Positions 1 to 64,000 of a stretch of 64,000 bases of DNA are shown here, piece after piece (position 1 is the stretch's first letter; each line of letters opens with the position of its first letter). This DNA is from Propioniciclava flava. GTDB lineage: Bacteria; Actinomycetota; Actinomycetes; Propionibacteriales; Propionibacteriaceae. Both the position numbers and the translations under genes were made by a program. The stretch lies in NCBI RefSeq assembly GCF_004126535.1, contig NZ_PPCV01000006.1:124001-188000 (forward strand), read 5' to 3'. A model generated the notes under the pieces. The model ran no database searches, was not told the DNA's origin, and worked only from the letters and a program-made list of their open reading frames with translations.

Positions 1-1
1 G

Positions 2-112
2 GAGCAGCCCATCAACGCCCACCGGGCCGGGGTCGTGCAGGGCCTCACGGCGGTCGCAGGGGAGACGGTCTCCTCGGGAGCCACGCTCTGCGAGATCGTC
101 GATCCCGCCTGA
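2..112 (+). CDS. Acetyl/propionyl-CoA carboxylase alpha chain, C-terminal end (partial)
   Basis: Only the last 36 codons and the TGA are inside the window; the gene starts upstream. The peptide runs EQPINAHRAG...VSSGATLCEIVD, which matches the end of a biotinyl (BCCP) domain directly after the usual AMKM biotinylation motif, with the second half of the barrel and the closing C-E-I-V-D strand. Families with this tail are biotin carboxylase/BCCP alpha chains of actinobacterial acyl-CoA carboxylases, which carboxylate acetyl- or propionyl-CoA. The biotinylated lysine itself would lie just outside the window. Pyruvate or oxaloacetate decarboxylase biotinyl domains are less likely alternatives. 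Confidence 0.8.
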   Translation, partial: EQPINAHRAGVVQGLTAVAGETVSSGATLCEIVDPA

Positions 113-124
113 ACCGAGCCGGTT

Positions 125-151
125 TCTGTCCCGGGTCTCGCCCGGGACAGA
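125..151 (+). terminator. Hairpin terminator after the carboxylase gene
   Basis: A perfect 11-bp inverted repeat (TCTGTCCCGGG / CCCGGGACAGA) with a 5-nt loop starts 13 nt after the stop codon. There is no T-tract, as for most hairpins in this window. Confidence 0.65.
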
Positions 152-209
152 CACCCTCGCCCTCGGGCACCCGTCCTGCCGCGCCGAGGTTCCCCGGGCG
201 CGGGGCGGC

Positions 210-1439
210 ATGACGGCCGCGTTCCCCGCCAGTAACCTCTCTTCGGTGATGACGGGAACCGGCCACCGCGAGCCGCGACAGCTTCCGTGGACCGGCATGG
301 CGGGCGGCCTCCTGATCCTCGTCGCGGTCATCTTGCTGTCCAGCGGCCTCCTGCCCGTCGCGTCGGCTGTCGACGTGGCCGAGCGCACGTGGTCGATTCT
401 GCTGTTCGTGGTGGCCGCCACCGTGGTGGCCGAACTCGCCGCTGCGGCGGGAGTGTTCGACGCCGTGGCTGACCGTCTGGGCAAGGCCGCGGCAGGACGC
501 GTCGTCGTGTTGTGGCTCCTGGTGGTCGCCTTGGCCGTTGTCGCCACCGTGTTCTTGTCGCTGGACACCACCGCCGTGCTGCTGACCCCTGTCGTGGTGC
601 TGATGGCCCGCGGTCGCGGCTTGAATGCGCTGCCGTTCGCGCTGACCACCATCTGGTTGGCCAACACCGGATCGCTGCTGTTTCCCATGTCGAACCTGAC
701 CAACCTCCTCGCCGCCCACACTCTGGGGCTGGATGCATGGGAGTTCGCCGCCTTGATGGCGCCTGCGGCGATCGTGGGCGTCCTCGTGCCCGTCGCCGTC
801 ATCGGCGTCTGGCAGCGCCGCGCCGTCAGCGGGCCCCTCGCCCCGGCGGAGTCGCAACCGCTGGAGGACCGCACGCTCACACTCGGCGCGGGGATCATCG
901 TGGCCGCCCTGCTGCCCGCGCTGGTGAGTGGCCTGCCGGTGTGGCTGCCTGCGTGCGTGGCGGCGCTCCTGCTGGGCGTCCTCGTCGCCGTGCGCAAGCC
1001 CGCGGCCCTGAGCTGGTCCTTGTTCCCCTGGCAGATCGTAGTGCTCGCCGTAGGCCTGTTCCTGGTCGTGGAGACGGCTCATGCTCACGGCTTGAGCGAT
1101 GGGGCCGCACCCTTCGTGGGGCAGAGGACGTCCTTCCTTGCTCTGCTGCGCTTGGCCGCGTCGGGAGCGTTGCTGGCCAACGGGATCGATAACCTTCCCG
1201 CCTACCTCGCCCTGGAGCCCCTCGCGTTGGATCCGCTTCGGATGGCAGCCCTGCTGGTCGGTGTGAACGCGGGGGCGCTCGTGACGCCGTGGGCCAGTCT
1301 GGCGATCTTGTTGTGGCACGAACGGCTCACCGGCTTGGGCGTCCGGCTGCGCTGGCCGATCTACATGGCTGCGAGCCTCGTCGTCGCCGTCGTCACGGTC
1401 ACGCTCGCCGTCGCGGCGCTCAGCCTCGCACACCCCTGA
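210..1439 (+). CDS. SLC13/ArsB-superfamily ion transporter
   Basis: A 409-residue polytopic membrane protein with roughly ten hydrophobic segments. The stretch around residues 110-165, with LDTTAVLLTPV and then NTGSLLFPMSNLTNL, is the first of the paired re-entrant/unwound motifs typical of the ion transporter superfamily (ArsB, SLC13, CitMHS); the matching second half near residue 330 has NGIDNLPAYL. It probably exchanges or cotransports an anion or metalloid oxyanion across the membrane. No arsR, arsC or other arsenic gene is nearby, so an arsenite role is not supported by context. An ATG at 249 is an alternative start; neither start has a clear Shine-Dalgarno. Confidence 0.75.
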   Translation: MTAAFPASNLSSVMTGTGHREPRQLPWTGMAGGLLILVAVILLSSGLLPVASAVDVAERTWSILLFVVAATVVAELAAAAGVFDAVADRLGKAAAGRVVVLWLLVVALAVVATVFLSLDTTAVLLTPVVVLMARGRGLNALPFALTTIWLANTGSLLFPMSNLTNLLAAHTLGLDAWEFAALMAPAAIVGVLVPVAVIGVWQRRAVSGPLAPAESQPLEDRTLTLGAGIIVAALLPALVSGLPVWLPACVAALLLGVLVAVRKPAALSWSLFPWQIVVLAVGLFLVVETAHAHGLSDGAAPFVGQRTSFLALLRLAASGALLANGIDNLPAYLALEPLALDPLRMAALLVGVNAGALVTPWASLAILLWHERLTGLGVRLRWPIYMAASLVVAVVTVTLAVAALSLAHP

Positions 1440-1515
1440 GCCGGGCGCGCACGTCACAGCGCCTCCACAGTGACCAGGGCCACCGGCCTTGGATTCCGCT
1501 GGCAAACTTGAGCCC

Positions 1516-2325
1516 ATGGAACTGGTGCTTCTCCTCCTTGTGGTCGCCGTCGTGATCTTCGGCGCCCTCCGTTTGGGTGCCCGCAACCGCGCAGTCGAAC
1601 GCGAGCAGACGCAGCAGTTGGCCACACAGTTGGCCACGTCGAAGATGGCTGCCGAGGAGGACGTCACCAAGTTCGGTGAAGAACTGCAACACCTCGACTC
1701 CGATGTCGCCGGGCATGCACTCGACGACGCGATGCGCCAAGACTACGAGCGTGCGCTGGACGCCTACGAAAACGCGAAGAGTTCCCTGGACGCCGTGACC
1801 CAGCCCGACGAGATCCGGCATGTGACCGAGATCTTGGAGGATGGCCGCTACGGGATCGCCTGCGTGAAGGCTCGGGTCGCCGGGGAGCCGTTGCCGACCA
1901 AGCGCCCGCCATGCTTCTTCAACCCCGCGCATGGCCCCAGCACCCAAAACGTCGACTGGGCCCCCGTGGGGGGTTCGGTACGCAGCGTCCCGGCGTGCGC
2001 AGCCGACGCCGAGCGTGTCCTGGCTGGCGCCGAGCCGTTCATCCGCACAGTGCAGGTGGGTGCCCAGCGCGTCCCCTACTGGCAAGGCGGCGAAGCCTAC
2101 GCACCCTGGGCGCAGGGCTACTACAGCAACTGGCGTGGGAGTTCCCTCATCTCCGACATCGCGGTCGGCGCCCTCGTGTTCCAGGGCATCTCGAGCCTGC
2201 CGTACCTGATGGGCGGCCTCGGGGAGGGCCTGTCGGGTCTCGGCGAGGGTCTGGGCCAGGGCCTCGAAGGGTTGGGCGAGGGTATCGGCGACATGTTCGA
2301 TGGCTTTGGGGACCTGTTCGACTGA
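1516..2325 (+). CDS. Membrane-anchored protein of unknown function with Gly-Leu repeat tail
   Basis: The 269-residue product starts with one transmembrane helix (MELVLLLLVVAVVIFGAL), then a charged, probably coiled segment to about residue 115. A conserved-looking domain follows with CFFNPAHGPS and RVPYWQGGEAYAPWA, holding cysteine- and tryptophan-rich motifs. The tail from about residue 235 repeats G-L-G-E-G-L/I with six-to-eight residue spacing and ends in acidic/Phe residues. An in-frame TTG at 1489 exists, but ATG 1516 places the helix at the N terminus and has a possible -10 (CAAACT) 7 nt upstream. I do not recognise a characterised family. Confidence 0.7.
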   Translation: MELVLLLLVVAVVIFGALRLGARNRAVEREQTQQLATQLATSKMAAEEDVTKFGEELQHLDSDVAGHALDDAMRQDYERALDAYENAKSSLDAVTQPDEIRHVTEILEDGRYGIACVKARVAGEPLPTKRPPCFFNPAHGPSTQNVDWAPVGGSVRSVPACAADAERVLAGAEPFIRTVQVGAQRVPYWQGGEAYAPWAQGYYSNWRGSSLISDIAVGALVFQGISSLPYLMGGLGEGLSGLGEGLGQGLEGLGEGIGDMFDGFGDLFD

Positions 2326-2430
2326 CGCTCTCACCGCTTCGTCGCGCGCCGGGCTGCACTCGTTCACGGCGCCCGGTAGCCTGGACGATGCGCCGCGCGA
2401 CCGCCGGCCAGCCGCGACCGGAGGACCCTT

Positions 2431-3483
2431 GTGACCGACGACCATCCCTACCGTCAGCAGAAGGAGATCACGTTCGTCGTCCCCTGCTACAACTCGGCCG
2501 AGTACATGGATCACTGCATTGATTCGATCCTGCATGGGCGGGGCGACATCGAGATCATCATCGTCAACGACGGCTCGACCAAGGACGACACCGCCGCGAA
2601 GGCCGACGAGTGGGCCGAGCGCCACCCCGACGTGATCAAGGTGATCCACCAGGAGAACAAGGGCCACGGCGGCGCCGTCATGGCCGGCTTGAGGGCCGCC
2701 ACCGGCGTCTATTTCAAGGTCGTCGACTCCGACGACTGGCTCGACCCGGTCGCCTTGAACCTGATGCTGTCCAAGCTGCGCCACTTCATTCACTCGGGCA
2801 GCCCCGTCGATCTGGTGATCGCCAATTACGTCTACGAGCACACCAACTCGGGCACCCAGAAGGTCATCCGCTACCGGCGCATGATGCCGCAGAATCGGGT
2901 TTTCACCTGGAACGAGATGGGCATTCCCTCGCCGGGGCAAAACATCTTGATGCACTCGGCGATCTTCCGCACGCAGGTGCTGCGCGATTCGGGTGTGGAA
3001 CTGCCCGAGCACACCTTCTACGTGGACAACATCTTCGTCTACGTTCCGCTGCCCAGCGTCTCCACGCTCTACTACCTCCCGGTGAACCTGTACCGGTACT
3101 TCATCGGCCGCGAGGATCAGTCGGTCAATGAGAGCGTGCAGGTCGGTCGCCTCGACCAGCAGATGCGCGTCACCGACATCATGATCGAGGCGCACAAGCT
3201 CCCCGAAGGCGCCGGGAACCGGCACCTGGCCGGATACATGGAGCAGTACCTCGGTCTGATCATGGCGGCGTCCTCCATGTTCGCGCTGCTGGAGGGCACG
3301 GAGAAGGGCCTGCGGATGCGCCGCGAGATGTGGGAGCACGTCGACCGCGTCGATCCGCTCCTGAAGGGGCGTCTGGGGCTGCGCCAGCCCCTCGTCCTGG
3401 CGGCCAACCTGCCCGGCCCGCTGGGCCGCAAGATCTCCCTCTCGCTGTACCGGCTGGCTCAGCGCATTTACAAGTTCAGCTAA
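2431..3483 (+). CDS. Family 2 glycosyltransferase
   Basis: A GT-A fold transferase of 350 residues. FVVPCYNSAEYM (about residues 15-26) begins the nucleotide-sugar domain, IIIVNDGSTKDDT follows, and VVDSDDWLDP supplies the DXD-type metal/nucleotide motif. It probably moves a sugar from an activated donor to a cell-wall or exopolysaccharide acceptor in the cytoplasm; the substrate cannot be read from the sequence. The start is GTG, supported by GGAGGA five nucleotides upstream. The C-terminal third is helical with basic residues near the end (KISLSLYRLAQRIYKF) and may associate peripherally with the membrane. It stands alone between two hairpins. Confidence 0.85.
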   Translation: MTDDHPYRQQKEITFVVPCYNSAEYMDHCIDSILHGRGDIEIIIVNDGSTKDDTAAKADEWAERHPDVIKVIHQENKGHGGAVMAGLRAATGVYFKVVDSDDWLDPVALNLMLSKLRHFIHSGSPVDLVIANYVYEHTNSGTQKVIRYRRMMPQNRVFTWNEMGIPSPGQNILMHSAIFRTQVLRDSGVELPEHTFYVDNIFVYVPLPSVSTLYYLPVNLYRYFIGREDQSVNESVQVGRLDQQMRVTDIMIEAHKLPEGAGNRHLAGYMEQYLGLIMAASSMFALLEGTEKGLRMRREMWEHVDRVDPLLKGRLGLRQPLVLAANLPGPLGRKISLSLYRLAQRIYKFS

Positions 3484-3505
3484 ACGGGGCTCCCCCCCCC
3501 ACGCA

Positions 3506-3538
3506 AACGCCCGGACGGAGAGATTCCGTCCGGGCGTT
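3506..3538. terminator. Bidirectional hairpin between convergent genes
   Basis: A 13-14 bp perfect stem (AACGCCCGGACGG / CCGTCCGGGCGTT) with a short GAGAT loop lies between the converging glycosyltransferase and DMT permease genes and can serve both strands. A run of nine to ten cytosines precedes it. Confidence 0.8.
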
Positions 3539-3577
3539 GTGCTGTGCTGAGGGGCGAGGTGCGCCGCCTCGAAAGGG

Positions 3578-4483
3578 CTAGCTGACTGATTCGGTCTGGG
3601 TCGCCTCGTGGTAGGTGGGGTGGAACCGGGTCAGTGACACCACTCCCAGGATCGCCACGATGCCCAAGGCGATCATCGCGATCGCAGGGCCCACCGTGAT
3701 CCGGGACGCCTCGCCCAGGACGACGAAACCGAACGCCACCGCGACGACGGGGCTGGTGACCGTCATGGAGCCCACCACAAGTTCGGCCGGGCCGGTCGCA
3801 TAGCCCTGCTGGATCATCCACCCTGCCGCGACGGCTCCGAGGATGAGGGCCACCACGATGCCGATGATCGCCGGGGAATAGGGCCACACGTGGGAGCGGA
3901 AGTACTCGATCAGCGACTTGACCAAGGACGCTTCCAGCCCGTAGAAGAGCGCCCCTCCCGAGGACCAGAACAGGCTTCGCCAGGCGTTGGGGCCCTTCGA
4001 GCCGAGGAGCCCAAACAGGATGGCGATGGCATAGACGACCAAAGCGCCCCAGATCACCCGCTTGAGCACCAGTTCGGACTGGTCGCTGGCGTGCAGGCCG
4101 GTGATGACCGTGAAGGCCAGCGTCGCAACCACGGTGACTGCCACCGACGCCTGGACGCGCTTGGGGATCCCCGTGCGGGCCACGCGTGCGGCCAGCAGGA
4201 TCGACCACGGGAAGGCCAGCAGCCCGACCGGTTGAACGACCGACACCGGCGCCATCAACAAGGCGGTGCATTGCAGCAAGAACGAGGTGCCGAGGAGGCC
4301 AAGGCCAAGCAGCCAACGGGGGCTGCGCACCGTCTCCATGAGAGCAGAGAAGCGCATGCGCTGCTTGCCACGATTCCCATCCAAATGGGAATCGACCGCG
4401 TTGTGCTGGAAGTGCGCGGACAGGGCGAAGCAGAACGAGCCAACGACAACGAGCGCGATGGCTACAGGGATGTTCTGGGTCAC
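3578..4483 (-). CDS. DMT-superfamily (NIPA-like) permease
   Basis: A 301-residue membrane protein with about nine to ten hydrophobic helices. The N terminus (VGSFCFALSAHFQHNAV) and the PVSVVQPVGLLAFPW segment resemble the actinobacterial DMT permeases related to NIPA magnesium transporters. Substrate is unknown. The start is GTG (MTQNIP). TACGGT lies 8 nt upstream and may be its -10 box. The gene points toward the hairpin it shares with the glycosyltransferase and is separated by 188 bp from the end of lpdA. Confidence 0.75.
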   Translation of the reverse strand: MTQNIPVAIALVVVGSFCFALSAHFQHNAVDSHLDGNRGKQRMRFSALMETVRSPRWLLGLGLLGTSFLLQCTALLMAPVSVVQPVGLLAFPWSILLAARVARTGIPKRVQASVAVTVVATLAFTVITGLHASDQSELVLKRVIWGALVVYAIAILFGLLGSKGPNAWRSLFWSSGGALFYGLEASLVKSLIEYFRSHVWPYSPAIIGIVVALILGAVAAGWMIQQGYATGPAELVVGSMTVTSPVVAVAFGFVVLGEASRITVGPAIAMIALGIVAILGVVSLTRFHPTYHEATQTESVS

Positions 4484-4671
4484 GGGAACCTACCGTAGCC
4501 AATCAGGGGCCTTCACCGGTGGACCGGCTCCCCCGAATCATCCCCCAGTCGCACGTGCCCGGCGTACTATCCCCCCGATGTGGCACGGCAAACCGGCTCG
4601 TGCGAGCACGCCGATGGCGTCGATGACGCACCGCTCCTCGGCCCCGGGGCGTCGCCGGGACAACGCCCCGG

Positions 4672-6096
4672 CTAATAGACCAGCGCTTCGTCGCCCGCAG
4701 TGCCGTGCAACCGGCGTGCGGCCTCCCCTACCGATCCGGACAGCGACGGGTAGACGGTGAAGACCTGCGCGAGTTGGTCCACCGTGATCTTGGCCCGCAC
4801 CGCCAACGACAAGGTGTGAATGAGTTCGCTGGCATGCGGGGCCACGATCACCCCGCCGATCACGATGCCGGTGGTGGGCAGGCAGAAGACCTTGATGAAC
4901 CCGTCCTTGAGGCCCTGCATCTTGGCGCGAGCATTCGACCCCAACTGCAGCATCACCTCGCGGGCGCGCACGACCCCGGCTTCCACTTCGCCCTGGGTGA
5001 CGCCCACGGTCGCGATCTCGGGGGCGGTGAAGACATTGGCAGCCACGACCTTCAGATCCAGCGGCTCCACGGCGTCCCCGAGCGCGTGCCACATGGCGAT
5101 CCGGCCCTGCATGGCGGCGACCGAGGCCAAGTTGAACACGCCCGTGCAGTCGCCCGCCGCGTAGACGTCGCGTGCGGTCGTCCGCGACACCCGGTCCACC
5201 ACGATCTGGCCCCCTGGACGGGTGTGGATCCCAGCCTCTTCCAGCCCCAGCCCGTCCGTGTTCGGCACCGCGCCCACCGCCATCAAGACGTGGCTGCCCT
5301 CGACGGTGCGGCCATCCTCCAGCGTCACCACGACGCCATCCCCGACGACGGCGGCAGCGACGGCGCGCGCCCGGGACATGATGGTCATGCCGGACTCCTC
5401 GAACACCGACTGCAAAACGCGGCCGGCGTCCTCGTCTTCGCTGGGCAGCACCTGATTGCGTGAGGACACCAGCACCACATCCACCCCGAGCGCGTTGTAG
5501 GCGCTGGCGAACTCGGCCCCTGTCACGCCGGAACCGACCACGATGAGACGCCTGGGGAGTTCGGTGAGGGTGTACATCTGTGTCCAGTTCAAGATCCGCT
5601 GGCCGTCACAGGGCGCATCGGGCAACTCGCGAGGCCGCGCCCCCGTCGCGATGAGGATGATGTCGGCGGGCAACAGCTCCGAGGTGCCATCGGCGTGGGT
5701 AGCGAGCACCGATTCGGGACCGTCCAGCCTGCCGGTGCCCTGGATGATGCGGACCCCTTCGGCCAACAGCCGGGCGCGAATGTCCACCGACTGCTGCGCC
5801 GCGAGTTCCACGATCCGCGCGTTGACGCGGCCAAGATCGACCGTGATGGTGTCGGCCACCGTCCGGCCCGGGGGTTCTTGCTGATCGGGGCACAGGCCCA
5901 GATCGTCGGCGCGCGCGATCTGCGACATGACCTCCGCGGTCGCGATCAAGGTCTTCGACGGGACGACGTCGGTCAGCACCGCTGCACCGCCCATGCCCCG
6001 GCGCTCGATGAGGGTCACTTTTCCCCCCAGTTGCTGCCCCACCAGTGCGGCCTCATAGCCGCCGGGACCACCCCCGATGATCACCACGTGCGTCAT
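4672..6096 (-). CDS. lpdA: LpdA-like NAD(P)H:quinone flavoprotein lacking the redox disulfide
   Basis: A 474-residue class I pyridine nucleotide-disulfide oxidoreductase-fold protein: FAD motif GGGPGGYEA (8-16), NAD(P) motif VVGSGVTGAEFASA, second FAD motif YAAGDCTG, and a dimerisation domain with YPSLSGSVGEAAR at the end. Where dihydrolipoamide dehydrogenases have C-x4-C, this protein reads GGAAVLTDVVPSK (36-48), so both catalytic cysteines are replaced (Ala39, Val44). The C-terminal His-x4-Glu catalytic pair is also absent. That fits the mycobacterial LpdA (Rv3303c) type NAD(P)H-quinone reductases rather than a lipoamide dehydrogenase. It is transcribed divergently from the nucleoside salvage operon. 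Confidence 0.82.
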   Translation of the reverse strand: MTHVVIIGGGPGGYEAALVGQQLGGKVTLIERRGMGGAAVLTDVVPSKTLIATAEVMSQIARADDLGLCPDQQEPPGRTVADTITVDLGRVNARIVELAAQQSVDIRARLLAEGVRIIQGTGRLDGPESVLATHADGTSELLPADIILIATGARPRELPDAPCDGQRILNWTQMYTLTELPRRLIVVGSGVTGAEFASAYNALGVDVVLVSSRNQVLPSEDEDAGRVLQSVFEESGMTIMSRARAVAAAVVGDGVVVTLEDGRTVEGSHVLMAVGAVPNTDGLGLEEAGIHTRPGGQIVVDRVSRTTARDVYAAGDCTGVFNLASVAAMQGRIAMWHALGDAVEPLDLKVVAANVFTAPEIATVGVTQGEVEAGVVRAREVMLQLGSNARAKMQGLKDGFIKVFCLPTTGIVIGGVIVAPHASELIHTLSLAVRAKITVDQLAQVFTVYPSLSGSVGEAARRLHGTAGDEALVY

Positions 6097-6103
6097 GGCC
6101 CGG

Positions 6104-6109
6104 ATTCTC
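6104..6109 (-). promoter_or_regulatory. Putative -10 box of lpdA (leaderless)
   Basis: GAGAAT on the minus strand ends 7 nt before the lpdA ATG, the same spacing as at many starts in this window. Confidence 0.4.
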
Positions 6110-6156
6110 CCACGCCGGACGCCACCGGGGCGAAGCGAACCGGGCTACCTCGCCAC

Positions 6157-6162
6157 TATGCT
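6157..6162 (+). promoter_or_regulatory. Putative -10 box of the purine nucleoside phosphorylase operon
   Basis: TATGCT ends 6 nt before ATG 6169. The spacer (GCGAGG) could also act as a weak ribosome binding site on a longer transcript. Confidence 0.5.
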
Positions 6163-6168
6163 GCGAGG

Positions 6169-6975
6169 ATGACCGAACAGCCCGATCCCTACGCGCTCGC
6201 TACGGACGCCGCTTCCGCCTTGACGAAGCGTTTGGGAGTCCCCGCCGTCGACGCCGCGATCGTGCTCGGGTCAGGGTGGGCTACGGCCGCTGCCGACCTG
6301 GGCGAGACGCTCGCCGAGATTCCCCTCACTGACCTCCCCGGTTTCGCTGCCCCCGTCGTCGCGGGGCACGGCGGGACGGTGCGCGCCCTCCGCACCCCCG
6401 CCGACCGGATTGTCCTGTGCTTCACCGGCCGCACGCACCTGTACGAGGGGCGCGGGGCGCACGCCGTGGTTCATGGGGTCCGCACGGCGGCCGCCGCGGG
6501 CGCTCGGCGGCTGGTCGTCACGAATGGCTGCGGTGGGTTGAACCCGGCCTGGGGGCCCGGAACCCCAGTGCTGATCCGCGACCACATCAACCTCACCGGC
6601 GCCACCCCCTTGGTCGGCCCGCGTTTCGTCGATCTCACCCAGGCCTACTCTCCGCAACTGCGCGACCTGGCCCGCAGCGTCGATCCGGGGCTCGACGAGG
6701 GCGTCTACGTCCAGTTCCACGGGCCTGCCTACGAGACGCCCGCCGAGGTGCGGATGGCGGGCATTCTGGGCGGATCTCTCGTGGGCATGTCCACCGCCCT
6801 GGAGACCATCGCCGCGCGCGAGGCTGGCATGGACGTGCTCGGCATCTCGCTGGTCACCAACGCCGCGGCCGGGCTGGGCGGGGAGACGCTGAACCATGCT
6901 GAGGTGATCGAGGCGGGCGCACGGGCCGTTCCCCGGTTGCGGACGCTGCTGTCGGGACTCCTGGAGGTGCTGTGA
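6169..6975 (+). CDS. Purine-nucleoside phosphorylase (trimeric, class II)
   Basis: A 268-residue phosphorolytic enzyme that splits inosine or guanosine with phosphate into base and (deoxy)ribose-1-phosphate. Family landmarks are VLGSGW (phosphate loop), GRTHLYEG, NGCGGLNP, the purine-site GPAYETPAEVR, GMSTALE and LVTNAAAG with the base-binding Asn. Length and motifs fit the PunA/human PNP trimer type rather than hexameric DeoD. The start is ATG 6169, 6 nt after a TATGCT box. The stop TGA overlaps the next gene's ATG by one base, so the released sugar phosphate is likely handed to the downstream mutase. Confidence 0.9.
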   Translation: MTEQPDPYALATDAASALTKRLGVPAVDAAIVLGSGWATAAADLGETLAEIPLTDLPGFAAPVVAGHGGTVRALRTPADRIVLCFTGRTHLYEGRGAHAVVHGVRTAAAAGARRLVVTNGCGGLNPAWGPGTPVLIRDHINLTGATPLVGPRFVDLTQAYSPQLRDLARSVDPGLDEGVYVQFHGPAYETPAEVRMAGILGGSLVGMSTALETIAAREAGMDVLGISLVTNAAAGLGGETLNHAEVIEAGARAVPRLRTLLSGLLEVL

Positions 6976-8624
6976 TGTTGAGCGAAGAACGCCTCGCGAC
7001 CCTGCGGGCTTGGCAGGCGCAGGATCCGGACCCCGCCACGGTGGCTGCCCTGGATCACCTCATCGAGCGGGCCGAGCACGGCGACGCGGAGGCCGTCACC
7101 GAAATCGTGGACGCCTTCGCCGGACGCCTTGCCTTCGGGACGGCGGGCCTGCGCGCCGCACTGGGTGCCGGCCCCAACCGCATGAACCGTGTGGTGGTCT
7201 CCCAGGCCGCCGCTGGCCTGGCCCGCTGGCTGGTGGCCAACGGGCACCGTGGGGAGCGCGTCATCGTCGGATACGACGCCCGCTACAACTCCGACGTGTT
7301 CGCCCGCGACACCGCCGAGATCCTCGCCGGGCACGGCCTGGTGCCGCTGCTGACCGACCGGCACGTTCCCACGCCGCTGGTCGCCTTCGCGCTGGGGGAA
7401 CTGGGCTGCGCGGCGGGCGTCATGGTGACGGCGTCCCACAATCCACCCCAAGACAACGGCTACAAGGTTTATGTGGGGCGCTCGCAGATCGTCTCCCCCA
7501 CCGACGCGGAGATCGCCGCCCACATCGACGCGGTCGCCGACGCCCCCGTGGCCGACATTCCTCGCTCGGAGGACTACTCGCTCGTGGGCGAGGAACTCGT
7601 GAACGCCTACGTGGCCCGGGACGCCTCTCTGGTGCCCGCTGAGGCCCCGCGAGAGCTCGTCTGGGCCTACACCCCACTCCACGGCGTCGGGGCCGACATC
7701 GTGGCCCGCGTCCTGACCGCCACCGGGTTCCCCCCGCCCGCGCTGGTGGATTCCCAGGCTGTTCCCGACCCGGCCTTCCCGACCGTGGCTTTCCCCAACC
7801 CCGAAGAGCCGGGTGCGATGGATCTGGCGCTCGCGCTCGCCGACGAGGTGGGCGCGGACGTCGCGATCGCTAACGATCCCGATGCCGACCGGTGCGCGCT
7901 GGCTGCGCCCTTCGCCGGGGTCTGGCGGATGCTCAGCGGCGACGAGTTGGGGTGGCTGCTGGCCGACGACGCCCTCGCGCGTGGCGCACAAGGCACCTAC
8001 GCCTGCTCGGTGGTGTCTTCCACGATGCTCTCGGCCATGGCCGCCGCAGGCGGGCAGCCGTTCGCGACGACGCTGACCGGGTTCAAGTGGATCGGTCGCG
8101 TTCCCGGGCTGGCGTTCGGCTACGAGGAAGCCATCGGGTATTGCACCGATCCGGCCGCCGTCGCCGACAAGGACGGCATCTCCACGCTGACCCGGCTACT
8201 CACCTTGGTGGCCCGGCTCAAGGCGAACGGGGAGAGCGTCGCGGACCGGCTCGATGCGCTTGCGCGGCGCTTCGGCGTCCATCTCACTGCGCCCCTGTCG
8301 TTCCGGGTGGCCGACCTGTCTTTGATCAGCGACGCCATGGCGCGGCTTCGCCAGCACCTACCGGCAGCCCTCGCTGGTGTCGCGGTGGAAGCATCCGACC
8401 TCAACGATGGCTGGAACGGCCTCCCGCCCACCGACGGCGTCCTGTTCGAGGGTGCCGGGGTGCGCGCCGTCGCCCGTCCCTCGGGCACCGAGCCGAAGCT
8501 GAAGGTCTACCTACAAGTGAGCCTCCCGCCCGAGCAGTCATCCGACCTTGTCCTAGCGCGGGCCACGGCTGCGGCGACCATGACCCAGCTCAAAGCCGAC
8601 ATGACGGCTGCCCTGGGCTTGTGA
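6975..8624 (+). CDS. Phosphosugar mutase (PGM2/phosphopentomutase-like)
   Basis: A 549-residue alpha-D-phosphohexomutase superfamily enzyme. TASHNP (Ser154) is the phosphoserine loop, NDPDADR near residue 300 the metal loop, GYEEAIGY the sugar-binding loop, and RPSGTEPKLKVY the phosphate-binding loop. The long form and the position after a purine nucleoside phosphorylase suggest it isomerises ribose-1-phosphate or deoxyribose-1-phosphate to the 5-phosphate, although glucose-1-phosphate is also a usual substrate. ATG 6975 is preferred over GTG 6972 because GGAGG (6963-6967) is then at normal spacing. Confidence 0.85.
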   Translation: MLSEERLATLRAWQAQDPDPATVAALDHLIERAEHGDAEAVTEIVDAFAGRLAFGTAGLRAALGAGPNRMNRVVVSQAAAGLARWLVANGHRGERVIVGYDARYNSDVFARDTAEILAGHGLVPLLTDRHVPTPLVAFALGELGCAAGVMVTASHNPPQDNGYKVYVGRSQIVSPTDAEIAAHIDAVADAPVADIPRSEDYSLVGEELVNAYVARDASLVPAEAPRELVWAYTPLHGVGADIVARVLTATGFPPPALVDSQAVPDPAFPTVAFPNPEEPGAMDLALALADEVGADVAIANDPDADRCALAAPFAGVWRMLSGDELGWLLADDALARGAQGTYACSVVSSTMLSAMAAAGGQPFATTLTGFKWIGRVPGLAFGYEEAIGYCTDPAAVADKDGISTLTRLLTLVARLKANGESVADRLDALARRFGVHLTAPLSFRVADLSLISDAMARLRQHLPAALAGVAVEASDLNDGWNGLPPTDGVLFEGAGVRAVARPSGTEPKLKVYLQVSLPPEQSSDLVLARATAAATMTQLKADMTAALGL

Positions 8625-9190
8625 CCCACCTCGTCCTGCTCGCGGGCCCCTCGGGAGGCGGCAAGTCCCGCCTGGCCCGGCTCGCGGGAGCCCTGCCCGT
8701 TCGGTTGGACGACTTCTACCGCGACGCCGACGCGCCCGGGCTCCCGTGCGCGCACGGGATCATCGATTGGGACGACCCCGCGACCTGGGACGGCGACGGC
8801 GCCCTGGAGGCCTTGCGGGCGCTGCTGCAAGAGGGGGTGGCGGTCGTCCCCACCTATTCGATTGCCCAGTCTCGCCGGGTCGGGGAGCACACTTTGGAAG
8901 TGGGCGAGCATCGGCTCATCGTGGCCGAGGGCATCTTCGCCCTTGACCTGCTTCCGCTGCTGCGTGAGGCAGGGTTGCCGGTCAGTGCGGTGTATCTGGA
9001 TCGCAACCGCTGGCTGGTGGCAGGGCTGCGCCTGCGCCGCGACCTAGCTCAACACCGCAAGTCACCGGGGGTGTTGGTGCGACGGGGCTGGTCGTTGCTG
9101 TGCGCCCAGCCGCGCCAGCGTCAGCGCGCCCTCGCCGCGGGGTTCCGCCCGTTGAGCATGCGGGCCGCGCTGGACGAACTAGCAGACTGA
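8621..9190 (+). CDS. Uridine kinase-like P-loop protein
   Basis: A 189-residue P-loop kinase with Walker A GPSGGGKS (9-16), then LDDFYRD, which matches the Asp-Asp-Phe-Tyr substrate region of uridine kinases and phosphoribulokinases, and a VAEGIFA strand. The GTG start overlaps the mutase stop by 4 nt (GTGA), so the three genes form one coupled nucleoside salvage unit. The protein is shorter than canonical Udk and lacks an obvious full lid; uridine as substrate is an inference from motifs and operon. Confidence 0.75.
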   Translation: MTHLVLLAGPSGGGKSRLARLAGALPVRLDDFYRDADAPGLPCAHGIIDWDDPATWDGDGALEALRALLQEGVAVVPTYSIAQSRRVGEHTLEVGEHRLIVAEGIFALDLLPLLREAGLPVSAVYLDRNRWLVAGLRLRRDLAQHRKSPGVLVRRGWSLLCAQPRQRQRALAAGFRPLSMRAALDELAD

Positions 9191-9236
9191 CGCGATCGCC
9201 GGGGCCCGCGCACGCGTGACCCCGACGACCGGCGAC

Positions 9237-10457
9237 TCACTCGTGCGGTTCCGCAGCCCGCTGGGGCGCCACGAAGCCGGGTTGGTCCTCCACCGACCCC
9301 GTGTCGCCGATGAGGTCCTCCGCCGAGCCCGTGCCGGCGATGAGTTCCTCGACCGGGCTGGTCGGCGCGCCGGGGTTCAAGGCCTGCGGGGGCGTCGAGA
9401 CGCCGCCATGCTCGATGCGCTTGGCCTCCTCGATTGCCTGCTGCACCTGCGCCTGCGACTGCGCTTCCTCGGCCCGCTTCGCGTCCGCGATCTCGGCGAA
9501 CACGTCCACCCGCTCAGGGGCGGTGTAGCGGCTCGGATCGGCCTTAGTAAACGACTTCACCGCGTCGCCCACCGGACCACCCAGGCCCTTGAGGGCGTCG
9601 TTGAGTTCGCTGGGGATGATCCAGACCTTGTTGGCGTCGCCCTTGGCCAGCTCCGGCAGCATCTGCAGGTACTGGTAGGACAGCAACGCCTGATCCGGCT
9701 CGGCGGCGTGAATGGCGTTGAAGACGGTCGTGATGGCTTGGGCTTCGCCCTCGGCCCGCAGCATCGCCGCCTGCCGATCCGCCTGCGCACGGAGCACGGC
9801 GGACTCCCGCTCGCCTTGGGCGCGCAGGATGCTGGACTCGCGATCGCCGGACGCCGACAGGATCTGTGACTGCCGCTGCCCCTCGGCCAGCAGCACCTGC
9901 GCACGCTTCTCGCGTTCGGCGCGAGCGCCCTTCTCCATCGCATCGCGGATCGTCGCGGGCGGCTCGATGGAGCGCAACTCCACCCGGTTGACCTTGATGC
10001 CCCACTTGCCGGTGGCCTCATCCAAGACGGTGCGCAGCTTCTGGTTGATGTCCTCGCGGCTGGTGAGGGTCTCCTCCAGGTCCATGCCGCCGATGATGTT
10101 GCGCAGCGTGGTTTGGGTGAGCTGTTCGATGGCCTGGATGTAGTTCTGCGCCTCGTAGGCGGCACGAACCGGATCGACGATCTGGTAGTAGATGACCGAG
10201 TCGATGCCCACCATCAGGTTGTCTTCGGTGATGACGCCTTGTGGGGGGAACGGGACGACGGCTTCGCGCATGTCCATCGTGTAGGCCACCCGATCCAGGA
10301 ACGGGAGAATCAGGTGCAGGCCTGGCTCGATCGTGCGGTGGAACTTGCCCAGCCGTTGGACGATGCCCAACTGCTGCTGCTGGATCACGCGTACTGACAG
10401 CCCAAGCGCCACGCCCACCACGGCGAGCACGACCACGGCAAGGATCACAAACTCCAT
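9237..10457 (-). CDS. SPFH/band 7 (stomatin-like) membrane scaffold protein
   Basis: A 406-residue protein: one N-terminal transmembrane helix (residues 3-25), an SPFH domain from about residue 28 (QQQQLGIVQRLGKFHRTIEPGL) to 200, then a long coiled coil with repeating RESSILRAQGERES-type heptads (about 200-250), and a Pro/Ala/Gly-rich tail. Family members oligomerise into membrane microdomain scaffolds and influence proteolysis or membrane fluidity. AAGGAG five nucleotides before the ATG supports the start. The adjacent nfeD gene is the classic partner of SPFH genes. Confidence 0.88.
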   Translation of the reverse strand: MEFVILAVVVLAVVGVALGLSVRVIQQQQLGIVQRLGKFHRTIEPGLHLILPFLDRVAYTMDMREAVVPFPPQGVITEDNLMVGIDSVIYYQIVDPVRAAYEAQNYIQAIEQLTQTTLRNIIGGMDLEETLTSREDINQKLRTVLDEATGKWGIKVNRVELRSIEPPATIRDAMEKGARAEREKRAQVLLAEGQRQSQILSASGDRESSILRAQGERESAVLRAQADRQAAMLRAEGEAQAITTVFNAIHAAEPDQALLSYQYLQMLPELAKGDANKVWIIPSELNDALKGLGGPVGDAVKSFTKADPSRYTAPERVDVFAEIADAKRAEEAQSQAQVQQAIEEAKRIEHGGVSTPPQALNPGAPTSPVEELIAGTGSAEDLIGDTGSVEDQPGFVAPQRAAEPHE

Positions 10458-10554
10458 CCCGACTCCTTCTCATAGGGGTGTTGTTGCCCACACCCTAGCG
10501 AGTCAGATAGGCCCCCGGGCAGGGGCCGCGTGGGGGGGTGGAGAGCCGGATCGG

Positions 10555-11028
10555 TCAGGCTTCGCCGCGGCGCAGGGGCTTGTCCCGTGGCTGCACCACC
10601 ACGGTGAGGTCGTCGACCTCGATCACGTCCACCTCGACACCGTCGGGGATCGCGTCGCCGTCGTAGCTGCGCGCCGTCCACGTTTCCCCGTTCACGGTCA
10701 CCTCGCCACCGGACGCGGTGACCTCACCCGTCGTGCGGCCGACACCGCCCAGCAACTGCTGGAAGGTGCTGCGATACCCGGGGCCGCGATGCAGCCGCTT
10801 GAGCACCTGCGGACGCAAGAAGCCCAGCAGCGCGACGGCCACGACGGCGGCCACCACGATCTGCACCCACACCAACGCCGGGAAGAACACTGCGACGCCC
10901 GCGCCAGCCAGCGCCCCGCCGGCCAGCATCAACAGCGTCATGTCCAAGGTGAGCATCTCTGAGACGGCCAGGCCACCGGCGGCGACCAGCCACAGCGTCC
11001 AGATGTTCTGCTGCACCCACTCCCACAT
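10555..11028 (-). CDS. NfeD-like membrane protein
   Basis: The 157-residue protein has three to four transmembrane helices (about residues 10-80) followed by a soluble five-stranded OB-fold domain (GEVTASGGEVTVNGETWTARSYDG) typical of the short NfeD family. It lacks the N-terminal protease domain of long NfeD proteins. It lies 97 bp upstream of the SPFH gene on the same strand; NfeD OB domains are thought to bind SPFH oligomers. The start codon is 6 nt after the stop of the upstream ABC ATPase, indicating one transcript. Confidence 0.85.
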   Translation of the reverse strand: MWEWVQQNIWTLWLVAAGGLAVSEMLTLDMTLLMLAGGALAGAGVAVFFPALVWVQIVVAAVVAVALLGFLRPQVLKRLHRGPGYRSTFQQLLGGVGRTTGEVTASGGEVTVNGETWTARSYDGDAIPDGVEVDVIEVDDLTVVVQPRDKPLRRGEA

Positions 11029-11034
11029 GTGCGC

Positions 11035-11835
11035 CTACCCTTCCGTGGCGGCGCGTCGAGCCCGGGCCGACCAGCGTCCGTCCTCCTGGCTCACCTGGAG
11101 GGGAAGGTCGAACGCATCGCTGAGCAGCGTGTCGGTCAACACCTCACCGATCGGCCCGGCGGCCACGACGCGGCCCTCCTTGAGCAGCAGGGCATGCGTC
11201 ATGCCCGTGGGGATCTCCTCCAAGTGGTGGGTGACCAGCACCGTGGCGGGCGCGTAAGGGTCGGCGATGAGTTCACCCAGCGTCTCCACCAGCGACTCCC
11301 GGCCCGCCAGATCCAGGCCCGCGGCCGGCTCATCCAGGAGCAGTAGTTCGGGATCGGTCATGAGCGCCCGCGCGATCTGGACCCGCTTGCGTTCGCCTTC
11401 GCTCAGCGTCCCGAACGTGCGCTTGCCCAGGCGTTCGATGCGCAACTGGCGCATGAGCTCACCAGCCCGGGCGAAATCGGTGGGGTCGTAGTGCTCCCGC
11501 CACCGGCCCACGACCGCATACCCGGCAGACACGATGACGTTGCCGACCGACTCCGAGCGAGGGATCCGCTCTGCCAAAGCCGCTGACGTGACACCGATCC
11601 GCGGACGCAGTTCGAACACGTCCACCGCGCCTAGCACCTCATCGAGGATCATGGCCTTGCCCGAGGTGGGGTGCACGTTGGCCGAGACCACCTGCAGCAG
11701 CGTCGTCTTTCCGGCACCGTTGGGGCCGACAATCACCCAGCGGTCAGTTTCATCGATGACCCAGTTCACCCGATCCAGGAGCGTGGCCTTGCCACGGACG
11801 ACGGTGACGTCTTCGAGTTCAACAACCGGTGCCAT
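11035..11835 (-). CDS. ABC transporter ATP-binding protein (orphan)
   Basis: A 266-residue ABC ATPase with Walker A GPNGAGKT (37-44), signature LSEGE (144-148) and Walker B LLLLDEP (164-170), then an H-loop in VTHHLEEI. No permease gene is adjacent. The general shape and the HHLEEIP motif resemble stand-alone ModF/YlmA-type ATPases found in many actinobacteria, so it may not drive transport through a dedicated partner here. It lies upstream of nfeD and SPFH in the same orientation with a 6-bp gap. Confidence 0.8.
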   Translation of the reverse strand: MAPVVELEDVTVVRGKATLLDRVNWVIDETDRWVIVGPNGAGKTTLLQVVSANVHPTSGKAMILDEVLGAVDVFELRPRIGVTSAALAERIPRSESVGNVIVSAGYAVVGRWREHYDPTDFARAGELMRQLRIERLGKRTFGTLSEGERKRVQIARALMTDPELLLLDEPAAGLDLAGRESLVETLGELIADPYAPATVLVTHHLEEIPTGMTHALLLKEGRVVAAGPIGEVLTDTLLSDAFDLPLQVSQEDGRWSARARRAATEG

Positions 11836-11873
11836 GCCTTCAACCTACCGGGCGCAAGCCGTGCGCAGGAGGT

Positions 11874-12647
11874 TCACGCGCCCGTCGAGTGCAGCCCACC
11901 GTCGACGTGGACCATCTCCCCGGTCGTCGCCGGGAACCAGTCCGAGAGCAACGCCACGACCGCCTTCGCGGTGGGGGTCGCGTCGGAAGCGTCCCAGCCC
12001 AGCGGGGCCCGCTCAGCCCAGATGTCGTTGAAGGAATGCGAGCCGGGAATGGCCTTCTTCGCGACGGTGTCCACCGGGCCCGCCGCAACGATGTTGGAGC
12101 GCACACCCTCGGGGCCCAGGTAGCGAGCCAGGTAGCGCGACGCCGATTCCAGGGCCGCCTTCGAGACGCCCATCCAGTCGTAGGCAGGCCAGCTCACGCG
12201 CGCGTCGAAGGTGAGGCCCACCACCGAGGCGGTCTCCCCGAACAAGGGCTTGCACGCCATCGTCAGGGACACCAGCGAGTACGCCGACACGTGCACGGAC
12301 GTGGACACGTCCTCGAAGGGCGTCTGCAAGAAGGCACCGCCCAAGGCGGTCTCCGGGTTCGCGAACGCGATGGAGTGGACGACGCCGTCGAGCCGCTCCA
12401 CGCCCAGGTCGCGCAGCACGTCGGCGAGCGCGTCGAGGTGCTCCTGCGACGTGACGTCCAGTTCGATGACGTCGGGGGACGGTTCGAGCCGCTTCACGAC
12501 GCGGTGGGTCAGGCTCAGTGCACGCCCAAAGTTCGACACGAGGACCCTCGCGCCTTCCTGCTGCGCGATCTCCGCGACCTTGTAGGCGATCGAGGAGGTC
12601 ATGGTGACACCGGTGACCAGGATCGTCTTGCCGTCAAGGATTCCCAT
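11874..12647 (-). CDS. fabI: Enoyl-[acyl-carrier-protein] reductase (NADH), FabI/InhA type
   Basis: A 257-residue divergent SDR enzyme that reduces trans-2-enoyl-ACP in the last step of each fatty acid elongation cycle. The N-terminal MGILDGKTILVTGV, VHSIAFA, and the active-site region VSWPAYDWMGVSKAAL with the Y-x6-K spacing are diagnostic for FabI/InhA; the tail GEMVHVDGGLHSTGA is close to the actinobacterial consensus. It is 47 bp downstream of fabG on the same strand, forming the FabG-FabI pair seen in mycobacteria (mabA-inhA). Confidence 0.92.
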   Translation of the reverse strand: MGILDGKTILVTGVTMTSSIAYKVAEIAQQEGARVLVSNFGRALSLTHRVVKRLEPSPDVIELDVTSQEHLDALADVLRDLGVERLDGVVHSIAFANPETALGGAFLQTPFEDVSTSVHVSAYSLVSLTMACKPLFGETASVVGLTFDARVSWPAYDWMGVSKAALESASRYLARYLGPEGVRSNIVAAGPVDTVAKKAIPGSHSFNDIWAERAPLGWDASDATPTAKAVVALLSDWFPATTGEMVHVDGGLHSTGA

Positions 12648-12694
12648 GGTTGCGCTCTTCTTTCGTGTGATGCGTAGGTGAGGTGAGTGGGGCC

Positions 12695-13408
12695 TCAGTG
12701 GCCCATGCCGAGGCCGCCGTCAACCGGGAGGACGGCGCCGCTGATGTAACCTGCAGCGTCCGAGGCCAGGAACACCACCGCGGAGGCGACCTCCTCAGGC
12801 AGGCCCAGGCGTCCGGCGGGGATGGCCGCACGATAACCGGCCACGGTGGCCTCAGGAAGCTCGGCGGTCATGCGGGTTTCGATGAAGCCGGGGGCGACGA
12901 CGTTCGCGGTGATGTGACGCGCCCCCAGTTCGCGGGTCAGCGAGCGGGCCATGCCGACCAGGCCGGACTTGGTGGCGGCGTAGTTGACCTGCCCTGGGGA
13001 GCCGTACAGGCCGACCACCGAGCCGATGAAGATCATCCGCCCCCAGCGGGCCCGCAGCATCGCCTTGGAGGCGCGCTTGGCGACGTTGAACGCGCCCTTG
13101 AGGTTGACGTCGACGACCGCGTCAAAGTCGGCCTCGCTCATCCGCATCAGCAAGGTGTCCTTCGTGATGCCCGCGTTGGCGACGACCACCTCGACGGGGC
13201 CATGCGCCTCCTCGGCTTGCGCGAAAGCGGCGTCGACCGAAGCCGGGTCGGTCACGTCGCAGGCGATACCGAGCGCCCCCTGGGGGGCCTCGCCACTCGT
13301 GCTTGCCGCGGCGACCCGATGCCCTTGGGCCAGGAACGCCTCGACGATCGCCGCGCCGATGCCGCGTGCGCCGCCGGTGACCAGAATGCTGCGTGGTTGC
13401 TCCTTCAC
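12695..13408 (-). CDS. fabG: 3-oxoacyl-[acyl-carrier-protein] reductase
   Basis: A 237-residue classical SDR: Rossmann loop TGGARGIG, NAGIT strand, catalytic Ser in FIGSVVGLYG and the YAATK Tyr-x3-Lys pair, then PGFIETRMT and the end SGAVLPVDGGLGMGH. It reduces 3-oxoacyl-ACP with NADPH and feeds FabI encoded downstream. Two GTG starts are possible, 13414 and 13408; I choose 13408 because a minus-strand TACGGT lies exactly 6 nt before it, as at other starts in the window. The gene is divergent from the DUF3099 gene, with both promoters inside about 45 bp. Confidence 0.9.
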   Translation of the reverse strand: MKEQPRSILVTGGARGIGAAIVEAFLAQGHRVAAASTSGEAPQGALGIACDVTDPASVDAAFAQAEEAHGPVEVVVANAGITKDTLLMRMSEADFDAVVDVNLKGAFNVAKRASKAMLRARWGRMIFIGSVVGLYGSPGQVNYAATKSGLVGMARSLTRELGARHITANVVAPGFIETRMTAELPEATVAGYRAAIPAGRLGLPEEVASAVVFLASDAAGYISGAVLPVDGGLGMGH

Positions 13409-13414
13409 CCGCAC

Positions 13415-13420
13415 ACCGTA
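13415..13420 (-). promoter_or_regulatory. Putative -10 box of fabG-fabI (leaderless)
   Basis: TACGGT on the minus strand ends 6 nt before GTG 13408. Confidence 0.35.
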
Positions 13421-13443
13421 TCGTGCGGGTTCGCGGGCCGGGT

Positions 13444-13449
13444 TACGCT
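13444..13449 (+). promoter_or_regulatory. Putative -10 box of the DUF3099 operon (leaderless)
   Basis: TACGCT ends 6 nt before ATG 13456, and no Shine-Dalgarno is present. Confidence 0.5.
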
Positions 13450-13455
13450 GAGAAC

Positions 13456-13785
13456 ATGGCTGGACGTGGGGCGGAGGATCGCCCGTCGGTGATCACCGAC
13501 GCGCGCATCGGCAGGACGCTTTCCACCGAGCAGCGGATGCGCCGCTACCTGATCACCATGGGGTTTCGCGTGGTGGCCTTCTTCGCCGCCGTGCTGAGCC
13601 CGGCCCCCTACAACATCGCCTTGTTCATCGCTGCGGCGCTCCTGCCGGGGCTGGCCGTCCTGCTGGGCAACGCCGCCGACAACCATGCCGCCCCCGTCGC
13701 GCGGCCGATCGACGTCGCACCGCTGCCCGAACTGACCGGGCGCGACGTCATTCCCGGGGACGTCGCAGAAAGTGATGCCGCATGA
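13456..13785 (+). CDS. DUF3099 family membrane protein
   Basis: A 109-residue protein with a basic, soluble N terminus (PSVITDARIGRTLSTEQRMRRYL), two transmembrane helices (about residues 36-78) and a short cytoplasmic tail. The N-terminal S-V-T-D-A-R...R-R-Y motif and the double helix are characteristic of the actinobacterial DUF3099 family, whose function is unknown. The stop overlaps the start of the SURF1 gene (ATGA), suggesting coupled translation and perhaps a shared role in the respiratory membrane. Confidence 0.85.
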   Translation: MAGRGAEDRPSVITDARIGRTLSTEQRMRRYLITMGFRVVAFFAAVLSPAPYNIALFIAAALLPGLAVLLGNAADNHAAPVARPIDVAPLPELTGRDVIPGDVAESDAA

Positions 13786-14612
13786 AGCGCATGTGGTTGC
13801 GTTGGGTACTCATGGGGTTGTTCGTCGTCGCCTTGGGCTTCACGTTCGTCAGCCTCGGGCAGTGGCAACTGGACCGGCTCGATCAGCGCCGCGATCGCAA
13901 CGCCAACGTCGTCACTCACGAGCAGGCCCCCGTGGTGACCTTCGAGGACGCGTTCTCCCACGTCATCACCGAGCAAGACCAGTGGCAGCGCGTGGAGGTC
14001 CGCGGAACGTTCCTGCCCGAGCCTCAACTGCAGGCCCGCTACCGCTCCCACAACGACGAGACCGGATGGGAACTCGTCACTCCCCTGGTGACCACCGGCG
14101 GGCAGGTCGTGTTGGTGGATCGCGGTTTCGTGGTGCGTCCGGCCTCAGAGGATTTCCCGAAGGTCTTCCCCGCGCCTCCCAGTGGGGAGGTGCACCTGGT
14201 GGGCTATGTGCGCCGCAACGAGCAGGGCAGCACCACGGCCATGACCCCCACCGAAAACACGGTGCGCCTCATCAACTCCGACGCCATCGCCGCGTGGCTT
14301 GGCCGTCCCTTGGTGAACGGCTACCTCAGCCTGATCTCCGTCGATCCGCCCCAAAGCGACGGCCTCATTCCCCTCACGCCTCCCGAACTGACCGAAGGTC
14401 CTCACCTGTCGTATGCGATGCAATGGTTCGCTTTTGCGGCGATCGCCGGGTTCGGGCTCGTCGTCTTGATCCGCAACGACGTCCGCGACCGGAAGAAGGC
14501 TCGGGCCAAGGCCGCCGCGTCCGCATCCAGCGGCCCCGCCGCCGATCCCCCGCAGGATCCGATCGAGGCGGACGCCTCCCCCACTCCCCCCACCACGCAC
14601 CCAGACGCCTAG
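13782..14612 (+). CDS. SURF1 family cytochrome oxidase biogenesis protein
   Basis: The 276-residue protein has one transmembrane helix at each end (about residues 7-28 and 207-227) flanking an extracytoplasmic domain, the standard SURF1 topology. Recognisable motifs are LGQWQLDRLDQR after the first helix, VLVDRGFV, and SYAMQWFAFA at the second helix. SURF1 proteins assist assembly, probably heme a insertion, of cytochrome c oxidase. The last 45 residues are a low-complexity Ala/Pro cytoplasmic tail. Translation is coupled to DUF3099 by a 4-nt overlap. Confidence 0.88.
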   Translation: MKRMWLRWVLMGLFVVALGFTFVSLGQWQLDRLDQRRDRNANVVTHEQAPVVTFEDAFSHVITEQDQWQRVEVRGTFLPEPQLQARYRSHNDETGWELVTPLVTTGGQVVLVDRGFVVRPASEDFPKVFPAPPSGEVHLVGYVRRNEQGSTTAMTPTENTVRLINSDAIAAWLGRPLVNGYLSLISVDPPQSDGLIPLTPPELTEGPHLSYAMQWFAFAAIAGFGLVVLIRNDVRDRKKARAKAAASASSGPAADPPQDPIEADASPTPPTTHPDA

Positions 14613-14622
14613 GAGGCACCTC

Positions 14623-15381
14623 ATGGATCTCGCACTGGCCGGAAAGGTCTTCGTCGTCACCGCCGCCTCCGGTGGCCTCGGTCGGGCCACCGCCGAGCAC
14701 CTGGTCACCGAAGGCGCCAAGGTCGTGCTCGTAGCGCGACGCCCCGAGCAGCTTGAGGACGCCGTCGCGGCGCTCGGCACGGACGCTGCCGTCGGTCTGG
14801 CCCGCGATCTCACCGAACCATCGACGGCGGCCGAGGCCTGCGCCCTGGCTGTGGAAACCTGGGATCGTCTCGACGGCGCCATGATCAGCGTGGGCGGACC
14901 GGCCAAGGGCGGGGTGCTGACCACCCCGGACGCCACGTTTGCGGCGGCCTTCGATGGCGTCGTCCTCTCCGCGTTGCGCACCGCACGAGCCGTCGTCTCG
15001 GCAGCGCCGGGGCCCGTGAGCCTCGGTTTCGTCTTGTCGACGTCGGCCAAGGAGCCGCTCGCTGACATGGCCCCCTCGAACGTCACCCGCCCCGGTCTGG
15101 CGATGCTCATCCGCGAAATGGCCGATGAGTTCGGCGCCTCCGGCTCCCGCGTATTCGGGCTGATGCCCGGCACCATCCAAACCGATCGGATCAACTGGCT
15201 GGCCGCCCAAACCCCCGACGCCGAGGCCGCCATCACCGCGATGGGGCAGGCCGCCCCGATGGGCCGCGTCGGTCAGCCCGCCGAGTTCGGCCGGGTCGCC
15301 GCGTTCCTGCTCTCGCCTGCGGCCTCCTACGTCACGGGCTGTGTCGTGCCCGTCGACGGCGGCCGGCTTCGCGGGCTGTGA
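14623..15381 (+). CDS. Short-chain dehydrogenase with altered catalytic Tyr/Lys
   Basis: A 252-residue SDR-fold protein with cofactor loop TAASGGLG (14-21) and the terminal PVDGGRLRGL. The usual N-N-A-G strand is replaced by ISVGG, and the Y-x3-K site reads SNVTR, so both catalytic residues are substituted (Tyr to Ser, Lys to Arg). A similar S-N-x-x-R pattern occurs in a divergent group annotated as 3-oxoacyl-ACP reductases or glucose dehydrogenases; true activity is unknown. AGGAGG 9 nt before ATG 14623 supports the start. The methyltransferase follows almost immediately. Confidence 0.8.
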   Translation: MDLALAGKVFVVTAASGGLGRATAEHLVTEGAKVVLVARRPEQLEDAVAALGTDAAVGLARDLTEPSTAAEACALAVETWDRLDGAMISVGGPAKGGVLTTPDATFAAAFDGVVLSALRTARAVVSAAPGPVSLGFVLSTSAKEPLADMAPSNVTRPGLAMLIREMADEFGASGSRVFGLMPGTIQTDRINWLAAQTPDAEAAITAMGQAAPMGRVGQPAEFGRVAAFLLSPAASYVTGCVVPVDGGRLRGL

Positions 15382-15388
15382 TGCGGCC

Positions 15389-16210
15389 GTGACCCTGGCA
15401 GCGGCCACCGGCCTGCTGGCCTGCCCGCGGTGCGCTGAGCCGCTGGCGGTGGAATCCGCTGGGGCGACCTGCCCCCACGGTCACCGCTTCGACACCGCGC
15501 GGCAGGGCTACCTCAACCTGCTGGGCGGGCCACAGCCCGCCAATGCCGACACCGCCGACATGGTGGCGGCGCGGACCCGCGTCCTGGCCAGCGGCGCCTT
15601 CGACCCCCTCGACGAGGCCTTGGCCCGCCGCATCGACGATGGGGCCACGGTGGCCGACGTCGGCGGCGGCACCGGCCACCATCTGGCGCGCCTCCTCGAC
15701 GCCCACCCCGCCTCGCGTGGGGTCAGCCTCGACGTCTCCGTCCCCGCCGCCAAGCGCGCCGGACGCGCCCACCCCCGGGCCGCCGCCGTCGTCGCCGACG
15801 CCTGGGGGACGCTGCCGTTACGCTCGGGCCGCTTCGACGCGGTCACGTGCATCTTCGCGCCCCGCAACATCGCGGAGTTCGCTCGCATCCTGCGCCCCGC
15901 CGGGTTGTTGCTGGTCGTCACCCCGGATCCTGAACACCTCACGTCCCTGCGCTCGCGGGAGGGCCTGCTCGAGATTGAGGCGGGCAAAGAGGACCGCCTG
16001 CTGCGGAGCGTTTCAGGATGGTTCGACGCCGTGGCCCGGCATCGCGTTCACGCGCCGATCGACGCGGACGCCTCGCTGGCCCACGATCTCATCGCGATGG
16101 GTCCCAACGCCTTCCATGGCGAGCACCGCACCGTCGCACCGTTGGTCACCGAGGTGGCCGTCAGCGTGTGGGTGTTGCGACATCCGGTGCCGGGCGCGAC
16201 GCACCCCTGA
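15389..16210 (+). CDS. RlmA-type 23S rRNA (guanine-N1) methyltransferase-like protein
   Basis: The 273-residue product starts with a zinc-finger module, C-P-R-C then C-P-H-G-H (about residues 12-33), followed by FDTARQGYLNLL, then a Rossmann SAM domain with VADVGGGTGHH and IFAPRN. This domain order defines RlmA(I)/RlmA(II) enzymes that methylate N1 of G745 or G748 in helix 35 of 23S rRNA; some members (TlrB) confer macrolide resistance. The GTG start is 7 nt after the SDR stop. Which guanosine is the target cannot be decided here. Confidence 0.8.
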   Translation: MTLAAATGLLACPRCAEPLAVESAGATCPHGHRFDTARQGYLNLLGGPQPANADTADMVAARTRVLASGAFDPLDEALARRIDDGATVADVGGGTGHHLARLLDAHPASRGVSLDVSVPAAKRAGRAHPRAAAVVADAWGTLPLRSGRFDAVTCIFAPRNIAEFARILRPAGLLLVVTPDPEHLTSLRSREGLLEIEAGKEDRLLRSVSGWFDAVARHRVHAPIDADASLAHDLIAMGPNAFHGEHRTVAPLVTEVAVSVWVLRHPVPGATHP

Positions 16211-16281
16211 GATGAACCTGGCGTTTTTCCTGCGGGCGAGTAGGTTTCCCCCCAAGCGTTGACCGCTCGAAAGGACCCAGC

Positions 16282-16833
16282 ATGGCCACCCCACCGATGC
16301 GTGCTGTGTGGCAGCGCGCTCACGAAGATCTCGATACGGCGCTGCGCGAAGACCCGGCTGCGGTCAACAAGCTGGAGATCGCCCTGCTCTATCCGGGCGT
16401 CCACGCTATCTGGGCTTACCGTGTCGCGCACTGGCTGTGGACGAGGCGTCCGACCTCGCGTCCGCTGGCCCGGTTGATCTCGCAGGTCGCCCGTTTCATG
16501 ACCGGCGTCGAGATTCACCCCGGGGCTGTTATTGGACGCCGGTTCTTCATCGATCACGGCATGGGCATCGTCATCGGCGAAACGGCTGAGATCGGCGACG
16601 ACGTGTTGATGTATCACCAGGTGACGTTGGGTGGGCGCAGCCGTGGCCGCTTCAAGCGGCACCCCACCATTGGTGACGGCGTCTTGTTGGGTGCCGGGGC
16701 CAAGGTCATCGGCCCGATCACCGTGGGCGCAGGTTCCAAGGTGGGAGCCAATGCGCTCGTGGTCCACGATGTGCCACCGAACTCCGTCGTCACCGGCGTG
16801 GTCGCCAATACCCAATCGGATCCCGTCGCCTAG
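16282..16833 (+). CDS. cysE: Serine O-acetyltransferase
   Basis: A 183-residue EpsC-type enzyme that makes O-acetylserine from serine and acetyl-CoA, the first step of cysteine synthesis. The N-terminal helices ([20 protein letters not shown]) are followed by left-handed beta-helix hexapeptide repeats containing [28 protein letters not shown] and [11 protein letters not shown] with the catalytic Asp-His pair. The short C terminus is typical of the Gram-positive form. AAAGGA precedes the ATG. The next gene encodes a glutamate-cysteine ligase type enzyme, linking cysteine supply to thiol peptide formation. Confidence 0.9.
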
Positions 16834-16843
16834 GCAGGCCATC

Positions 16844-17956
16844 ATGAGCCCCCTGGATTTCACCCCATCGGAGCGCGGGTCGCTGGGCATCGAGTGGGAG
16901 GTGGCCCTCGTCGACTCCCAAACGCGCGCCCTCGCCTCGGGTGCCCCGGCCGTCTTGTCACGGCTGGGCGCCACCAAGGACGGCCCCCTGCGCGGGGAAT
17001 ACCTGACCTGCATGGTGGAACTCGTCACCGGCGTGCACAGCATCGTCGGTGCGGCGGTCGCCGAACTCCGCGCCGACCTGGACCGGCTGGCGTCAGCGGC
17101 GGACGCGGAAGGCCTGGCCGTCTACGCGGCGGGCACCCACCCCTTCAGCCGGGCCGCTGACGTGCAGGTGGAGCGAGGCCCCAGCTATGACACCGTCGCC
17201 GAGCAGAATGCCTGGTGGGCGCGTCGCATGTTGATCTGCGGCACCCACCTCCACGTCGGGGTTCCCGATCGCGAGTTGACCATGCCGCTAGTTCACGGGC
17301 TCGCTCAGCTCTCGCCGCTGCTGCTGGCGCTGACGGCATCCAGCCCGTTCTTCGAGGCGGAAGACACGGGGTTTGACTCGCAGCGCACCATGCTGTTCCA
17401 GCAGTTGCCCACCAACGGGCTTCCCCCCGATCTTCACGACTGGACGGCCTTCGAGGCCTATTACGACCAGATCGCCGCAGCGAAGATGGTGTCGGGCCCC
17501 TCGGAGATCCGGTGGGATGTCCGCCCTGCGCCCAAGTTCGGCACGGTCGAACTGCGCGTCACCGACGCGTCCCCCACCCTGACCGAGATCGGTTGCCTCG
17601 CCGCGTGGGCACAATGCCTCACGGAGTACATCATCGACGGGGAACTGTCCGGGGCGCCGCTCCCTTCCCTTGCGCCCTGGTTCGTGCGGGAGAACAAGTG
17701 GCGCGCCGCCCGTTACGGTCTGGCCGCCGACCTCATCACGACCGACGGCTCCCTCCCGATGCGGGAAGCCGTGGCACAGTGGCATACACGGCTTGCACCG
17801 TACGCCGACCGGTGGGGCTGCCGCTCCGCATTGGATCGGGCGCTGGTGTTGTGCGCCGAAGGCAACAGCGCCGAGCGTCAACGCGCCATCGCCGCCGACG
17901 CCGACCTGCTCACCGTCGTTGACGCGGTGTGCGCCGAGACGAAGGAGGCCCTATGA
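16844..17956 (+). CDS. GCS2-family (YbdK-type) glutamate-cysteine ligase
   Basis: A 370-residue carboxylate-amine ligase. The beginning SLGIEWEVALVD carries the acidic metal/ATP residues of the family, GTHLHVGV is the conserved His motif, and RWDVRPAPKFGTVELRV the substrate/ATP strand. Family members join glutamate to cysteine (or another amine) with ATP; YbdK in E. coli is weak. Actinobacterial homologues include EgtA of ergothioneine synthesis, but no egtB or egtD is nearby. The stop overlaps the amidotransferase start by ATGA, so the two act from one transcript. Confidence 0.83.
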   Translation: MSPLDFTPSERGSLGIEWEVALVDSQTRALASGAPAVLSRLGATKDGPLRGEYLTCMVELVTGVHSIVGAAVAELRADLDRLASAADAEGLAVYAAGTHPFSRAADVQVERGPSYDTVAEQNAWWARRMLICGTHLHVGVPDRELTMPLVHGLAQLSPLLLALTASSPFFEAEDTGFDSQRTMLFQQLPTNGLPPDLHDWTAFEAYYDQIAAAKMVSGPSEIRWDVRPAPKFGTVELRVTDASPTLTEIGCLAAWAQCLTEYIIDGELSGAPLPSLAPWFVRENKWRAARYGLAADLITTDGSLPMREAVAQWHTRLAPYADRWGCRSALDRALVLCAEGNSAERQRAIAADADLLTVVDAVCAETKEAL

Positions 17957-18684
17957 AACCGTTCCTGCACATATCGGTCCGCGACCACGATGGCGCGGCC
18001 GAGGCGGAGTTCTTGACCTTGCTGGCGCTCACCGGGCTCCCCAGCGACAAACTCGTTCAGGTTCGCGCCGAGCAGGCGCCCCTGCCCCTCATCGATCCCG
18101 ACGACTTTACGGGCGTCATCATCGGCGGCGGGCAGTTCAACGCGTCCGATGAGGTCAAGAGCGCGACCCAGCTCCGGGTCGAGACCGATCTGGGTCATCT
18201 CGTGGACGCCTCCTTGGCGGGTGGGGTGCCGTTGCTGGGGTTGTGCTACGGCCTGGGCGTGGTGACCTCTCACCTGGGCGGGGTGGTGGATCGCCGCTAC
18301 GGGGAGGGCGCGGGTGCCGTTGCCGTGACGCTCACCGAGGCGGGGCTGGCCGACCCGCTCTTCGAAGGCCTCTCCCCCAGCTTCCGGGCGTTCACCGGCC
18401 ACAAGGAGGCCTGCTCGGTGCTCCCTGAAGGGGCCGTGGTGCTCGCGTCCGGGACGGCCTGCCCGGTGCAGGCCTTTCGGGTCGGTGAGAGCGTGTACGT
18501 GACGCAGTTCCACCCCGAACTCGACGCGGAACGCCTGATTGCCCGCATGGGGATCTACGCCGATGCCGGCTACTTCGATCCCGACGATTTCGACGCCCTG
18601 TCGGCGTCCGCGCGCGCCGCCGACGTGGGCGACCAACCGGCGCTGATCCTGGCGAACTTTGTGGCGCGCTTCGCTCAGCCGTGA
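17953..18684 (+). CDS. Class I glutamine amidotransferase-like protein
   Basis: A 243-residue triad amidotransferase fold with nucleophile Cys98 in LLGLCYGLG and the His187-x-Glu189 pair in QFHPELD. It is a stand-alone domain without a synthetase partner, so it may hydrolyse a gamma-glutamyl bond or supply ammonia to an unlinked enzyme. The 4-nt overlap with the GCS2 ligase suggests it acts on the gamma-glutamyl product, but this is inference from context. The annotation as GMP synthase subunit seen for many homologues is not supported. Confidence 0.8.
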   Translation: MKPFLHISVRDHDGAAEAEFLTLLALTGLPSDKLVQVRAEQAPLPLIDPDDFTGVIIGGGQFNASDEVKSATQLRVETDLGHLVDASLAGGVPLLGLCYGLGVVTSHLGGVVDRRYGEGAGAVAVTLTEAGLADPLFEGLSPSFRAFTGHKEACSVLPEGAVVLASGTACPVQAFRVGESVYVTQFHPELDAERLIARMGIYADAGYFDPDDFDALSASARAADVGDQPALILANFVARFAQP

Positions 18685-18697
18685 GCCGACCCGGGTG

Positions 18698-18994
18698 TCA
18701 GCTCTGAGCGTCGCGGGCGATCTGCTCGTGGTGGCGGACCACCTCGGTGACGATGAACGCGAGCAGCTTCTGCGCGAACTCGGGATCCAGTCCGGCCTCG
18801 TCCGCGAGCCGCCGCAGCCGCTCGATCTGCTGCTGCTCACGCGCCGGATCCGCGGCGGGCAGGCCGGTAGCGGCCTTGAGGTGCCCGACGCGCTGGGTGA
18901 TCTTGAACCGCTCGGCCAGCAGGCAGATGACGGCCCGATCGAGGTTGTCGATACTGGCACGCAGTTCCGTGAGCTCAGCAGGCACCTGGGTCAT
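18698..18994 (-). CDS. Chorismate mutase (AroQ class)
   Basis: A 98-residue all-helical protein covering the whole AroQ fold: LRASIDNLDRAVICLLAER with the first-helix Arg and Asp, FKITQRVGHLKAATGLP with the helix Arg/Lys, and the last helix ending VVRHHEQIARD. It converts chorismate to prephenate for phenylalanine and tyrosine synthesis, presumably as a dimer. Minus-strand TAGGGT lies 7 nt before the ATG, a leaderless arrangement. The gene is convergent with the amidotransferase and divergent from the lipid kinase. Confidence 0.88.
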   Translation of the reverse strand: MTQVPAELTELRASIDNLDRAVICLLAERFKITQRVGHLKAATGLPAADPAREQQQIERLRRLADEAGLDPEFAQKLLAFIVTEVVRHHEQIARDAQS

Positions 18995-19001
18995 ACCCCA
19001 C

Positions 19002-19007
19002 ACCCTA
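19002..19007 (-). promoter_or_regulatory. Putative -10 box of chorismate mutase (leaderless)
   Basis: TAGGGT on the minus strand ends 7 nt before the ATG at 18994. Confidence 0.55.
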
Positions 19008-19031
19008 GCGGCGGCCTGCCGCGCCCCCAGG

Positions 19032-19037
19032 CACAAT
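19032..19037 (+). promoter_or_regulatory. Putative -10 box of the lipid kinase gene
   Basis: CACAAT ends 7 nt before GTG 19045 and overlaps the alternative ATG 19036, favouring the GTG start. Confidence 0.45.
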
Positions 19038-19044
19038 GGTGGGT

Positions 19045-19992
19045 GTGAGCGACGCCGCGTCGGGGACGCTGTGGGCGGTGATGAATCCCGCCGCCCGAGG
19101 GTATGCCGTCATGCGGCGCGTCTTGGAAACGGCCTGTCGCGATGCGGGGCTCCCCGCGCCGGTCATCGCCACCACCACCCCGGAGGCCGACGGCTATCCC
19201 CAGGTGCATGAAGCCGTCGCGCAGGGGGCTCGCGCCGTCGTGGTCGCGGGCGGCGACGGCACCCTGCGGGAAGCGGCCCGAGCCTTAGCGGGGACGGGCG
19301 TCGAACTCGGCATCCTGCCCATCGGGACGGCCAACCTCTTCGCCTACAATCTTCGGCTGCGAACCCGCAAGCCGCTGCTGGCAGTCGATCGAGCCCTCTT
19401 TGCGCCAGCCCGCAGCGTGGACATCGGCTGGGCGAGTTGGCGCGTCCTCGACGAGCGGGGCCACGTCGGGGAGCCGACACCCGAGATGCCTTTCCTCGTC
19501 ATGGCCGGGCTGGGTCATGACGCCGCGACGGTGGGCGCCACCAGCCCACGGCTCAAGCAACGGCTGGGGTGGCTGTCGTACCTGGCCAGCGGAACCCGGC
19601 ACTTGTTCTCTCGTCCTCTGGCCATGCGCGTCTCCCTCAACAACGCACCGGGGCGCCGCTTGACGACGTGGACGCTGCTGGTCGCCAACGCGGGCCATAT
19701 CCCCGGCGGGATCGACGTGTTCCCCGACGCCGTCCTCGACGACGGACGCCTCGACGTCATGGAACTACCGCTGCGCCATCGCACCGAGTGGGGCCCCGTC
19801 GCGTTCGCGGGCCTCACCGGGCACCGGATCGACACGAGAGCCCTGCGCTACACCAAGGTCTCCACGTTGTGGGCGGTGCCGGATCACCCCACGCCCTTCC
19901 ACCTCGACGGCGACGACGTAGGACCGGTCGTTGACCTGCGGATTCGCGTCCAGCACGCCGCCTTGCAGGTGCGTGTTCCGGCGGGTTCCTAG
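19045..19992 (+). CDS. Diacylglycerol/lipid kinase (YegS/DgkB-like)
   Basis: A 315-residue DAGK catalytic-domain protein. VVVAGGDGTLREA (about 66-78) is the ATP-binding glycine motif, and GILPIGTANLFAYNL matches the second family motif except that the usual G-T-G-N-D is G-T-A-N-L. The beta-rich C-terminal domain ends HLDGDDVGPV. It should phosphorylate diacylglycerol or a related lipid at the inner membrane face. ATG 19036 is an alternative start. The next gene encodes an APP1-like phosphatidate phosphatase domain, whose promoter sits on this gene's stop codon. Confidence 0.82.
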   Translation: MSDAASGTLWAVMNPAARGYAVMRRVLETACRDAGLPAPVIATTTPEADGYPQVHEAVAQGARAVVVAGGDGTLREAARALAGTGVELGILPIGTANLFAYNLRLRTRKPLLAVDRALFAPARSVDIGWASWRVLDERGHVGEPTPEMPFLVMAGLGHDAATVGATSPRLKQRLGWLSYLASGTRHLFSRPLAMRVSLNNAPGRRLTTWTLLVANAGHIPGGIDVFPDAVLDDGRLDVMELPLRHRTEWGPVAFAGLTGHRIDTRALRYTKVSTLWAVPDHPTPFHLDGDDVGPVVDLRIRVQHAALQVRVPAGS

Positions 19993-19995
19993 ACT
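19990..19995 (+). promoter_or_regulatory. Putative -10 box of the APP1-like gene, on the upstream stop codon
   Basis: TAGACT starts with the TAG stop of the lipid kinase and ends 7 nt before GTG 20003. Confidence 0.5.
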
Positions 19996-20002
19996 GGCGC
20001 CC

Positions 20003-21178
20003 GTGCCCTTGAACCTCGGCGTGCTCAACGCGCTGCTGCGCGGCCATACCGACCGCGATGAGGAGGCCGCCGTTTTGTCGCTGCTGCGCCAAGCGTCCGG
20101 CCCCGACTTCGATGAGGCACTCAGGAACGTGGACGCGGCCGAACTCTTCGCCAGCCTGGACGGCCGCCTCATCGGCCCCGATCATCGCACCGCCTTGCGC
20201 AACCTGATCCTGGAACGGCTGGATACCCTCTCGATCCCGGCGCTGGCCAACGTCGTCTACGGCTTGCAGGCCGGACACACCGACGGGGCCGACGCCGAGA
20301 CCATCGCCGCGGTCTTCCAGGCGGTGGGCGGGGAACGACTCACCGAACTGAAGAACACCATCAACAACCGACCCGATCATCACGATCTGGAGGAGCTGAT
20401 CTTCTCCGACATCGGCGACCCCGAGATCCGCGACGTCATCGTGGCCCACATCGAGGCCGAGGCCCGCGATGTGCACCCGGGAGAGGTGAAGGTTCTGTGT
20501 GACATCGACGACACCGTGGCCGCCGCGCTGCACGACCGCCGCTTCCCTCGCGGCACCGTCTACCCCGGCGTCTTGGCCGTCTTGGATGCGCTCGACCGGG
20601 GGCCCGATGACGAGGCTTACTCCCTGGGCGACCTGACGTTCGTCACCGCTCGCCCCGGTGACCTTTTCGGGCTGATCGAGAACCACACGCGCGCCACGCT
20701 GCGCCGCGCAGGCATCAAGCACCACAGCGTCCTGACCGGCACCTTCGCCGCCTTGGCCAGCCACGACCTGATGGCGGCCCGCAAGCTGAACAACATCGCC
20801 CACTATCGCCAACTCTTCCCCGAGTACCGGATGGTCTTCATCGGCGACTCCGGCCAAGGTGATGTCACCGTCGGAGAGCTCATTCAAGAACGCTTCGGCG
20901 ACGTCGTGGACGCGGTGCTCATCCACGATGTCGTCGCGACCCCGCCCGACGTTCGCGCCGAACGGGCGGCCCGCGGCATCGTCACCTTCGACACCTATCT
21001 GGGTGCCGCGGTGGAACTGTGCGCGGCCGGGCTCGTGTCCGCGGCCGCCGTGACACGCGTCCACGATCAATCCGTCGAAGGCCTGGACGCCATCACGTGG
21101 GACTCCCCCGACCAGGAACGTCAGGCGCGTGCCCTGTTCGCGGCCGATACCCGACGCATGCACGACGTGCCGGCCTAG
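20003..21178 (+). CDS. DUF2183/APP1-like phosphatidate phosphatase domain protein
   Basis: The 391-residue protein has a helical N-terminal half (to about 155) and a HAD-like C-terminal half. VKVLCDIDDTVAAAL holds the D-x-D-x-T nucleophile motif (DIDDT, 167-171), FVTARP the second motif, KLNNIAHY a lysine-containing third motif, and FIGDSGQGDV the acidic fourth motif. This arrangement is that of the APP1 (DUF2183) catalytic domain of fungal actin-patch phosphatidate phosphatases and bacterial relatives. No signal peptide is visible. Next to a diacylglycerol kinase it could close a phosphatidic acid/diacylglycerol cycle. Its stop shares CTAG with the convergent penicillin-binding protein gene. 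Confidence 0.8.
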   Translation: MPLNLGVLNALLRGHTDRDEEAAVLSLLRQASGPDFDEALRNVDAAELFASLDGRLIGPDHRTALRNLILERLDTLSIPALANVVYGLQAGHTDGADAETIAAVFQAVGGERLTELKNTINNRPDHHDLEELIFSDIGDPEIRDVIVAHIEAEARDVHPGEVKVLCDIDDTVAAALHDRRFPRGTVYPGVLAVLDALDRGPDDEAYSLGDLTFVTARPGDLFGLIENHTRATLRRAGIKHHSVLTGTFAALASHDLMAARKLNNIAHYRQLFPEYRMVFIGDSGQGDVTVGELIQERFGDVVDAVLIHDVVATPPDVRAERAARGIVTFDTYLGAAVELCAAGLVSAAAVTRVHDQSVEGLDAITWDSPDQERQARALFAADTRRMHDVPA

Positions 21179-23061
21179 CGGTTCGCGGCCTCCAGGAAGG
21201 ACACCACCAGCGGTTCGGCGTTCGTCGTCCCGCTGGAGCCATCCTCGGTGAACGCAGCCACCGCCAGGTCGCCTTGCGTCGCGATCATCCAGCCGTGATA
21301 GCGCACCGGCGACCCGTAACTGGCGGTGCCGGTCTTGGCACCCACGGCCTCCCCCGTGATCGTCGACAGCGCTGTATGCCCGCCTTCGGTGACGACGCTG
21401 CGCATCAACGACCGCAGCGCCCCGGCCTCCTCCTGCGTGAGGGGAACGGCGGGCGTCGCCGCCTGCTGTGAAGGCTCCGGCACCAGGATGGGGGTGACTG
21501 TGTGTCCGGCCGCGACGCTGGCCGCCACCGTCGCCATCCCCAGCGGGCTGGCCAGGACTTGCCCTTGGCCGATCATGGACGCCGCGTGGGCCGTCCCGTT
21601 CGCCTCAGCGGGCACCGTACCCAGGAAGCCAGGGATGACGAGGTTGGCCTTCGCCATCAGCCCCAGGCTGTCGGCCGCGGAGACGAGGGCGGCCTGGGGG
21701 ATCGTGTCGCGGGCATTGATGAACGCACTGTTGCAGGAGTAGGCGAAGGCCGTGTGCAGGGGAACCTCGCCCAAGGCGGACCGGGGGTAACCCTGCCAGT
21801 TGTCGAACCGGTAGCCGTCCACGGTGACGCCGTCGGTGCACTGGACGGGAGTATCGGGCCCCAACCCTGCGCGCAGCAACGCAAGCGAGGACACCACCTT
21901 GAAAGTGGAGCCGGGCGCGTACTGGCCGAGCGTCGAGGTGGAGAACCCCTGGGAACCGGGACCGACGGCTGCGGTGAGGATCGCGCCGTCGGAGGGCCTG
22001 ATCGCGACCAGGGCGCTGGCAGGACCAACACCGGCGAGGATGGACTCGGCGGCCCCCTGGAGGTGGGCATCGATCGTCGTCTGGACGTCGGCGCCGTCGA
22101 GGGGCTCCACCCGGAACAGTTCCGTGGCCCGGTTGTCGGCGTCGACGCGCTCGATGACGAAGCCCGTCAACCCGGCCAGCACGTGATTGCGCGCCTCCTG
22201 AAGACCGCCGCGGCCCGCCAGATCTCCCGAGCGGATCGTGCCGCCCGAGGCGTCCACCTGCTCGGCGGTGGCATCGCCGACGACGCCCAGCAGCGGACGC
22301 GCGAAACTGGACGTTCGACCCAGCGGGAAGGTCGTCGCGATGGCGCGGACGCCCGCGAAGTCGGTGGCTCGGCGGGCCAGCGCAGCCTCGGCGGGATCAC
22401 CGCGCCGCAGGATCCGGGCCTCGATGAAGGCCTTGGGGCCCGCCCCCTGGACGCGAGCGGTCAAGCGCTCAGCATCGATTCCCATGAGGTCAGCCAGCGG
22501 ACGTGCGCTGGCCACCGCGGACTCTGGCGTCGTCAAGGTCTTGTCGATCCCGACCCGGTAGGCGGACGTGTTGCCAGCCAGGATCTCCCCCTGTTGGCCG
22601 AGAATCGCGCCGCGGACCGCTGAGAGGCGGGTCGCTCGTAGCCGGTCCGTCGCCCCCAACGTGGGGGCCACCAGGGTGGGGGTGAACTCCGCAGCCCAGT
22701 CGGGCCCCTTCGTGCGATGCAACCGCAGCGCGGTGGTGTACTCCCAGGGATCCTTGCCCACGTGGATCTCCCAGCGCCACGTGAGGTCGGCTCCCAACGA
22801 GCCGTCGCTTTGCGAGGTGAGTGGTCCCACGCTCACGCTCGGCCGTAGGGAACCCATCCCGGCGTAGATCCGCGTCAGTTCCGCCTGCGCCCCGGGCGTG
22901 ACGAACCAGGAATCCTCCAGCGTCCCCGACGCCAAACCGGCAGCGATCGCGTCGGCCTGTTCGTGGGCTCGCTCACCGGGCAGGTAGGCGAACCACCACA
23001 CCAGCCCGCCGGTCACCGCCAGCAAAACGGCAGCCAACGCCAGCGCGAGCCCGCGTTTCAT
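21175..23061 (-). CDS. Class B penicillin-binding protein with NTF2-like (MecA-N type) domain
   Basis: A 628-residue transpeptidase: N-terminal membrane anchor (4-25), an NTF2-like domain (about 30-130, as in MecA/PbpA families), a dimerisation/pedestal region, and the transpeptidase domain with S385-T-F-K388, S442-C-N444 and K576-T-G578. It cross-links peptidoglycan stem peptides outside the membrane. Actinobacterial homologues with this layout are related to low-affinity PBPs such as PBP2a, though affinity cannot be predicted. It lies directly upstream-overlapping nothing; guaB3 ends 2 nt before its start, so it may be the last gene of the guaB-guaB3 transcript. Confidence 0.88.
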   Translation of the reverse strand: MKRGLALALAAVLLAVTGGLVWWFAYLPGERAHEQADAIAAGLASGTLEDSWFVTPGAQAELTRIYAGMGSLRPSVSVGPLTSQSDGSLGADLTWRWEIHVGKDPWEYTTALRLHRTKGPDWAAEFTPTLVAPTLGATDRLRATRLSAVRGAILGQQGEILAGNTSAYRVGIDKTLTTPESAVASARPLADLMGIDAERLTARVQGAGPKAFIEARILRRGDPAEAALARRATDFAGVRAIATTFPLGRTSSFARPLLGVVGDATAEQVDASGGTIRSGDLAGRGGLQEARNHVLAGLTGFVIERVDADNRATELFRVEPLDGADVQTTIDAHLQGAAESILAGVGPASALVAIRPSDGAILTAAVGPGSQGFSTSTLGQYAPGSTFKVVSSLALLRAGLGPDTPVQCTDGVTVDGYRFDNWQGYPRSALGEVPLHTAFAYSCNSAFINARDTIPQAALVSAADSLGLMAKANLVIPGFLGTVPAEANGTAHAASMIGQGQVLASPLGMATVAASVAAGHTVTPILVPEPSQQAATPAVPLTQEEAGALRSLMRSVVTEGGHTALSTITGEAVGAKTGTASYGSPVRYHGWMIATQGDLAVAAFTEDGSSGTTNAEPLVVSFLEAANR

Positions 23062-23063
23062 GG

Positions 23064-26660
<3,597 letters not shown>

Positions 26661-26667
26661 GCGGGCG

Positions 26668-26673
26668 AGTGTA
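26668..26673 (-). promoter_or_regulatory. Putative -10 box of the TIGR01777 gene (leaderless)
   Basis: TACACT on the minus strand ends 7 nt before ATG 26660. Confidence 0.5.
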
Positions 26674-26683
26674 GACCGCCTCG

Positions 26684-28087
26684 TCAGGCTCCGTGCCACA
26701 AAACGGTCTGAAGCGCGTTCCACGTCAGGAACGCCATGGCGAAGCCCGCTACCCAGCCGCGTTGCCGAACGGTGAGGGGACCCAGGCCGAGCAGCGCCAG
26801 GCTCCAGGGCAGGTACCACGGGTGCATCGACTGCCCCAGGATCGCGACCGCAAGTGATCCCCAGCCCACCGCCGCAACGGGACGATCGCTGAAGCGCACC
26901 ACCACCCAGCCCAGGACGCCCAGCACGGCGACATTTGAGCTGAAGCCCACCACAGCCCGGAATGCGCTCGGATCGGCGCCTGCCCACGCGATGAGGTCCC
27001 CGCCCCATCCCGACACCAGCGCGAAGGGGGCAGGCGTCCCCGCCGCGCCCATGAGGGTCAGCCATTCGGTCCAGCCGAACCCCTTCCCCGAGGCCACGCT
27101 CACGGTCACGAAGGTCGCCACCGCGATAGCGGTCACGATGACGGTGCGCCGCGCATAGGGCCACAGCCGGGCAGGCAGGGGCGTCGAGCGCAGTGTGGCA
27201 AGAAGCGGCAGGCCCGCCACCGCCAAGACCGTCAGGCCGCCCTGCTGCTTCAACGCCATCGACAGCCCGACCAGCATGGGGGCGAGCGCCCAGGTCAGTG
27301 CACGTGAACGCCACGGATCGCGGCACTGGATGCCGACAACGGTCACATAGATCGCGAGCACCGATACCCCGGCCATGAGGGCGTCGTTGTGCGCACCGCC
27401 GATGAAGTGGATCACCAGGACTGGGTTGAGCGCCCCCCACCACCACGCACGAGCGGTCGCGTCCGCGTCCTGGGGGGTGAGGAAACGGGCGATGCGAGGG
27501 GCACACGCGGCGATGAGGACGACTCCGACGAGGGCGGGGATCCGCATGGCCACGATGGACCAGTAGGCGTGGTTGCCGGTGGCCGCGACGACAGCCTGGT
27601 TGACGAGCAAGCTCACCGCCGGATAGGCGACCCCATGCCCGCGCCACAGAGGATCCACCGACGAGCCGAACGGCCCGAAAGCCGAGCCGAGGCCCTGACG
27701 GTAGACGGATCCACCCTGGTTCTCGATCCATCCCGAATCGGCATACAGCACCGCATCGCCCGACAGCACGGGCGGGCACAGCAGCAGCGGCAGGGCCCAC
27801 AGCGTCGCCAGCAGCCAAGGGCGGGTCAGGGGCGTCCCCCCGGGACGCAGGCGCATCTGCCACCACACAGCGCACAGGGAGGCGACGCCGACCACGATCG
27901 CCACGCGGTTCCAGGGCAGCGGGAGGGAGTTACCGATGGCGTCTACTGCGGGCTCGAGCCATCCGTAGCGGTTGAAGGCGAACTCAGGATGGGCGGATCC
28001 CCACGCGACGAGCAGGCTCGCGGTGAACCCCACCGCGGCCGCGACACCGAAGCGGACGCCAGGACGCCGGTGTGATCCGTCTGCCAC
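26684..28087 (-). CDS. MptB-like polyprenol-phosphomannose-dependent mannosyltransferase
   Basis: A 467-residue GT-C integral membrane protein with about 12 to 13 helices. [11 protein letters not shown] in a loop and the late [12 protein letters not shown] motif are hallmarks of the MptA/MptB alpha-1,6-mannosyltransferase family, which build lipomannan-type backbones on the outer membrane face from polyprenyl-phosphomannose. I choose GTG 28087, preceded by GGGAGGA at good spacing; an in-frame ATG at 28147 has no such support. Acceptor and polymer are unknown outside the Corynebacteriales. Confidence 0.83.
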
Positions 28088-28180
28088 CTGCGACTCCTCC
28101 CACACTCGACGACGGGGCCCCAGCGTAGCGGGCACGCCTGCGCCCATCGCAGCCCTCCACGAGGGCTGTCCCCAGAGACA

Positions 28181-28215
28181 ACTCAGGCCCCCGCGCCATG
28201 CGCGAGGGCCTGAGT
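28181..28215 (-). terminator. Hairpin terminator of groES-groEL
   Basis: Stem ACTCAGGCCC / GGGCCTGAGT extended by CGCG/CGCG across one mismatch, loop CCATG, 35 nt past the groEL stop on the minus strand. Confidence 0.75.
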
Positions 28216-28249
28216 ATGAATCTCAGCCGGTGAGGGGCCGGATCAACGA

Positions 28250-30170
<1,921 letters not shown>

Positions 30171-30264
30171 GATGGTGCCCTTTCTGCGTGTGGACCCCGG
30201 TGTCGGGATCCGATGACGGATCTTCGATTGCGCCGCCCAGGCGTCGTCGCGGTGCCGCCGTGGG

Positions 30265-30291
30265 CTAGCAGACTCGATGAACGAGTGCCAG
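30265..30291. promoter_or_regulatory. Second, degenerate CIRCE-like element
   Basis: CTAGCAGAC-N9-GAGTGCCAG matches 6/9 and 7/9 positions of the CIRCE half sites and covers the predicted transcription start of groES. Confidence 0.45.
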
Positions 30292-30296
30292 ATACG

Positions 30297-30325
30297 ACTG
30301 TATCCACGCGCTGGCACTCGTTCAA
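30297..30325 (-). promoter_or_regulatory. groES promoter
   Basis: Minus-strand TTGAAC, 17-nt spacer, TACAGT. The -35 box is inside the N9 spacer of the upstream CIRCE, so HrcA binding would block RNA polymerase. Confidence 0.75.
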
Positions 30326-30337
30326 CCCGAGTGCTAA
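30311..30337. promoter_or_regulatory. CIRCE operator (HrcA site)
   Basis: CTGGCACTC-N9-GAGTGCTAA: the right arm is a perfect CIRCE half, the left has two mismatches, with the exact 9-nt spacing. The hrcA gene is not in this window. Confidence 0.88.
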
Positions 30338-30350
30338 TCCTGGCCCCGGA

Positions 30351-31703
30351 TCAATCCCAGATGCCGCCGGTAAGCGCGTCGATACGATCCAAGTCGGCGT
30401 GGACGTCGGTCGCATCGAAGGCCGCGAAGGCCCGGCAACGGCGCGCGAGCGCCGACAATGCCTCAGCGTCGGCCTGCCCGCGGGCCATGACCTCACGCAC
30501 CCGCGGCAGGACCGCCGCCAAGGCAGGATCGTCACGCTCCCCCGCCATCGACTCGAAGCCACCCAGCAACGTGGTCGGGACGCCGAGCAGTTCGGCCAGT
30601 GCCTCCATCTCGTCGGCGACGCTCGCCGCGAGCGCAGCGTTGGCGGCCGTCGCGGCCGAGGCGTGCGTCACGCCCTCGCGCAGCGCCACCACCAGGTCCT
30701 GAATCGCCGGCTGGGCGTCCTTCGCGCCTGGACCACCGTCCATGAGTTCACTGACGAACCGGCCCACGGTCTCCGACTCCAGCGAGCCCAACGCGATCCC
30801 GAAGCGCGTCTTCACCACGCCGGTGCGCAGTTCTGCCAAGCGATCGGCCAGGGTGCGCAGCACGTCGTCCATCTCGGCGGTCATGGACACCCACAAGGTC
30901 AGCGACGCCATCACCGGGGAGAACCCGGCCGTGGCGGACGCCGCCGCAGTCAGGTCCGCCGCGGCCTCCTCCGAGGCGGTGATCCCTTCGCGGACCTGAT
31001 GCCCGCCGGCCACCAGCGCGTCGGCCAGTTCCTGCAGGGTGTCGAGTTGCCCGACCCAACCGGTCAGGGCGCGGCGCACGCGTGCCCCGGCGGCCAACAG
31101 CGGCCACCATTCACTCGCGCTATCGGTCCGCGTCGGGTAGCCCACCCCGGCTGCTGCGCGAGCGGTGACCTCGGCGGGCAGCGCCGCCCAAATGAACTCG
31201 TCGTAGCTGGGGAACCCCGCCTGAGCGAGAAGAGATGCCAGTTGACCCAACCCGTATTCCGCCGCCGCGTGCGCGCTCAATCCGAGATCTCGCTGCGCGA
31301 GTTCCCCAGGCCGCACCGCCGCGTACAGGCTGCGCGCCGCATCCAGCAGGTCGGTGCACAGCGGCCGGAACCGAACCGAGAGGTAGCGCTCCCCCAGCGG
31401 GGTGATCGTGGCAAAGACCGTGTAGCAGCTTCCGTCCGCAGCCAGGTTGTCGACGTAGGCGCAGAACGGACGACCAGCGGTCAGGGTGTCCCACATCAGC
31501 AAGAAGGCGCCGGCCGGCATCGCCGGGTGCCGAATGATGTTGTGCGGGGCACCGATGAGGCGCTCGCGGGGGTAGCGCGACAACCGGACGAAGACGTCAT
31601 TGGACTGAAAGATGACGCCCTTGGCGTCGGTTGTGGAGAAGAAGATCTCTTCCGGTCCGACATCATGGTGGGCGCCGGTGGGGGGTGTACGAAATGCGGT
31701 CAT
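30351..31703 (-). CDS. Aer-like PAS domain protein with helical C-terminal region
   Basis: The 450-residue protein begins with a PAS domain of the Aer/chemoreceptor type: EEIFFSTTDAKGVIF, SRYPRERLIGAPHNIIRHPAMP and the LTAGRPFCAYVDN strand (about 17-110). In Aer this fold binds FAD and senses redox state. The rest is Ala-rich and helical, like a receptor coiled coil, but I find no transmembrane helix, HAMP domain or MCP hairpin tip, and no che genes are nearby. It may signal cytoplasmic redox to an unknown partner. ATG 31703 is chosen; a GTG at 31757 would add 18 residues. Confidence 0.75.
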   Translation of the reverse strand: MTAFRTPPTGAHHDVGPEEIFFSTTDAKGVIFQSNDVFVRLSRYPRERLIGAPHNIIRHPAMPAGAFLLMWDTLTAGRPFCAYVDNLAADGSCYTVFATITPLGERYLSVRFRPLCTDLLDAARSLYAAVRPGELAQRDLGLSAHAAAEYGLGQLASLLAQAGFPSYDEFIWAALPAEVTARAAAGVGYPTRTDSASEWWPLLAAGARVRRALTGWVGQLDTLQELADALVAGGHQVREGITASEEAAADLTAAASATAGFSPVMASLTLWVSMTAEMDDVLRTLADRLAELRTGVVKTRFGIALGSLESETVGRFVSELMDGGPGAKDAQPAIQDLVVALREGVTHASAATAANAALAASVADEMEALAELLGVPTTLLGGFESMAGERDDPALAAVLPRVREVMARGQADAEALSALARRCRAFAAFDATDVHADLDRIDALTGGIWD

Positions 31704-31758
31704 GAAAAAGGAGTGCCTTTCCCTGAGGATGCTGCGCGGCTGCGAGGGGCCGTGCACG

Positions 31759-32949
31759 TCACCCTAACGGGGGACGCTCCAAATGCCCCCTCCGGGTGCA
31801 GACTACGGCGCGTGCTCCCACCGGTGTCGGCGTGAGCACCAGCGTCGCCGCGGCCCGCCCCGAAGGCTTCAGTCGTTTCCTCAATGCGGCCGGATCAACC
31901 TCGAGGCCACGCTTCTTAATCTCGAGCGTGCCAATGCGGTGTTCGCGCACCCACCCGCGCAGAATCCGCTCGTCGAAGGGCAAGACCTCCGACACCGCAA
32001 ACGCCGAAGCGAAGGGCGTGGGCACCGCGACATCGGCAGACAGGTAGGCGGTGTGCGCATCGACCCGCCACGCACCCAGGGCGAGTGCCAGGTCGTCGAC
32101 CAGCCCGGCGCGCACCACGGCGCCGTCGGGGTCATAGAGGTAAGCCCCCACTGCCCCGGGCGGCGAGGCAGCCGTCTCACCACCCGACAGTTCCGCACCG
32201 TCCACCACCGCCGAGCGGCGACCCGGCGACGCAGAGGGACCCGCGAAGACGGCGCACTCCACCACGGTGCCCTGATCCGACACCCAGGACGCCTCGGCGT
32301 CGGCGGGAATCACCCGATGCGGGACACCAGGGCCCAGCTTGAGTGCCGCAGGGCGTCCGCTGGCCAGGACGTCGAGGGCGAAATCCCACGGTGGGCTGAG
32401 ATCCTCCAGGCGCCACGTGCGGCCCGCCCCTGTACGACGCGCCGGGTCAGCGAACACACCCGCGTCGGGATGGTCTACAAGGAGCGTCGGCCACACCTGC
32501 TGCGCCTGCGCCACCAACACCGGGTGACCGAGGTTCGCCTGCGCGAGGAGCGCGGTCACCGGATCCTTCTCCACAGCGACCACCGTCAGCCCAGCATCCT
32601 GGAAGGCCAAGGCGTCCGCCCCCAGCCCGCACCCCAGATCGAGGACGGTATCGGCTCCGGCTCGGGCGAACCAGGATGCACGGCGGGCCGCCACGGCGCT
32701 CCGGGTGGCCTGCTCGAGCCCATCAGGGGTGAAGAACAACCTGTCTGCCCGCGCGCCGAACTTGGGCCGTGCTCGACGCCGCAACGCGGCCTGCGTCAAG
32801 ACGGCCGCAGCCTGCTCGGGGGTGACCAGCTTGCGCAGCGCCGTCGCCGCCGCCAGCGAATCGGGGTCGGGTTGCGCTGCCGCCGCGGCCAGGGCCGGGC
32901 TCGCGTCGGGGGAAACCAGCCAGCGCGCGGTGGAAAGGTCCACGCTCAC
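31759..32949 (-). CDS. Class I SAM methyltransferase with THUMP-like C-terminal domain
   Basis: A 396-residue protein. A helical N-terminal region precedes a Rossmann domain with VLDLGCGLGADAL (motif I, about 102-114), VAVEKDP and the motif IV-like VFADPARR. The C-terminal 80 residues (LPFDERILRGWVREHRIGTLEIKKRG in part) resemble the THUMP-like domain found in this actinobacterial family; the target RNA is not known. The GTG start overlaps the upstream stop by 4 nt. Confidence 0.8.
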   Translation of the reverse strand: MSVDLSTARWLVSPDASPALAAAAAQPDPDSLAAATALRKLVTPEQAAAVLTQAALRRRARPKFGARADRLFFTPDGLEQATRSAVAARRASWFARAGADTVLDLGCGLGADALAFQDAGLTVVAVEKDPVTALLAQANLGHPVLVAQAQQVWPTLLVDHPDAGVFADPARRTGAGRTWRLEDLSPPWDFALDVLASGRPAALKLGPGVPHRVIPADAEASWVSDQGTVVECAVFAGPSASPGRRSAVVDGAELSGGETAASPPGAVGAYLYDPDGAVVRAGLVDDLALALGAWRVDAHTAYLSADVAVPTPFASAFAVSEVLPFDERILRGWVREHRIGTLEIKKRGLEVDPAALRKRLKPSGRAAATLVLTPTPVGARAVVCTRRGHLERPPLG

Positions 32950-33335
32950 CCGACGATGCTGATGACGACGACCCCGTCGGGTGTCCCCTTGCCGCCGAGT
33001 TCCCAGGCCCAGTCCGCGACTTGCGCCACCTTCATGGCCAGGCCGTACTTCGCCTCGGTGGCCGCCCTCACCGCCTCGTACTCTTCGCCTTCGGTGACCA
33101 GGACGGCCTTCCCTTCGAGGACGGGTTCCTCCCGTAGGTCTTTGCCCGACGGGGTGGCCGCGTGCAGCGACACCACGGCGGACAGGGACAGGCGCTGCGT
33201 CCACGGCCCGGACTCGGTCGTCCACAGCCCGATGCGGTCCTCGTCCATGCCGACGACGAAGTTGGTCGATGTCGTCCCTTGCCCGGCGGCGTCGAACGTC
33301 GTGACGTTGACCCGGTCGGCGTCCGCCAGCCTCAC
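32946..33335 (-). CDS. Short PPOX-like (F420/FMN split-barrel) domain protein
   Basis: A 129-residue protein. LADADRVNVTTFDAAGQ and the later VLEGKAVLVTEGEEYEAV resemble the actinobacterial pyridoxamine oxidase-like split barrels that bind F420 or FMN, but the protein is short and the middle strands are weakly matched. It is translationally coupled on both sides by GTGA overlaps, between a small membrane protein and the THUMP-like methyltransferase. Treat the cofactor assignment as tentative. Confidence 0.6.
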   Translation of the reverse strand: MRLADADRVNVTTFDAAGQGTTSTNFVVGMDEDRIGLWTTESGPWTQRLSLSAVVSLHAATPSGKDLREEPVLEGKAVLVTEGEEYEAVRAATEAKYGLAMKVAQVADWAWELGGKGTPDGVVVISIVG

Positions 33336-33727
33336 AGGTTCCCCTGGGGAGCGGGCGGCTCGATCACGGGCTGCTGTGGGGCCGCTCCCGCCGCACCCGT
33401 CTCGGGCAGCGAGGCGTGCTGGGCGGCTCCCTTGGCGATCGCGCTGCGCCGTTGGGCGTTGGCCTCATCGAGAGCGTCGCGCCGCACGGCACCGCGGGTC
33501 TGCACGGGCAGCCCGATACCCAGCCCGAGCAGCAGGCCACCCGCCAGCGCCAGCCCCGAGACGAGGAAGATGTTGTGCATGGGATCGTTGAACAGGTTGC
33601 CGGACTTGTTCGCGTTCGCCGCCGCCAGCAGACGGGCATTGTCCAGGAACACGAGGCTGAGGTAGACGCCTCCGGCCACGAGCGCGGCCACGGCGGCGAT
33701 CAGCAGCACAGTCTTCACGATCTTCAT
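33332..33727 (-). CDS. Two-helix membrane protein of unknown function
   Basis: The 131-residue protein has a first transmembrane helix (about 5-28), an Asn-rich extracytoplasmic loop (LLAAANANKSGNLFNDPMHN), a second helix (about 53-73, Gly/Leu rich) and a basic then Ala/Pro-rich cytoplasmic tail. I do not recognise the family. It is first in a three-gene coupled unit, with a leaderless-type -10 box upstream. Confidence 0.7.
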   Translation of the reverse strand: MKIVKTVLLIAAVAALVAGGVYLSLVFLDNARLLAAANANKSGNLFNDPMHNIFLVSGLALAGGLLLGLGIGLPVQTRGAVRRDALDEANAQRRSAIAKGAAQHASLPETGAAGAAPQQPVIEPPAPQGNL

Positions 33728-33734
33728 GGGTGCG

Positions 33735-33740
33735 AGAGTA
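33735..33740 (-). promoter_or_regulatory. Putative -10 box of the small membrane protein operon (leaderless)
   Basis: TACTCT on the minus strand ends 7 nt before ATG 33727. Confidence 0.5.
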
Positions 33741-33834
33741 GTGACCCATGGCCCCGCGCGGGTAGTTCGTCCGCCGCCTGGCCTGGCGCAACCGCCCCGG
33801 TTAGAGTGGGCGCGTACCCAACGAGAGGATTCCC

Positions 33835-34857
33835 ATGCGCGTGCTCGTCACCGGTGGAGCCGGATACATCGGCTCGCACACGACTTTGGCGCTACTGCAG
33901 GCGGGACACGATGTCCTGGTCGTCGATGACCTGTCCAACAGCTCTCCAGAGTCGCTTCGGCGCGTCGCCGAACTGGCAGGGCGAGCCCCCGAGTTCGTGC
34001 TCGCCAACGTGCGTGACGAGGATGCCCTCGATGGCGCCTTCAGCGCGTTCACCCCGGACGCAGTCATCCACTTCGCGGGGTGGAAGGCCGTGGGTGAGTC
34101 GACCCGGATCCCGCTGACCTACTACCGCGAGAACCTCGAATCCACGATCACCTTGCTGGAGGTCATGGCCAAGCACGGGGTGAAGACCATCGTGTTCAGC
34201 AGTTCCGCGACGGTCTACGGCGACCTGTCCGAGCCGCCGTTCACCGAGGATGCCCCCACCGGCGCGACGAACCCTTACGGCCAGACCAAGCACATGATCG
34301 AGCAGATCCTGACGGACGTCTCCGCAGCCGATCCCGAACTGGCCGTCGCGGTCCTGCGCTACTTCAACCCGATCGGGGCCGACGTCTCGGGCCGCATCGG
34401 TGAGGATCCTCGCGGCATCCCGAACAACCTGCTCCCGTTCGTCGCGCAAGTTGCGGCGGGTCGCCGGGATCACCTGACCGTCTTCGGGGACGACTACGAC
34501 ACGGTTGACGGCACCGGGGTGCGCGACTACATCCACGTGGTCGACCTGGCCGCAGGTCATATCACCGCGCTGGAGTATCTCGACGGCCGCAAGGGTTCCT
34601 TCGTGTGGAACCTGGGTACAGGGATGCCGATTTCGGTGCTCGAACTGGTCGCCGCCTTCGAGAAGGCCTCCGGCACGACCATCCCCTACGAGATCGCCGC
34701 TCGGCGTCCCGGCGATGTGGCCGCCTGCTACGCGGACGTCTCCAAGGCCGCCGAGGAACTCGGCTGGCACGCCACCCGGACGCTGGAGGACGCGTGCGTC
34801 GACTCCTACCGATGGCAGTCCACCAACCCCGACGGGTACGCCACCGCCGAGGGCTGA
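33835..34857 (+). CDS. galE: UDP-glucose 4-epimerase
   Basis: A 340-residue extended SDR that interconverts UDP-glucose and UDP-galactose. GGAGYIGS (7-14) binds NAD; SSSATVYGD holds the catalytic Ser region; NPYGQTK gives Tyr148-x3-Lys152; RYFNPIGAD, GVRDYIHVVDLA and the N-L-G-T-G motif follow in the usual order. GAGAGGA lies 7 nt before the ATG, and TAGAGT at 33802-33807 is a possible -10. It supplies galactose or related sugars for cell envelope polymers; no gal catabolic genes are adjacent. Confidence 0.95.
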   Translation: MRVLVTGGAGYIGSHTTLALLQAGHDVLVVDDLSNSSPESLRRVAELAGRAPEFVLANVRDEDALDGAFSAFTPDAVIHFAGWKAVGESTRIPLTYYRENLESTITLLEVMAKHGVKTIVFSSSATVYGDLSEPPFTEDAPTGATNPYGQTKHMIEQILTDVSAADPELAVAVLRYFNPIGADVSGRIGEDPRGIPNNLLPFVAQVAAGRRDHLTVFGDDYDTVDGTGVRDYIHVVDLAAGHITALEYLDGRKGSFVWNLGTGMPISVLELVAAFEKASGTTIPYEIAARRPGDVAACYADVSKAAEELGWHATRTLEDACVDSYRWQSTNPDGYATAEG

Positions 34858-34871
34858 ACCTGCAGCTCCTC

Positions 34872-34905
34872 GAACGCCCCCCCCCTGTCCAGGGTGGGGG
34901 CGTTC
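34872..34905. terminator. Hairpin between galE and the malic enzyme gene
   Basis: Stem GAACGCCCCC / GGGGGCGTTC with a 14-nt loop between convergent genes. Confidence 0.7.
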
Positions 34906-34926
34906 CTCGTGTGGGAGGCGTCCGCG

Positions 34927-36669
34927 CTAGAGCACCTGCGAGGTCGGGTCGTCGTCCCCGAAGAGGAGTTCGGGATAGACCGGCTGCCACATGCGGTCGA
35001 ACACCTGCTGGACCGGGTCGGTGAGCGGCACTCCCGCGACCCCGTCGAGTTCGGCCTGCCGGGCGACGGCGATGGCCACCGTCGCCGACACGCGGCGCAG
35101 ATCCCGAACGCTCGGCAGCAACGATTGCCCCGGCGTCCGCAGGTGCACCAGCGAGGCGACGGCGCGGGCCGCCGCCGCGATCATGTGATCGGTGACCCGG
35201 GACGCACGACACACCGCGACCCCCAGGCCGAGCCCGGGGAACACGAGCGCATTGTTGGCTTGGGCGACGGTGTAGGTGACGCCCTCGTGCGTCACGGGGC
35301 CGAACGGCGAGCCGGTCGCGATGAGGGCGCGCCCGTCGGTCCACTCGATGAGTTGGCCGGGTGTCGCCTCCGCCAGCACGGTCGGGTTGGACAGCGGGAA
35401 GATCAGGGGGCGATCGACGTGCGCGGCCATGTCGCGGACGACGGCCTCGCTGAAGAGCCCCGGCTGGCCCGAGGTGCCGATCAGCACGGTGGGGTGGACG
35501 TTGCGCACGATGTCGGCCAGGCCGATCCGGGCGGGTTCATCGACCGTCCAGCCGTCCGTCTCGGCGACGACACGCGCGTAGGGACGCTGGAAGTCGCGGA
35601 ACCGCAGGTGCGGATCGTCGGTGACCAGCCCACGGCTCGACGTCGCCCAAAACAGGCTGCGCGCCTCCTCGGGGGTCAGTCCCTCGCTCACCATCAAGTC
35701 GACGAGCAGGTCGGCCACACCGATGCCTGCGGTGCCCGCACCGCTGATCACGATACGTTGATCGCGCAACCGCTCCCCCTTGGCGCTGACCCCCGCCATG
35801 ACGGCTGCGGCCACGACCGCCGCCGTTCCTTGGACGTCATCGTTGAAGGTGCACAACTCGTCGCGGTAGCGGTTGAGGATGCGGTGCGCGTTGCTGGCGC
35901 CGAAGTCCTCCCAGTGGACCATCGCGTGCGGGAAGACGGCCTGGGCCGCCTGCACGAAGGCGTCCACGAAGGCGTCGTAGCGCTCCCCTCGGACGCGCGC
36001 GTGACGCAACCCCAGGTAGAGGTCGTCGTTGAGGAGTTTGAGGTTGTCGGTGCCGACGTCCAAGACGACCGGCAGCATGCGATCCGGGTCCACCCCGCCC
36101 GCTGCCGTGTAGAGCGACTTCTTGCCGATGCAGATGAGGACGCCCCCCACTCCCTGATCCCCGATGCCCAAGATCCCCTCGGAGTCGGTGACGATGAGCA
36201 TGTCGATGTCGTCTGGGCCTTTGCCGGAGGCACGCAGCGACGCTTCGATCCGGTCGGGGGCGTCGATGGCGAGAAAGACGGCGTTGACCTGTTGGAACCA
36301 CAGGCTGAATTCCTGGATCGCGTCGCCGATGGTCGGCGTGTACACGATGGGCATGATCTCGTCGAGGTGCTCGCTCAGGAGGCGATAGAACAGCACGGTG
36401 TTGCGGTCACGCAGGCCTTGGAGGTAGGCGTACTTCTCCAACGGCGTGGCGGCCCGCAGGAAGCGCGTGTAGGCGCGATGCAGTTGGCCCTCCAGCGGGG
36501 TGACACGCTCGGGCAGCAGCCCTTCCAAACCGAGTTGGACACGCTCGTCGTGAGTGAAGGCCGTCCCGCGATTGAGCCGTGGCACGCGCAGGATGTAGCT
36601 CCCGTGGATGTTGACTCGGATGCGGGCTCCGTGGTCACCGGGTAGGACGTCATAGGGCCGCTTTGCCAT
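34927..36669 (-). CDS. NAD(P)-dependent malic enzyme (large type)
   Basis: A 580-residue enzyme decarboxylating malate to pyruvate. The N-terminal GTAFTHDERVQLGLEGLLP, LYRLLSEHLDEIMPIVYTPT (with catalytic Tyr) and DGEGILGIGDQG-type motif (here TDSEGILGIGDQG) mark the large SfcA/MaeA class; EDFGASNAHRILNRYR and FNDDVQGTAAV carry metal and Lys/Asp residues; ISGAGTAGIGVADL is the NAD(P) loop. ATG 36669 agrees with the conserved MAKRPYDVL start. A TAAGCT box 7 nt upstream suggests leaderless expression. It would serve the C4/pyruvate node. Confidence 0.92.
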   Translation of the reverse strand: MAKRPYDVLPGDHGARIRVNIHGSYILRVPRLNRGTAFTHDERVQLGLEGLLPERVTPLEGQLHRAYTRFLRAATPLEKYAYLQGLRDRNTVLFYRLLSEHLDEIMPIVYTPTIGDAIQEFSLWFQQVNAVFLAIDAPDRIEASLRASGKGPDDIDMLIVTDSEGILGIGDQGVGGVLICIGKKSLYTAAGGVDPDRMLPVVLDVGTDNLKLLNDDLYLGLRHARVRGERYDAFVDAFVQAAQAVFPHAMVHWEDFGASNAHRILNRYRDELCTFNDDVQGTAAVVAAAVMAGVSAKGERLRDQRIVISGAGTAGIGVADLLVDLMVSEGLTPEEARSLFWATSSRGLVTDDPHLRFRDFQRPYARVVAETDGWTVDEPARIGLADIVRNVHPTVLIGTSGQPGLFSEAVVRDMAAHVDRPLIFPLSNPTVLAEATPGQLIEWTDGRALIATGSPFGPVTHEGVTYTVAQANNALVFPGLGLGVAVCRASRVTDHMIAAAARAVASLVHLRTPGQSLLPSVRDLRRVSATVAIAVARQAELDGVAGVPLTDPVQQVFDRMWQPVYPELLFGDDDPTSQVL

Positions 36670-36676
36670 GGCCGTC

Positions 36677-36682
36677 AGCTTA
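36677..36682 (-). promoter_or_regulatory. Putative -10 box of the malic enzyme gene (leaderless)
   Basis: TAAGCT on the minus strand ends 7 nt before ATG 36669. Confidence 0.5.
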
Positions 36683-36733
36683 GCGACGTCAACCTCGGTC
36701 CACGTTACCGCCTGCAGCCATCGGGCAACAGCG

Positions 36734-37234
36734 TTACAATGCCCGCTCGATGGAGACCTGCCAGTCGGCCGGAACGCCGTCCACGTACGGCATGACACCG
36801 GCAAACGACGTCACCGCCGGGTCGAACACCAGCCCCAGCCAGGCCTCATCTCCCTTGGGCAGCGGCAGGATGCCGAGTTCGGTGCGGGGAACCCAGTGCA
36901 AGGTCCCTTCTTCGTTGGCGGCGGGTGGCTCTCCGGTGAACTCATCCACGACGTACACGAACCCGAACCAGTCCTCACCCGGACCCCCCAGCACCGGCCA
37001 GCTCACGGTGCCACGCAGGCGCATCGACGTCACCTCGATCCCGGCCTCCTCGCGCAGTTCGCGCCGCATCGCACTCGCCACGTCCTCACCGGCCTCGACC
37101 TTGCCGCCCAAGCCGTTGAACAGGCCGAACTGGTCATCGGCAGTACGGGCGGTGCGATGGACGAGCAGCACCGCGTCACCGCGCAGGACGTACGCGAGGA
37201 CACCCAACGTCGGCCGGAACCCGGGCGCACCCAT
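36734..37234 (-). CDS. NUDIX hydrolase (MutT/MutX-like)
   Basis: A 166-residue protein with a complete Nudix box, G44-x5-E-x7-REL-x-EE-x-G (44-66), after LVHRTARTADDQFGLFNGLGG. The residues N-G-L-G-G-K before the box and the WVPR motif after it resemble 8-oxo-dGTP/diphosphatase MutX types, but the substrate is unproven. Its ATG is 1 nt upstream of, and reads just after, the stop of the DMT permease gene, so it is likely the end of the t6A operon. Confidence 0.85.
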   Translation of the reverse strand: MGAPGFRPTLGVLAYVLRGDAVLLVHRTARTADDQFGLFNGLGGKVEAGEDVASAMRRELREEAGIEVTSMRLRGTVSWPVLGGPGEDWFGFVYVVDEFTGEPPAANEEGTLHWVPRTELGILPLPKGDEAWLGLVFDPAVTSFAGVMPYVDGVPADWQVSIERAL

Positions 37235-37235
37235 G

Positions 37236-38198
37236 TCAGCCTCGCAGCGCCGTCGAAGGCGGTTCGGGGACAGGAGGGAGTTCCTCCCCCGCCCGCAGCG
37301 CGGCCTCCTCCTGCGCCCGCTCCCGCCGGGACGGAATCTGCGTCACGAGGATGCCTGCCATCATCAGCCCGGCGCCGAGCAGCCCGCGCCCGGTGAGCCG
37401 CTCCCCCAGGAACAGGGCCCCACCCAGCGCACCAAAGACAGCCTCCAAGGCCATGATCATGGCGGCCACCGAGGCTCGGGCGTGACGCATCCCGATCACC
37501 TGCAGCGTGTACCCGATCCCCGTGGAGACGAGCCCGGCGAACACGACCGCACCCACCGCGTCCCCCAGCCCGGCGAAGGGGCGCGACTCGGCGATGGGTG
37601 CCGCTCCCGTGGCCAGCACCGCCGCGACGACGAACTGCAGGATCGAGAGACGCAACGGGTCCGTCGCCGAGGAGGCCCGCCCCACCGTGAGGATGTGAAA
37701 GGCCCAGACCACGGCGCCCATCAGGCACAACAGGTCCCCGGGCCCCATCCCCGTGCCCGTCCACGTCAACAGGAACAATCCCGGGACGGCGAGCGCGATC
37801 CCCGCCCAGGTCGCCACCGGGGTCGCGTGGCCGAAGAATCGCCCCGCAAGGGGAACGAGGACCATGTAGAGCCCGGTCACGAAGGCCGCGTTGCCCGCCG
37901 TGGTCTGTTCGATGCCCAGTTGCTGCAAGGCCGATCCGGCAAACAGCAGGACGCCGATCACCAGACCGGGCCTCACTGCCCTGGCCCAGGCCTGGCAACG
38001 CGCGGCTGCGTCGCGGTTGTCCCGACGATCGATCAGCCATACCAGCGGCAGCAGGGCGGCCGCTCCCAGGTAATTGCGGGCGGCGATGAACGTGTAGGCG
38101 CCGACCACATCCGCGCCGAGGCGTTGCGCAACGAAGGCGAACCCCCAGATCGCCGCACAGGCCAGCAGCAGCAGATGGGAGCGCGACGCAGCGCTCAC
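37236..38198 (-). CDS. EamA/DMT-family permease
   Basis: A 320-residue membrane protein with ten helices arranged as two EamA repeats; [16 protein letters not shown] opens the first, and [20 protein letters not shown] is the signature of the second. Substrate unknown (amino acids, nucleosides or drugs are typical). GTG 38198 overlaps the tsaD stop by 4 nt, so expression is linked to the t6A genes. The last 30 residues are a Pro/Glu-rich cytoplasmic tail. Confidence 0.82.
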
Positions 38199-39238
38199 AC
38201 GAGCACCGTGGACACCGGCAACCCAGAGTTGGCGCCGATGTCGAGGGAACTGGGCCGGCGTCCGCGGCGTACCACTTCCACACCAAGCGCGCCGATCATG
38301 GCCCCATTGTCGGTGCACAGCCCCGGGCGCGGGCGGCGCACCGTCACCCCGGCCGCGTCCGCGCGCTCAGCCAGCAAGCCACGCAACCGGCTGTTGGCCG
38401 CGACCCCGCCGCCCAGCACGAGGGTGTCGAGCCCGAAGTGGGTGCACATGTCCATCGCCTTGGCGGTCAGGACGTCCACGACGGCTTCTTGGAAGGACGC
38501 CGACACGTCCGCCACGGGGACAGGACGCCCCGCAAGCCGCTCGGTTTCGACCCAGCGCGACACGGCTGTCTTCAGGCCGGAGAAGGAGAAATCGAAGCGG
38601 TGTGCTTCCAGGTCGCGCCGCGACGTCAGCCCGCGCGGGAACCGGATGGCCTTCGGATCGCCGTCCGCCGCGGCAGCGTCGATGACGGGCCCCCCGGGGT
38701 AGCCCATGCCGAGCAGGCGCGACACCTTGTCGTAGGCCTCTCCCGCGGCGTCATCGATGGTGGAGCCCACCTCGGTGATCTGGGAGGTGATGTCGTCGAC
38801 GACCAGCAAGGACGTATGCCCGCCGGACACCAGCAATGCCCCGAACCGTTCGGGCAGCGGACCATGATCGAGCAGGTCGACGGCGACGTGACCGACTAGG
38901 TGGTTGAGCCCGTACAGCGGCTTGTTGAGGGCCAGGGCGATGGCCTTGGCCGCTGACAAACCGACCACCAGGGCACCCATCAGGCCGGGGCCTGCGGTGA
39001 CGGCAACCCCGTCGATCTCGCTCAAATCCACATCGGCGGTCTGCGTGGCGCGCCGCAGCGCGGGCACGATGGCCTGGAGGTGGGCACGAGAGGCGACTTC
39101 GGGCACCACCCCGCCGAAGCGGACGTGCTGCTCGACCGAACTGGCGACCTCATTGGCCAGCAGCTCACGCCCCCGGACGATCGCCACCCCCGTCTCGTCG
39201 CAGCTCGATTCGACGCCGATGACCAGCGGCTCGCTCAT
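38195..39238 (-). CDS. tsaD: tRNA N6-adenosine threonylcarbamoyltransferase TsaD
   Basis: A 347-residue ASKHA-fold enzyme that transfers threonylcarbamoyl to A37 of ANN-decoding tRNAs. [13 protein letters not shown] (8-20), the metal-binding H113-x3-H117 pair in [36 protein letters not shown] and the [11 protein letters not shown] loop are intact. It works with TsaB and TsaE, both encoded just upstream. The ATG overlaps the rimI stop (ATGA). Confidence 0.96.
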
Positions 39239-39681
39239 GCTTGTTCCCCCAGCGGTAGTGCCATGACCAGGGCGTCGCGCCCCGGCCCGTAGTAGTTCGC
39301 GCGTCGCGCCAGCGTCACGAATCCGATCTGCTGATACAGCGCCAGGGCGGGCTCGTTGCCGTCCTCCACTTCGAGCATCATCTGCGTCGCCCCCTGTTCC
39401 TCAGCCCACGCCAGGCCCCCCAGCAGCAGGCGCAACGCCACACCGCCGCGCCGGGCCGCGGGAGCGACGATGACGCGGTTGAGATCACACGTCTCCCCCG
39501 CCACGCTGAACGCTGCGACGCCCAGGGGAACCGACTCCCCGTCGCCCTCCACCAGGACCTGCGCACGGTGCGAGGTCATCTCCTGGGTCCAGGCGTCGAG
39601 GCTCCACCGCCCGGTGGGGAAACTCTCCTCCAGGGCGGCGATGTGGGGGGCGTCGGCCAACCGTGCCAGCCGGGGGCTCAT
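39235..39681 (-). CDS. rimI: Ribosomal protein S18-alanine N-acetyltransferase RimI
   Basis: A 148-residue GNAT enzyme. [20 protein letters not shown] is the acetyl-CoA-binding motif [22 protein letters not shown] the motif B characteristic of RimI (E-V-x-x-x-N-x-x-A-x-x-L-Y), and [13 protein letters not shown] the end motif. It sits between tsaB and tsaD with ATGA overlaps on both sides, the arrangement common in bacteria. Confidence 0.92.
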
Positions 39682-40322
39682 CGCGTCCTGCTCACAGAGG
39701 AACGGGTGCGAGGCAACGTCGACTTCACCTGATGGGAAACTTCGGCGTCGGGACGCCGCAAGTACAGGGGCTCCAGGCCTGCGTCCGGCAGGGACGAGGC
39801 GGCCAGGTAGGCCGCCGACAGCCGGGCAGGGCCCGTCGGCTCGCCGACCAGCGCGGCCCCCGGGCCTGCGAGCGGCAACGCGGGCAGGGTACTCGGTGCG
39901 CCGACGTGTGGCCCTTCCAGGCGTTGCCCCGAAGCGTCGTAGCGGGCCCAATAGACCTCGCGGCGGCGCGCGTCGGAGACGACGAGGAACTCCGCCGGGG
40001 CACCCTCGTTGGCCCACTGGGCCGCGACCGCGTCCAGGCTGCACACCCCGTGGACCGGGATCCCGATGACTTCCGCGAGCGTCATGCCCGTCGCTACTCC
40101 GACGCGCAGGCCCGTGAACGGTCCCGGTCCCACCCCGACGACCACGTCGGTCAGGTCACCGGGCGCGATGCCCGACTCGGTCAGGAGCCGCTGCACCAAG
40201 GGAGCCAGTTGTTCCGCGTGGGCTCGCGCATCATCGACGGTGCCCGTCGCGGCCACTTGCCCGTCGTGCATCACGGCTGCCTCGACCACCGTCGAGGTGT
40301 CCAGCGCCAGCGTCCAGCTCAT
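39678..40322 (-). CDS. tsaB: t6A synthesis protein TsaB
   Basis: A 214-residue degenerate ASKHA protein that scaffolds TsaD. LALDTSTVVEAAVM, HAEQLAPLVQRLL, VGVGPGPFTGLRVGVATGMTLAEV and SDARRREVYWA are the family motifs in order. The last 20 residues are basic/serine rich and poorly conserved. The start overlaps the GNAT-TsaE stop by one base. Confidence 0.94.
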   Translation of the reverse strand: MSWTLALDTSTVVEAAVMHDGQVAATGTVDDARAHAEQLAPLVQRLLTESGIAPGDLTDVVVGVGPGPFTGLRVGVATGMTLAEVIGIPVHGVCSLDAVAAQWANEGAPAEFLVVSDARRREVYWARYDASGQRLEGPHVGAPSTLPALPLAGPGAALVGEPTGPARLSAAYLAASSLPDAGLEPLYLRRPDAEVSHQVKSTLPRTRSSVSRTR

Positions 40323-41290
40323 CAGTCCTCCTTGAGTGCGGCGGCGACCGCGGCACGATCCCAGCGGTCCCCCAGCGGGGTCACGCTGACCCAGCGCGTG
40401 TCGTCGTCGGGGTCGGTCCCGCGATGGATGTCCAGTTCAATGCGATCGGTCGTGAGCGCCTCCGCGACCCCGCTGCCCCACTCCACGAGGGTGACCGCCT
40501 CCCCCAGGGAGGCCTCCAGGTCGAGGTCTTCCAACTCAGCGAAGCTGCCCAGCCGGTAGGCGTCCACGTGCACAAGGTCAGGACCGCCGTTGCGGGAGCG
40601 GTGGATCCGCGACAGCACGAACGTCGGAGAGATGACGGGGCCATCCACGTTGAGGCCCGCTCCCAGCCCCTGCGTGAACGTGGTCTTGCCGGCACCGAGT
40701 TCACCGGAGGCAACGATGAGATCGCCCGGGTTCAGCACGTGGGCTAGGCGGCGGCCCAACTCGCGCATCGCGTCGGCGTCGGGGGCCTCCACGACCACGG
40801 GAAGCGGTCGCCGCAGGAGCACGTGCGCGTCGCGGACGGCTTCCTCGCGGAATCCGACGCCCTGCCAGCCCGCTACGAGTTCGGGGTGATCGAGGCGGAC
40901 GAGCATCACGATCTCCGTGTCTCCCAGCGCGACGCGATGTTCGGCGATCACCTCCAGCAAGAACGTGGCCACGCCTCGGCCGCGGGCGGCAGGGATGACG
41001 CCAATGCGGCTCAGCAGCGGACGCCCATCCAGCGAGGTCAGCGTCGCGGTGCCGACCGGCACCCCGTCGATCTCGGCCAGATAGCCCGTCCCGGCCGCAA
41101 GCCGGTCGGCAACCAGGGCACCATCATCGGCCAGCGCCTCCGCCGGAGGGCCGACCACAGGACGCGCCGCGAAGGCCTCGTGGATGAGCGCAAGGATGGT
41201 GGCCGCGTCGTCGGGGTCGGCGATACGGACCGTCAGTTCGCGGCGATCTGGCAGCCGCGCGGCGGCAAGTTCTGATTCTGGGCGCGTCAT
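40322..41290 (-). CDS. tsaE: Fusion: GNAT acetyltransferase domain + TsaE ATPase
   Basis: A 322-residue two-domain protein. Residues 20-160 form a GNAT domain (RIADPDDAATILALIHEAF; acetyl-CoA loop RIGVIPAARGRGVATFLL at 95-112; GFREEA). Residues 165-322 are TsaE: P-loop SGELGAGKTTFTQGLG (195-210), SPTFVLSRIH, HVDAYRLGSFAELEDLDLE and VEWG. Stand-alone TsaE is about 150-160 residues, so the N-terminal half is an added domain. TsaE hydrolyses ATP to reset the TsaB-TsaD complex. The GNAT substrate is unknown; it is distinct from RimI encoded two genes downstream. Confidence 0.92.
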   Translation of the reverse strand: MTRPESELAAARLPDRRELTVRIADPDDAATILALIHEAFAARPVVGPPAEALADDGALVADRLAAGTGYLAEIDGVPVGTATLTSLDGRPLLSRIGVIPAARGRGVATFLLEVIAEHRVALGDTEIVMLVRLDHPELVAGWQGVGFREEAVRDAHVLLRRPLPVVVEAPDADAMRELGRRLAHVLNPGDLIVASGELGAGKTTFTQGLGAGLNVDGPVISPTFVLSRIHRSRNGGPDLVHVDAYRLGSFAELEDLDLEASLGEAVTLVEWGSGVAEALTTDRIELDIHRGTDPDDDTRWVSVTPLGDRWDRAAVAAALKED

Positions 41291-41379
41291 GGTGTGCCTG
41301 TTCTTCTATTGGGGGTGGGGTGCCGAAGCCCGCACGAGTTTACTCGTCTGGTCCCCGAGGTGGCCTGAGGCGCCCCCGT

Positions 41380-41727
41380 TCAGCCCTCGATGACCACCAT
41401 CGCGACCGCCACGCCCGCGTCGTGGCTGATCGAGACGTGCAGTCGTGACACTCCCAGATCGTCGACCCGTTCGGCGACACTCCCGGTGACGACAAGGTCG
41501 GGGCGCCCGGTCTCGTCGCTGAGGACCTCGCAGTCGCTCCACCGCAACCCGGCCGGGGCGCCGAGCGCCTTGGCGAGGGCCTCCTTCGCGGCGAAACGCC
41601 CGGCGAGGGTTTGGTCGCTTCCCTCTTGCTCAGCCACGCTGAGCACGCGGTCGGTGAAACCCGGGCGTGCCCGCGCCGCGGTGATGCGCGTGATCGAGCA
41701 CACGTCGACCCCGATGCCCAGGATCAC
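41380..41727 (-). CDS. acpS: Holo-[acyl-carrier-protein] synthase
   Basis: A 115-residue enzyme transferring 4'-phosphopantetheine from CoA to apo-ACP. GIGVDVCSITRI holds the metal-binding Asp, and RFAAKEALAKALG the Glu-containing helix. SISHDAGVAVAMVV is the closing motif. The GTG start overlaps the glmS stop by 4 nt. The GNAT-TsaE gene follows after 89 bp, which include the palindrome ACGAGT-TT-ACTCGT at 41334-41347. Confidence 0.93.
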   Translation of the reverse strand: MILGIGVDVCSITRITAARARPGFTDRVLSVAEQEGSDQTLAGRFAAKEALAKALGAPAGLRWSDCEVLSDETGRPDLVVTGSVAERVDDLGVSRLHVSISHDAGVAVAMVVIEG

Positions 41728-43568
41728 TCGACCGTGACCGACTTGGCGAGGTTGCGCGGCTGGTCGACGTCGTGGCCCAGCAAGGTGGCCACCTCGCAGG
41801 CGAAGATCTGCAAGGGCACGGTGGCCAGGAGCGGCTGGAGCAGGGTCGAGGCCCGGGGCAGGCTGATCAGCCTGTCCGCGTAGGGCCGGACCTCCTCGTC
41901 CCCCTCCTCGGCCAGCACGATGGTGTGTGCGCCGCGTGCCCGCACCTCCTGGATGTTGGAGATCACCTTGTCGTGCAGTTGATCGCGCCCCTGCGGGGGA
42001 ACGACGACGAACACGGGGATTCCCTCCTCGACCAGGGCGATCGGCCCGTGCTTGAGTTCCCCGGCAGGGAAGCCCTCAGCGTGAAGATAGGCGATCTCCT
42101 TGAGCTTCAACGCGCCCTCCAGTGCCACCGGGTATCCCGCATGGCGCCCCAGGAACAGCACCGATTCCGTCTGATGCAGATCGCGAGCCAACGCCAACAA
42201 GGCGTCGGTGCCGTCGAGAACCTCCTGGATCTTGGCGGGCATGGTCTCCATCTCGGCCATGACGGTGGCGACCTCGTCGCCGAACTTGGTCCCCCGCTCC
42301 TGAGCGAGGAACAGCCCCAGCAGGTAGCAGGCGGTGACTTGGGTCAAGAAGCCCTTGGTGGACGCCACCCCGATCTCGGGGCCAGCGTGGGTGTAGATGA
42401 CGGCGTCGGACTCCCGCGGGATCGTCGAGCCGTTGGTATTGCAGATGGCGATGACCTTCGCGCCCTGCTCGCGGGCGTAGCGCACCGCCATGAGCGTGTC
42501 GGCGGTCTCGCCGGACTGGGAGATCGTCACCACCAAGGTGCGCGAGGTGACGATGGGATCGCGGTAACGGAACTCCGAGGCGATCTCCACCTCGCAGGGG
42601 ATCCGCGTCCAGTGCTCGATGGCGTACTTGGCGACCAGGCCCGCGTAATAAGCGGTGCCACACGCGACAATGACGACCTTGTCGATCGTGCGAAGTTCGC
42701 TGGCCGAGATGCGGATCTCGTCCAAGGTGAGGCGGCGATCAGAGTCGAAGCGCCCCAGCAGCGTGTCGGCGACCGCTTGGGGTTGCTCGTAGATCTCCTT
42801 GCGCATGAACCAGTCGTAGCCGCCCTTTTCGGCCGCCGAGAGATCCCAATCGACGTGATAGGGGCGCCCCTCCACCGGGTTCCCTTCGAAATCGGTGACC
42901 TTCCAACTCGATGCGGTCACCTCGACGACGACGTCTTGGCCCATCTCGACGGCTTCACGCGTGAACTCGATGAAGGCGGCCACATCGGAGGCGATGAACA
43001 TCTCGGCCTCGCCCACGCCCAGGACCAGCGGGCTATTGCGCCGGGCTGCGACGAGCAGATCCGGATCGTGGGCGTCCATCGCCACGATGGTGAACGTGCC
43101 TTCCAGGCGTCGGCTGATCGTCCGCATGGCCTCGGCCAGACCGGCGCCCGCACCGACCTCGCGGGCGATGAGTTGCGCGGCCACCTCCGAGTCCGTTTGC
43201 GAGGTGAAAGCGATGCCTGAGGACTCCAACTCGGCCCGCAGGCTGGCGAAGTTCTCGATGATCCCGTTGTGGATGAGCGCGATCCGCCCGTCCGAGGACA
43301 CGTGCGGGTGAGCGTTTGTGTCGGTCGGGGCCCCGTGGGTAGCCCAGCGCGTGTGCCCGATACCCAGATGTGCGACAGGAACGGGATGCTGAGCGAGTTC
43401 AGCTTCGAGGTTGCTCAGCTTGCCCGCCTTCTTGCGCCACTCCAGCCCGTCCTCGGTCCACACGGCGATACCGGCGGAGTCGTAGCCGCGGTATTCCATG
43501 CGACGCAACGCGTCGACCAGGACGTTCTGCGCATGTCGCGGTCCGGCATACCCGATAATTCCACACAT
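41724..43568 (-). CDS. glmS: Glutamine-fructose-6-phosphate aminotransferase (isomerizing)
   Basis: A 614-residue enzyme making glucosamine-6-phosphate for peptidoglycan. The N terminus must be Met-Cys because Cys2 is the amidotransferase nucleophile (MCGIIGYAG), which fixes the start at 43568; GLRRMEYRGYDSAG-type motif, GHTRWATHGAPTDTNAHPH and two SIS domains (VACGTAYYAGLVAKY; SQSGETADTLMA; SVLFLGRH) follow, ending in PRNLAKSVTVE. The start codon overlaps that of divergent coaA. Confidence 0.96.
   Translation of the reverse strand: MCGIIGYAGPRHAQNVLVDALRRMEYRGYDSAGIAVWTEDGLEWRKKAGKLSNLEAELAQHPVPVAHLGIGHTRWATHGAPTDTNAHPHVSSDGRIALIHNGIIENFASLRAELESSGIAFTSQTDSEVAAQLIAREVGAGAGLAEAMRTISRRLEGTFTIVAMDAHDPDLLVAARRNSPLVLGVGEAEMFIASDVAAFIEFTREAVEMGQDVVVEVTASSWKVTDFEGNPVEGRPYHVDWDLSAAEKGGYDWFMRKEIYEQPQAVADTLLGRFDSDRRLTLDEIRISASELRTIDKVVIVACGTAYYAGLVAKYAIEHWTRIPCEVEIASEFRYRDPIVTSRTLVVTISQSGETADTLMAVRYAREQGAKVIAICNTNGSTIPRESDAVIYTHAGPEIGVASTKGFLTQVTACYLLGLFLAQERGTKFGDEVATVMAEMETMPAKIQEVLDGTDALLALARDLHQTESVLFLGRHAGYPVALEGALKLKEIAYLHAEGFPAGELKHGPIALVEEGIPVFVVVPPQGRDQLHDKVISNIQEVRARGAHTIVLAEEGDEEVRPYADRLISLPRASTLLQPLLATVPLQIFACEVATLLGHDVDQPRNLAKSVTVE
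43554..43559 (+). promoter_or_regulatory. Putative -10 box of coaA, inside the glmS reading frame
   Basis: GATAAT ends 7 nt before ATG 43567, with no Shine-Dalgarno between them. Confidence 0.55.
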
Positions 43569-44565
43569 GGGTTTTAGGGTACCAACCGATGCCAGCGCGC
43601 AGCGCAGCGAACTGGACGCCGACACAGTCGACGAATACGGGCCGTATGTGCTGGCTGGCCGCAAAGTGTGGGCCGACCTGGCGCAGCAGATGCCGGTGGC
43701 GTTGACTGAGGAGACGCTTGAGCGCGTCCGTTCGCGCCTCGACACCATCGACCTCGCGCAAGTGCGTGAGGTGTATCTGCCCTTGACCGAACTCATTCGC
43801 ATGTATGTGGAGTACACCGGGCACCTGTATCGCAGCACGCATGACTTCCTCGAAGTCTCCGAGCGCCGGACCCCGTTCGTCATCGGCGTCGCAGGGTCGG
43901 TCGCCGTCGGAAAGTCCACCTCCAGCCGTCTCCTGGTCGAACTCCTCTCCCAACTCCCGGGACACCCCCGCGTGGATCTGGTCACGACCGATGGGTTCCT
44001 GTTCCCGAACGCCGAACTACTCGCCCGCGGGCTGATGGAGCGCAAGGGCTTCCCCGAGAGCTATGACCGGCAAAAGCTGTTGAAGTTCGTCATGGACGTC
44101 AAGTCGGGGGCACCCATGGTGCAGGCCCCCGCCTACAGCCACCTCGTCTACGACATCGTGCCGCACGAACGCATCGTGGTGCGGCACCCCGACATCCTGA
44201 TCATCGAGGGGCTCAACGTCCTCCAACCGGCGCGCATCCGCACGGATGGCTCCACGTCGTTGGCCGTCAGCGACTTTTTCGACTTCTCGGTCTATGTCGA
44301 TGCCGCCGAGGAGAACCTGCGCGCCTGGTACGTGGAGCGATTGATGCGGCTCCGCGAGACGGCCTTCCAGGATCCCCGCAGCTACTTCGCGCCCGTCGCC
44401 GCCATGAGCGAAGAGGAGGCGCGCGCCTACGGCGGCCATATCTGGGACACCATCAACGGACCGAACCTGCGCGAGAACATCCTTCCGACCCGCGGGCGTG
44501 CCACAGCGATTCTGCGCAAGAACGCGGAACATGCGATCGAGTGGATCAGGATCCGAAAGGTCTGA
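43567..44565 (+). CDS. coaA: Pantothenate kinase, type I
   Basis: A 332-residue P-loop kinase phosphorylating pantothenate, the first step of CoA synthesis. YGPYVLAGRKVWADLAQQ aligns with the conserved N-terminal region, REVYLPLTELI follows, then Walker A GVAGSVAVGKS (107-117), VTTDGFLFPN, the RKGFPESYD motif and IEGLNVLQP. ATG 43567 is the only start that keeps the family N terminus without extending far into glmS; it overlaps the glmS ATG in a single CATG. coaA ends 15 bp before the convergent glmM. Confidence 0.94.
   Translation: MGFRVPTDASAQRSELDADTVDEYGPYVLAGRKVWADLAQQMPVALTEETLERVRSRLDTIDLAQVREVYLPLTELIRMYVEYTGHLYRSTHDFLEVSERRTPFVIGVAGSVAVGKSTSSRLLVELLSQLPGHPRVDLVTTDGFLFPNAELLARGLMERKGFPESYDRQKLLKFVMDVKSGAPMVQAPAYSHLVYDIVPHERIVVRHPDILIIEGLNVLQPARIRTDGSTSLAVSDFFDFSVYVDAAEENLRAWYVERLMRLRETAFQDPRSYFAPVAAMSEEEARAYGGHIWDTINGPNLRENILPTRGRATAILRKNAEHAIEWIRIRKV
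43576..43581 (-). promoter_or_regulatory. Putative -10 box of glmS, inside the coaA reading frame
   Basis: TACCCT on the minus strand ends 7 nt before ATG 43568, mirroring the coaA box. Confidence 0.5.
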
Positions 44566-44580
44566 CCGGCGTCGGACCCC

Positions 44581-45933
44581 CTACAAGCTGAGGCGGTCTT
44601 TCACGACGGCGGCGAGTCGTTCGGCCACGCTTTGTGCGCGCTCGGTCGTTTCGGCCTCCACCATGACGCGCACCAGGGGCTCGGTGCCCGACGGGCGCAG
44701 CAAGACCCGTCCAGCCGTGCCGAGTTCCCGGGACGCGGCGGTCACCGCCGAAGTCACGCCAGGGTCGATCCCGGCTCGCGCCTTGTTGACGCCGGGCACG
44801 TTGATCATGACCTGCGGCAGCCGCGTCATGACCGATCCGAGCTCCGCAAGGGTTTGGCCGGTCGCCGCCACCTGCGCGGCGACATGGAGGGCAGTGAGGA
44901 CGCCGTCCCCGGTGGTCGCGAACTCGCTCATGATGACGTGACCGGACTGCTCGCCCCCGAGGGCGAACCCGTTGGCGTTCATCGACTCCAAAACGTAGCG
45001 GTCCCCCACCTTGGTCTGATCGACGCGGATGCCGTGGGCGGTCATGGCCTGCAGGAACCCCAGATTGCTCATCACGGTGGCCACGACCGTGTCCACATGC
45101 AACTGGCCGACGCTCTTCATCGCGAGCGCCAAGATGGCCAGGATCTGATCACCGTCGATCAACTCGCCGCGGGCGTCCACCGCCAGGCAGCGGTCGGCGT
45201 CCCCATCGAAGGCGAACCCGACGTGCGCGCCGTGCTCGACGACCGCGAGCTGGAGGTCACCCATGTGCGTGGAGCCGCTGTTCTCATTGATGTTGAGGCC
45301 GGTGGGCTCGGCATGGATGGTGACGACCGTTGCCCCGCTCGCCACGAAGGCCGCCGGGGCGGTGTGGAAGGCGGCCCCGTTGGCGCAGTCCAGGACGACC
45401 GTGAGCCCGCTCAGGCTGCGCTCAGCGCTCAGGGATCCCACCAGGTGAGCGATGTAGTCCTCGACGGCTTCGGGGCGGTCCACGACCCGGCCGACGTCGG
45501 CCCCGGTGGGACGCGCCCACTCCGCTCCCAAGCGGGCCTCAATGAGGTCTTCAAGATCGTCGTCGAGCTTGACGCCACCGCGGGCGAAGAACTTGATCCC
45601 GTTGTCGGGCATCGGATTGTGGCTGGCCGACAACATGACGCCCAGGTCGGCGTCGAGGTAGTTGACCAGGAACGCTGCCGCGGGCGTCGGGACGACCCCG
45701 ACGCGGATGACGTCGACGCCTGCGGAAGCCAGACCGGCCACCACGGCCGCCTCAAGGAATTCGCCTGAAGCACGGGGATCACGCGCAACGAGAGCCACCG
45801 GACGGTGACCCTCGAACTGCCCGGTCTCACCGAGCACGTGCGCCGCCGCCACCGAGAGCTCGAGAGCGAGCTCTGCGGTGAGGTCGACGTTCGCCCTGCC
45901 CCGGACCCCATCTGTACCGAAGATCCGTGGCAT
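44581..45933 (-). CDS. glmM: Phosphoglucosamine mutase
   Basis: A 450-residue hexomutase converting glucosamine-6-phosphate to the 1-phosphate, the step after Glm[16 protein letters not shown] opens the protein; Ser104 in [15 protein letters not shown] is the phosphoserine; [10 protein letters not shown] is the metal loop; [10 protein letters not shown] the sugar loop; [12 protein letters not shown] the phosphate loop. It lies 5 bp downstream of rpsI on the same strand, as in many actinobacteria. Confidence 0.96.
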
Positions 45934-45938
45934 GAGCG

Positions 45939-46457
45939 TCAGCGCTTGCTGTACTGCGGAGCCTTGCGGGCCTTCTTCAGACCAGCCTTCTTACGCTCCT
46001 TGACCCGCGCGTCGCGGGTGAGCAGCCCGGCCTTCTTCAGGGAAGGACGGCTCGCTTCGGCGTCGATAGCGTTCAGCGCACGGGCGATGCCCAGGCGCAG
46101 CGCGCCAGCCTGGCCGGTGACCCCACCGCCGATGATCTTGGCGATCACGTCGTAGGAGCCCTCGACGGCCGCAGAGACGAACGGCTCGTTGATGGTCTGC
46201 TGGTGCAGCTTGTTGGGGAAGTACTCCTCCAACGTGCGGCCGTTGATCTTGAACTCACCGCTGCCCGGAACGAGGCGAACGCGGGCGATGGCCTCCTTGC
46301 GGCGACCGGTCGCAGCACCGGGAGCGACCACAGCGGGACGCACGCCGGGCGTCGCGGACGAGGGCGTGCCCTCGGCGCGGTACATGATCTCGCGGTTCTC
46401 CCCGTCGGTGAACGTCGCGGTCTCGTCGAGGATTTCTTCGGTGGCGTTGTCGGTCAC
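45939..46457 (-). CDS. rpsI: 30S ribosomal protein S9
   Basis: A 172-residue S9. The conserved domain begins at [15 protein letters not shown] and ends with [17 protein letters not shown], whose terminal Lys-Arg reaches the P-site tRNA. The N-terminal 55 residues are an acidic extension typical of actinobacterial S9. GTG 46457 is chosen, with AGGGAAG upstream. It follows rplM by 17 bp. Confidence 0.95.
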
Positions 46458-46474
46458 GTTACTTCCCTGTCGTG

Positions 46475-46918
46475 TCACTGAGCGATCTTGGTGATCTCGT
46501 ACGCCTGCGGCTGCTGCGCGGCGTGGGGGTGCTCAGGGCCCGCGTAGACCTTGAGCTTCTTGAGCTGCTGACGGCTCAGCTTGTTCTTGGGCAGCATGCC
46601 CCACACGGCACGCTCGACAGCCTGACGCGGGTCGGTGGCGAGCAGTTCCCCGTACGGGACCGACTTCAAACCACCGGGGCGACCGGAGTGCCGGTAGGCC
46701 ATCTTCGTGGTGGCCTTGTTACCGGACAAGGCGACCTTGCTGGCGTTGACGATGACGACAAAGTCGCCAGTGTCGACGTGCGGCGCGTAGGTGGCCTTGT
46801 GCTTGCCGCGGAGCAGCGTCGCAACGGACGCGGCAAGGCGACCCAGCACGACGTCGGAGGCATCAATCACATGCCAGTTCCTGGTGACCTCGCCAGGCTT
46901 AGGGCTGTACGTAGACAC
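46475..46918 (-). CDS. rplM: 50S ribosomal protein L13
   Basis: A 147-residue L13 beginning [19 protein letters not shown] after the start codon, with [37 protein letters not shown] and [22 protein letters not shown] 46918 gives the standard length; ATG 46936 would add six residues. It is cotranscribed with rpsI and probably glmM. Confidence 0.95.
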
Positions 46919-47003
46919 GGACGACCAATCTTCCATCGATGAGCAGCGAAACTTGCAGACGCCGGGCACCCGCGGAGGGTACGCACCAGCGCAACAGCGA
47001 TTA

Positions 47004-47032
47004 ACCCTACCGCGCGACGTCGTCGCGGCCAA
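47004..47032 (-). promoter_or_regulatory. Promoter of rplM-rpsI
   Basis: Minus-strand TTGGCC, 17-nt spacer, TAGGGT. The predicted 5' UTR is about 80 nt. The same TAGGGT -10 occurs before csbD and sodA. Confidence 0.6.
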
Positions 47033-47091
47033 ATCACGTGGACACTGAGGCGGCCAACCGGCCGGTCTCCACCCCTGAGCGCCACGCACAC

Positions 47092-47135
47092 ACCCGCAGA
47101 TGAGCACAGCACATACCCGCGGATGAGCACAGCAC
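47092..47135 (+). repeat. Two-copy direct repeat, 21 bp, period 23
   Basis: Copies at 47092-47112 and 47115-47135 (ACCCGC(A/G)GATGAGCACAGCAC) differ at one base. The second copy supplies the ATG of the LAXTG protein frame. Confidence 0.9.
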
Positions 47136-47755
47136 GACAGGATGCCCGCGGTCCGGGCGCCACTGTGCATTGTCGTTGGCACGGGCGATGCGCCCATAGC
47201 CGCTTCGCGGGCGCCACCGAGAATGTGACGTTGAGCATCAACGGAGTCGATCTCCCGGCCAGCGAGGTGGCCGCGAGCACCGAGATCGGGGCTTTCCTCC
47301 AAGGCAAGGGCGTGCGTCCCTACGATGGCCCGCTTACCGTCACTGCCACCTGGATCGATCCGCTCGACCACTCCAACACGAGTGGCCCCGTGCCGGTTTC
47401 GGTTACCGGTGCGCTTGTTGACCCGGCTGGCCTGTCGTGCAACGCGACTCCTTCGCCGACGCCGACGCCTACGGCTGAGCCCACGGCAACCCCCACTCCC
47501 TCGGGTGAGCCCACGGCGACCCCCACCCCCACGGGCGCAACGCCTTCAGCGGGACCGACCACGCGTCCTTCGCCGCGTCCGAGTTCCTCGGCGACTCCCG
47601 GTGTGGCGTCTCCCAGCACCTCGGCTACTCCCGGTTCGGGCACGCTGGCCTGGACGGGCGGCACGATGAGTGGGGTCCTCGTCCCCGTGGGGGCCGTACT
47701 GATTCTGCTCGGCAGCCTGTTGGTCGTGGCGAGGATGCGTCGCCAGCAGGACTAA
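47123..47755 (+). CDS. LAXTG-anchored surface protein, apparently 5'-truncated
   Basis: The 210-residue frame has a folded-looking segment ([16 protein letters not shown] to about residue 105), a long Thr/Pro/Ser-rich stalk with [20 protein letters not shown]-type repeats, and a sortase signal: LAWTG, a hydrophobic helix and MRRQQD. LAXTG is the class E sortase motif of high-GC Gram-positives. No signal peptide exists, and none is encoded upstream in any frame, so the protein could not reach the wall. Together with the repeats at both ends, this suggests a decayed remnant that lost its 5' end. The start given is the first in-frame ATG. Confidence 0.6.
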
Positions 47756-47778
47756 ACGGTCGCCAGCAGGACTAAACG
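47739..47778 (+). repeat. 20-bp perfect tandem duplication over the stop codon
   Basis: GTCGCCAGCAGGACTAAACG occurs at 47739-47758 and again at 47759-47778. The first copy contains the TAA of the LAXTG frame. Confidence 0.95.
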
Positions 47779-47784
47779 ACTGAC

Positions 47785-47841
47785 ACTCACAGGTGGGGGC
47801 CGGGGCACGCGTGCGTGACCCGGCCCCCACCTGTGAGTTTT
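47785..47841 (+). terminator. Strong rho-independent terminator
   Basis: A 20-bp perfect stem (47785-47804 with 47819-47838), a 14-nt loop and TTTT. This is the longest stem in the window and one of the few with a T-tract. Confidence 0.92.
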
Positions 47842-48257
47842 GTCCGCCTCGGTTCTTGGCGTCCTCCCGATCATGTCGCCCCTGCCCCACTCACCAGGGA
47901 GCCCGCGACGCGCTCACGGAGACGCAGGATCATCACCTGAACCGGCGCTCAACCCCGCTCCGGAATTCACACGCCCACGACGACTCACCCTCGCACGACG
48001 AACACCAGCGCACGGCTGGGTTCATCACCCGTGCACGGGTATGCCGAAAGCGGTGGGCGACCATCTCACCGACGGTTGAGTCCGGCGCTCATCCAGGTGC
48101 GGGGCCTGCGGAATCGCGGCCTAGGCAGCAAGGCCGACGCGCACCCACACGGTTGCAGCGTCACAAGATCACGCGACCCTGCCTGTGAACGCAGCCCTAG
48201 CAGTGAGCGCGGTCCTGGCTGCGAGGGCGGGCCCGCGGCTGCCCGCGAAGCGAACGC
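47842..48257. other. Gene-poor interval
   Basis: About 416 bp between the terminator and gtrA. Short open frames exist on both strands, but their translations are Arg/Pro/His-rich, lack recognisable motifs and have no ribosome binding site. A GCGGGCCCGCGG motif occurs twice near the right edge. Nothing else is visible; it may be decayed sequence linked to the truncated surface gene. Confidence 0.6.
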
Positions 48258-48770
48258 TTAGGAGCGGGCCCGCGGGAACACCCACAACCGCAGCATCAGG
48301 TAGATGTAAAGGCCCTCGATGCAGGCTGCGACGACGCGCGCCAGCATCACCGGGACGTGCAGGTACCCCAGCAGCGATCCAAATCCGAGGATCCAGATGA
48401 CGTAGTTGCTGATGATGACGAAGGTGTACTTCCCCGACTGCTTACCCAGGTCGCCGTGCTCGCGGAAGTTCAGCCACCGGTTGAGGATGAACGCGTAGAT
48501 GGAGGCGACGCCGTAGCCGATGGAGAAGACGACCCCATAGGGCAATCCGCCGACGCGGAACTGCTCCAAGATGGCCAAGATGCCCATGTCCAGCAGGAAG
48601 GCTGAGCCGTTGATGAAGGCGTAACCGATGAAGGTCGTGGGGACGATGCGCTGGAGTTGATCGGGCAGCGCTCGGTGGATGCGCTGGGTGAACGAGGCGA
48701 ACCACCGCGCCGCGGCACTCTCTGTCGCCGGCGCCGGGCTGTCAGTCACCATAAAACGATCCTCACTCAT
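48258..48770 (-). CDS. GtrA-family membrane protein
   Basis: A 170-residue protein with four transmembrane helices (about 46-66, 77-100, 114-134, 140-160) and the family motifs FINGSAFLLDMG, YAFILNRWLNF and LWVFPRAR. GtrA proteins move polyprenyl-linked sugars across the membrane or support wall glycosylation. The ATG overlaps the marC stop by ATGA with GAGG upstream. No partner glycosyltransferase is adjacent. Confidence 0.85.
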   Translation of the reverse strand: MSEDRFMVTDSPAPATESAAARWFASFTQRIHRALPDQLQRIVPTTFIGYAFINGSAFLLDMGILAILEQFRVGGLPYGVVFSIGYGVASIYAFILNRWLNFREHGDLGKQSGKYTFVIISNYVIWILGFGSLLGYLHVPVMLARVVAACIEGLYIYLMLRLWVFPRARS

Positions 48771-49375
48771 ATCTGCCTCAGGAAGGTCAAGACTCCATCG
48801 GCGAGCATCTGCACCGCGATGGCCGCAAGCAACATGCCTGCGATCCGCGTCAACAACACAGTCCCCGACTCCCGTAGCACTCGCCGGATGCCGCCTGCGA
48901 AACGCAGGAACACCCACACCAGCACCATGGCAGCCACCAGGGCGGCACCGACGGTGACGTAACCCCACAGGCTTCCCTGCGCGGCTTCCACGGCCAGCAT
49001 CATCGCCACGATGGAACCGGGGCCCGCCAACAGCGGAATCCCCAGCGGCACGATGGCGATGTTGGTCCCCGATTCCAGAGCCTCGTTCTCTCCTGAACCG
49101 GTGAGGAGCTGCATCGCCACCAACAACAGCAGCAACCCACCCGACACCTGCAGCGCCTCGATGGTGATGTGCAGGTAGGCCAGGATGAACCGTCCGAAGA
49201 CGGCGAAGGTGCTGATGATGCCGAAGGCGACGACCGCCGCGTTCCGAGCCGACGCACGACGCGCTTCGATCGACATCCCCCGCGTGAGACCCAAGAACAC
49301 GGGGAGGAGGCCAGGCGGGTCGAGGATGACGAACAGCGTCAAGAGCGTCGAGACGAACAACTGCGGGTCAAACAC
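48767..49375 (-). CDS. MarC-family integral membrane protein
   Basis: A 202-residue protein with six transmembrane helices. FVILDPPGLLPVFLGLTRGM at the first helix-loop and PLGIPLLAGPGSIVAMML in the middle are the two signature loops of the MarC/UPF0056 family, whose function is unknown. The GTG start has TAGCGT 6 nt upstream. It is coupled to gtrA downstream. Confidence 0.9.
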   Translation of the reverse strand: MFDPQLFVSTLLTLFVILDPPGLLPVFLGLTRGMSIEARRASARNAAVVAFGIISTFAVFGRFILAYLHITIEALQVSGGLLLLLVAMQLLTGSGENEALESGTNIAIVPLGIPLLAGPGSIVAMMLAVEAAQGSLWGYVTVGAALVAAMVLVWVFLRFAGGIRRVLRESGTVLLTRIAGMLLAAIAVQMLADGVLTFLRQI

Positions 49376-49381
49376 GGGCCA

Positions 49382-49387
49382 ACGCTA
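49382..49387 (-). promoter_or_regulatory. Putative -10 box of marC-gtrA (leaderless)
   Basis: TAGCGT on the minus strand ends 6 nt before GTG 49375. Confidence 0.45.
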
Positions 49388-49450
49388 GCGGTGTAGAGCC
49401 GAGAATCTGGGGTCGGGAACGCAAAAGTCCACCGCCCGTTGCTCTCCCCT

Positions 49451-49861
49451 TCACAAAGAGAAGACTGGGGTCGCACCTGTGGGGACGCTGCGGCTGTCGA
49501 CAATCTGCTTGCCGAAGGGGAAGCAGGTGACGGGGATCATCTTGACGTTGGCGATCGCCAGCGGGATGCCGACGATGGTGATGGCCTGCGCTGCGGCGGT
49601 CGTCAGGTGGCCGATGGCCAACGGGAGCCCACCGATGACGAACCAGATCACGTTCATCAAGGCAGATCCGACGCCGGTACGCGGCTTGTCGATGACGGTC
49701 TTCCCGAAGGGCCACAGCGCATAGGAACCCATGCGGAACGCGGCGACGCCGACCGGGATCGTCACGATCAGCACGCACGCCAGGATGCCGACGAGGTAGT
49801 ACCCCAGGGCGAGCCAGATGCCGCCGAACAGGAGCCAGATCACGTTCAAGATGGTGCGCAC
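49451..49861 (-). CDS. YccF-domain membrane protein
   Basis: A 136-residue protein made of two YccF (DUF307) repeats: RTILNVIWLLFGGIWLALGYYL with IPVGVAAFRMGSYALWPFGK, then NVIWFVIGGLPLAIGHL with IPLAIANVKMIPVTCFPFGK. Each repeat has two helices and an F-G-K end. Function unknown. GTG 49861 is preceded by AGGAGG at optimal spacing, making it one of the clear Shine-Dalgarno starts here. Confidence 0.88.
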   Translation of the reverse strand: MRTILNVIWLLFGGIWLALGYYLVGILACVLIVTIPVGVAAFRMGSYALWPFGKTVIDKPRTGVGSALMNVIWFVIGGLPLAIGHLTTAAAQAITIVGIPLAIANVKMIPVTCFPFGKQIVDSRSVPTGATPVFSL

Positions 49862-49988
49862 GTTTCCTCCTGAGATCGCCCTACCGACGTGGGTGACACC
49901 CAGCCTAGCCACGCGCGCGGGGTCCGTCCTCCCCCATCGCGGGGGAGGTCCCCTCAGCGGTGCGCCCAGGGTGGCCGCTTCGCCTCGC

Positions 49989-49994
49989 TATCCT
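49989..49994 (+). promoter_or_regulatory. Putative -10 box of the trmB operon (leaderless)
   Basis: TATCCT ends 6 nt before GTG 50001. Confidence 0.55.
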
Positions 49995-50000
49995 CCTCAG

Positions 50001-50795
50001 GTGAGCTTCCGACCCGCCGATCGCCCCCGCGTCCACCGCGAGGTCGTTTCCTATGTGCGACGCTCGGCCCGCATGAACCCTTCGCAGGAGCGCGCCTGGC
50101 GCGGCCAGTCCGGTCGCCTCCTGGTCGATGTTCCCCACGGCGAGCGTTCGACGTCGATCAGCCCCGACGCCACCGTGGACTGGGCCACAGAGTTCGGGCG
50201 CGACGCTCCCCTCATGGTGGAGATCGGGTCGGGGCGCGGTGAGGCCCTGGCCGCCGTGGCAGAGGCCCACCCCGACGCCAACGTGATCGGGTTCGAGGTG
50301 TTCCAGCCCGCCGTCGCGTCGACGATGTCTTTGCTGACGCGCGAGGGGATCACCAACGCACGGCTCGTCCTCGCGGACGGGGTGGAGGGCCTGCGGCGCC
50401 TGGTGGCGCCTGGATCGCTCTCCCAGTTGGCGGTCTTTTTTCCTGACCCGTGGCATAAGGCCCGCCACCACAAGCGCCGCCTGATCGACCCCACGTTTGC
50501 TGCCCTGGCAGCTTCTCGGCTGGCCTTGGGCGCGCACTGGCGGCTGGCAACGGACTGGGAGGAGTACGCCCTCGCGATGCGCGAGGTGCTGGACGCGGAA
50601 CCCGGTCTGGTCAATGCCGAGGACGGCTGGGCGCCGCGCTACGTCGATCGCCCGCTCACCAAGTATGAGGCGCGCGGTCTGGCTGCAGGTCGCACGATCT
50701 ACGACCTGGACTATGTCCGCGCGCCGGCCGAGCCGCTCCCCGACCTCGTCCACCGGACGCCACTGCCCGAGCCCCACGGGGAGCCTGCATGGTGA
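50001..50795 (+). CDS. trmB: tRNA (guanine-N7-)-methyltransferase
   Basis: A 264-residue SAM enzyme methylating G46 in the variable loop of tRNA. MVEIGSGRGEALAAVA is motif I, VIGFEVF follows, and FFPDPWHKARHHKRRLI is the diagnostic TrmB motif; RLATDWEEYA and YVDRPLTKYEARG complete the family pattern. GTG 50001 is chosen on the adjacent -10 box. The stop overlaps the truA start. Confidence 0.94.
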   Translation: MSFRPADRPRVHREVVSYVRRSARMNPSQERAWRGQSGRLLVDVPHGERSTSISPDATVDWATEFGRDAPLMVEIGSGRGEALAAVAEAHPDANVIGFEVFQPAVASTMSLLTREGITNARLVLADGVEGLRRLVAPGSLSQLAVFFPDPWHKARHHKRRLIDPTFAALAASRLALGAHWRLATDWEEYALAMREVLDAEPGLVNAEDGWAPRYVDRPLTKYEARGLAAGRTIYDLDYVRAPAEPLPDLVHRTPLPEPHGEPAW

Positions 50796-51598
50796 CGCGG
50801 TACCGGCTTGACGTGTCCTACGACGGTGCCGACTTTCACGGTTGGGCCGTCCAGGACGGGTTACGCACCGTTCAAGGCACCCTCCAGGAGTGGATCACAC
50901 GGATCCTGCGTCTCCCCGAGATGGCCGAACTCACGGTGGCAGGACGCACGGACGCCGGGGTTCATGCCCGCGGCCAGGTGGCACACGTCGACCTCGCCGA
51001 ACCCGGACTCGGCGCTGAACTCCAGCGCCGTCTGGCGCGCGTGTTGCCTGCCGACCTGGTCGTGCACCGCGTCACACCAGCCCCACCGGGATTCGATGCC
51101 CGGTTCTCGGCCGTGTGGCGGCGCTATGTTTTCGCGTTGCGCGATGACGTGGGCGACCCCCTGTTGCGCGGCATTCAGGTCCGGGTCGCGGGCCCCCTCG
51201 ATGTTGCTGCGATGGACGCTGCCGCGCGCTCCCTTGTGGGCCTGCACGATTTTGCGGCCTTCTGCAAGCGCCGCGAAGGTGCCACCACGATCCGCGAGAT
51301 CTTGGACGCCCAGGTAAGTCGCACCCCTACCGGCGTCATCGAGGTCACGTTGCGCGCCGATGCCTTCTGCCATTCCATGGTGCGTTCGGTTGTCGGAGCC
51401 CTCGTCGCGGTCGGCCAAGGCCGCCGCACACCCGATTGGATCGGTGACCTTTTGGTGTTGCCCCAGCGGTGCGGGGACATCGCCGTGATGCCGCCCCACG
51501 GCCTGGTCTTGGATGAGGTCGGCTATCCGCCCGACGCCGAATTGGGGGCTAGGCAGTTGGAGGCGCGGGCGCGCCGCGATCGAGAGGAACTCAGGTGA
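50789..51598 (+). CDS. truA: tRNA pseudouridine(38-40) synthase TruA
   Basis: A 269-residue enzyme acting in the anticodon stem-loop. RLDVSYDGADFHGWAVQ opens the fold; VAGRTDAGVHARGQVAHVD carries the catalytic Asp; RYVFALRDDV and AFCHSMVRSVVGALVAVG follow. ATG 50789 overlaps trmB by 7 nt; GTG 50792 (4-nt overlap) is an alternative. truA commonly neighbours rplQ in actinobacteria, but here it is in a tRNA/rRNA modification operon instead. Confidence 0.94.
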   Translation: MVTRYRLDVSYDGADFHGWAVQDGLRTVQGTLQEWITRILRLPEMAELTVAGRTDAGVHARGQVAHVDLAEPGLGAELQRRLARVLPADLVVHRVTPAPPGFDARFSAVWRRYVFALRDDVGDPLLRGIQVRVAGPLDVAAMDAAARSLVGLHDFAAFCKRREGATTIREILDAQVSRTPTGVIEVTLRADAFCHSMVRSVVGALVAVGQGRRTPDWIGDLLVLPQRCGDIAVMPPHGLVLDEVGYPPDAELGARQLEARARRDREELR

Positions 51599-52206
51599 CC
51601 CATTACTTCGAAACCCCCAGCGGGGACGAGCATCGGCGCACCATCACGGCGCGGTTCTGGGACACCGAGTGGACGTTCACGACGGCGTCCGGCGTGTTTT
51701 CCCATGATGGGCTCGACCTCGGCACGGCCGTGTTGTTGCGGAGCCATACTCCTCGCCCCGAGTCGCGTCGCCTCTTGGATCTGGGCGCCGGGTATGGCGT
51801 CGTGGCGGTCGCTTTGGCCAGCGCTAACCCCGCCGCGCACGTCGACGCTGTCGACGTCAACGAGCGGGCTGTGGCCTTAACCACGACGAACGCGCGCACG
51901 CACGGGGTCAGCGAACGGATCCGCGCCTGCACCCCCGAGCAGGTGGATCCGGCCGTGCAGTATGACGAGATCTGGTCCAACCCTCCCATTCGCATCGGGA
52001 AGCAGGCGTTGCACGAGTTGCTCCTCACCTGGCTGCCTCGGTTGGCTCCCGGGGGGATCGCCCGCATCGTGGTGGGGCGCAACCTGGGCGCCGATTCCCT
52101 GCAGCGCTGGTTGATCGATCAGGGCTTTCGCTGCGATCGAACCGCCTCCGCGAAGGGGTTCCGCGTCTTTGAAATCGCGCCAGCCGAGCAGACATCCCAG
52201 CCCTGA
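51595..52206 (+). CDS. RsmC/RlmG-like rRNA guanine-N2 methyltransferase domain protein
   Basis: The 203-residue MTS-domain methyltransferase begins THYFETPSGDEHRRT, then SGVFSHDGLDLGTAVLL, motif I LLDLGAGYGVVAVAL and catalytic SNPPIRIGKQ. These match the C-terminal catalytic half of RsmC/RlmG; the actinobacterial short form lacks the N-terminal duplicated domain. The target is presumably a guanosine in rRNA. The GTG start overlaps truA by GTGA. Confidence 0.85.
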   Translation: MTHYFETPSGDEHRRTITARFWDTEWTFTTASGVFSHDGLDLGTAVLLRSHTPRPESRRLLDLGAGYGVVAVALASANPAAHVDAVDVNERAVALTTTNARTHGVSERIRACTPEQVDPAVQYDEIWSNPPIRIGKQALHELLLTWLPRLAPGGIARIVVGRNLGADSLQRWLIDQGFRCDRTASAKGFRVFEIAPAEQTSQP

Positions 52207-52277
52207 CACACCCTGCCCCCGCACCCAGCGGACGGGGCAACGTCACGCGTGTGTGTGGAATCCCACATTTTTCCCTC

Positions 52278-52306
52278 TTGGATTCGGCTACGTCCGCCCC
52301 TAGGGT
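52278..52306 (+). promoter_or_regulatory. Promoter of csbD
   Basis: TTGGAT, 17-nt spacer, TAGGGT, 52 nt before the ATG. The hexamers look like a housekeeping sigma-70-type promoter rather than the GTTT/GGGTA-type stress sites known for csbD genes. Confidence 0.6.
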
Positions 52307-52357
52307 GGGGCGAACACCAAAGGCGGCAACAGAAGGGCCGCCAGTTAGGGGGTTCGT

Positions 52358-52606
52358 ATGGGTATCGGCGACAAGATCTCTAACAAGGCTGAGGAACTCG
52401 GCGGCAAGATCGAGCGGGCGGTCGGTGATCTCACCGACAACGAAGAGCTCGAGGCCAAGGGCGCGGCGAAGGAAGCCGCGGCAAAGGCCAAGCAGGCCGG
52501 TGAACAGGTGAAGGACGCCGCGAAGGGTGTCGTCGACGACGTCAAGGACGCCGCGAAGGGTGTCGTCGACGACGTCAAGGACGCCGTCAACGACGCGACG
52601 AAGTAA
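52358..52606 (+). CDS. CsbD family stress protein with duplicated segment
   Basis: An 82-residue, highly charged helical protein. DKISNKAEELGGKIERAVGD matches the CsbD consensus (K-x-E-E-x-x-G-K-x-K-x-x-x-G), and the rest is an amphipathic KDA repeat. VKDAAKGVVDD occurs twice, encoded by an exact 33-bp tandem DNA repeat. CsbD proteins are abundant general-stress proteins without a known biochemical activity. GGGGG lies 6 nt before the ATG. Confidence 0.88.
   Translation: MGIGDKISNKAEELGGKIERAVGDLTDNEELEAKGAAKEAAAKAKQAGEQVKDAAKGVVDDVKDAAKGVVDDVKDAVNDATK
52514..52579 (+). repeat. 33-bp perfect tandem repeat within csbD
   Basis: Two identical 11-codon units (52514-52546, 52547-52579) beginning GACGCCGCG, followed by a third partial start (GACGCCGTC). 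Confidence 0.95.
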
Positions 52607-52640
52607 GGCATCTCACCTTCTTCTCAGCACCAACATCGAT

Positions 52641-52680
52641 CACAGCGGGGTGCGGGCTTCAGGGCTCGCACCCCGCTGTG
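52641..52680 (+). terminator. Hairpin terminator of csbD
   Basis: 14-bp perfect stem CACAGCGGGGTGCG / CGCACCCCGCTGTG, 12-nt loop, ending 2 nt before the riboswitch begins. Confidence 0.8.
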
Positions 52681-52682
52681 CT

Positions 52683-52785
52683 GCTGTAGCCTGGGAGGGA
52701 CCCACGTGGGGGAACCGGGTGCAAGTCCCGGGCTGACCCGCAACCGTGATGCGCTTGTCGCTACAGCCGGAGCACCTGTGTGAGC
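52683..52785 (+). promoter_or_regulatory. Cobalamin riboswitch
   Basis: The conserved core GGGAACCGGGTGCAAGTCCC followed by GGGCTGACCCGCAACCGTGA (52709-52749) is the class II consensus of cobalamin aptamers, with a B12-box-like AGCCGGAGCACCTG at 52765-52778. GCTGTAGC (52683-52690) pairs perfectly with GCTACAGC (52760-52767). About 80-100 nt separate it from the first start codon, room for an expression platform acting on the ribosome binding site or a terminator. It indicates repression of the downstream operon by cobalamin. Confidence 0.93.
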
Positions 52786-52864
52786 CAGAACAAGCAACGA
52801 CCCGTCGAGGAGCGCGGGCGGCGACCACGACATCATCCCCGTTGAACGGCCTCCGCGTGACTCA

Positions 52865-53920
52865 GTGAGGAACTCGATCCGGATGATTCTGCGACGCTCC
52901 ACCGTGGTGGCATGGCTCGCCACCGTACTCGCGCTGTTGGTCGGGCTGGCAGTGCCCGCCCAGGCCGCCGACCTCGGCGCTGCACAGCGGGCCACCGCAT
53001 GGATGGGCCAGCAGAGCATCGACGATCCGGGCAAGGTCGCCGACGCTCTCATCGCGTTGGCCGCAAGCAACGATCCCACCCAGGCGCCCGTCGTTGACCG
53101 CCTCACCACCACGTTGAAGGACAAGGGCGCCGCCTACGCTGCGGGCGCCCCGGAGGCTGCAGCCAAGGTGGCCGTTGCTCTGGAAGCCGTCGGAGCCGAC
53201 CCGCGTACCGCGCTGGGCACCGACCTGATCGCCGCCGTCAAGAATGGCATCGCCTCCGATGGCAGCTTCGGTAGCTACCCTGGCCCGTTCGCGAGCGGTC
53301 TCGCGGCGGTGGCCCTGACACGCGCCGACGAGGACGTCCCCGCAGCGTTGGGCACCAACCTCCTCACCTTTCAAGGCAAGGACGGCGGGTTCAGCTATCA
53401 GGCCGGGCAGCCCTCCGACGCCGACTCCACTGCGCTCGCCCTCCAAGCACTGACGGCGCTGGGCGATGACGCCTCCATCCGCAAGGCCGTGGCCTGGGCA
53501 GACCAGAACATCCAGCCGGACGGCTCCTACGCGGGTTACAACCCGGTCAACTCGACAGCGGTCATGGCTTCTGCGCTCGCGGCCACGGGGAAGAACGTGG
53601 ACGCCTCGGTCATTTATCTCACCTCCCAGCAGCAGGCTGACGGCTCCTTCTTGAACGCGGGTACACCCGACGTTTTGGCCACGGCGCAGGCGGCCTTGGG
53701 GTTGTCGGGTGTCTCCTACCTGGACGCCACCTGGTCGGGGAGTCCCGCCGCTAGCGGCACCCCCTCCCCCGCTGGGTCCTCGACGGCCACGCCCGCCGCA
53801 GTCCCGGCCACGCCGGCGGCTGGCTGGCTGGATCCCAGCGCCTGGTTGGGCAGCGCGGCAGCCCTGGTGGTCGTGGTGGGTGCCGTGGTAGTCGGACTGC
53901 GCCGCCCCTCTCGTCGATGA
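52865..53920 (+). CDS. Secreted alpha/alpha-toroid protein of the B12 operon (transcobalamin alpha-domain-like)
   Basis: The 351-residue protein has a signal peptide ending VPAQA-AD, four to five repeats around D-G-S/G-F motifs (DGSFGSYPGPFASGLAAVAL, DGGFSYQAG, PDGSYAGYNPVNST, ADGSFLNAG) separated by paired helices, a Ser/Pro/Ala linker, and a C-terminal helix with an RRPSRR tail. The repeats are of the prenyltransferase/squalene-oxidase type, the same alpha6/alpha6 superfamily as the alpha domain of transcobalamin and intrinsic factor. With the riboswitch and ECF genes, I infer an anchored cobalamin-binding receptor, not a terpene enzyme. GTG 52865 is given; ATG 52883 with GAGGA upstream is equally possible. 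Confidence 0.75.
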   Translation: MRNSIRMILRRSTVVAWLATVLALLVGLAVPAQAADLGAAQRATAWMGQQSIDDPGKVADALIALAASNDPTQAPVVDRLTTTLKDKGAAYAAGAPEAAAKVAVALEAVGADPRTALGTDLIAAVKNGIASDGSFGSYPGPFASGLAAVALTRADEDVPAALGTNLLTFQGKDGGFSYQAGQPSDADSTALALQALTALGDDASIRKAVAWADQNIQPDGSYAGYNPVNSTAVMASALAATGKNVDASVIYLTSQQQADGSFLNAGTPDVLATAQAALGLSGVSYLDATWSGSPAASGTPSPAGSSTATPAAVPATPAAGWLDPSAWLGSAAALVVVVGAVVVGLRRPSRR

Positions 53921-54534
53921 AGCGGGGGCGCATCGGCGCCGCCCTTGCCGCCGCGCTCCTGGTGTCGGGGGCTGCGGCAACCCCCGTTGCGGCCGCGCCC
54001 GAGTCGGACGCCACTTCCTGTGCGGGGGTCTGGGTCGTCGTGGAGGGGGACCGTGCTGGCTGCGCGGCAGCGTTCTCCTCAGGCCAAGAAGCCCTCGTCT
54101 CGGCTGGGTTCACCACCCAGGACTCCTCCCCCGGGTTGCTGTGCCGCATCGATGAGGTGCCCGCCGTCTGCACCGTCAAGCCGAGCGCCTACTGGTCTTA
54201 CTGGCAAGCCACTCGCGATGCGGCGGGAGGTTTCGGCCCCTGGACGTACTCATCGCTGGGGTATGCCAACTCCCGTCCGCAGGCGGGCAACGCTGAGGGA
54301 TGGGTCTTTGGCGACGGCTCGCAGCCACCAGCACCCCTGACTCCTGCGGCGGCCGCGCAGCTCTCCGCCAGCTCGACGCCGCTCTCACCCGTTGTGCCCT
54401 CGACCCCGTCAGCACCGGCGTCCGCGGCGCCCGCCGGGAGCAGTGATGGGACCGGTGCCGCCATCACGGGCGGCATCGTGCTCGTCGCCGTGGCCATCAC
54501 CGTCGTCGTCCTCGTACGGCGCCGCCGCGCATGA
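53917..54534 (+). CDS. Secreted anchored beta-type domain of the B12 operon (DUF4430-like)
   Basis: The 205-residue protein has a signal peptide (to about residue 27), a domain with four cysteines (Cys35, Cys49, Cys76, Cys85 or nearby) and conserved-looking YWSYWQATRD, GPWTYSSLGYANSRP and EGWVFGDG, then a Ser/Pro/Ala stalk and a C-terminal helix with RRRRA. The Y-W-S-Y-W and G-W-x-x-G-D pattern resembles the DUF4430-type domain, which is also the beta domain of transcobalamin and intrinsic factor. ATGA overlap with the toroid gene suggests the two form one bipartite binder. Assignment to DUF4430 is by eye. Confidence 0.68.
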   Translation: MKRGRIGAALAAALLVSGAAATPVAAAPESDATSCAGVWVVVEGDRAGCAAAFSSGQEALVSAGFTTQDSSPGLLCRIDEVPAVCTVKPSAYWSYWQATRDAAGGFGPWTYSSLGYANSRPQAGNAEGWVFGDGSQPPAPLTPAAAAQLSASSTPLSPVVPSTPSAPASAAPAGSSDGTGAAITGGIVLVAVAITVVVLVRRRRA

Positions 54535-55634
54535 CGCCCGTACACCCCTGGGCCTGGTGGGCGTGGGCGCTCGGCTTGGCCGCGGCCCTGTCCATGACGA
54601 CCAATCCCCTGCAGATCGTCTTGATCGTGTTGGCCGTGTGCGCGGTCGTCCTCCTGCGCCGTAGCGATGCCCCCTGGGCACGCTCACTGCGGATCTACGC
54701 CGTCTTGGCCGCCTTCATCATCGCCATGCGGCTCTTCTTCTTCATCGTGATGGGGTCTGGAGGCGGCACCACCGTCTTGTTCACGCTCCCACAGATCGAG
54801 CTACCGTCATGGGCCGCTGGCATTCGCTTGGGTGGGCCGGTCAGCGCGGAGGGCCTGGTGTTCACCCTCTACGACGCAGGTCGTCTCGCGGCGATGCTCC
54901 TGTGTCTGGGTGCCGCCAACGCGCTGGCCAATCCCAAGCGCGCTTTACGTAGTGTTCCCGCAGCCCTCTATGAGGCTTCGGTTGCGGTCGTCATCGCGTT
55001 GTCGGTGGCTCCGCAACTGGTGGAATCGGTGCAGCGGGTTCGTCGTGCCCGACGGTTGCGCGGGGGTGCTGCTCGTGGTTGGAACGCCGTGACGGCGGTC
55101 GTGATTCCTGTGCTGGCCGACGCGATCGACCGCTCGCTGAGCCTGGCCGCAGGCATGGAGGCGCGCGGTTTCGGTCGTACCCGCGATCAACGTCCGCCCT
55201 CCCCTGCGCTCACGGGAGGCCTGCTGGCGGCCATGCTCGCGGCCACTCTCGGCGCGTTCCTCCTCCTGGGTTCGGCCTCCCCGCCGCTGGGGGGAGCCCT
55301 GCTCGTCCTCGGTGTGGCCGGGACCGTGTGGGGATTACGCGTCGGAGGGCGCCGGCTTTCGGTCACCCGCTATCGGCCGGATCCTTGGACGGCGCGCGAC
55401 TCCCTCTTGGCCGCCTCCGGGTGCGCCGCAGCGGCCACCATGGCGCTCGTCGGCACAGGTGAGTGGCCGACCCTGTACGCGGCCTTCCACCCTGCTACCT
55501 CGCCCCTGACCTGGCCGACACTGCACCCCCTCATGCTGGTCGTGGCGGGGCTCGCCGTGGCCCCGCTGGCCCTCACTCGCGCGCCCCTGCCCGCAACGAC
55601 CCATCCCGGCCACCTGGGTGAGGCGGCCGCATGA
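54531..55634 (+). CDS. ECF transporter transmembrane (T) component
   Basis: A 367-residue EcfT/CbiQ family protein with N-terminal helices (about 8-100), then the coupling-helix region with two Arg motifs, VESVQRVRRARRLRG and LAAGMEARGFGR, which dock on the two ATPases. Additional hydrophobic helices follow up to residue 350, making it longer than the typical 260-residue EcfT. Starts at ATG overlapping the upstream stop. It should couple the fused ATPase to the S component encoded at the end of the operon. Confidence 0.88.
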   Translation: MTPVHPWAWWAWALGLAAALSMTTNPLQIVLIVLAVCAVVLLRRSDAPWARSLRIYAVLAAFIIAMRLFFFIVMGSGGGTTVLFTLPQIELPSWAAGIRLGGPVSAEGLVFTLYDAGRLAAMLLCLGAANALANPKRALRSVPAALYEASVAVVIALSVAPQLVESVQRVRRARRLRGGAARGWNAVTAVVIPVLADAIDRSLSLAAGMEARGFGRTRDQRPPSPALTGGLLAAMLAATLGAFLLLGSASPPLGGALLVLGVAGTVWGLRVGGRRLSVTRYRPDPWTARDSLLAASGCAAAATMALVGTGEWPTLYAAFHPATSPLTWPTLHPLMLVVAGLAVAPLALTRAPLPATTHPGHLGEAAA

Positions 55635-57217
55635 TTACCTTCGAGGACGTCACCCTCACCTATCCGGGAGCATCCGAGCCCACCCTGCGCGAGGTCAGCT
55701 TCACCGTGGAGGAAGGTGACTTGGCCGTCGTGGTGGGGCGGACGGGAACCGGGAAGTCGACCCTGCTGGGAGCGATCAACGGCCTGGTGCCCCACTTCAC
55801 CGGAGGCACGCTGGCGGGCGATGTTCGCGTCGCTGGGCGTTCCACCGCGCACAACCGTCCCCGTGACCTGGCCGACGTCGTGGGCTGGGTCGGACAAGAC
55901 CCTCGGGCCGGATTCGTCACCGACACCGTCGAGGAGGAGATCGCCTACGGCATGGAGCAGTTGGGTCTGCGGCCCGCGGCGATGCGTAAGCGTGTCGAGG
56001 AAACCCTCGACCTCATGGGAATCGCGGCCCTGCGTCGGCGTCCGCTGGCCGACCTGTCGGGCGGGCAACAGCAGCGCGTGGCGATCGCCGCCGTGTTGGC
56101 AGCGCAGCCGCGCGTGCTGGTCCTCGACGAGCCAACGTCGGCGCTGGATCCCACTGCCGCCCAGGACGTCTTGAGCGCGTTGACGTCACTCGTGCATGAG
56201 GTGGGACTGACCGTCGTGCTGGCCGAGCATCGCCTCGAGCGGGTCCTGCACCAGGCCGACACGCTCCTCTGGTTGCCACAGGACACGCACGGCGTGGTCG
56301 TCGGGCCGCCCTCGCGCCTCCTCCTGACGTGCGATGTGCGCCCTCCGCTGGCACAACTGGCGCGAGCGCTGCACTGGGACGCCGTCCCCGCCTCCGTCCG
56401 CGATGCTCGCCGCCGGGTGCAGCGGGAGCATCTCAGGGTGACGGCGCCAGCAGTCGTGCCGTTGAGCACCGCCCCAGCTCGGGTGTCCGTGCGCGACCTC
56501 ACGATCTCCTACGGGTCACTCACCGCAGTCAACCGCCTCAGTCTCGATCTTCGTCCCGGCGAAGTGACCGCGCTCATGGGGCGCAACGGCGCCGGAAAGT
56601 CGTCATTGTTGTGGGCGCTTCAAGGGGGGCTCCCCAGCACAGGCTCGGTCAGCGTCGATGGGCGGGACCCCCGCACCCTGTCGGCGCCTCAGGCCCGTCG
56701 CCTGGTGAGCCTTGTCCCGCAGACGGCGACCGACTTGCTCTACCTTCCCACCGTGGCAGCAGAGCTGGCTCAAGCCGACCGCGAGACCGGCAGCCAGCCC
56801 GGAACCGCGGCGGAGATTCTGTCGTCCCTGGGATCACGGCTGCCACCGCAGGCCGATCCCCGTGACCTGTCCGAGGGGCAGCGGCTCAGTTTGGTCCTCG
56901 CACTCCAGTTGTGCGCCGAACCGGGAGTGATTCTGCTCGACGAGCCGACGCGCGGCCTGGACTACGCCATGAAGGATCACCTGAGCAGGACCGTGTCCCG
57001 TCTGGCACACGAGGGTCACGTCGTGGTCGTCAGCACCCATGACGTTGAGTTCGCCGCCGCCAGTCAGCGCACCCTCGTGATGGCGGACGGCGACGTCATC
57101 GCGGACGGACCCACCCGCGAGGTGCTGACCAGTAGCCCGGCTTTCGCACCCCAGACCACCAAGGTCTTCTCCCCCACGGCCGTTCTGGTCCCGGACGAGG
57201 TAAGGGGGGCCCGATGA
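55631..57217 (+). CDS. ECF transporter ATPase, two EcfA domains fused
   Basis: A 528-residue protein with two complete ABC domains. Domain 1: Walker A GRTGTGKST (36-44), Q-loop WVGQDP, signature LSGGQQQR, Walker B VLVLDEPTSALDP, H-loop LAEHRLE. Domain 2 (from about 280): GRNGAGKSS, LVPQTA, LSEGQRLSL, VILLDEPTRGLDYAMKD, STHDVEF. It replaces the separate EcfA1 and EcfA2 subunits and powers vitamin import. ATGA overlaps at both ends show tight coupling. Confidence 0.92.
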   Translation: MITFEDVTLTYPGASEPTLREVSFTVEEGDLAVVVGRTGTGKSTLLGAINGLVPHFTGGTLAGDVRVAGRSTAHNRPRDLADVVGWVGQDPRAGFVTDTVEEEIAYGMEQLGLRPAAMRKRVEETLDLMGIAALRRRPLADLSGGQQQRVAIAAVLAAQPRVLVLDEPTSALDPTAAQDVLSALTSLVHEVGLTVVLAEHRLERVLHQADTLLWLPQDTHGVVVGPPSRLLLTCDVRPPLAQLARALHWDAVPASVRDARRRVQREHLRVTAPAVVPLSTAPARVSVRDLTISYGSLTAVNRLSLDLRPGEVTALMGRNGAGKSSLLWALQGGLPSTGSVSVDGRDPRTLSAPQARRLVSLVPQTATDLLYLPTVAAELAQADRETGSQPGTAAEILSSLGSRLPPQADPRDLSEGQRLSLVLALQLCAEPGVILLDEPTRGLDYAMKDHLSRTVSRLAHEGHVVVVSTHDVEFAAASQRTLVMADGDVIADGPTREVLTSSPAFAPQTTKVFSPTAVLVPDEVRGAR

Positions 57218-58029
57218 GCCTGGCCACCCGATCCTCATCCACCACGCGAACGATCAGCGCAGGCACGTCGGCGCCCCGGACTCAGGCGCGCACCGCGTTG
57301 CTCCTCGTCGTCGCCGCGGCGGCAGGGCTGGCCGCTTTCACGTGGCCTTTGGTCTGGACGCCGGGCTCTGCGGTCAGTCCGCTGCAGGCGCCGCTGATCT
57401 TCGCGCTGGTCCTTCCGCTGATCCTGGCCGTGGTCGTCTCCGACCTGACCGGTCACGGGATGGATGTGAAGGGGCTGGCCATGCTCGGCGTGCTGGCAGC
57501 CGTCGGGGCGATCTTGCGTCCGTTGGGCACCGGGACGGCAGGGATGGAACCGGTCTTCTTTCTCCTCATCCTTGGCGGGCGGGCCTTCGGGCCTTCCTTC
57601 GGGTTCGCTCAAGGGGCGATCACCTTGTTCGCGTCATCGTTGCTGACAGCGGGCGTCGGGCCGTGGCTGCCCTATCAGATGATCGCGGCTGGGTTTGTGG
57701 GGCTGGGCGCGGGGCTGCTGCCGCGGGCGCGCGGAGGGTGCGAGATCGCCTTGCTGGCGTGCTGGGGATTCGTCTCGGCCTTCGCCTACGGCTGGCTGAT
57801 GGACTTCGCGTTTTGGCCTTTCGGGCTGGGGACCTCAACACAGTTCTCCTTCGATCCGGCGGCTGGTCCCTGGCGCAACCTGCACGTGTTCGTCCTCTAC
57901 AACATGGTCACCTCGATGGGGTGGAATCTTGGCCGCGCCCTCACCAGCGTGGTGCTGATCGTGCTCCTGGGGCCAGGACTGCTGCACATCCTCAGGCGCG
58001 CCGCGCGCCGCGCCGCATTCGCCAATTGA
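57214..58029 (+). CDS. ECF transporter substrate-binding (S) component, probably for cobalamin
   Basis: A 271-residue membrane protein with a Ser/Thr-rich cytoplasmic N terminus and about six helices. EPVFFLLILGGRAFGPSFGF, with the conserved G-x-x-x-G near helix 3, and GFVSAFAYGWLMDFAFWPFG are typical of CbrT-like ECF S components, whose substrates include cobalamin and precursors. The specificity call rests mainly on the riboswitch. Last gene of the operon. Confidence 0.83.
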   Translation: MSLATRSSSTTRTISAGTSAPRTQARTALLLVVAAAAGLAAFTWPLVWTPGSAVSPLQAPLIFALVLPLILAVVVSDLTGHGMDVKGLAMLGVLAAVGAILRPLGTGTAGMEPVFFLLILGGRAFGPSFGFAQGAITLFASSLLTAGVGPWLPYQMIAAGFVGLGAGLLPRARGGCEIALLACWGFVSAFAYGWLMDFAFWPFGLGTSTQFSFDPAAGPWRNLHVFVLYNMVTSMGWNLGRALTSVVLIVLLGPGLLHILRRAARRAAFAN

Positions 58030-58042
58030 CCAGGCGCGGGGG

Positions 58043-58070
58043 TTGTCTTGTCCGCGCTCGGTAATAGGGT
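58043..58070 (+). promoter_or_regulatory. Promoter of sodA
   Basis: TTGTCT, 16-nt spacer, TAGGGT, 55 nt before the ATG. Confidence 0.6.
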
Positions 58071-58125
58071 GGAGCGCGAACGGGCCTGGTGCCCCCTGAC
58101 CCGCAGATGAGAGGAAGATCCATCG

Positions 58126-58746
58126 ATGACGACCTATACCCTTCCTGACCTCGGTTACGACTTCGGAGCTCTCGAGCCGCATATCTCCGGCGAGATCATG
58201 AACCTCCACTACTCCAAGCACCACAAGGCCTACGTCGACGGCGCCAACCTTGCGCTGGAGAAGCTGGCAGCCGCCCGCGAGTCCGGCGATCTGGCCAACG
58301 TCAACAAGCTGGAGAAGGATCTCGCCTTCAACGTGGGCGGGCACATCAACCACTCCGTGTTCTGGAAGAACATGTCTCCCGAGGGCGGCGGCCGTCCCGA
58401 GGGCGAGGTCGCGGCAGCGATCGATGAGTTCTTCGGTTCCTTCGACGGTTTCCAGAAGCACTTCAACGAGACCGCCAAGGGTCTGCAGGGCAGCGGCTGG
58501 TCGGTCTTGGTCTGGGACACGTTGGGCCAGCGCCTCAACATCAACCAGCTCTTCGACCAGCAGGGCAACCTGCCGGTGGGGCAGCTCCCCATCCTCCAGC
58601 TCGACATGTGGGAGCACGCCTACTACCTGCAATACAAGAACGTGAAGGCCGACTACGTCACCAGCTGGTGGAACGTCGTCAACTGGGCCGACGTCGCCAA
58701 GCGTCTCGCTCAGGCGCGTGCAGCGTCCGAGGGCGGGCTGTACTGA
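58126..58746 (+). CDS. sodA: Superoxide dismutase (Fe/Mn type)
   Basis: A 206-residue enzyme with metal ligands His28 (NLHYSKHH), His76 (GHINHSVFW), Asp160 and His164 (DMWEHAYY). It dismutates superoxide in the cytoplasm. Fe or Mn preference cannot be read safely; Propionibacterium homologues are cambialistic. AGAGGA precedes the ATG, and hairpins follow the gene. Confidence 0.96.
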   Translation: MTTYTLPDLGYDFGALEPHISGEIMNLHYSKHHKAYVDGANLALEKLAAARESGDLANVNKLEKDLAFNVGGHINHSVFWKNMSPEGGGRPEGEVAAAIDEFFGSFDGFQKHFNETAKGLQGSGWSVLVWDTLGQRLNINQLFDQQGNLPVGQLPILQLDMWEHAYYLQYKNVKADYVTSWWNVVNWADVAKRLAQARAASEGGLY

Positions 58747-58802
58747 GAGTGAACTCGGCTGATGCGCGGTCGCCTCGGGGCGACCCGCGTTGAGGCCACG
58801 AG

Positions 58803-58835
58803 AGGGGCGGCGACCAGACGGTTACCGCCCCTTTT
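58803..58835 (+). terminator. Terminator of sodA
   Basis: AGGGGCGG / CCGCCCCT stem with a 14-nt loop and TTTT at 58832-58835. Confidence 0.82.
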
Positions 58836-58869
58836 CGCTGCCCGCTCGGGCAACACAGGTGAAGAGTAG

Positions 58870-58897
58870 TTGAGAATCTCTCAGGATCAGGTAAGAC
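58870..58897 (+). promoter_or_regulatory. Promoter of the rpfB-like gene
   Basis: TTGAGA, 16-nt spacer, TAAGAC, 35 nt before GTG 58933. Confidence 0.55.
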
Positions 58898-58932
58898 TGG
58901 GGGTGCTTTGTTCGTTCCATCCAGGAGATCAC

Positions 58933-59841
58933 GTGCCCTTCTCTCCCAAGATCATCGCGGTCGCGGCCAGCGCCGCCGTCCTCGTTGCGAGCGGCGCTAC
59001 CGCCGCTGTGTTGGGCAGCCAGCCCGCTGCCGAGCAGACTGCGGTTCCCGCCGCAGCCTTCGAGACGCCAGCCAGCGTCGAGGTCCTGGTGTGGGTCGAT
59101 GGCGTGGCCAAGCGGGTCTCTAGCGCTGAGGGGACGGTGGCCGCCTCCTTGTCCGCCGCCGAGATCGCTTTGGGCGAGCACGACCGCGTTTCCCCGGCAC
59201 TAGGAAGCCAGCTCGCCGTGGGCGATTCGGTGACGGTGACGCGCGTCGCCGTCTCGGAGGAGACCACCAAGGTGGCTTTGGACTTCGCCACCACTCAGGT
59301 GAACGATCCGACGCTGGAGAAGGGCAAGACCAGCATCAAGACCAAGGGCGTCCCGGGCGTCCGTGAAGATGTGGTGCGGACGACCACCCTCAACGGGAAG
59401 GTCGACGGTACCGAGATGGTTTCGCAGACCGTCACGCAGGAGGCCGTCAACCAGGTGATCCTGGTGGGGACCAGGCGCGCCGAGGTCAGTTCGCGTTCCG
59501 CGGATCGCCCGGCGTCCCCCAAGCCGACCGCTCCGGCGGCGCCCGCGCCCTCTGATCCGAGCACTGCGCCGGCCGCATCGACTGGCGGTGGCTTGGATCT
59601 CTCGCGTGCGGACATGTGGGACCGGATCGCCAAGTGCGAGTCCACGAACCGTTGGAACATCAACACGGGCAATGGCTACTACGGCGGGCTCCAGTTCAAC
59701 CTGCAGACCTGGCGCGCCAACGGGGGTACTGACTTCGCCGCTTACCCGCATCAGGCCTCCCGCGAGCAGCAGATCACCGTGGCCAACCGTCTCTACGCCA
59801 AGCGCGGTCTGCAGCCGTGGGGTTGCCGCGGCGCGGCCTAG
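58933..59841 (+). CDS. RpfB-like resuscitation-promoting factor
   Basis: A 302-residue secreted muralytic protein. Signal/anchor helix (about 5-28), one DUF348-like ubiquitin fold (VEVLVWVDGVAKRV region), a G5 domain (about 130-180, TKGVPGVREDVVRTTTLNGK), a Pro/Ala/Ser linker, and an Rpf lytic transglycosylase domain (DMWDRIAKCES with catalytic Glu, GYYGGLQFNLQTW, ending GLQPWGC). It has fewer DUF348 repeats than mycobacterial RpfB. GTG 58933 has AGGAG at 5-nt spacing; an upstream ATG at 58870 would disrupt the signal peptide. Confidence 0.9.
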   Translation: MPFSPKIIAVAASAAVLVASGATAAVLGSQPAAEQTAVPAAAFETPASVEVLVWVDGVAKRVSSAEGTVAASLSAAEIALGEHDRVSPALGSQLAVGDSVTVTRVAVSEETTKVALDFATTQVNDPTLEKGKTSIKTKGVPGVREDVVRTTTLNGKVDGTEMVSQTVTQEAVNQVILVGTRRAEVSSRSADRPASPKPTAPAAPAPSDPSTAPAASTGGGLDLSRADMWDRIAKCESTNRWNINTGNGYYGGLQFNLQTWRANGGTDFAAYPHQASREQQITVANRLYAKRGLQPWGCRGAA

Positions 59842-59878
59842 TCCGTCCCCGGCCGCAGAGCGGCCCCCGAGCTTGAGG

Positions 59879-59912
59879 CGATGGCCCTCTGGGTAACCCC
59901 AGAGGGCCATCG
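59879..59912 (+). terminator. Terminator of the rpfB-like gene
   Basis: 15-bp perfect stem around GATGGCCCTCTGGG / CCCAGAGGGCCATC with loop TAAC, then TTATGTTC. Confidence 0.88.
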
Positions 59913-60069
59913 TTATGTTCTGACCGGCCCGACACCCTCGCCTTCGCCTCATGCCCCGGGGAGAGGCCCGCCCCGTTCTGCCTCCCCCGCAAACCACCCC
60001 GAAGTGGCCTACGGCGGACTCCCCCGTACTTCGCGACGCGTCGGCGCCCGTGGAGAACGCGCCACGACG

Positions 60070-60109
60070 CGTCAGCGCCCGGCCCCTGTGAGGGGACCGG
60101 GCGCTGACG
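60070..60109 (-). terminator. Terminator of the ribosomal protein/rplQ operon
   Basis: CGTCAGCGCCCGG / CCGGGCGCTGACG with inner CCCC/GGGG and loop TGTGA, one bulged A. It lies 22 nt beyond the TGA at 60132, not beyond the TAA at 60309. Confidence 0.82.
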
Positions 60110-60131
60110 GAGTAACGCTTGGCGCTGAGGC

Positions 60132-60308
60132 TCAGGCCTCCGGGGCGCTTTCCTTGCCGGCCATCGCGTCGGTGAACCCGGCGGCGGTGGCGGCCTCGGC
60201 GCTGTTGAACCAGACCTCCGCCTTGGTGATGTCGTACCAACGCGACTCAGGCGTGTGGAACAGCATCGAGTCGGCGTTGCCCTTGATGTCGAAGCCGGCC
60301 GGGGGCTC
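60132..60308 (-). pseudogene. C-terminal domain of L17 separated by an in-frame TAA
   Basis: Directly after the rplQ stop, the same frame continues open for 58 codons: EPPAGFDIKGNADSMLFHTP..., ...RWYDITKAEVWFNSAEAA and TAAGFTDAMAG, ending at TGA 60132. The G-N-x-D-S, F-H-x-P-x-S-x-W-Y and A-E-V-W-F-x-S-x-x-E-A-x-x-A-G-F pattern is, from memory, that of a small domain at the ends of some actinobacterial proteins, including long L17 forms. No independent start codon or ribosome binding site precedes it. Either the TAA is a recent nonsense change or sequencing error, or it is read through. Confidence 0.8.
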
Positions 60309-60845
60309 TTAGCCCACGTACGACCCCTCACCGAACTGCGGCGCCTCCACGGCGGCGGCAGCCTTCGCGTCATCCGCGACGGCGACTTTCTCCGCCTTAG
60401 CCGCCTTAGCGGCGGGCTTCTTGGCTGCAGGCTTCGGGGCAGCAGCCTTCGCGGCGCCCTTAGCCTTCGCCTGCCGACTCTCTTCGACGGACTCGGTCAC
60501 GATCTCGATGACCGCCATCGGAGCGTTGTCGCCCTGGCGGTTACCGATCTTGGTGATCCGGGTGTAGCCGCCGTCACGATCGGCAACCTTCGGCGCGATC
60601 TCGGTGAACAGGACGTGCACGACGCCCTTATCCGTGATCGTCTTCAAGACGATGCGACGGTTGTGCAGGTCGCCTCGCTTGGCCTTGGTGATCAGCTTCT
60701 CGGCCAGCGGACGGACGCGCTTCGCCTTCGCCTCGGTGGTGGTGATCCGGCCGTGCTCGAACAGCTGGCTGGCGAGGTTCGCCAGGATGATCCGCTCGTG
60801 GGCCGGGCTTCCGCCGAGACGGGGACCCTTGGTGGGCTTGGGCAT
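60309..60845 (-). CDS. rplQ: 50S ribosomal protein L17
   Basis: A 178-residue L17. The conserved core ([20 protein letters not shown] to about residue 120, with [21 protein letters not shown]) is complete and followed by a Lys/Ala/Pro-rich linker ending [12 protein letters not shown] and TAA. The linker normally connects to a C-terminal domain; that domain is still present in the same frame after the stop. The core alone should assemble into the ribosome. It follows rpoA by 22 bp. Confidence 0.95.
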
Positions 60846-60867
60846 GGTGTGTATCTCCTAGGCGATA

Positions 60868-61881
60868 TCAGAACTGATCGGGATCGTCGGCGAAGTCATC
60901 GCCTTCGGGGTAGCTGTTCAGCGCGGCCAGCGGGTCAAACCCCGGTGCGCTGTCCTTCAAAGCCAGACCCATCTCGGCGAGACGCTGCTTGACCTCGTCG
61001 ATCGACTTGCTACCGAAGTTGCGGATGTCGAGCAGGTCCTGCTCCGAACGCGACACGAGCTCAGAGACCGTGTGGATACCCTCGCGCTTGAGGCAGTTGT
61101 AGCTGCGCATCGTGAGCTTGAGTTCCTCGACCGGCAGGGCCATGTCAGCGGCGTACTGCTCATCGATCGTGGACGGGCCGATCTCGATGCCTTCGGCGTC
61201 CGCGTTCAGTTCGCGAGCCAGACCGAACAGCTCAACCAGGGTCTTGCCCGCCGACGCAACCGCGTCGCGAGGCGAGATCGCCGGCTTGGTCTCGACGTCA
61301 ACGATGAGGCGGTCGAAGTCGGTGCGGGTCTCCACGCGGGTCGCCTCGACCTTGTAGGTGACCTTCAGCACGGGGCTGTAGATCGAGTCGACCGGAATGC
61401 GGCCGATCTCCGAGTCGGGGCTCTTGTTCTGGTTGGAGGACACGTAGCCACGGCCACGCTCCACCACCAGCTCCATGTCGATCTTGCCGGACGCGTTCAG
61501 CGTGGCGATGTGGAGTTCCGGGTTGTGGATCTCCACGCCAGCCGGCGGCGCAATGTCGGCTGCGGTCACCGCACCGGCACCTGCCTTGCGCAGGTACATG
61601 ACGACCGGCTCGTCCTCTTCGGAGGACAAGACGAGCTGCTTGACGTTGAGGATGATCTCGGTGACGTCTTCCACGACGCCAGGAAGCGTCGAGAACTCGT
61701 GCTGGTTACCTTCGACCTTGACCGACGTCACGGCCGCGCCGGGGATCGACGACAGCAGGGTGCGGCGCAGGGAGTTGCCCAGGGTGTACCCGAAGCCGGG
61801 CTCCAGGGGCTCGATGACGAACCGCGAGCGGTAGTCGTCGATGACCTCTTCGGTCAGCGTCGGACGCTGTGCAATGAGCAT
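60868..61881 (-). CDS. rpoA: DNA-directed RNA polymerase subunit alpha
   Basis: A 337-residue subunit. The N-terminal dimerisation/assembly domain ([37 protein letters not shown]) and the alpha-CTD ([36 protein letters not shown]) are intact. ATG 61881 with AAAGGAA upstream is the family start. A large hairpin lies between rpsD and rpoA. Confidence 0.97.
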
Positions 61882-62008
61882 GTAGCTATTCCTTTCCACC
61901 GCCCACTATTTGACGGTGTCCAGTGGGGGTCTGGCACGGTGCCGACCCCAAAGACGTGCGTGCGGAAACCTCGCCCTGGTGAGCGGGAGCTACCGCGGGA
62001 GAGTGCCT

Positions 62009-62045
62009 GCGGCGCCCGAACCGCACTGGGTGGTTCGGGCGCCGC
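62009..62045 (-). terminator. Hairpin between rpsD and rpoA (attenuator or processing site)
   Basis: 14-bp perfect stem GCGGCGCCCGAACC / GGTTCGGGCGCCGC with a 9-nt loop, 7 nt after the rpsD stop. No T-tract follows. Confidence 0.6.
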
Positions 62046-62051
62046 GTGGCA

Positions 62052-62657
62052 TCACTTGGAGTAGAGCTCGACGATCAGCTGTTCGGCGACGTCGACCACG
62101 ATCTGGTCGCGGGTCGGCAGCTGGTGCACGAGGATGCGCATCCGGTTCGGGCGAGCGGTGAGCCACGCCGGAACGACGCGCTCGTGGTGCGTCTCGCGCG
62201 CAATCACGAACGGATCGAGGTTCAGCGACTTCGGTGCGACATCGATGATGTCGTACGGGGTGACGCGGAAGCTCGGGATGTTGACCTTCTTGCCGTTGAC
62301 CAGGAAGTGGCCGTGAACGACCATCTGGCGGGCCTGGCGGCGGGTCGAGGCGAAGCCAGCGCGGTACACGACGTTGTCCAGACGCGACTCGAGGATCTGG
62401 AGCAGGATTTCGCCCGTCTTGCCGGACTTGCGCACGGCCTCCTCGTAGTAACGACGGAACTGCTTCTCCAGCACGCCGTAGGTGTAGCGCGCCTTCTGCT
62501 TCTCGCGCATCTGGAGCAGGTACTCCGACTCCTTGATGCGGCCGCGTCCGTGGACGCCCGGGGGGTACGCGCGGCGCTCGAACGCCTTGTCGTTGCCCAC
62601 CAGGTCGGTACCGAGCCGACGGGACTTCTTGGTGATAGGGCCGGTGTAACGGGCCAT
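62052..62657 (-). CDS. rpsD: 30S ribosomal protein S4
   Basis: A 201-residue primary 16S rRNA-binding protein. ARYTGPITKKSRRLGTDLVG opens it, and the S4 RNA-binding domain (RLDNVVYRAGFASTRRQARQ) and the ending VDVAEQLIVELYSK are intact. No cysteines are seen in the N-terminal region, so it is the zinc-free form. Confidence 0.97.
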   Translation of the reverse strand: MARYTGPITKKSRRLGTDLVGNDKAFERRAYPPGVHGRGRIKESEYLLQMREKQKARYTYGVLEKQFRRYYEEAVRKSGKTGEILLQILESRLDNVVYRAGFASTRRQARQMVVHGHFLVNGKKVNIPSFRVTPYDIIDVAPKSLNLDPFVIARETHHERVVPAWLTARPNRMRILVHQLPTRDQIVVDVAEQLIVELYSK

Positions 62658-62689
62658 GGTTGATCAGTCCTTCTTTTCTCGACTCGGGC

Positions 62690-63109
62690 TCAGACGCGAC
62701 GGCGCTTCGGGGGGCGGCAACCGTTGTGCGGCACGGGGGTCACGTCGGAGATCGGACCGATCTCCAGACCCAGCGCACCGAGGGAACGGATGGCGGTCTC
62801 CCGGCCGGAACCGGGGCCCTTGACGAAGACGTCCACGCGCTTCATGCCATGGTCCATGGCACGACGGCCAGCGGCCTCAGCGGCCATCTGAGCGGCGAAC
62901 GGAGTCGACTTGCGGGAGCCCTTGAAGCCGACGGTGCCGGCGGACGCCCAGGAGATCACCGATCCGGTGGGATCGGTGATCGTGATGATCGTGTTGTTGA
63001 ACGTGCTCTTGATGTGAGCCTGCCCGGAGACGATGTTCTTCTTCTCCTTGCGGCGGACCTTGCCCTTCGCCGCGGCGGCCTGAGCCTTGGTACGGCCTGC
63101 AGTAGCCAT
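62690..63109 (-). CDS. rpsK: 30S ribosomal protein S11
   Basis: A 139-residue platform protein: [56 protein letters not shown] and the end [16 protein letters not shown]. The Lys-rich N-terminal extension is normal for actinobacteria. Confidence 0.97.
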
Positions 63110-63151
63110 ATGTGTCAGATTCTCCTGGTCTCGATGAGCCTAGGCCCCGCC

Positions 63152-63526
63152 TCAGCGGGCCTTCTTCTTGCCGGCGACGGCCCGCTTCTTACCCTTGCGC
63201 GTGCGCGCATTGGTCCGCGTCCGCTGGCCATGGACCGGGAGGCCCATGCGGTGACGACGGCCCTGGTAGCTGCCAATCTCGATCTTGCGACGGATATCAG
63301 CGGCGACGCTACGGCGAAGATCGCCCTCGGTCTCGTAGTTGCCCTCGATGAAGTCACGCATCGCGACGAGTTGCTCGTCGGTCAGGTCCTTCACGCGGAC
63401 GTCCCCGCTGATGCCGGTGGCGGCCAGGATCTCCTTGGCGCGGGTGCGACCGATACCAAAGATGTAGGTGAGTCCGATCTCCAAGCGCTTCTCGCGCGGA
63501 AGATCGACTCCGATGAGTCGTGCCAT
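63152..63526 (-). CDS. rpsM: 30S ribosomal protein S13
   Basis: A 124-residue head protein. [20 protein letters not shown], the helix-hairpin-helix region and [20 protein letters not shown] are conserved, ending in a Lys-rich tail that contacts P-site tRNA. Confidence 0.97.
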
Positions 63527-63695
63527 CAGGCGTTTCCCTTTCTCGTTTCAGCCTCGTGGGCCGCGAAGGTGTGTTGCGTGCGGCGTCCCGTGCGCCTGAG
63601 CACGGGCCCCGGCCTTCGTCCGGGGGTGGACCGCCGAGGGGGCACCGGGCTCTCGCCCACCCCTCGACGGATCTACCGTCACGTTGTTTCGTTCT

Positions 63696-63725
63696 GGGAG
63701 GACCCTCAGGATCAAAGGCCCTCCC
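63696..63725 (-). terminator. Hairpin downstream of rpmJ
   Basis: GGGAGGGCC / GGTCCTCCC stem (one G-U pair) within the 214-bp rpmJ-rpsM interval. It could be an attenuator; the interval holds no gene. A second CCCCGG/CCGGGG hairpin lies at 63607-63625. Confidence 0.5.
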
Positions 63726-63740
63726 GCCACGCAGCGGGCC

Positions 63741-63854
63741 TCAGCCCTGGCGCTGCTTGTGGCGCGGGTTCTCGCAGATGACCATCACGCGACCGTGCCG
63801 GCGGATGACCTTGCACTTGTCGCAGATCCTCTTGACGCTCGGCTGAACCTTCAT
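63741..63854 (-). CDS. rpmJ: 50S ribosomal protein L36
   Basis: A 37-residue protein: [19 protein letters not shown], then [18 protein letters not shown]. The zinc ligands Cys-x2-Cys, Cys27 and His32 are all present, so this is the C+ form. It lies between infA and rpsM as usual. Confidence 0.96.
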
Positions 63855-63919
63855 GCGAGCTCCTTCACTGCTTGGTGCCGCGGACAGAATCGTCCGCGAC
63901 GGGTGGTGAACGTGTGGAA

Positions 63920-64000
63920 TTACCGGTGCCGGAAGACGATGCGGCCGCGGGTGAGATCGTAGGGCGACAACTCGACGACCACTCGGTCAGACGGGAGGAT
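63920..64000 (-). CDS. infA: Translation initiation factor IF-1 (3' end, partial)
   Basis: The last 26 codons and the TAA are inside the window; the gene starts beyond position 64000. The peptide [20 protein letters not shown] then IVFRHR is the conserved end of the IF-1 OB fold. Confidence 0.95.

Follow-up and report, generated by a model that had tools for sequence, protein, structure and literature searches.

In animals, transcobalamin, intrinsic factor and haptocorrin each combine an alpha/alpha toroid with a small beta domain in one soluble chain, and serve the receptor-mediated uptake of vitamin B12. In Bacteroides, BtuG and BtuH are lipoproteins of the outer membrane; their folds are different ones, and the transporters they serve are TonB-dependent. 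Both are surface binders of B12 (PMC6143338, PMC8941943). Among energy-coupling factor (ECF) importers, ECF-CbrT of Lactobacillus delbrueckii transports cobalamin in liposomes with an ECF module and an S component, and cbrS sits in an nrdJ-cbrS-cbrT-pduO cluster (eLife 2018, PMC5997447). A Lactobacillus DUF4430 protein has been annotated as an "additional lipoprotein component of putative cobalamin ECF transporter" (PMC9963975). Burroughs et al. 2007 (Biol Direct 2:4, PMC1796856) predicted B12 scavenging for transcobalamin-like SLBB proteins encoded beside CbiO/CbiQ in low-GC Gram-positives. According to the parts of that paper used here, some of these proteins bear a Gram-positive anchor motif; the species list of its Figure 1 includes, in one clade or another, Kineococcus and Corynebacterium.

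Here we describe an operon of Propioniciclava flava which is probably a riboswitch-controlled cobamide importer with its own split extracellular receptor.

Operon layout and leader riboswitch

The window is the whole 64,000-nucleotide stretch of P. flava DNA that was analysed. As depicted in Table 1, a riboswitch is followed by P1 (a toroid protein), P2 (a small aromatic domain), EcfT, a fused EcfA-EcfA and an S component. The five genes span 52865 to 58029, and all four junctions are 4-nt ATGA overlaps, in agreement with an earlier note on this DNA. The true start of P1 may be the ATG at 52883 rather than the GTG at 52865.

The cobalamin aptamer named in that note scored 32.8 bits in cmscan against an RF00174 gathering score of 31.5, so the call holds marginally. 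Its E-value was 5.4e-5 over 24 kb and 1.6e-6 in a whole-genome search; the stretch folded no better than its shuffles (z +1.03). Because the array recurs in other genera, it goes beyond chance. B12-dependent control of the operon through the riboswitch is proposed to operate in vivo. B12-synthesis genes are present in the same genome; they and the marginal riboswitch score count against the importer reading.

Table 1. Positions of the operon features within the window
Feature	Position	Strand	Basis
Cobalamin riboswitch aptamer	52710..52826	+	cmscan RF00174, model positions 46-168 of 189
P1: predicted secreted alpha6/alpha6 toroid, stalk, C-terminal membrane helix	52865..53920	+	ORF, AlphaFold, Foldseek, hydrophobic segments
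GAGGAA, possible ribosome-binding site	52867..52872	+	10 nt before ATG 52883
P1 toroid core, 12 predicted helices	52973..53707	+	AlphaFold model
P1 C-terminal hydrophobic anchor, residues 327-345	53843..53899	+	hydrophobic segment
P2: predicted secreted small domain, stalk, C-terminal membrane helix	53917..54534	+	ORF, AlphaFold, Foldseek, hydrophobic segments
P2 stretch	54028..54312	+	AlphaFold model, Foldseek, profile-profile comparison
P2 C-terminal hydrophobic anchor, residues 182-200	54460..54516	+	hydrophobic segment
EcfT, CbiQ-type transmembrane protein	54531..55634	+	PF02361, 42.1 bits (cut-off 25)
EcfA-EcfA', two ABC ATPase domains in one chain	55631..57217	+	PF00005 (ABC_tran), two stretches
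S component, predicted cobamide specificity	57214..58029	+	six hydrophobic segments; riboswitches and CobO-like ORF in relatives

Predicted folds of P1 and P2

Both proteins had been described as secreted, with a stalk and a C-terminal helix, and their sequences fit that description. Besides the C-terminal anchors, N-terminal hydrophobic segments were found at residues 14-32 of P1 and 6-24 of P2; in each protein a P/A/S/T-rich stalk precedes the C-terminal segment and basic residues follow it.

The AlphaFold model of P1 (pLDDT 95) is a 12-helix alpha6/alpha6 toroid, as anticipated. In Foldseek its top matches were class II terpene cyclases; transcobalamin appeared from rank 12, intrinsic factor at rank 26 and haptocorrin at rank 35 (E 1.6e-5 to 2.2e-4). 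Hence the proposed likeness to transcobalamin, with each protein modelled alone, stood for P1 with terpene cyclases ranking higher. That ranking invites the reading of the toroid as a secreted enzyme, either class II cyclase-like or acting on corrinoids or the wall, instead of a binding domain. The DxDD motif is the mark of class II terpene cyclases, and cyclases of the DxDTT type also exist. Among 14 aligned toroid sequences, none had DxDD. The first Asp of the corresponding DxDx stretch was kept in all 14, while the third residue was Asp in 11, Glu in two and Asn in one. The earlier note had asked about conserved active-site residues; the absence of DxDD thus speaks for its binding reading, whereas the acidic middle position, kept in 13 of 14, does not. 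Moreover, the protein is predicted to be secreted, where a prenyl diphosphate would not be expected, and in relatives the toroid is fused to a transcobalamin-type domain. The absence of DxDD weakens the cyclase reading in particular, and an enzymatic toroid seems very improbable to us.

The P2 model (pLDDT 88) has a transcobalamin-type beta-grasp topology. Its elements (E14-18 E22-26 H32-38 E43-47 E50-54 E67-74 E102-108) run strand-strand-helix-hairpin-strand-strand, with the hairpin inserted after the helix as in transcobalamin-type SLBB domains; such a hairpin is given as the signature of the transcobalamin clade of beta-grasp domains (PMC1796856). Foldseek ranks 1-14 in the PDB were all transcobalamin, yet weak (E 0.014-0.33, TM <0.5), so for P2 the expected fold match came out only weakly. 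A search of PDB sequences with the P2 profile gave no relevant match.

P2 had also been called DUF4430-type. As a Pfam assignment this was rejected: P2 had no Pfam match at E up to 1 and did not reach the DUF4430 (PF14478) gathering cut-off, and PF14478 matched nowhere in the P. flava genome. Remote relatedness, by contrast, was upheld by hhalign, which gave probabilities of 34% and 73% (scores 26.1 and 31.6) in the two directions with a DUF4430 profile built from 20 of 30 loci. Column-shuffled controls, 30 per direction, scored at most 14.5 and 15.1, with probabilities of at most 0.84% and 1.08%. Judged by these profiles, P2 and DUF4430 are remotely related. It should be further pointed out that two Cys columns of P2 co-occur without exception (both in 27 and neither in 14 of 41 sequences), which fits an extracellular disulfide.

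P1 and P2 are also remote relatives of the NCBIfam families SCO2321 (NF053823; 54.9 bits, cut-off 300) and SCO2322 (NF040672; 17.8 bits, cut-off 85), the names of which carry no function. In large actinobacterial genomes, members of these families hold the same operon position. All three P1/P2 pairs tested passed both family cut-offs and were found by the P1 and P2 profiles as well.

ECF module and S component

The assignment of the last three genes as EcfT, fused EcfA-EcfA and an S component was borne out (Table 1), the six hydrophobic segments of the S component agreeing with the about six helices looked for. The S component had no Pfam match at E up to 1, and by sequence gave a weak folT-family match. 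Against PDB sequences its profile found only a folate S component (E 0.003) below E 0.1, and neither a cobalamin S component nor a CbrT chain. In a Chloroflexi relative, a riboswitch is followed by an ORF and then by the T, A and S genes (T-A-S); the ORF reads as a CobO-type adenosyltransferase.

The imported solute could be a precursor or another B12-related compound, such as cobinamide, a lower-ligand base or a cobalt complex, instead of complete cobalamin. B12 riboswitches control cobalt and precursor uptake too, EcfT is CbiQ-like, and the S component falls outside the named families. Transcobalamin-type folds, however, suit a whole corrinoid, and the genome has a separate CbiM adjoining a riboswitch-like match below the cut-off. 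We therefore hold a precursor ligand to be unlikely, and cobamide remains the preferred cargo.

Recurrence, fusion and genomic linkage

The earlier note suggested looking across actinobacteria for the pair beside ECF genes and B12 riboswitches, and the operon does recur in Actinomycetota, including genomes with the SCO2321/SCO2322 families. A same-strand aptamer lay at the same upstream place in 15 of 22 related loci (33.0 to 58.4 bits). For more distant loci, 40 regions were hand-picked, 37 from phylum P2-profile matches and three from family P2-query matches; 11 of them were scanned, and five had a same-strand upstream riboswitch. In a further 15 regions the receptor-like genes are located apart from the ECF genes; 13 of these were scanned, and in four (L147, L152, L154 and L159) a same-strand riboswitch lay upstream of the receptor-like genes. 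No such riboswitch scored above the cut-off at the other 7/22, 6/11 and 9/13 loci.

Both domains occurred in one stop-to-stop frame in 22 cases, toroid-first in 14 and P2-first in eight. When three repeats were left out (L137, L138 and L147, repeating L028, L027 and L036), 19 distinct fused frames remained, one of which (L032) is interrupted by unknown bases.

Linkage with the S component was examined in 117 genomes of P. flava's family. An S match was present in 55 of 56 genomes with P2 and 30 of 61 without it (Fisher p 5e-10), the P2 search being a single-sequence query less sensitive than the S and P1 profile searches, and the S matches including some of low score, which may represent S components of another kind. 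The corresponding counts for P1, whose matches include weak toroids, were 62 of 64 and 23 of 53. Ten of the 85 S-positive genomes had neither a P1 nor a P2 match. In the phylum, the P2 profile matched at least 65 of 396 sampled genomes, with no more than 10 candidates scored per genome; together with the 56 of 117 family genomes matched by the single query, a sizeable minority of Actinomycetota may therefore take hold of B12 on the outer side of the membrane ahead of ECF transport.

P2 was not always accompanied by the toroid. Among the 40 chosen regions, 34 held P2, T, A and S, and 27 of these also held a toroid; in seven of the 22 related loci, P2 had no toroid match in its operon. The toroid profile had no match in the L050, L052 and L055 genomes, and weak matches (27-77 bits) in those of L059, L060, L063 and L064. 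Riboswitches precede the P2-only operons at L050, L052, L055, L060, L063 and L064. P2 might thus be the cobamide receptor by itself, with the toroid in a supporting role as lid, helper or spacer; "split transcobalamin" would then overstate how much the pair is needed; PDB entry 5np4 is likewise titled as the beta domain of human transcobalamin bound to cyanocobalamin. The toroid in 27 of 34 regions and the 19 distinct fusions argue against this account, which overlaps with the main explanation and to which we give a rather small chance. For the two-domain receptor, the bipartite catcher of the earlier note, the folds, fusions, co-occurrence and riboswitches speak together; the several operons with P2 and no P1 do not follow it.

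Five Cutibacterium loci have T-A-S but neither P1, P2 nor a riboswitch. The reading that Cutibacterium lacks P1 and P2 was rejected, for P2 matches lie elsewhere in all five genomes and toroid matches of varying strength in four. Such displaced P2 genes would suit proteins whose binding of B12 at the surface serves storage or competition and not delivery to this S component. The strong genome-level linkage with S and the overlapping genes of the P. flava operon make that scarcely likely, and delivery to the S component is still preferred.

Discussion

In the explanation that we favour, P1 and P2 would be secreted, and each would stay tethered outside the cell through its stalk and a single membrane helix. 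As in transcobalamin, whose alpha and beta domains enclose the vitamin, the two would grip a single cobamide from either side and hand it over to the S component; EcfT and the EcfA pair would use ATP to power its import. With enough B12 in the cell, the leader riboswitch would lower expression of the operon. The aptamer match, gene layout, predicted folds, remote DUF4430 relatedness, fusions and linkage with S are computational observations, from which B12 as the ligand, the P1-P2 sandwich and the hand-over are proposed.

A bolder version, which we offer tentatively and consider doubtful, makes the extracellular receptor obligate for this ECF transporter: tethered transcobalamin halves would shut around one B12 molecule and offer it to S, and the separable two-gene form, alongside the P2-only, fused and reversed ones, would preserve steps toward the one-chain animal carriers. 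If true, ECF transporters would have a receptor stage of the sort that is otherwise found in classical ABC importers. Capture ahead of the ECF transporter is a stage that ECF-CbrT dispenses with in liposomes (PMC5997447). This, the Cutibacterium T-A-S loci and the S-positive genomes without P1 and P2 indicate that ECF transport does not in general require a receptor on the outside. Because P2-only, two-gene and fused forms coexist, the origin of the transcobalamin architecture is open to experiment.

Compared with the animal carriers, the model folds of P1 and P2 match the alpha6/alpha6 toroid and the small beta domain. Both domains share one chain there, whereas P. flava has two genes, fused in relatives; the animal carriers are soluble and the P. 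flava chains are predicted to be tethered beside an ATP-driven importer, and the similarity is weak. As with BtuG and BtuH (PMC6143338, PMC8941943), B12 would be caught at the surface before transport.

ECF-CbrT and the P. flava operon have ECF-type cobalamin import in common, as a prediction for P. flava. In the ECF-CbrT account, binding of the substrate is ascribed to the S component (PMC5997447); P. flava adds two predicted extracellular proteins and a dedicated module. The Lactobacillus lipoprotein and cbrS resemble this case in that annotation or gene position links an extra secreted or neighbouring protein with ECF transport of cobalamin; a toroid such as P1 goes unmentioned in the portions of both reports used here (PMC9963975, PMC5997447).

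The proteins of Burroughs et al. share with P1 and P2 a predicted secreted or surface location, a transcobalamin-type beta-grasp and alpha/alpha toroid, and an operon with CbiO ATPase and CbiQ; with relatives of P1 and P2 they share fusion of the domains in either order (PMC1796856). The parts of that paper drawn on here place the clade in low-GC Gram-positives, in planctomycetes and in euryarchaea, with no mention of a riboswitch; the present case is from Actinomycetota, with a leader riboswitch, two separate proteins predicted to be membrane-tethered, S in the operon and P2 below the Pfam DUF4430 score. The earlier note knew of no experimental description, and as a prediction the general idea was already in print. 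The concept is therefore not new, given the 2007 prediction (PMC1796856) and the Lactobacillus annotation (PMC9963975). The actinobacterial, split, membrane-tethered and riboswitch-linked branch, here in a genome that also has B12-synthesis genes, seems undescribed. The SCO2321/SCO2322 families, which share its operon position and whose cut-offs P. flava P1 and P2 miss by far, gain with it a concrete, testable function and a link to the fold of the human B12 carriers.

Operon structure and protein anchoring

In the 3.0-Mb genome of Propioniciclava flava (26 contigs), the cobalamin aptamer is followed by five open reading frames with four ATGA overlaps between them. ORF, riboswitch and domain searches confirmed the order claimed in the earlier note: P1 (secreted toroid), P2 (small secreted protein), EcfT (PF02361), a fused EcfA with two ABC domains in a single chain, and an S component with six hydrophobic segments, whose nearest relatives are from Propionibacteriaceae. 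An Fe/Mn superoxide dismutase gene lies directly after the operon. P1 and P2 each carry a hydrophobic segment at both ends, the C-terminal one being preceded by a stalk and followed by basic residues, as expected for the proposed secreted proteins with a C-terminal membrane helix. A small CsbD-like protein with a repeated C-terminal segment is encoded between a methyltransferase gene and the riboswitch.

Other ends were observed in relatives. Cutibacterium P2 or toroid-P2 proteins terminate in LPxTGV right at the stop codon; neither a membrane segment nor a basic tail follows this sortase-like motif. The C-terminus of SCO2322-family P2 proteins is the NCBIfam GPS-CTERM domain, which may act as a sorting signal. 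Three loci carry one long frame (1013-1196 codons) in which an EcfT-like region is followed by a pair of ABC ATPase domains and an S component (T-A-A-S), possibly all-in-one ECF transporter chains; at L129 and L135 the frame stands directly behind a small P2 gene.

Positions of features in the window and at related loci (L, locus; G, genome)
Feature	Position	Strand	Remark
Cobalamin aptamer (RF00174)	window 52710-52826	+	riboswitch scan
CsbD-like protein	window 52358-52606		
Family-5 solute-binding protein	L143:5537-7063		window genome
Family-5 solute-binding protein	L140:5789-7447		window genome
Ribonucleotide reductase large chain (RNR_N)	L139:2391-4628	-	window genome
LPxTGV-ending protein	L147:1609-4014	-	
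LPxTGV-ending protein	L147:4389-6296	+	
LPxTGV-ending protein	L151:3-785	+	
LPxTGV-ending protein	L152:297-2765	+	
GPS-CTERM P2 protein	L126:5523-7496		
GPS-CTERM P2 protein	L132:5975-7957		
GPS-CTERM P2 protein	L131:6936-8954		
T-A-A-S frame	L129:3608-6661	-	
T-A-A-S frame	L135:4037-7075	-	
T-A-A-S frame	L134:3342-6929	-	
Double-toroid frame	L159:5032-7155	-	Chloroflexi
Toroid match	G083:C1 1772322		
Toroid match	G083:C1 2014739		
Toroid match	G083:C1 2107698		
P2-type operon	L111:5996-10933		
DUF4430 match (PF14478)	L111:about 12982		

Predicted folds of P1 and P2

The P1 structure model (14 sequences, pLDDT 95, pTM 0.91) contains 12 helices. Its best Foldseek matches in the PDB were class II terpene cyclases, while transcobalamin appeared from rank 12, intrinsic factor at rank 26 and haptocorrin at rank 35. 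The predicted P1 fold matches the suggested transcobalamin alpha fold, although the cyclases rank higher. Conserved enzyme active-site residues had been named as evidence against such a role. DxDD, the signature motif of class II terpene cyclases, is absent from the toroid in 14/14 aligned sequences, but DxD-like residues are kept.

The P2 model (20 sequences, pLDDT 88, pTM 0.81) has the predicted order strand-strand-helix-hairpin-strand-strand, and a beta-hairpin after the helix is the feature by which Burroughs et al. 2007 (PMC1796856) set the transcobalamin clade apart within the SLBB superfamily. Transcobalamin occupied Foldseek ranks 1-14, with haptocorrin at rank 22 and the Ruminococcus protein 3u7z at rank 29. 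Because the transcobalamin matches reached only E values of 0.014-0.33 and TM-scores below 0.5, the likeness of the modelled P2 to the transcobalamin beta domain was graded as a consistent, weak match. The Pfam search gave no match for P2, DUF4430 included. Profile-profile comparison with DUF4430 domains of other Actinomycetota, however, gave a probability of 34% in one direction and 73% in the other, versus at most 0.84% and 1.08% for column-shuffled controls (30 per direction). Two P2 cysteine columns co-occur without exception (both in 27/41, neither in 14/41), and a third, invariant cysteine pairs with either of two alternative N-terminal positions in 39/41; judged from sequence, this pattern would suit an extracellular domain with disulfides.

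Distribution of the putative receptor genes

Searching genome contigs with the S component yielded 30 loci; four belong to Chloroflexota and the rest to Actinomycetota, Propionibacteriaceae among them. P1 and/or P2 precede the ECF genes in 16 of the 22 riboswitch-scanned loci; the remaining six are five Cutibacterium loci and L066. Phylum-wide, with up to 10 candidates scored per genome, the P2 profile matched at least 65 of 396 genomes. Among 40 regions hand-chosen from such matches, P2, EcfT, EcfA and S occur together in 34, 27 of them also with a toroid. Within the window's family (117 genomes), P2 was found in 56, P1 in 64 and S in 85; S is present in 55/56 P2-positive versus 30/61 P2-negative genomes. 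Three P1/P2 pairs among the 40 chosen regions, from large genomes of 8-10 Mb, exceed the cut-offs of SCO2321 and SCO2322, family names with no assigned function. Toroid and P2 share a stop-to-stop frame 22 times (14 toroid-first, 8 P2-first), or 19 times after dropping re-fetched loci.

Three toroid matches in genome G083 have identical scores, perhaps reflecting a recently multiplied gene. At L111, a true DUF4430 match lies close to a P2-type operon and the toroid gene downstream of it, so that this genome may bridge the P2 and DUF4430 families. DUF4430 proteins at several of the loci L166-L188 (other Actinomycetota) have a DWFYYVNG-like core and a common C-terminal extension, and form a separate subfamily.

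Predicted riboswitch control and B12 context

RF00174 lies directly upstream on the same strand in 15/22 loci and in 5/11 more distant ones, but not in the other 7/22 (five Cutibacterium loci, L045 and L059) or 6/11 (among them L111, with RF00174 on the opposite strand). As read from the sequence, T-A-S in Cutibacterium L051 lacks P1/P2 and is preceded by the upstream neighbours of the window operon; in five Cutibacterium genomes P2 genes are located elsewhere, mostly with toroids. Of 13 scanned receptor loci, four have their own same-strand riboswitch (Cutibacterium L147, L152 and L154, the last scoring exactly at the cut-off, and Chloroflexi L159) and nine do not. The L159 genome has a second riboswitch, followed by an ORF read as CobO and then T-A-S. 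Unlinked genes with the same switch type are better evidence of a shared role than proximity alone. At L159 itself, the riboswitch precedes a single 708-codon frame that contains two toroid domains; the P2 gene after it encodes a hydrophobic segment at the C-terminus.

Near the window genome's other riboswitch matches (two of them score under the cut-off), we found CobN, CobD/CbiB, tetrapyrrole methylases, a CobB/CobQ-type amidotransferase, a chelatase-like protein and CbiM. If the synthesis pathway is complete, uptake would be a cost saving rather than a need. Two family-5 solute-binding proteins (peptide/nickel-type ABC importers), possibly of cobalt or corrinoid importers, are encoded closely behind cobalamin riboswitches in this genome. 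Its strongest cobalamin riboswitch is followed, after about 700 bases, by the gene for a ribonucleotide reductase large chain.

Proposed mechanism and comparison with known systems

Most likely, P1 and P2 bind a cobamide on the outer side of the membrane, then pass it to the S component; we infer the ligand, the complex and the hand-over. The cobamide would be held sandwiched between P1 and P2, by analogy with transcobalamin, whose sandwich of B12 between two domains is described in PMC1796856. The P2-only operons speak for P2 as the main binding protein and for the toroid as a common yet dispensable partner.

The open-access papers searched contained neither a functional study of SCO2321-SCO2325 homologues nor experiments on a bacterial transcobalamin-like receptor that serves an ECF transporter. 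The accessible portions of PMC1949818, PMC12713380, PMC2667541 and PMC6072759 make no mention of such an actinobacterial system, and a term search of the accessible text of PMC12075633 gave no match. One annotation in a Lactobacillus proteome paper (PMC9963975) reads 'additional lipoprotein component of putative cobalamin ECF transporter', and a DUF4430 protein next to rtpR is listed there as well; the ECF-CbrT gene cluster includes cbrS (PMC5997447). Therefore, the notion of an extra outer ECF component already exists in annotation.

According to Burroughs et al. 2007 (PMC1796856), hosts of transcobalamin-like proteins mostly lack key B12-synthesis enzymes, unlike the window genome if its pathway is complete. 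The same text describes both domain orders, toroid-first and P2-type-first, for Firmicutes proteins, as in the fusions found here.
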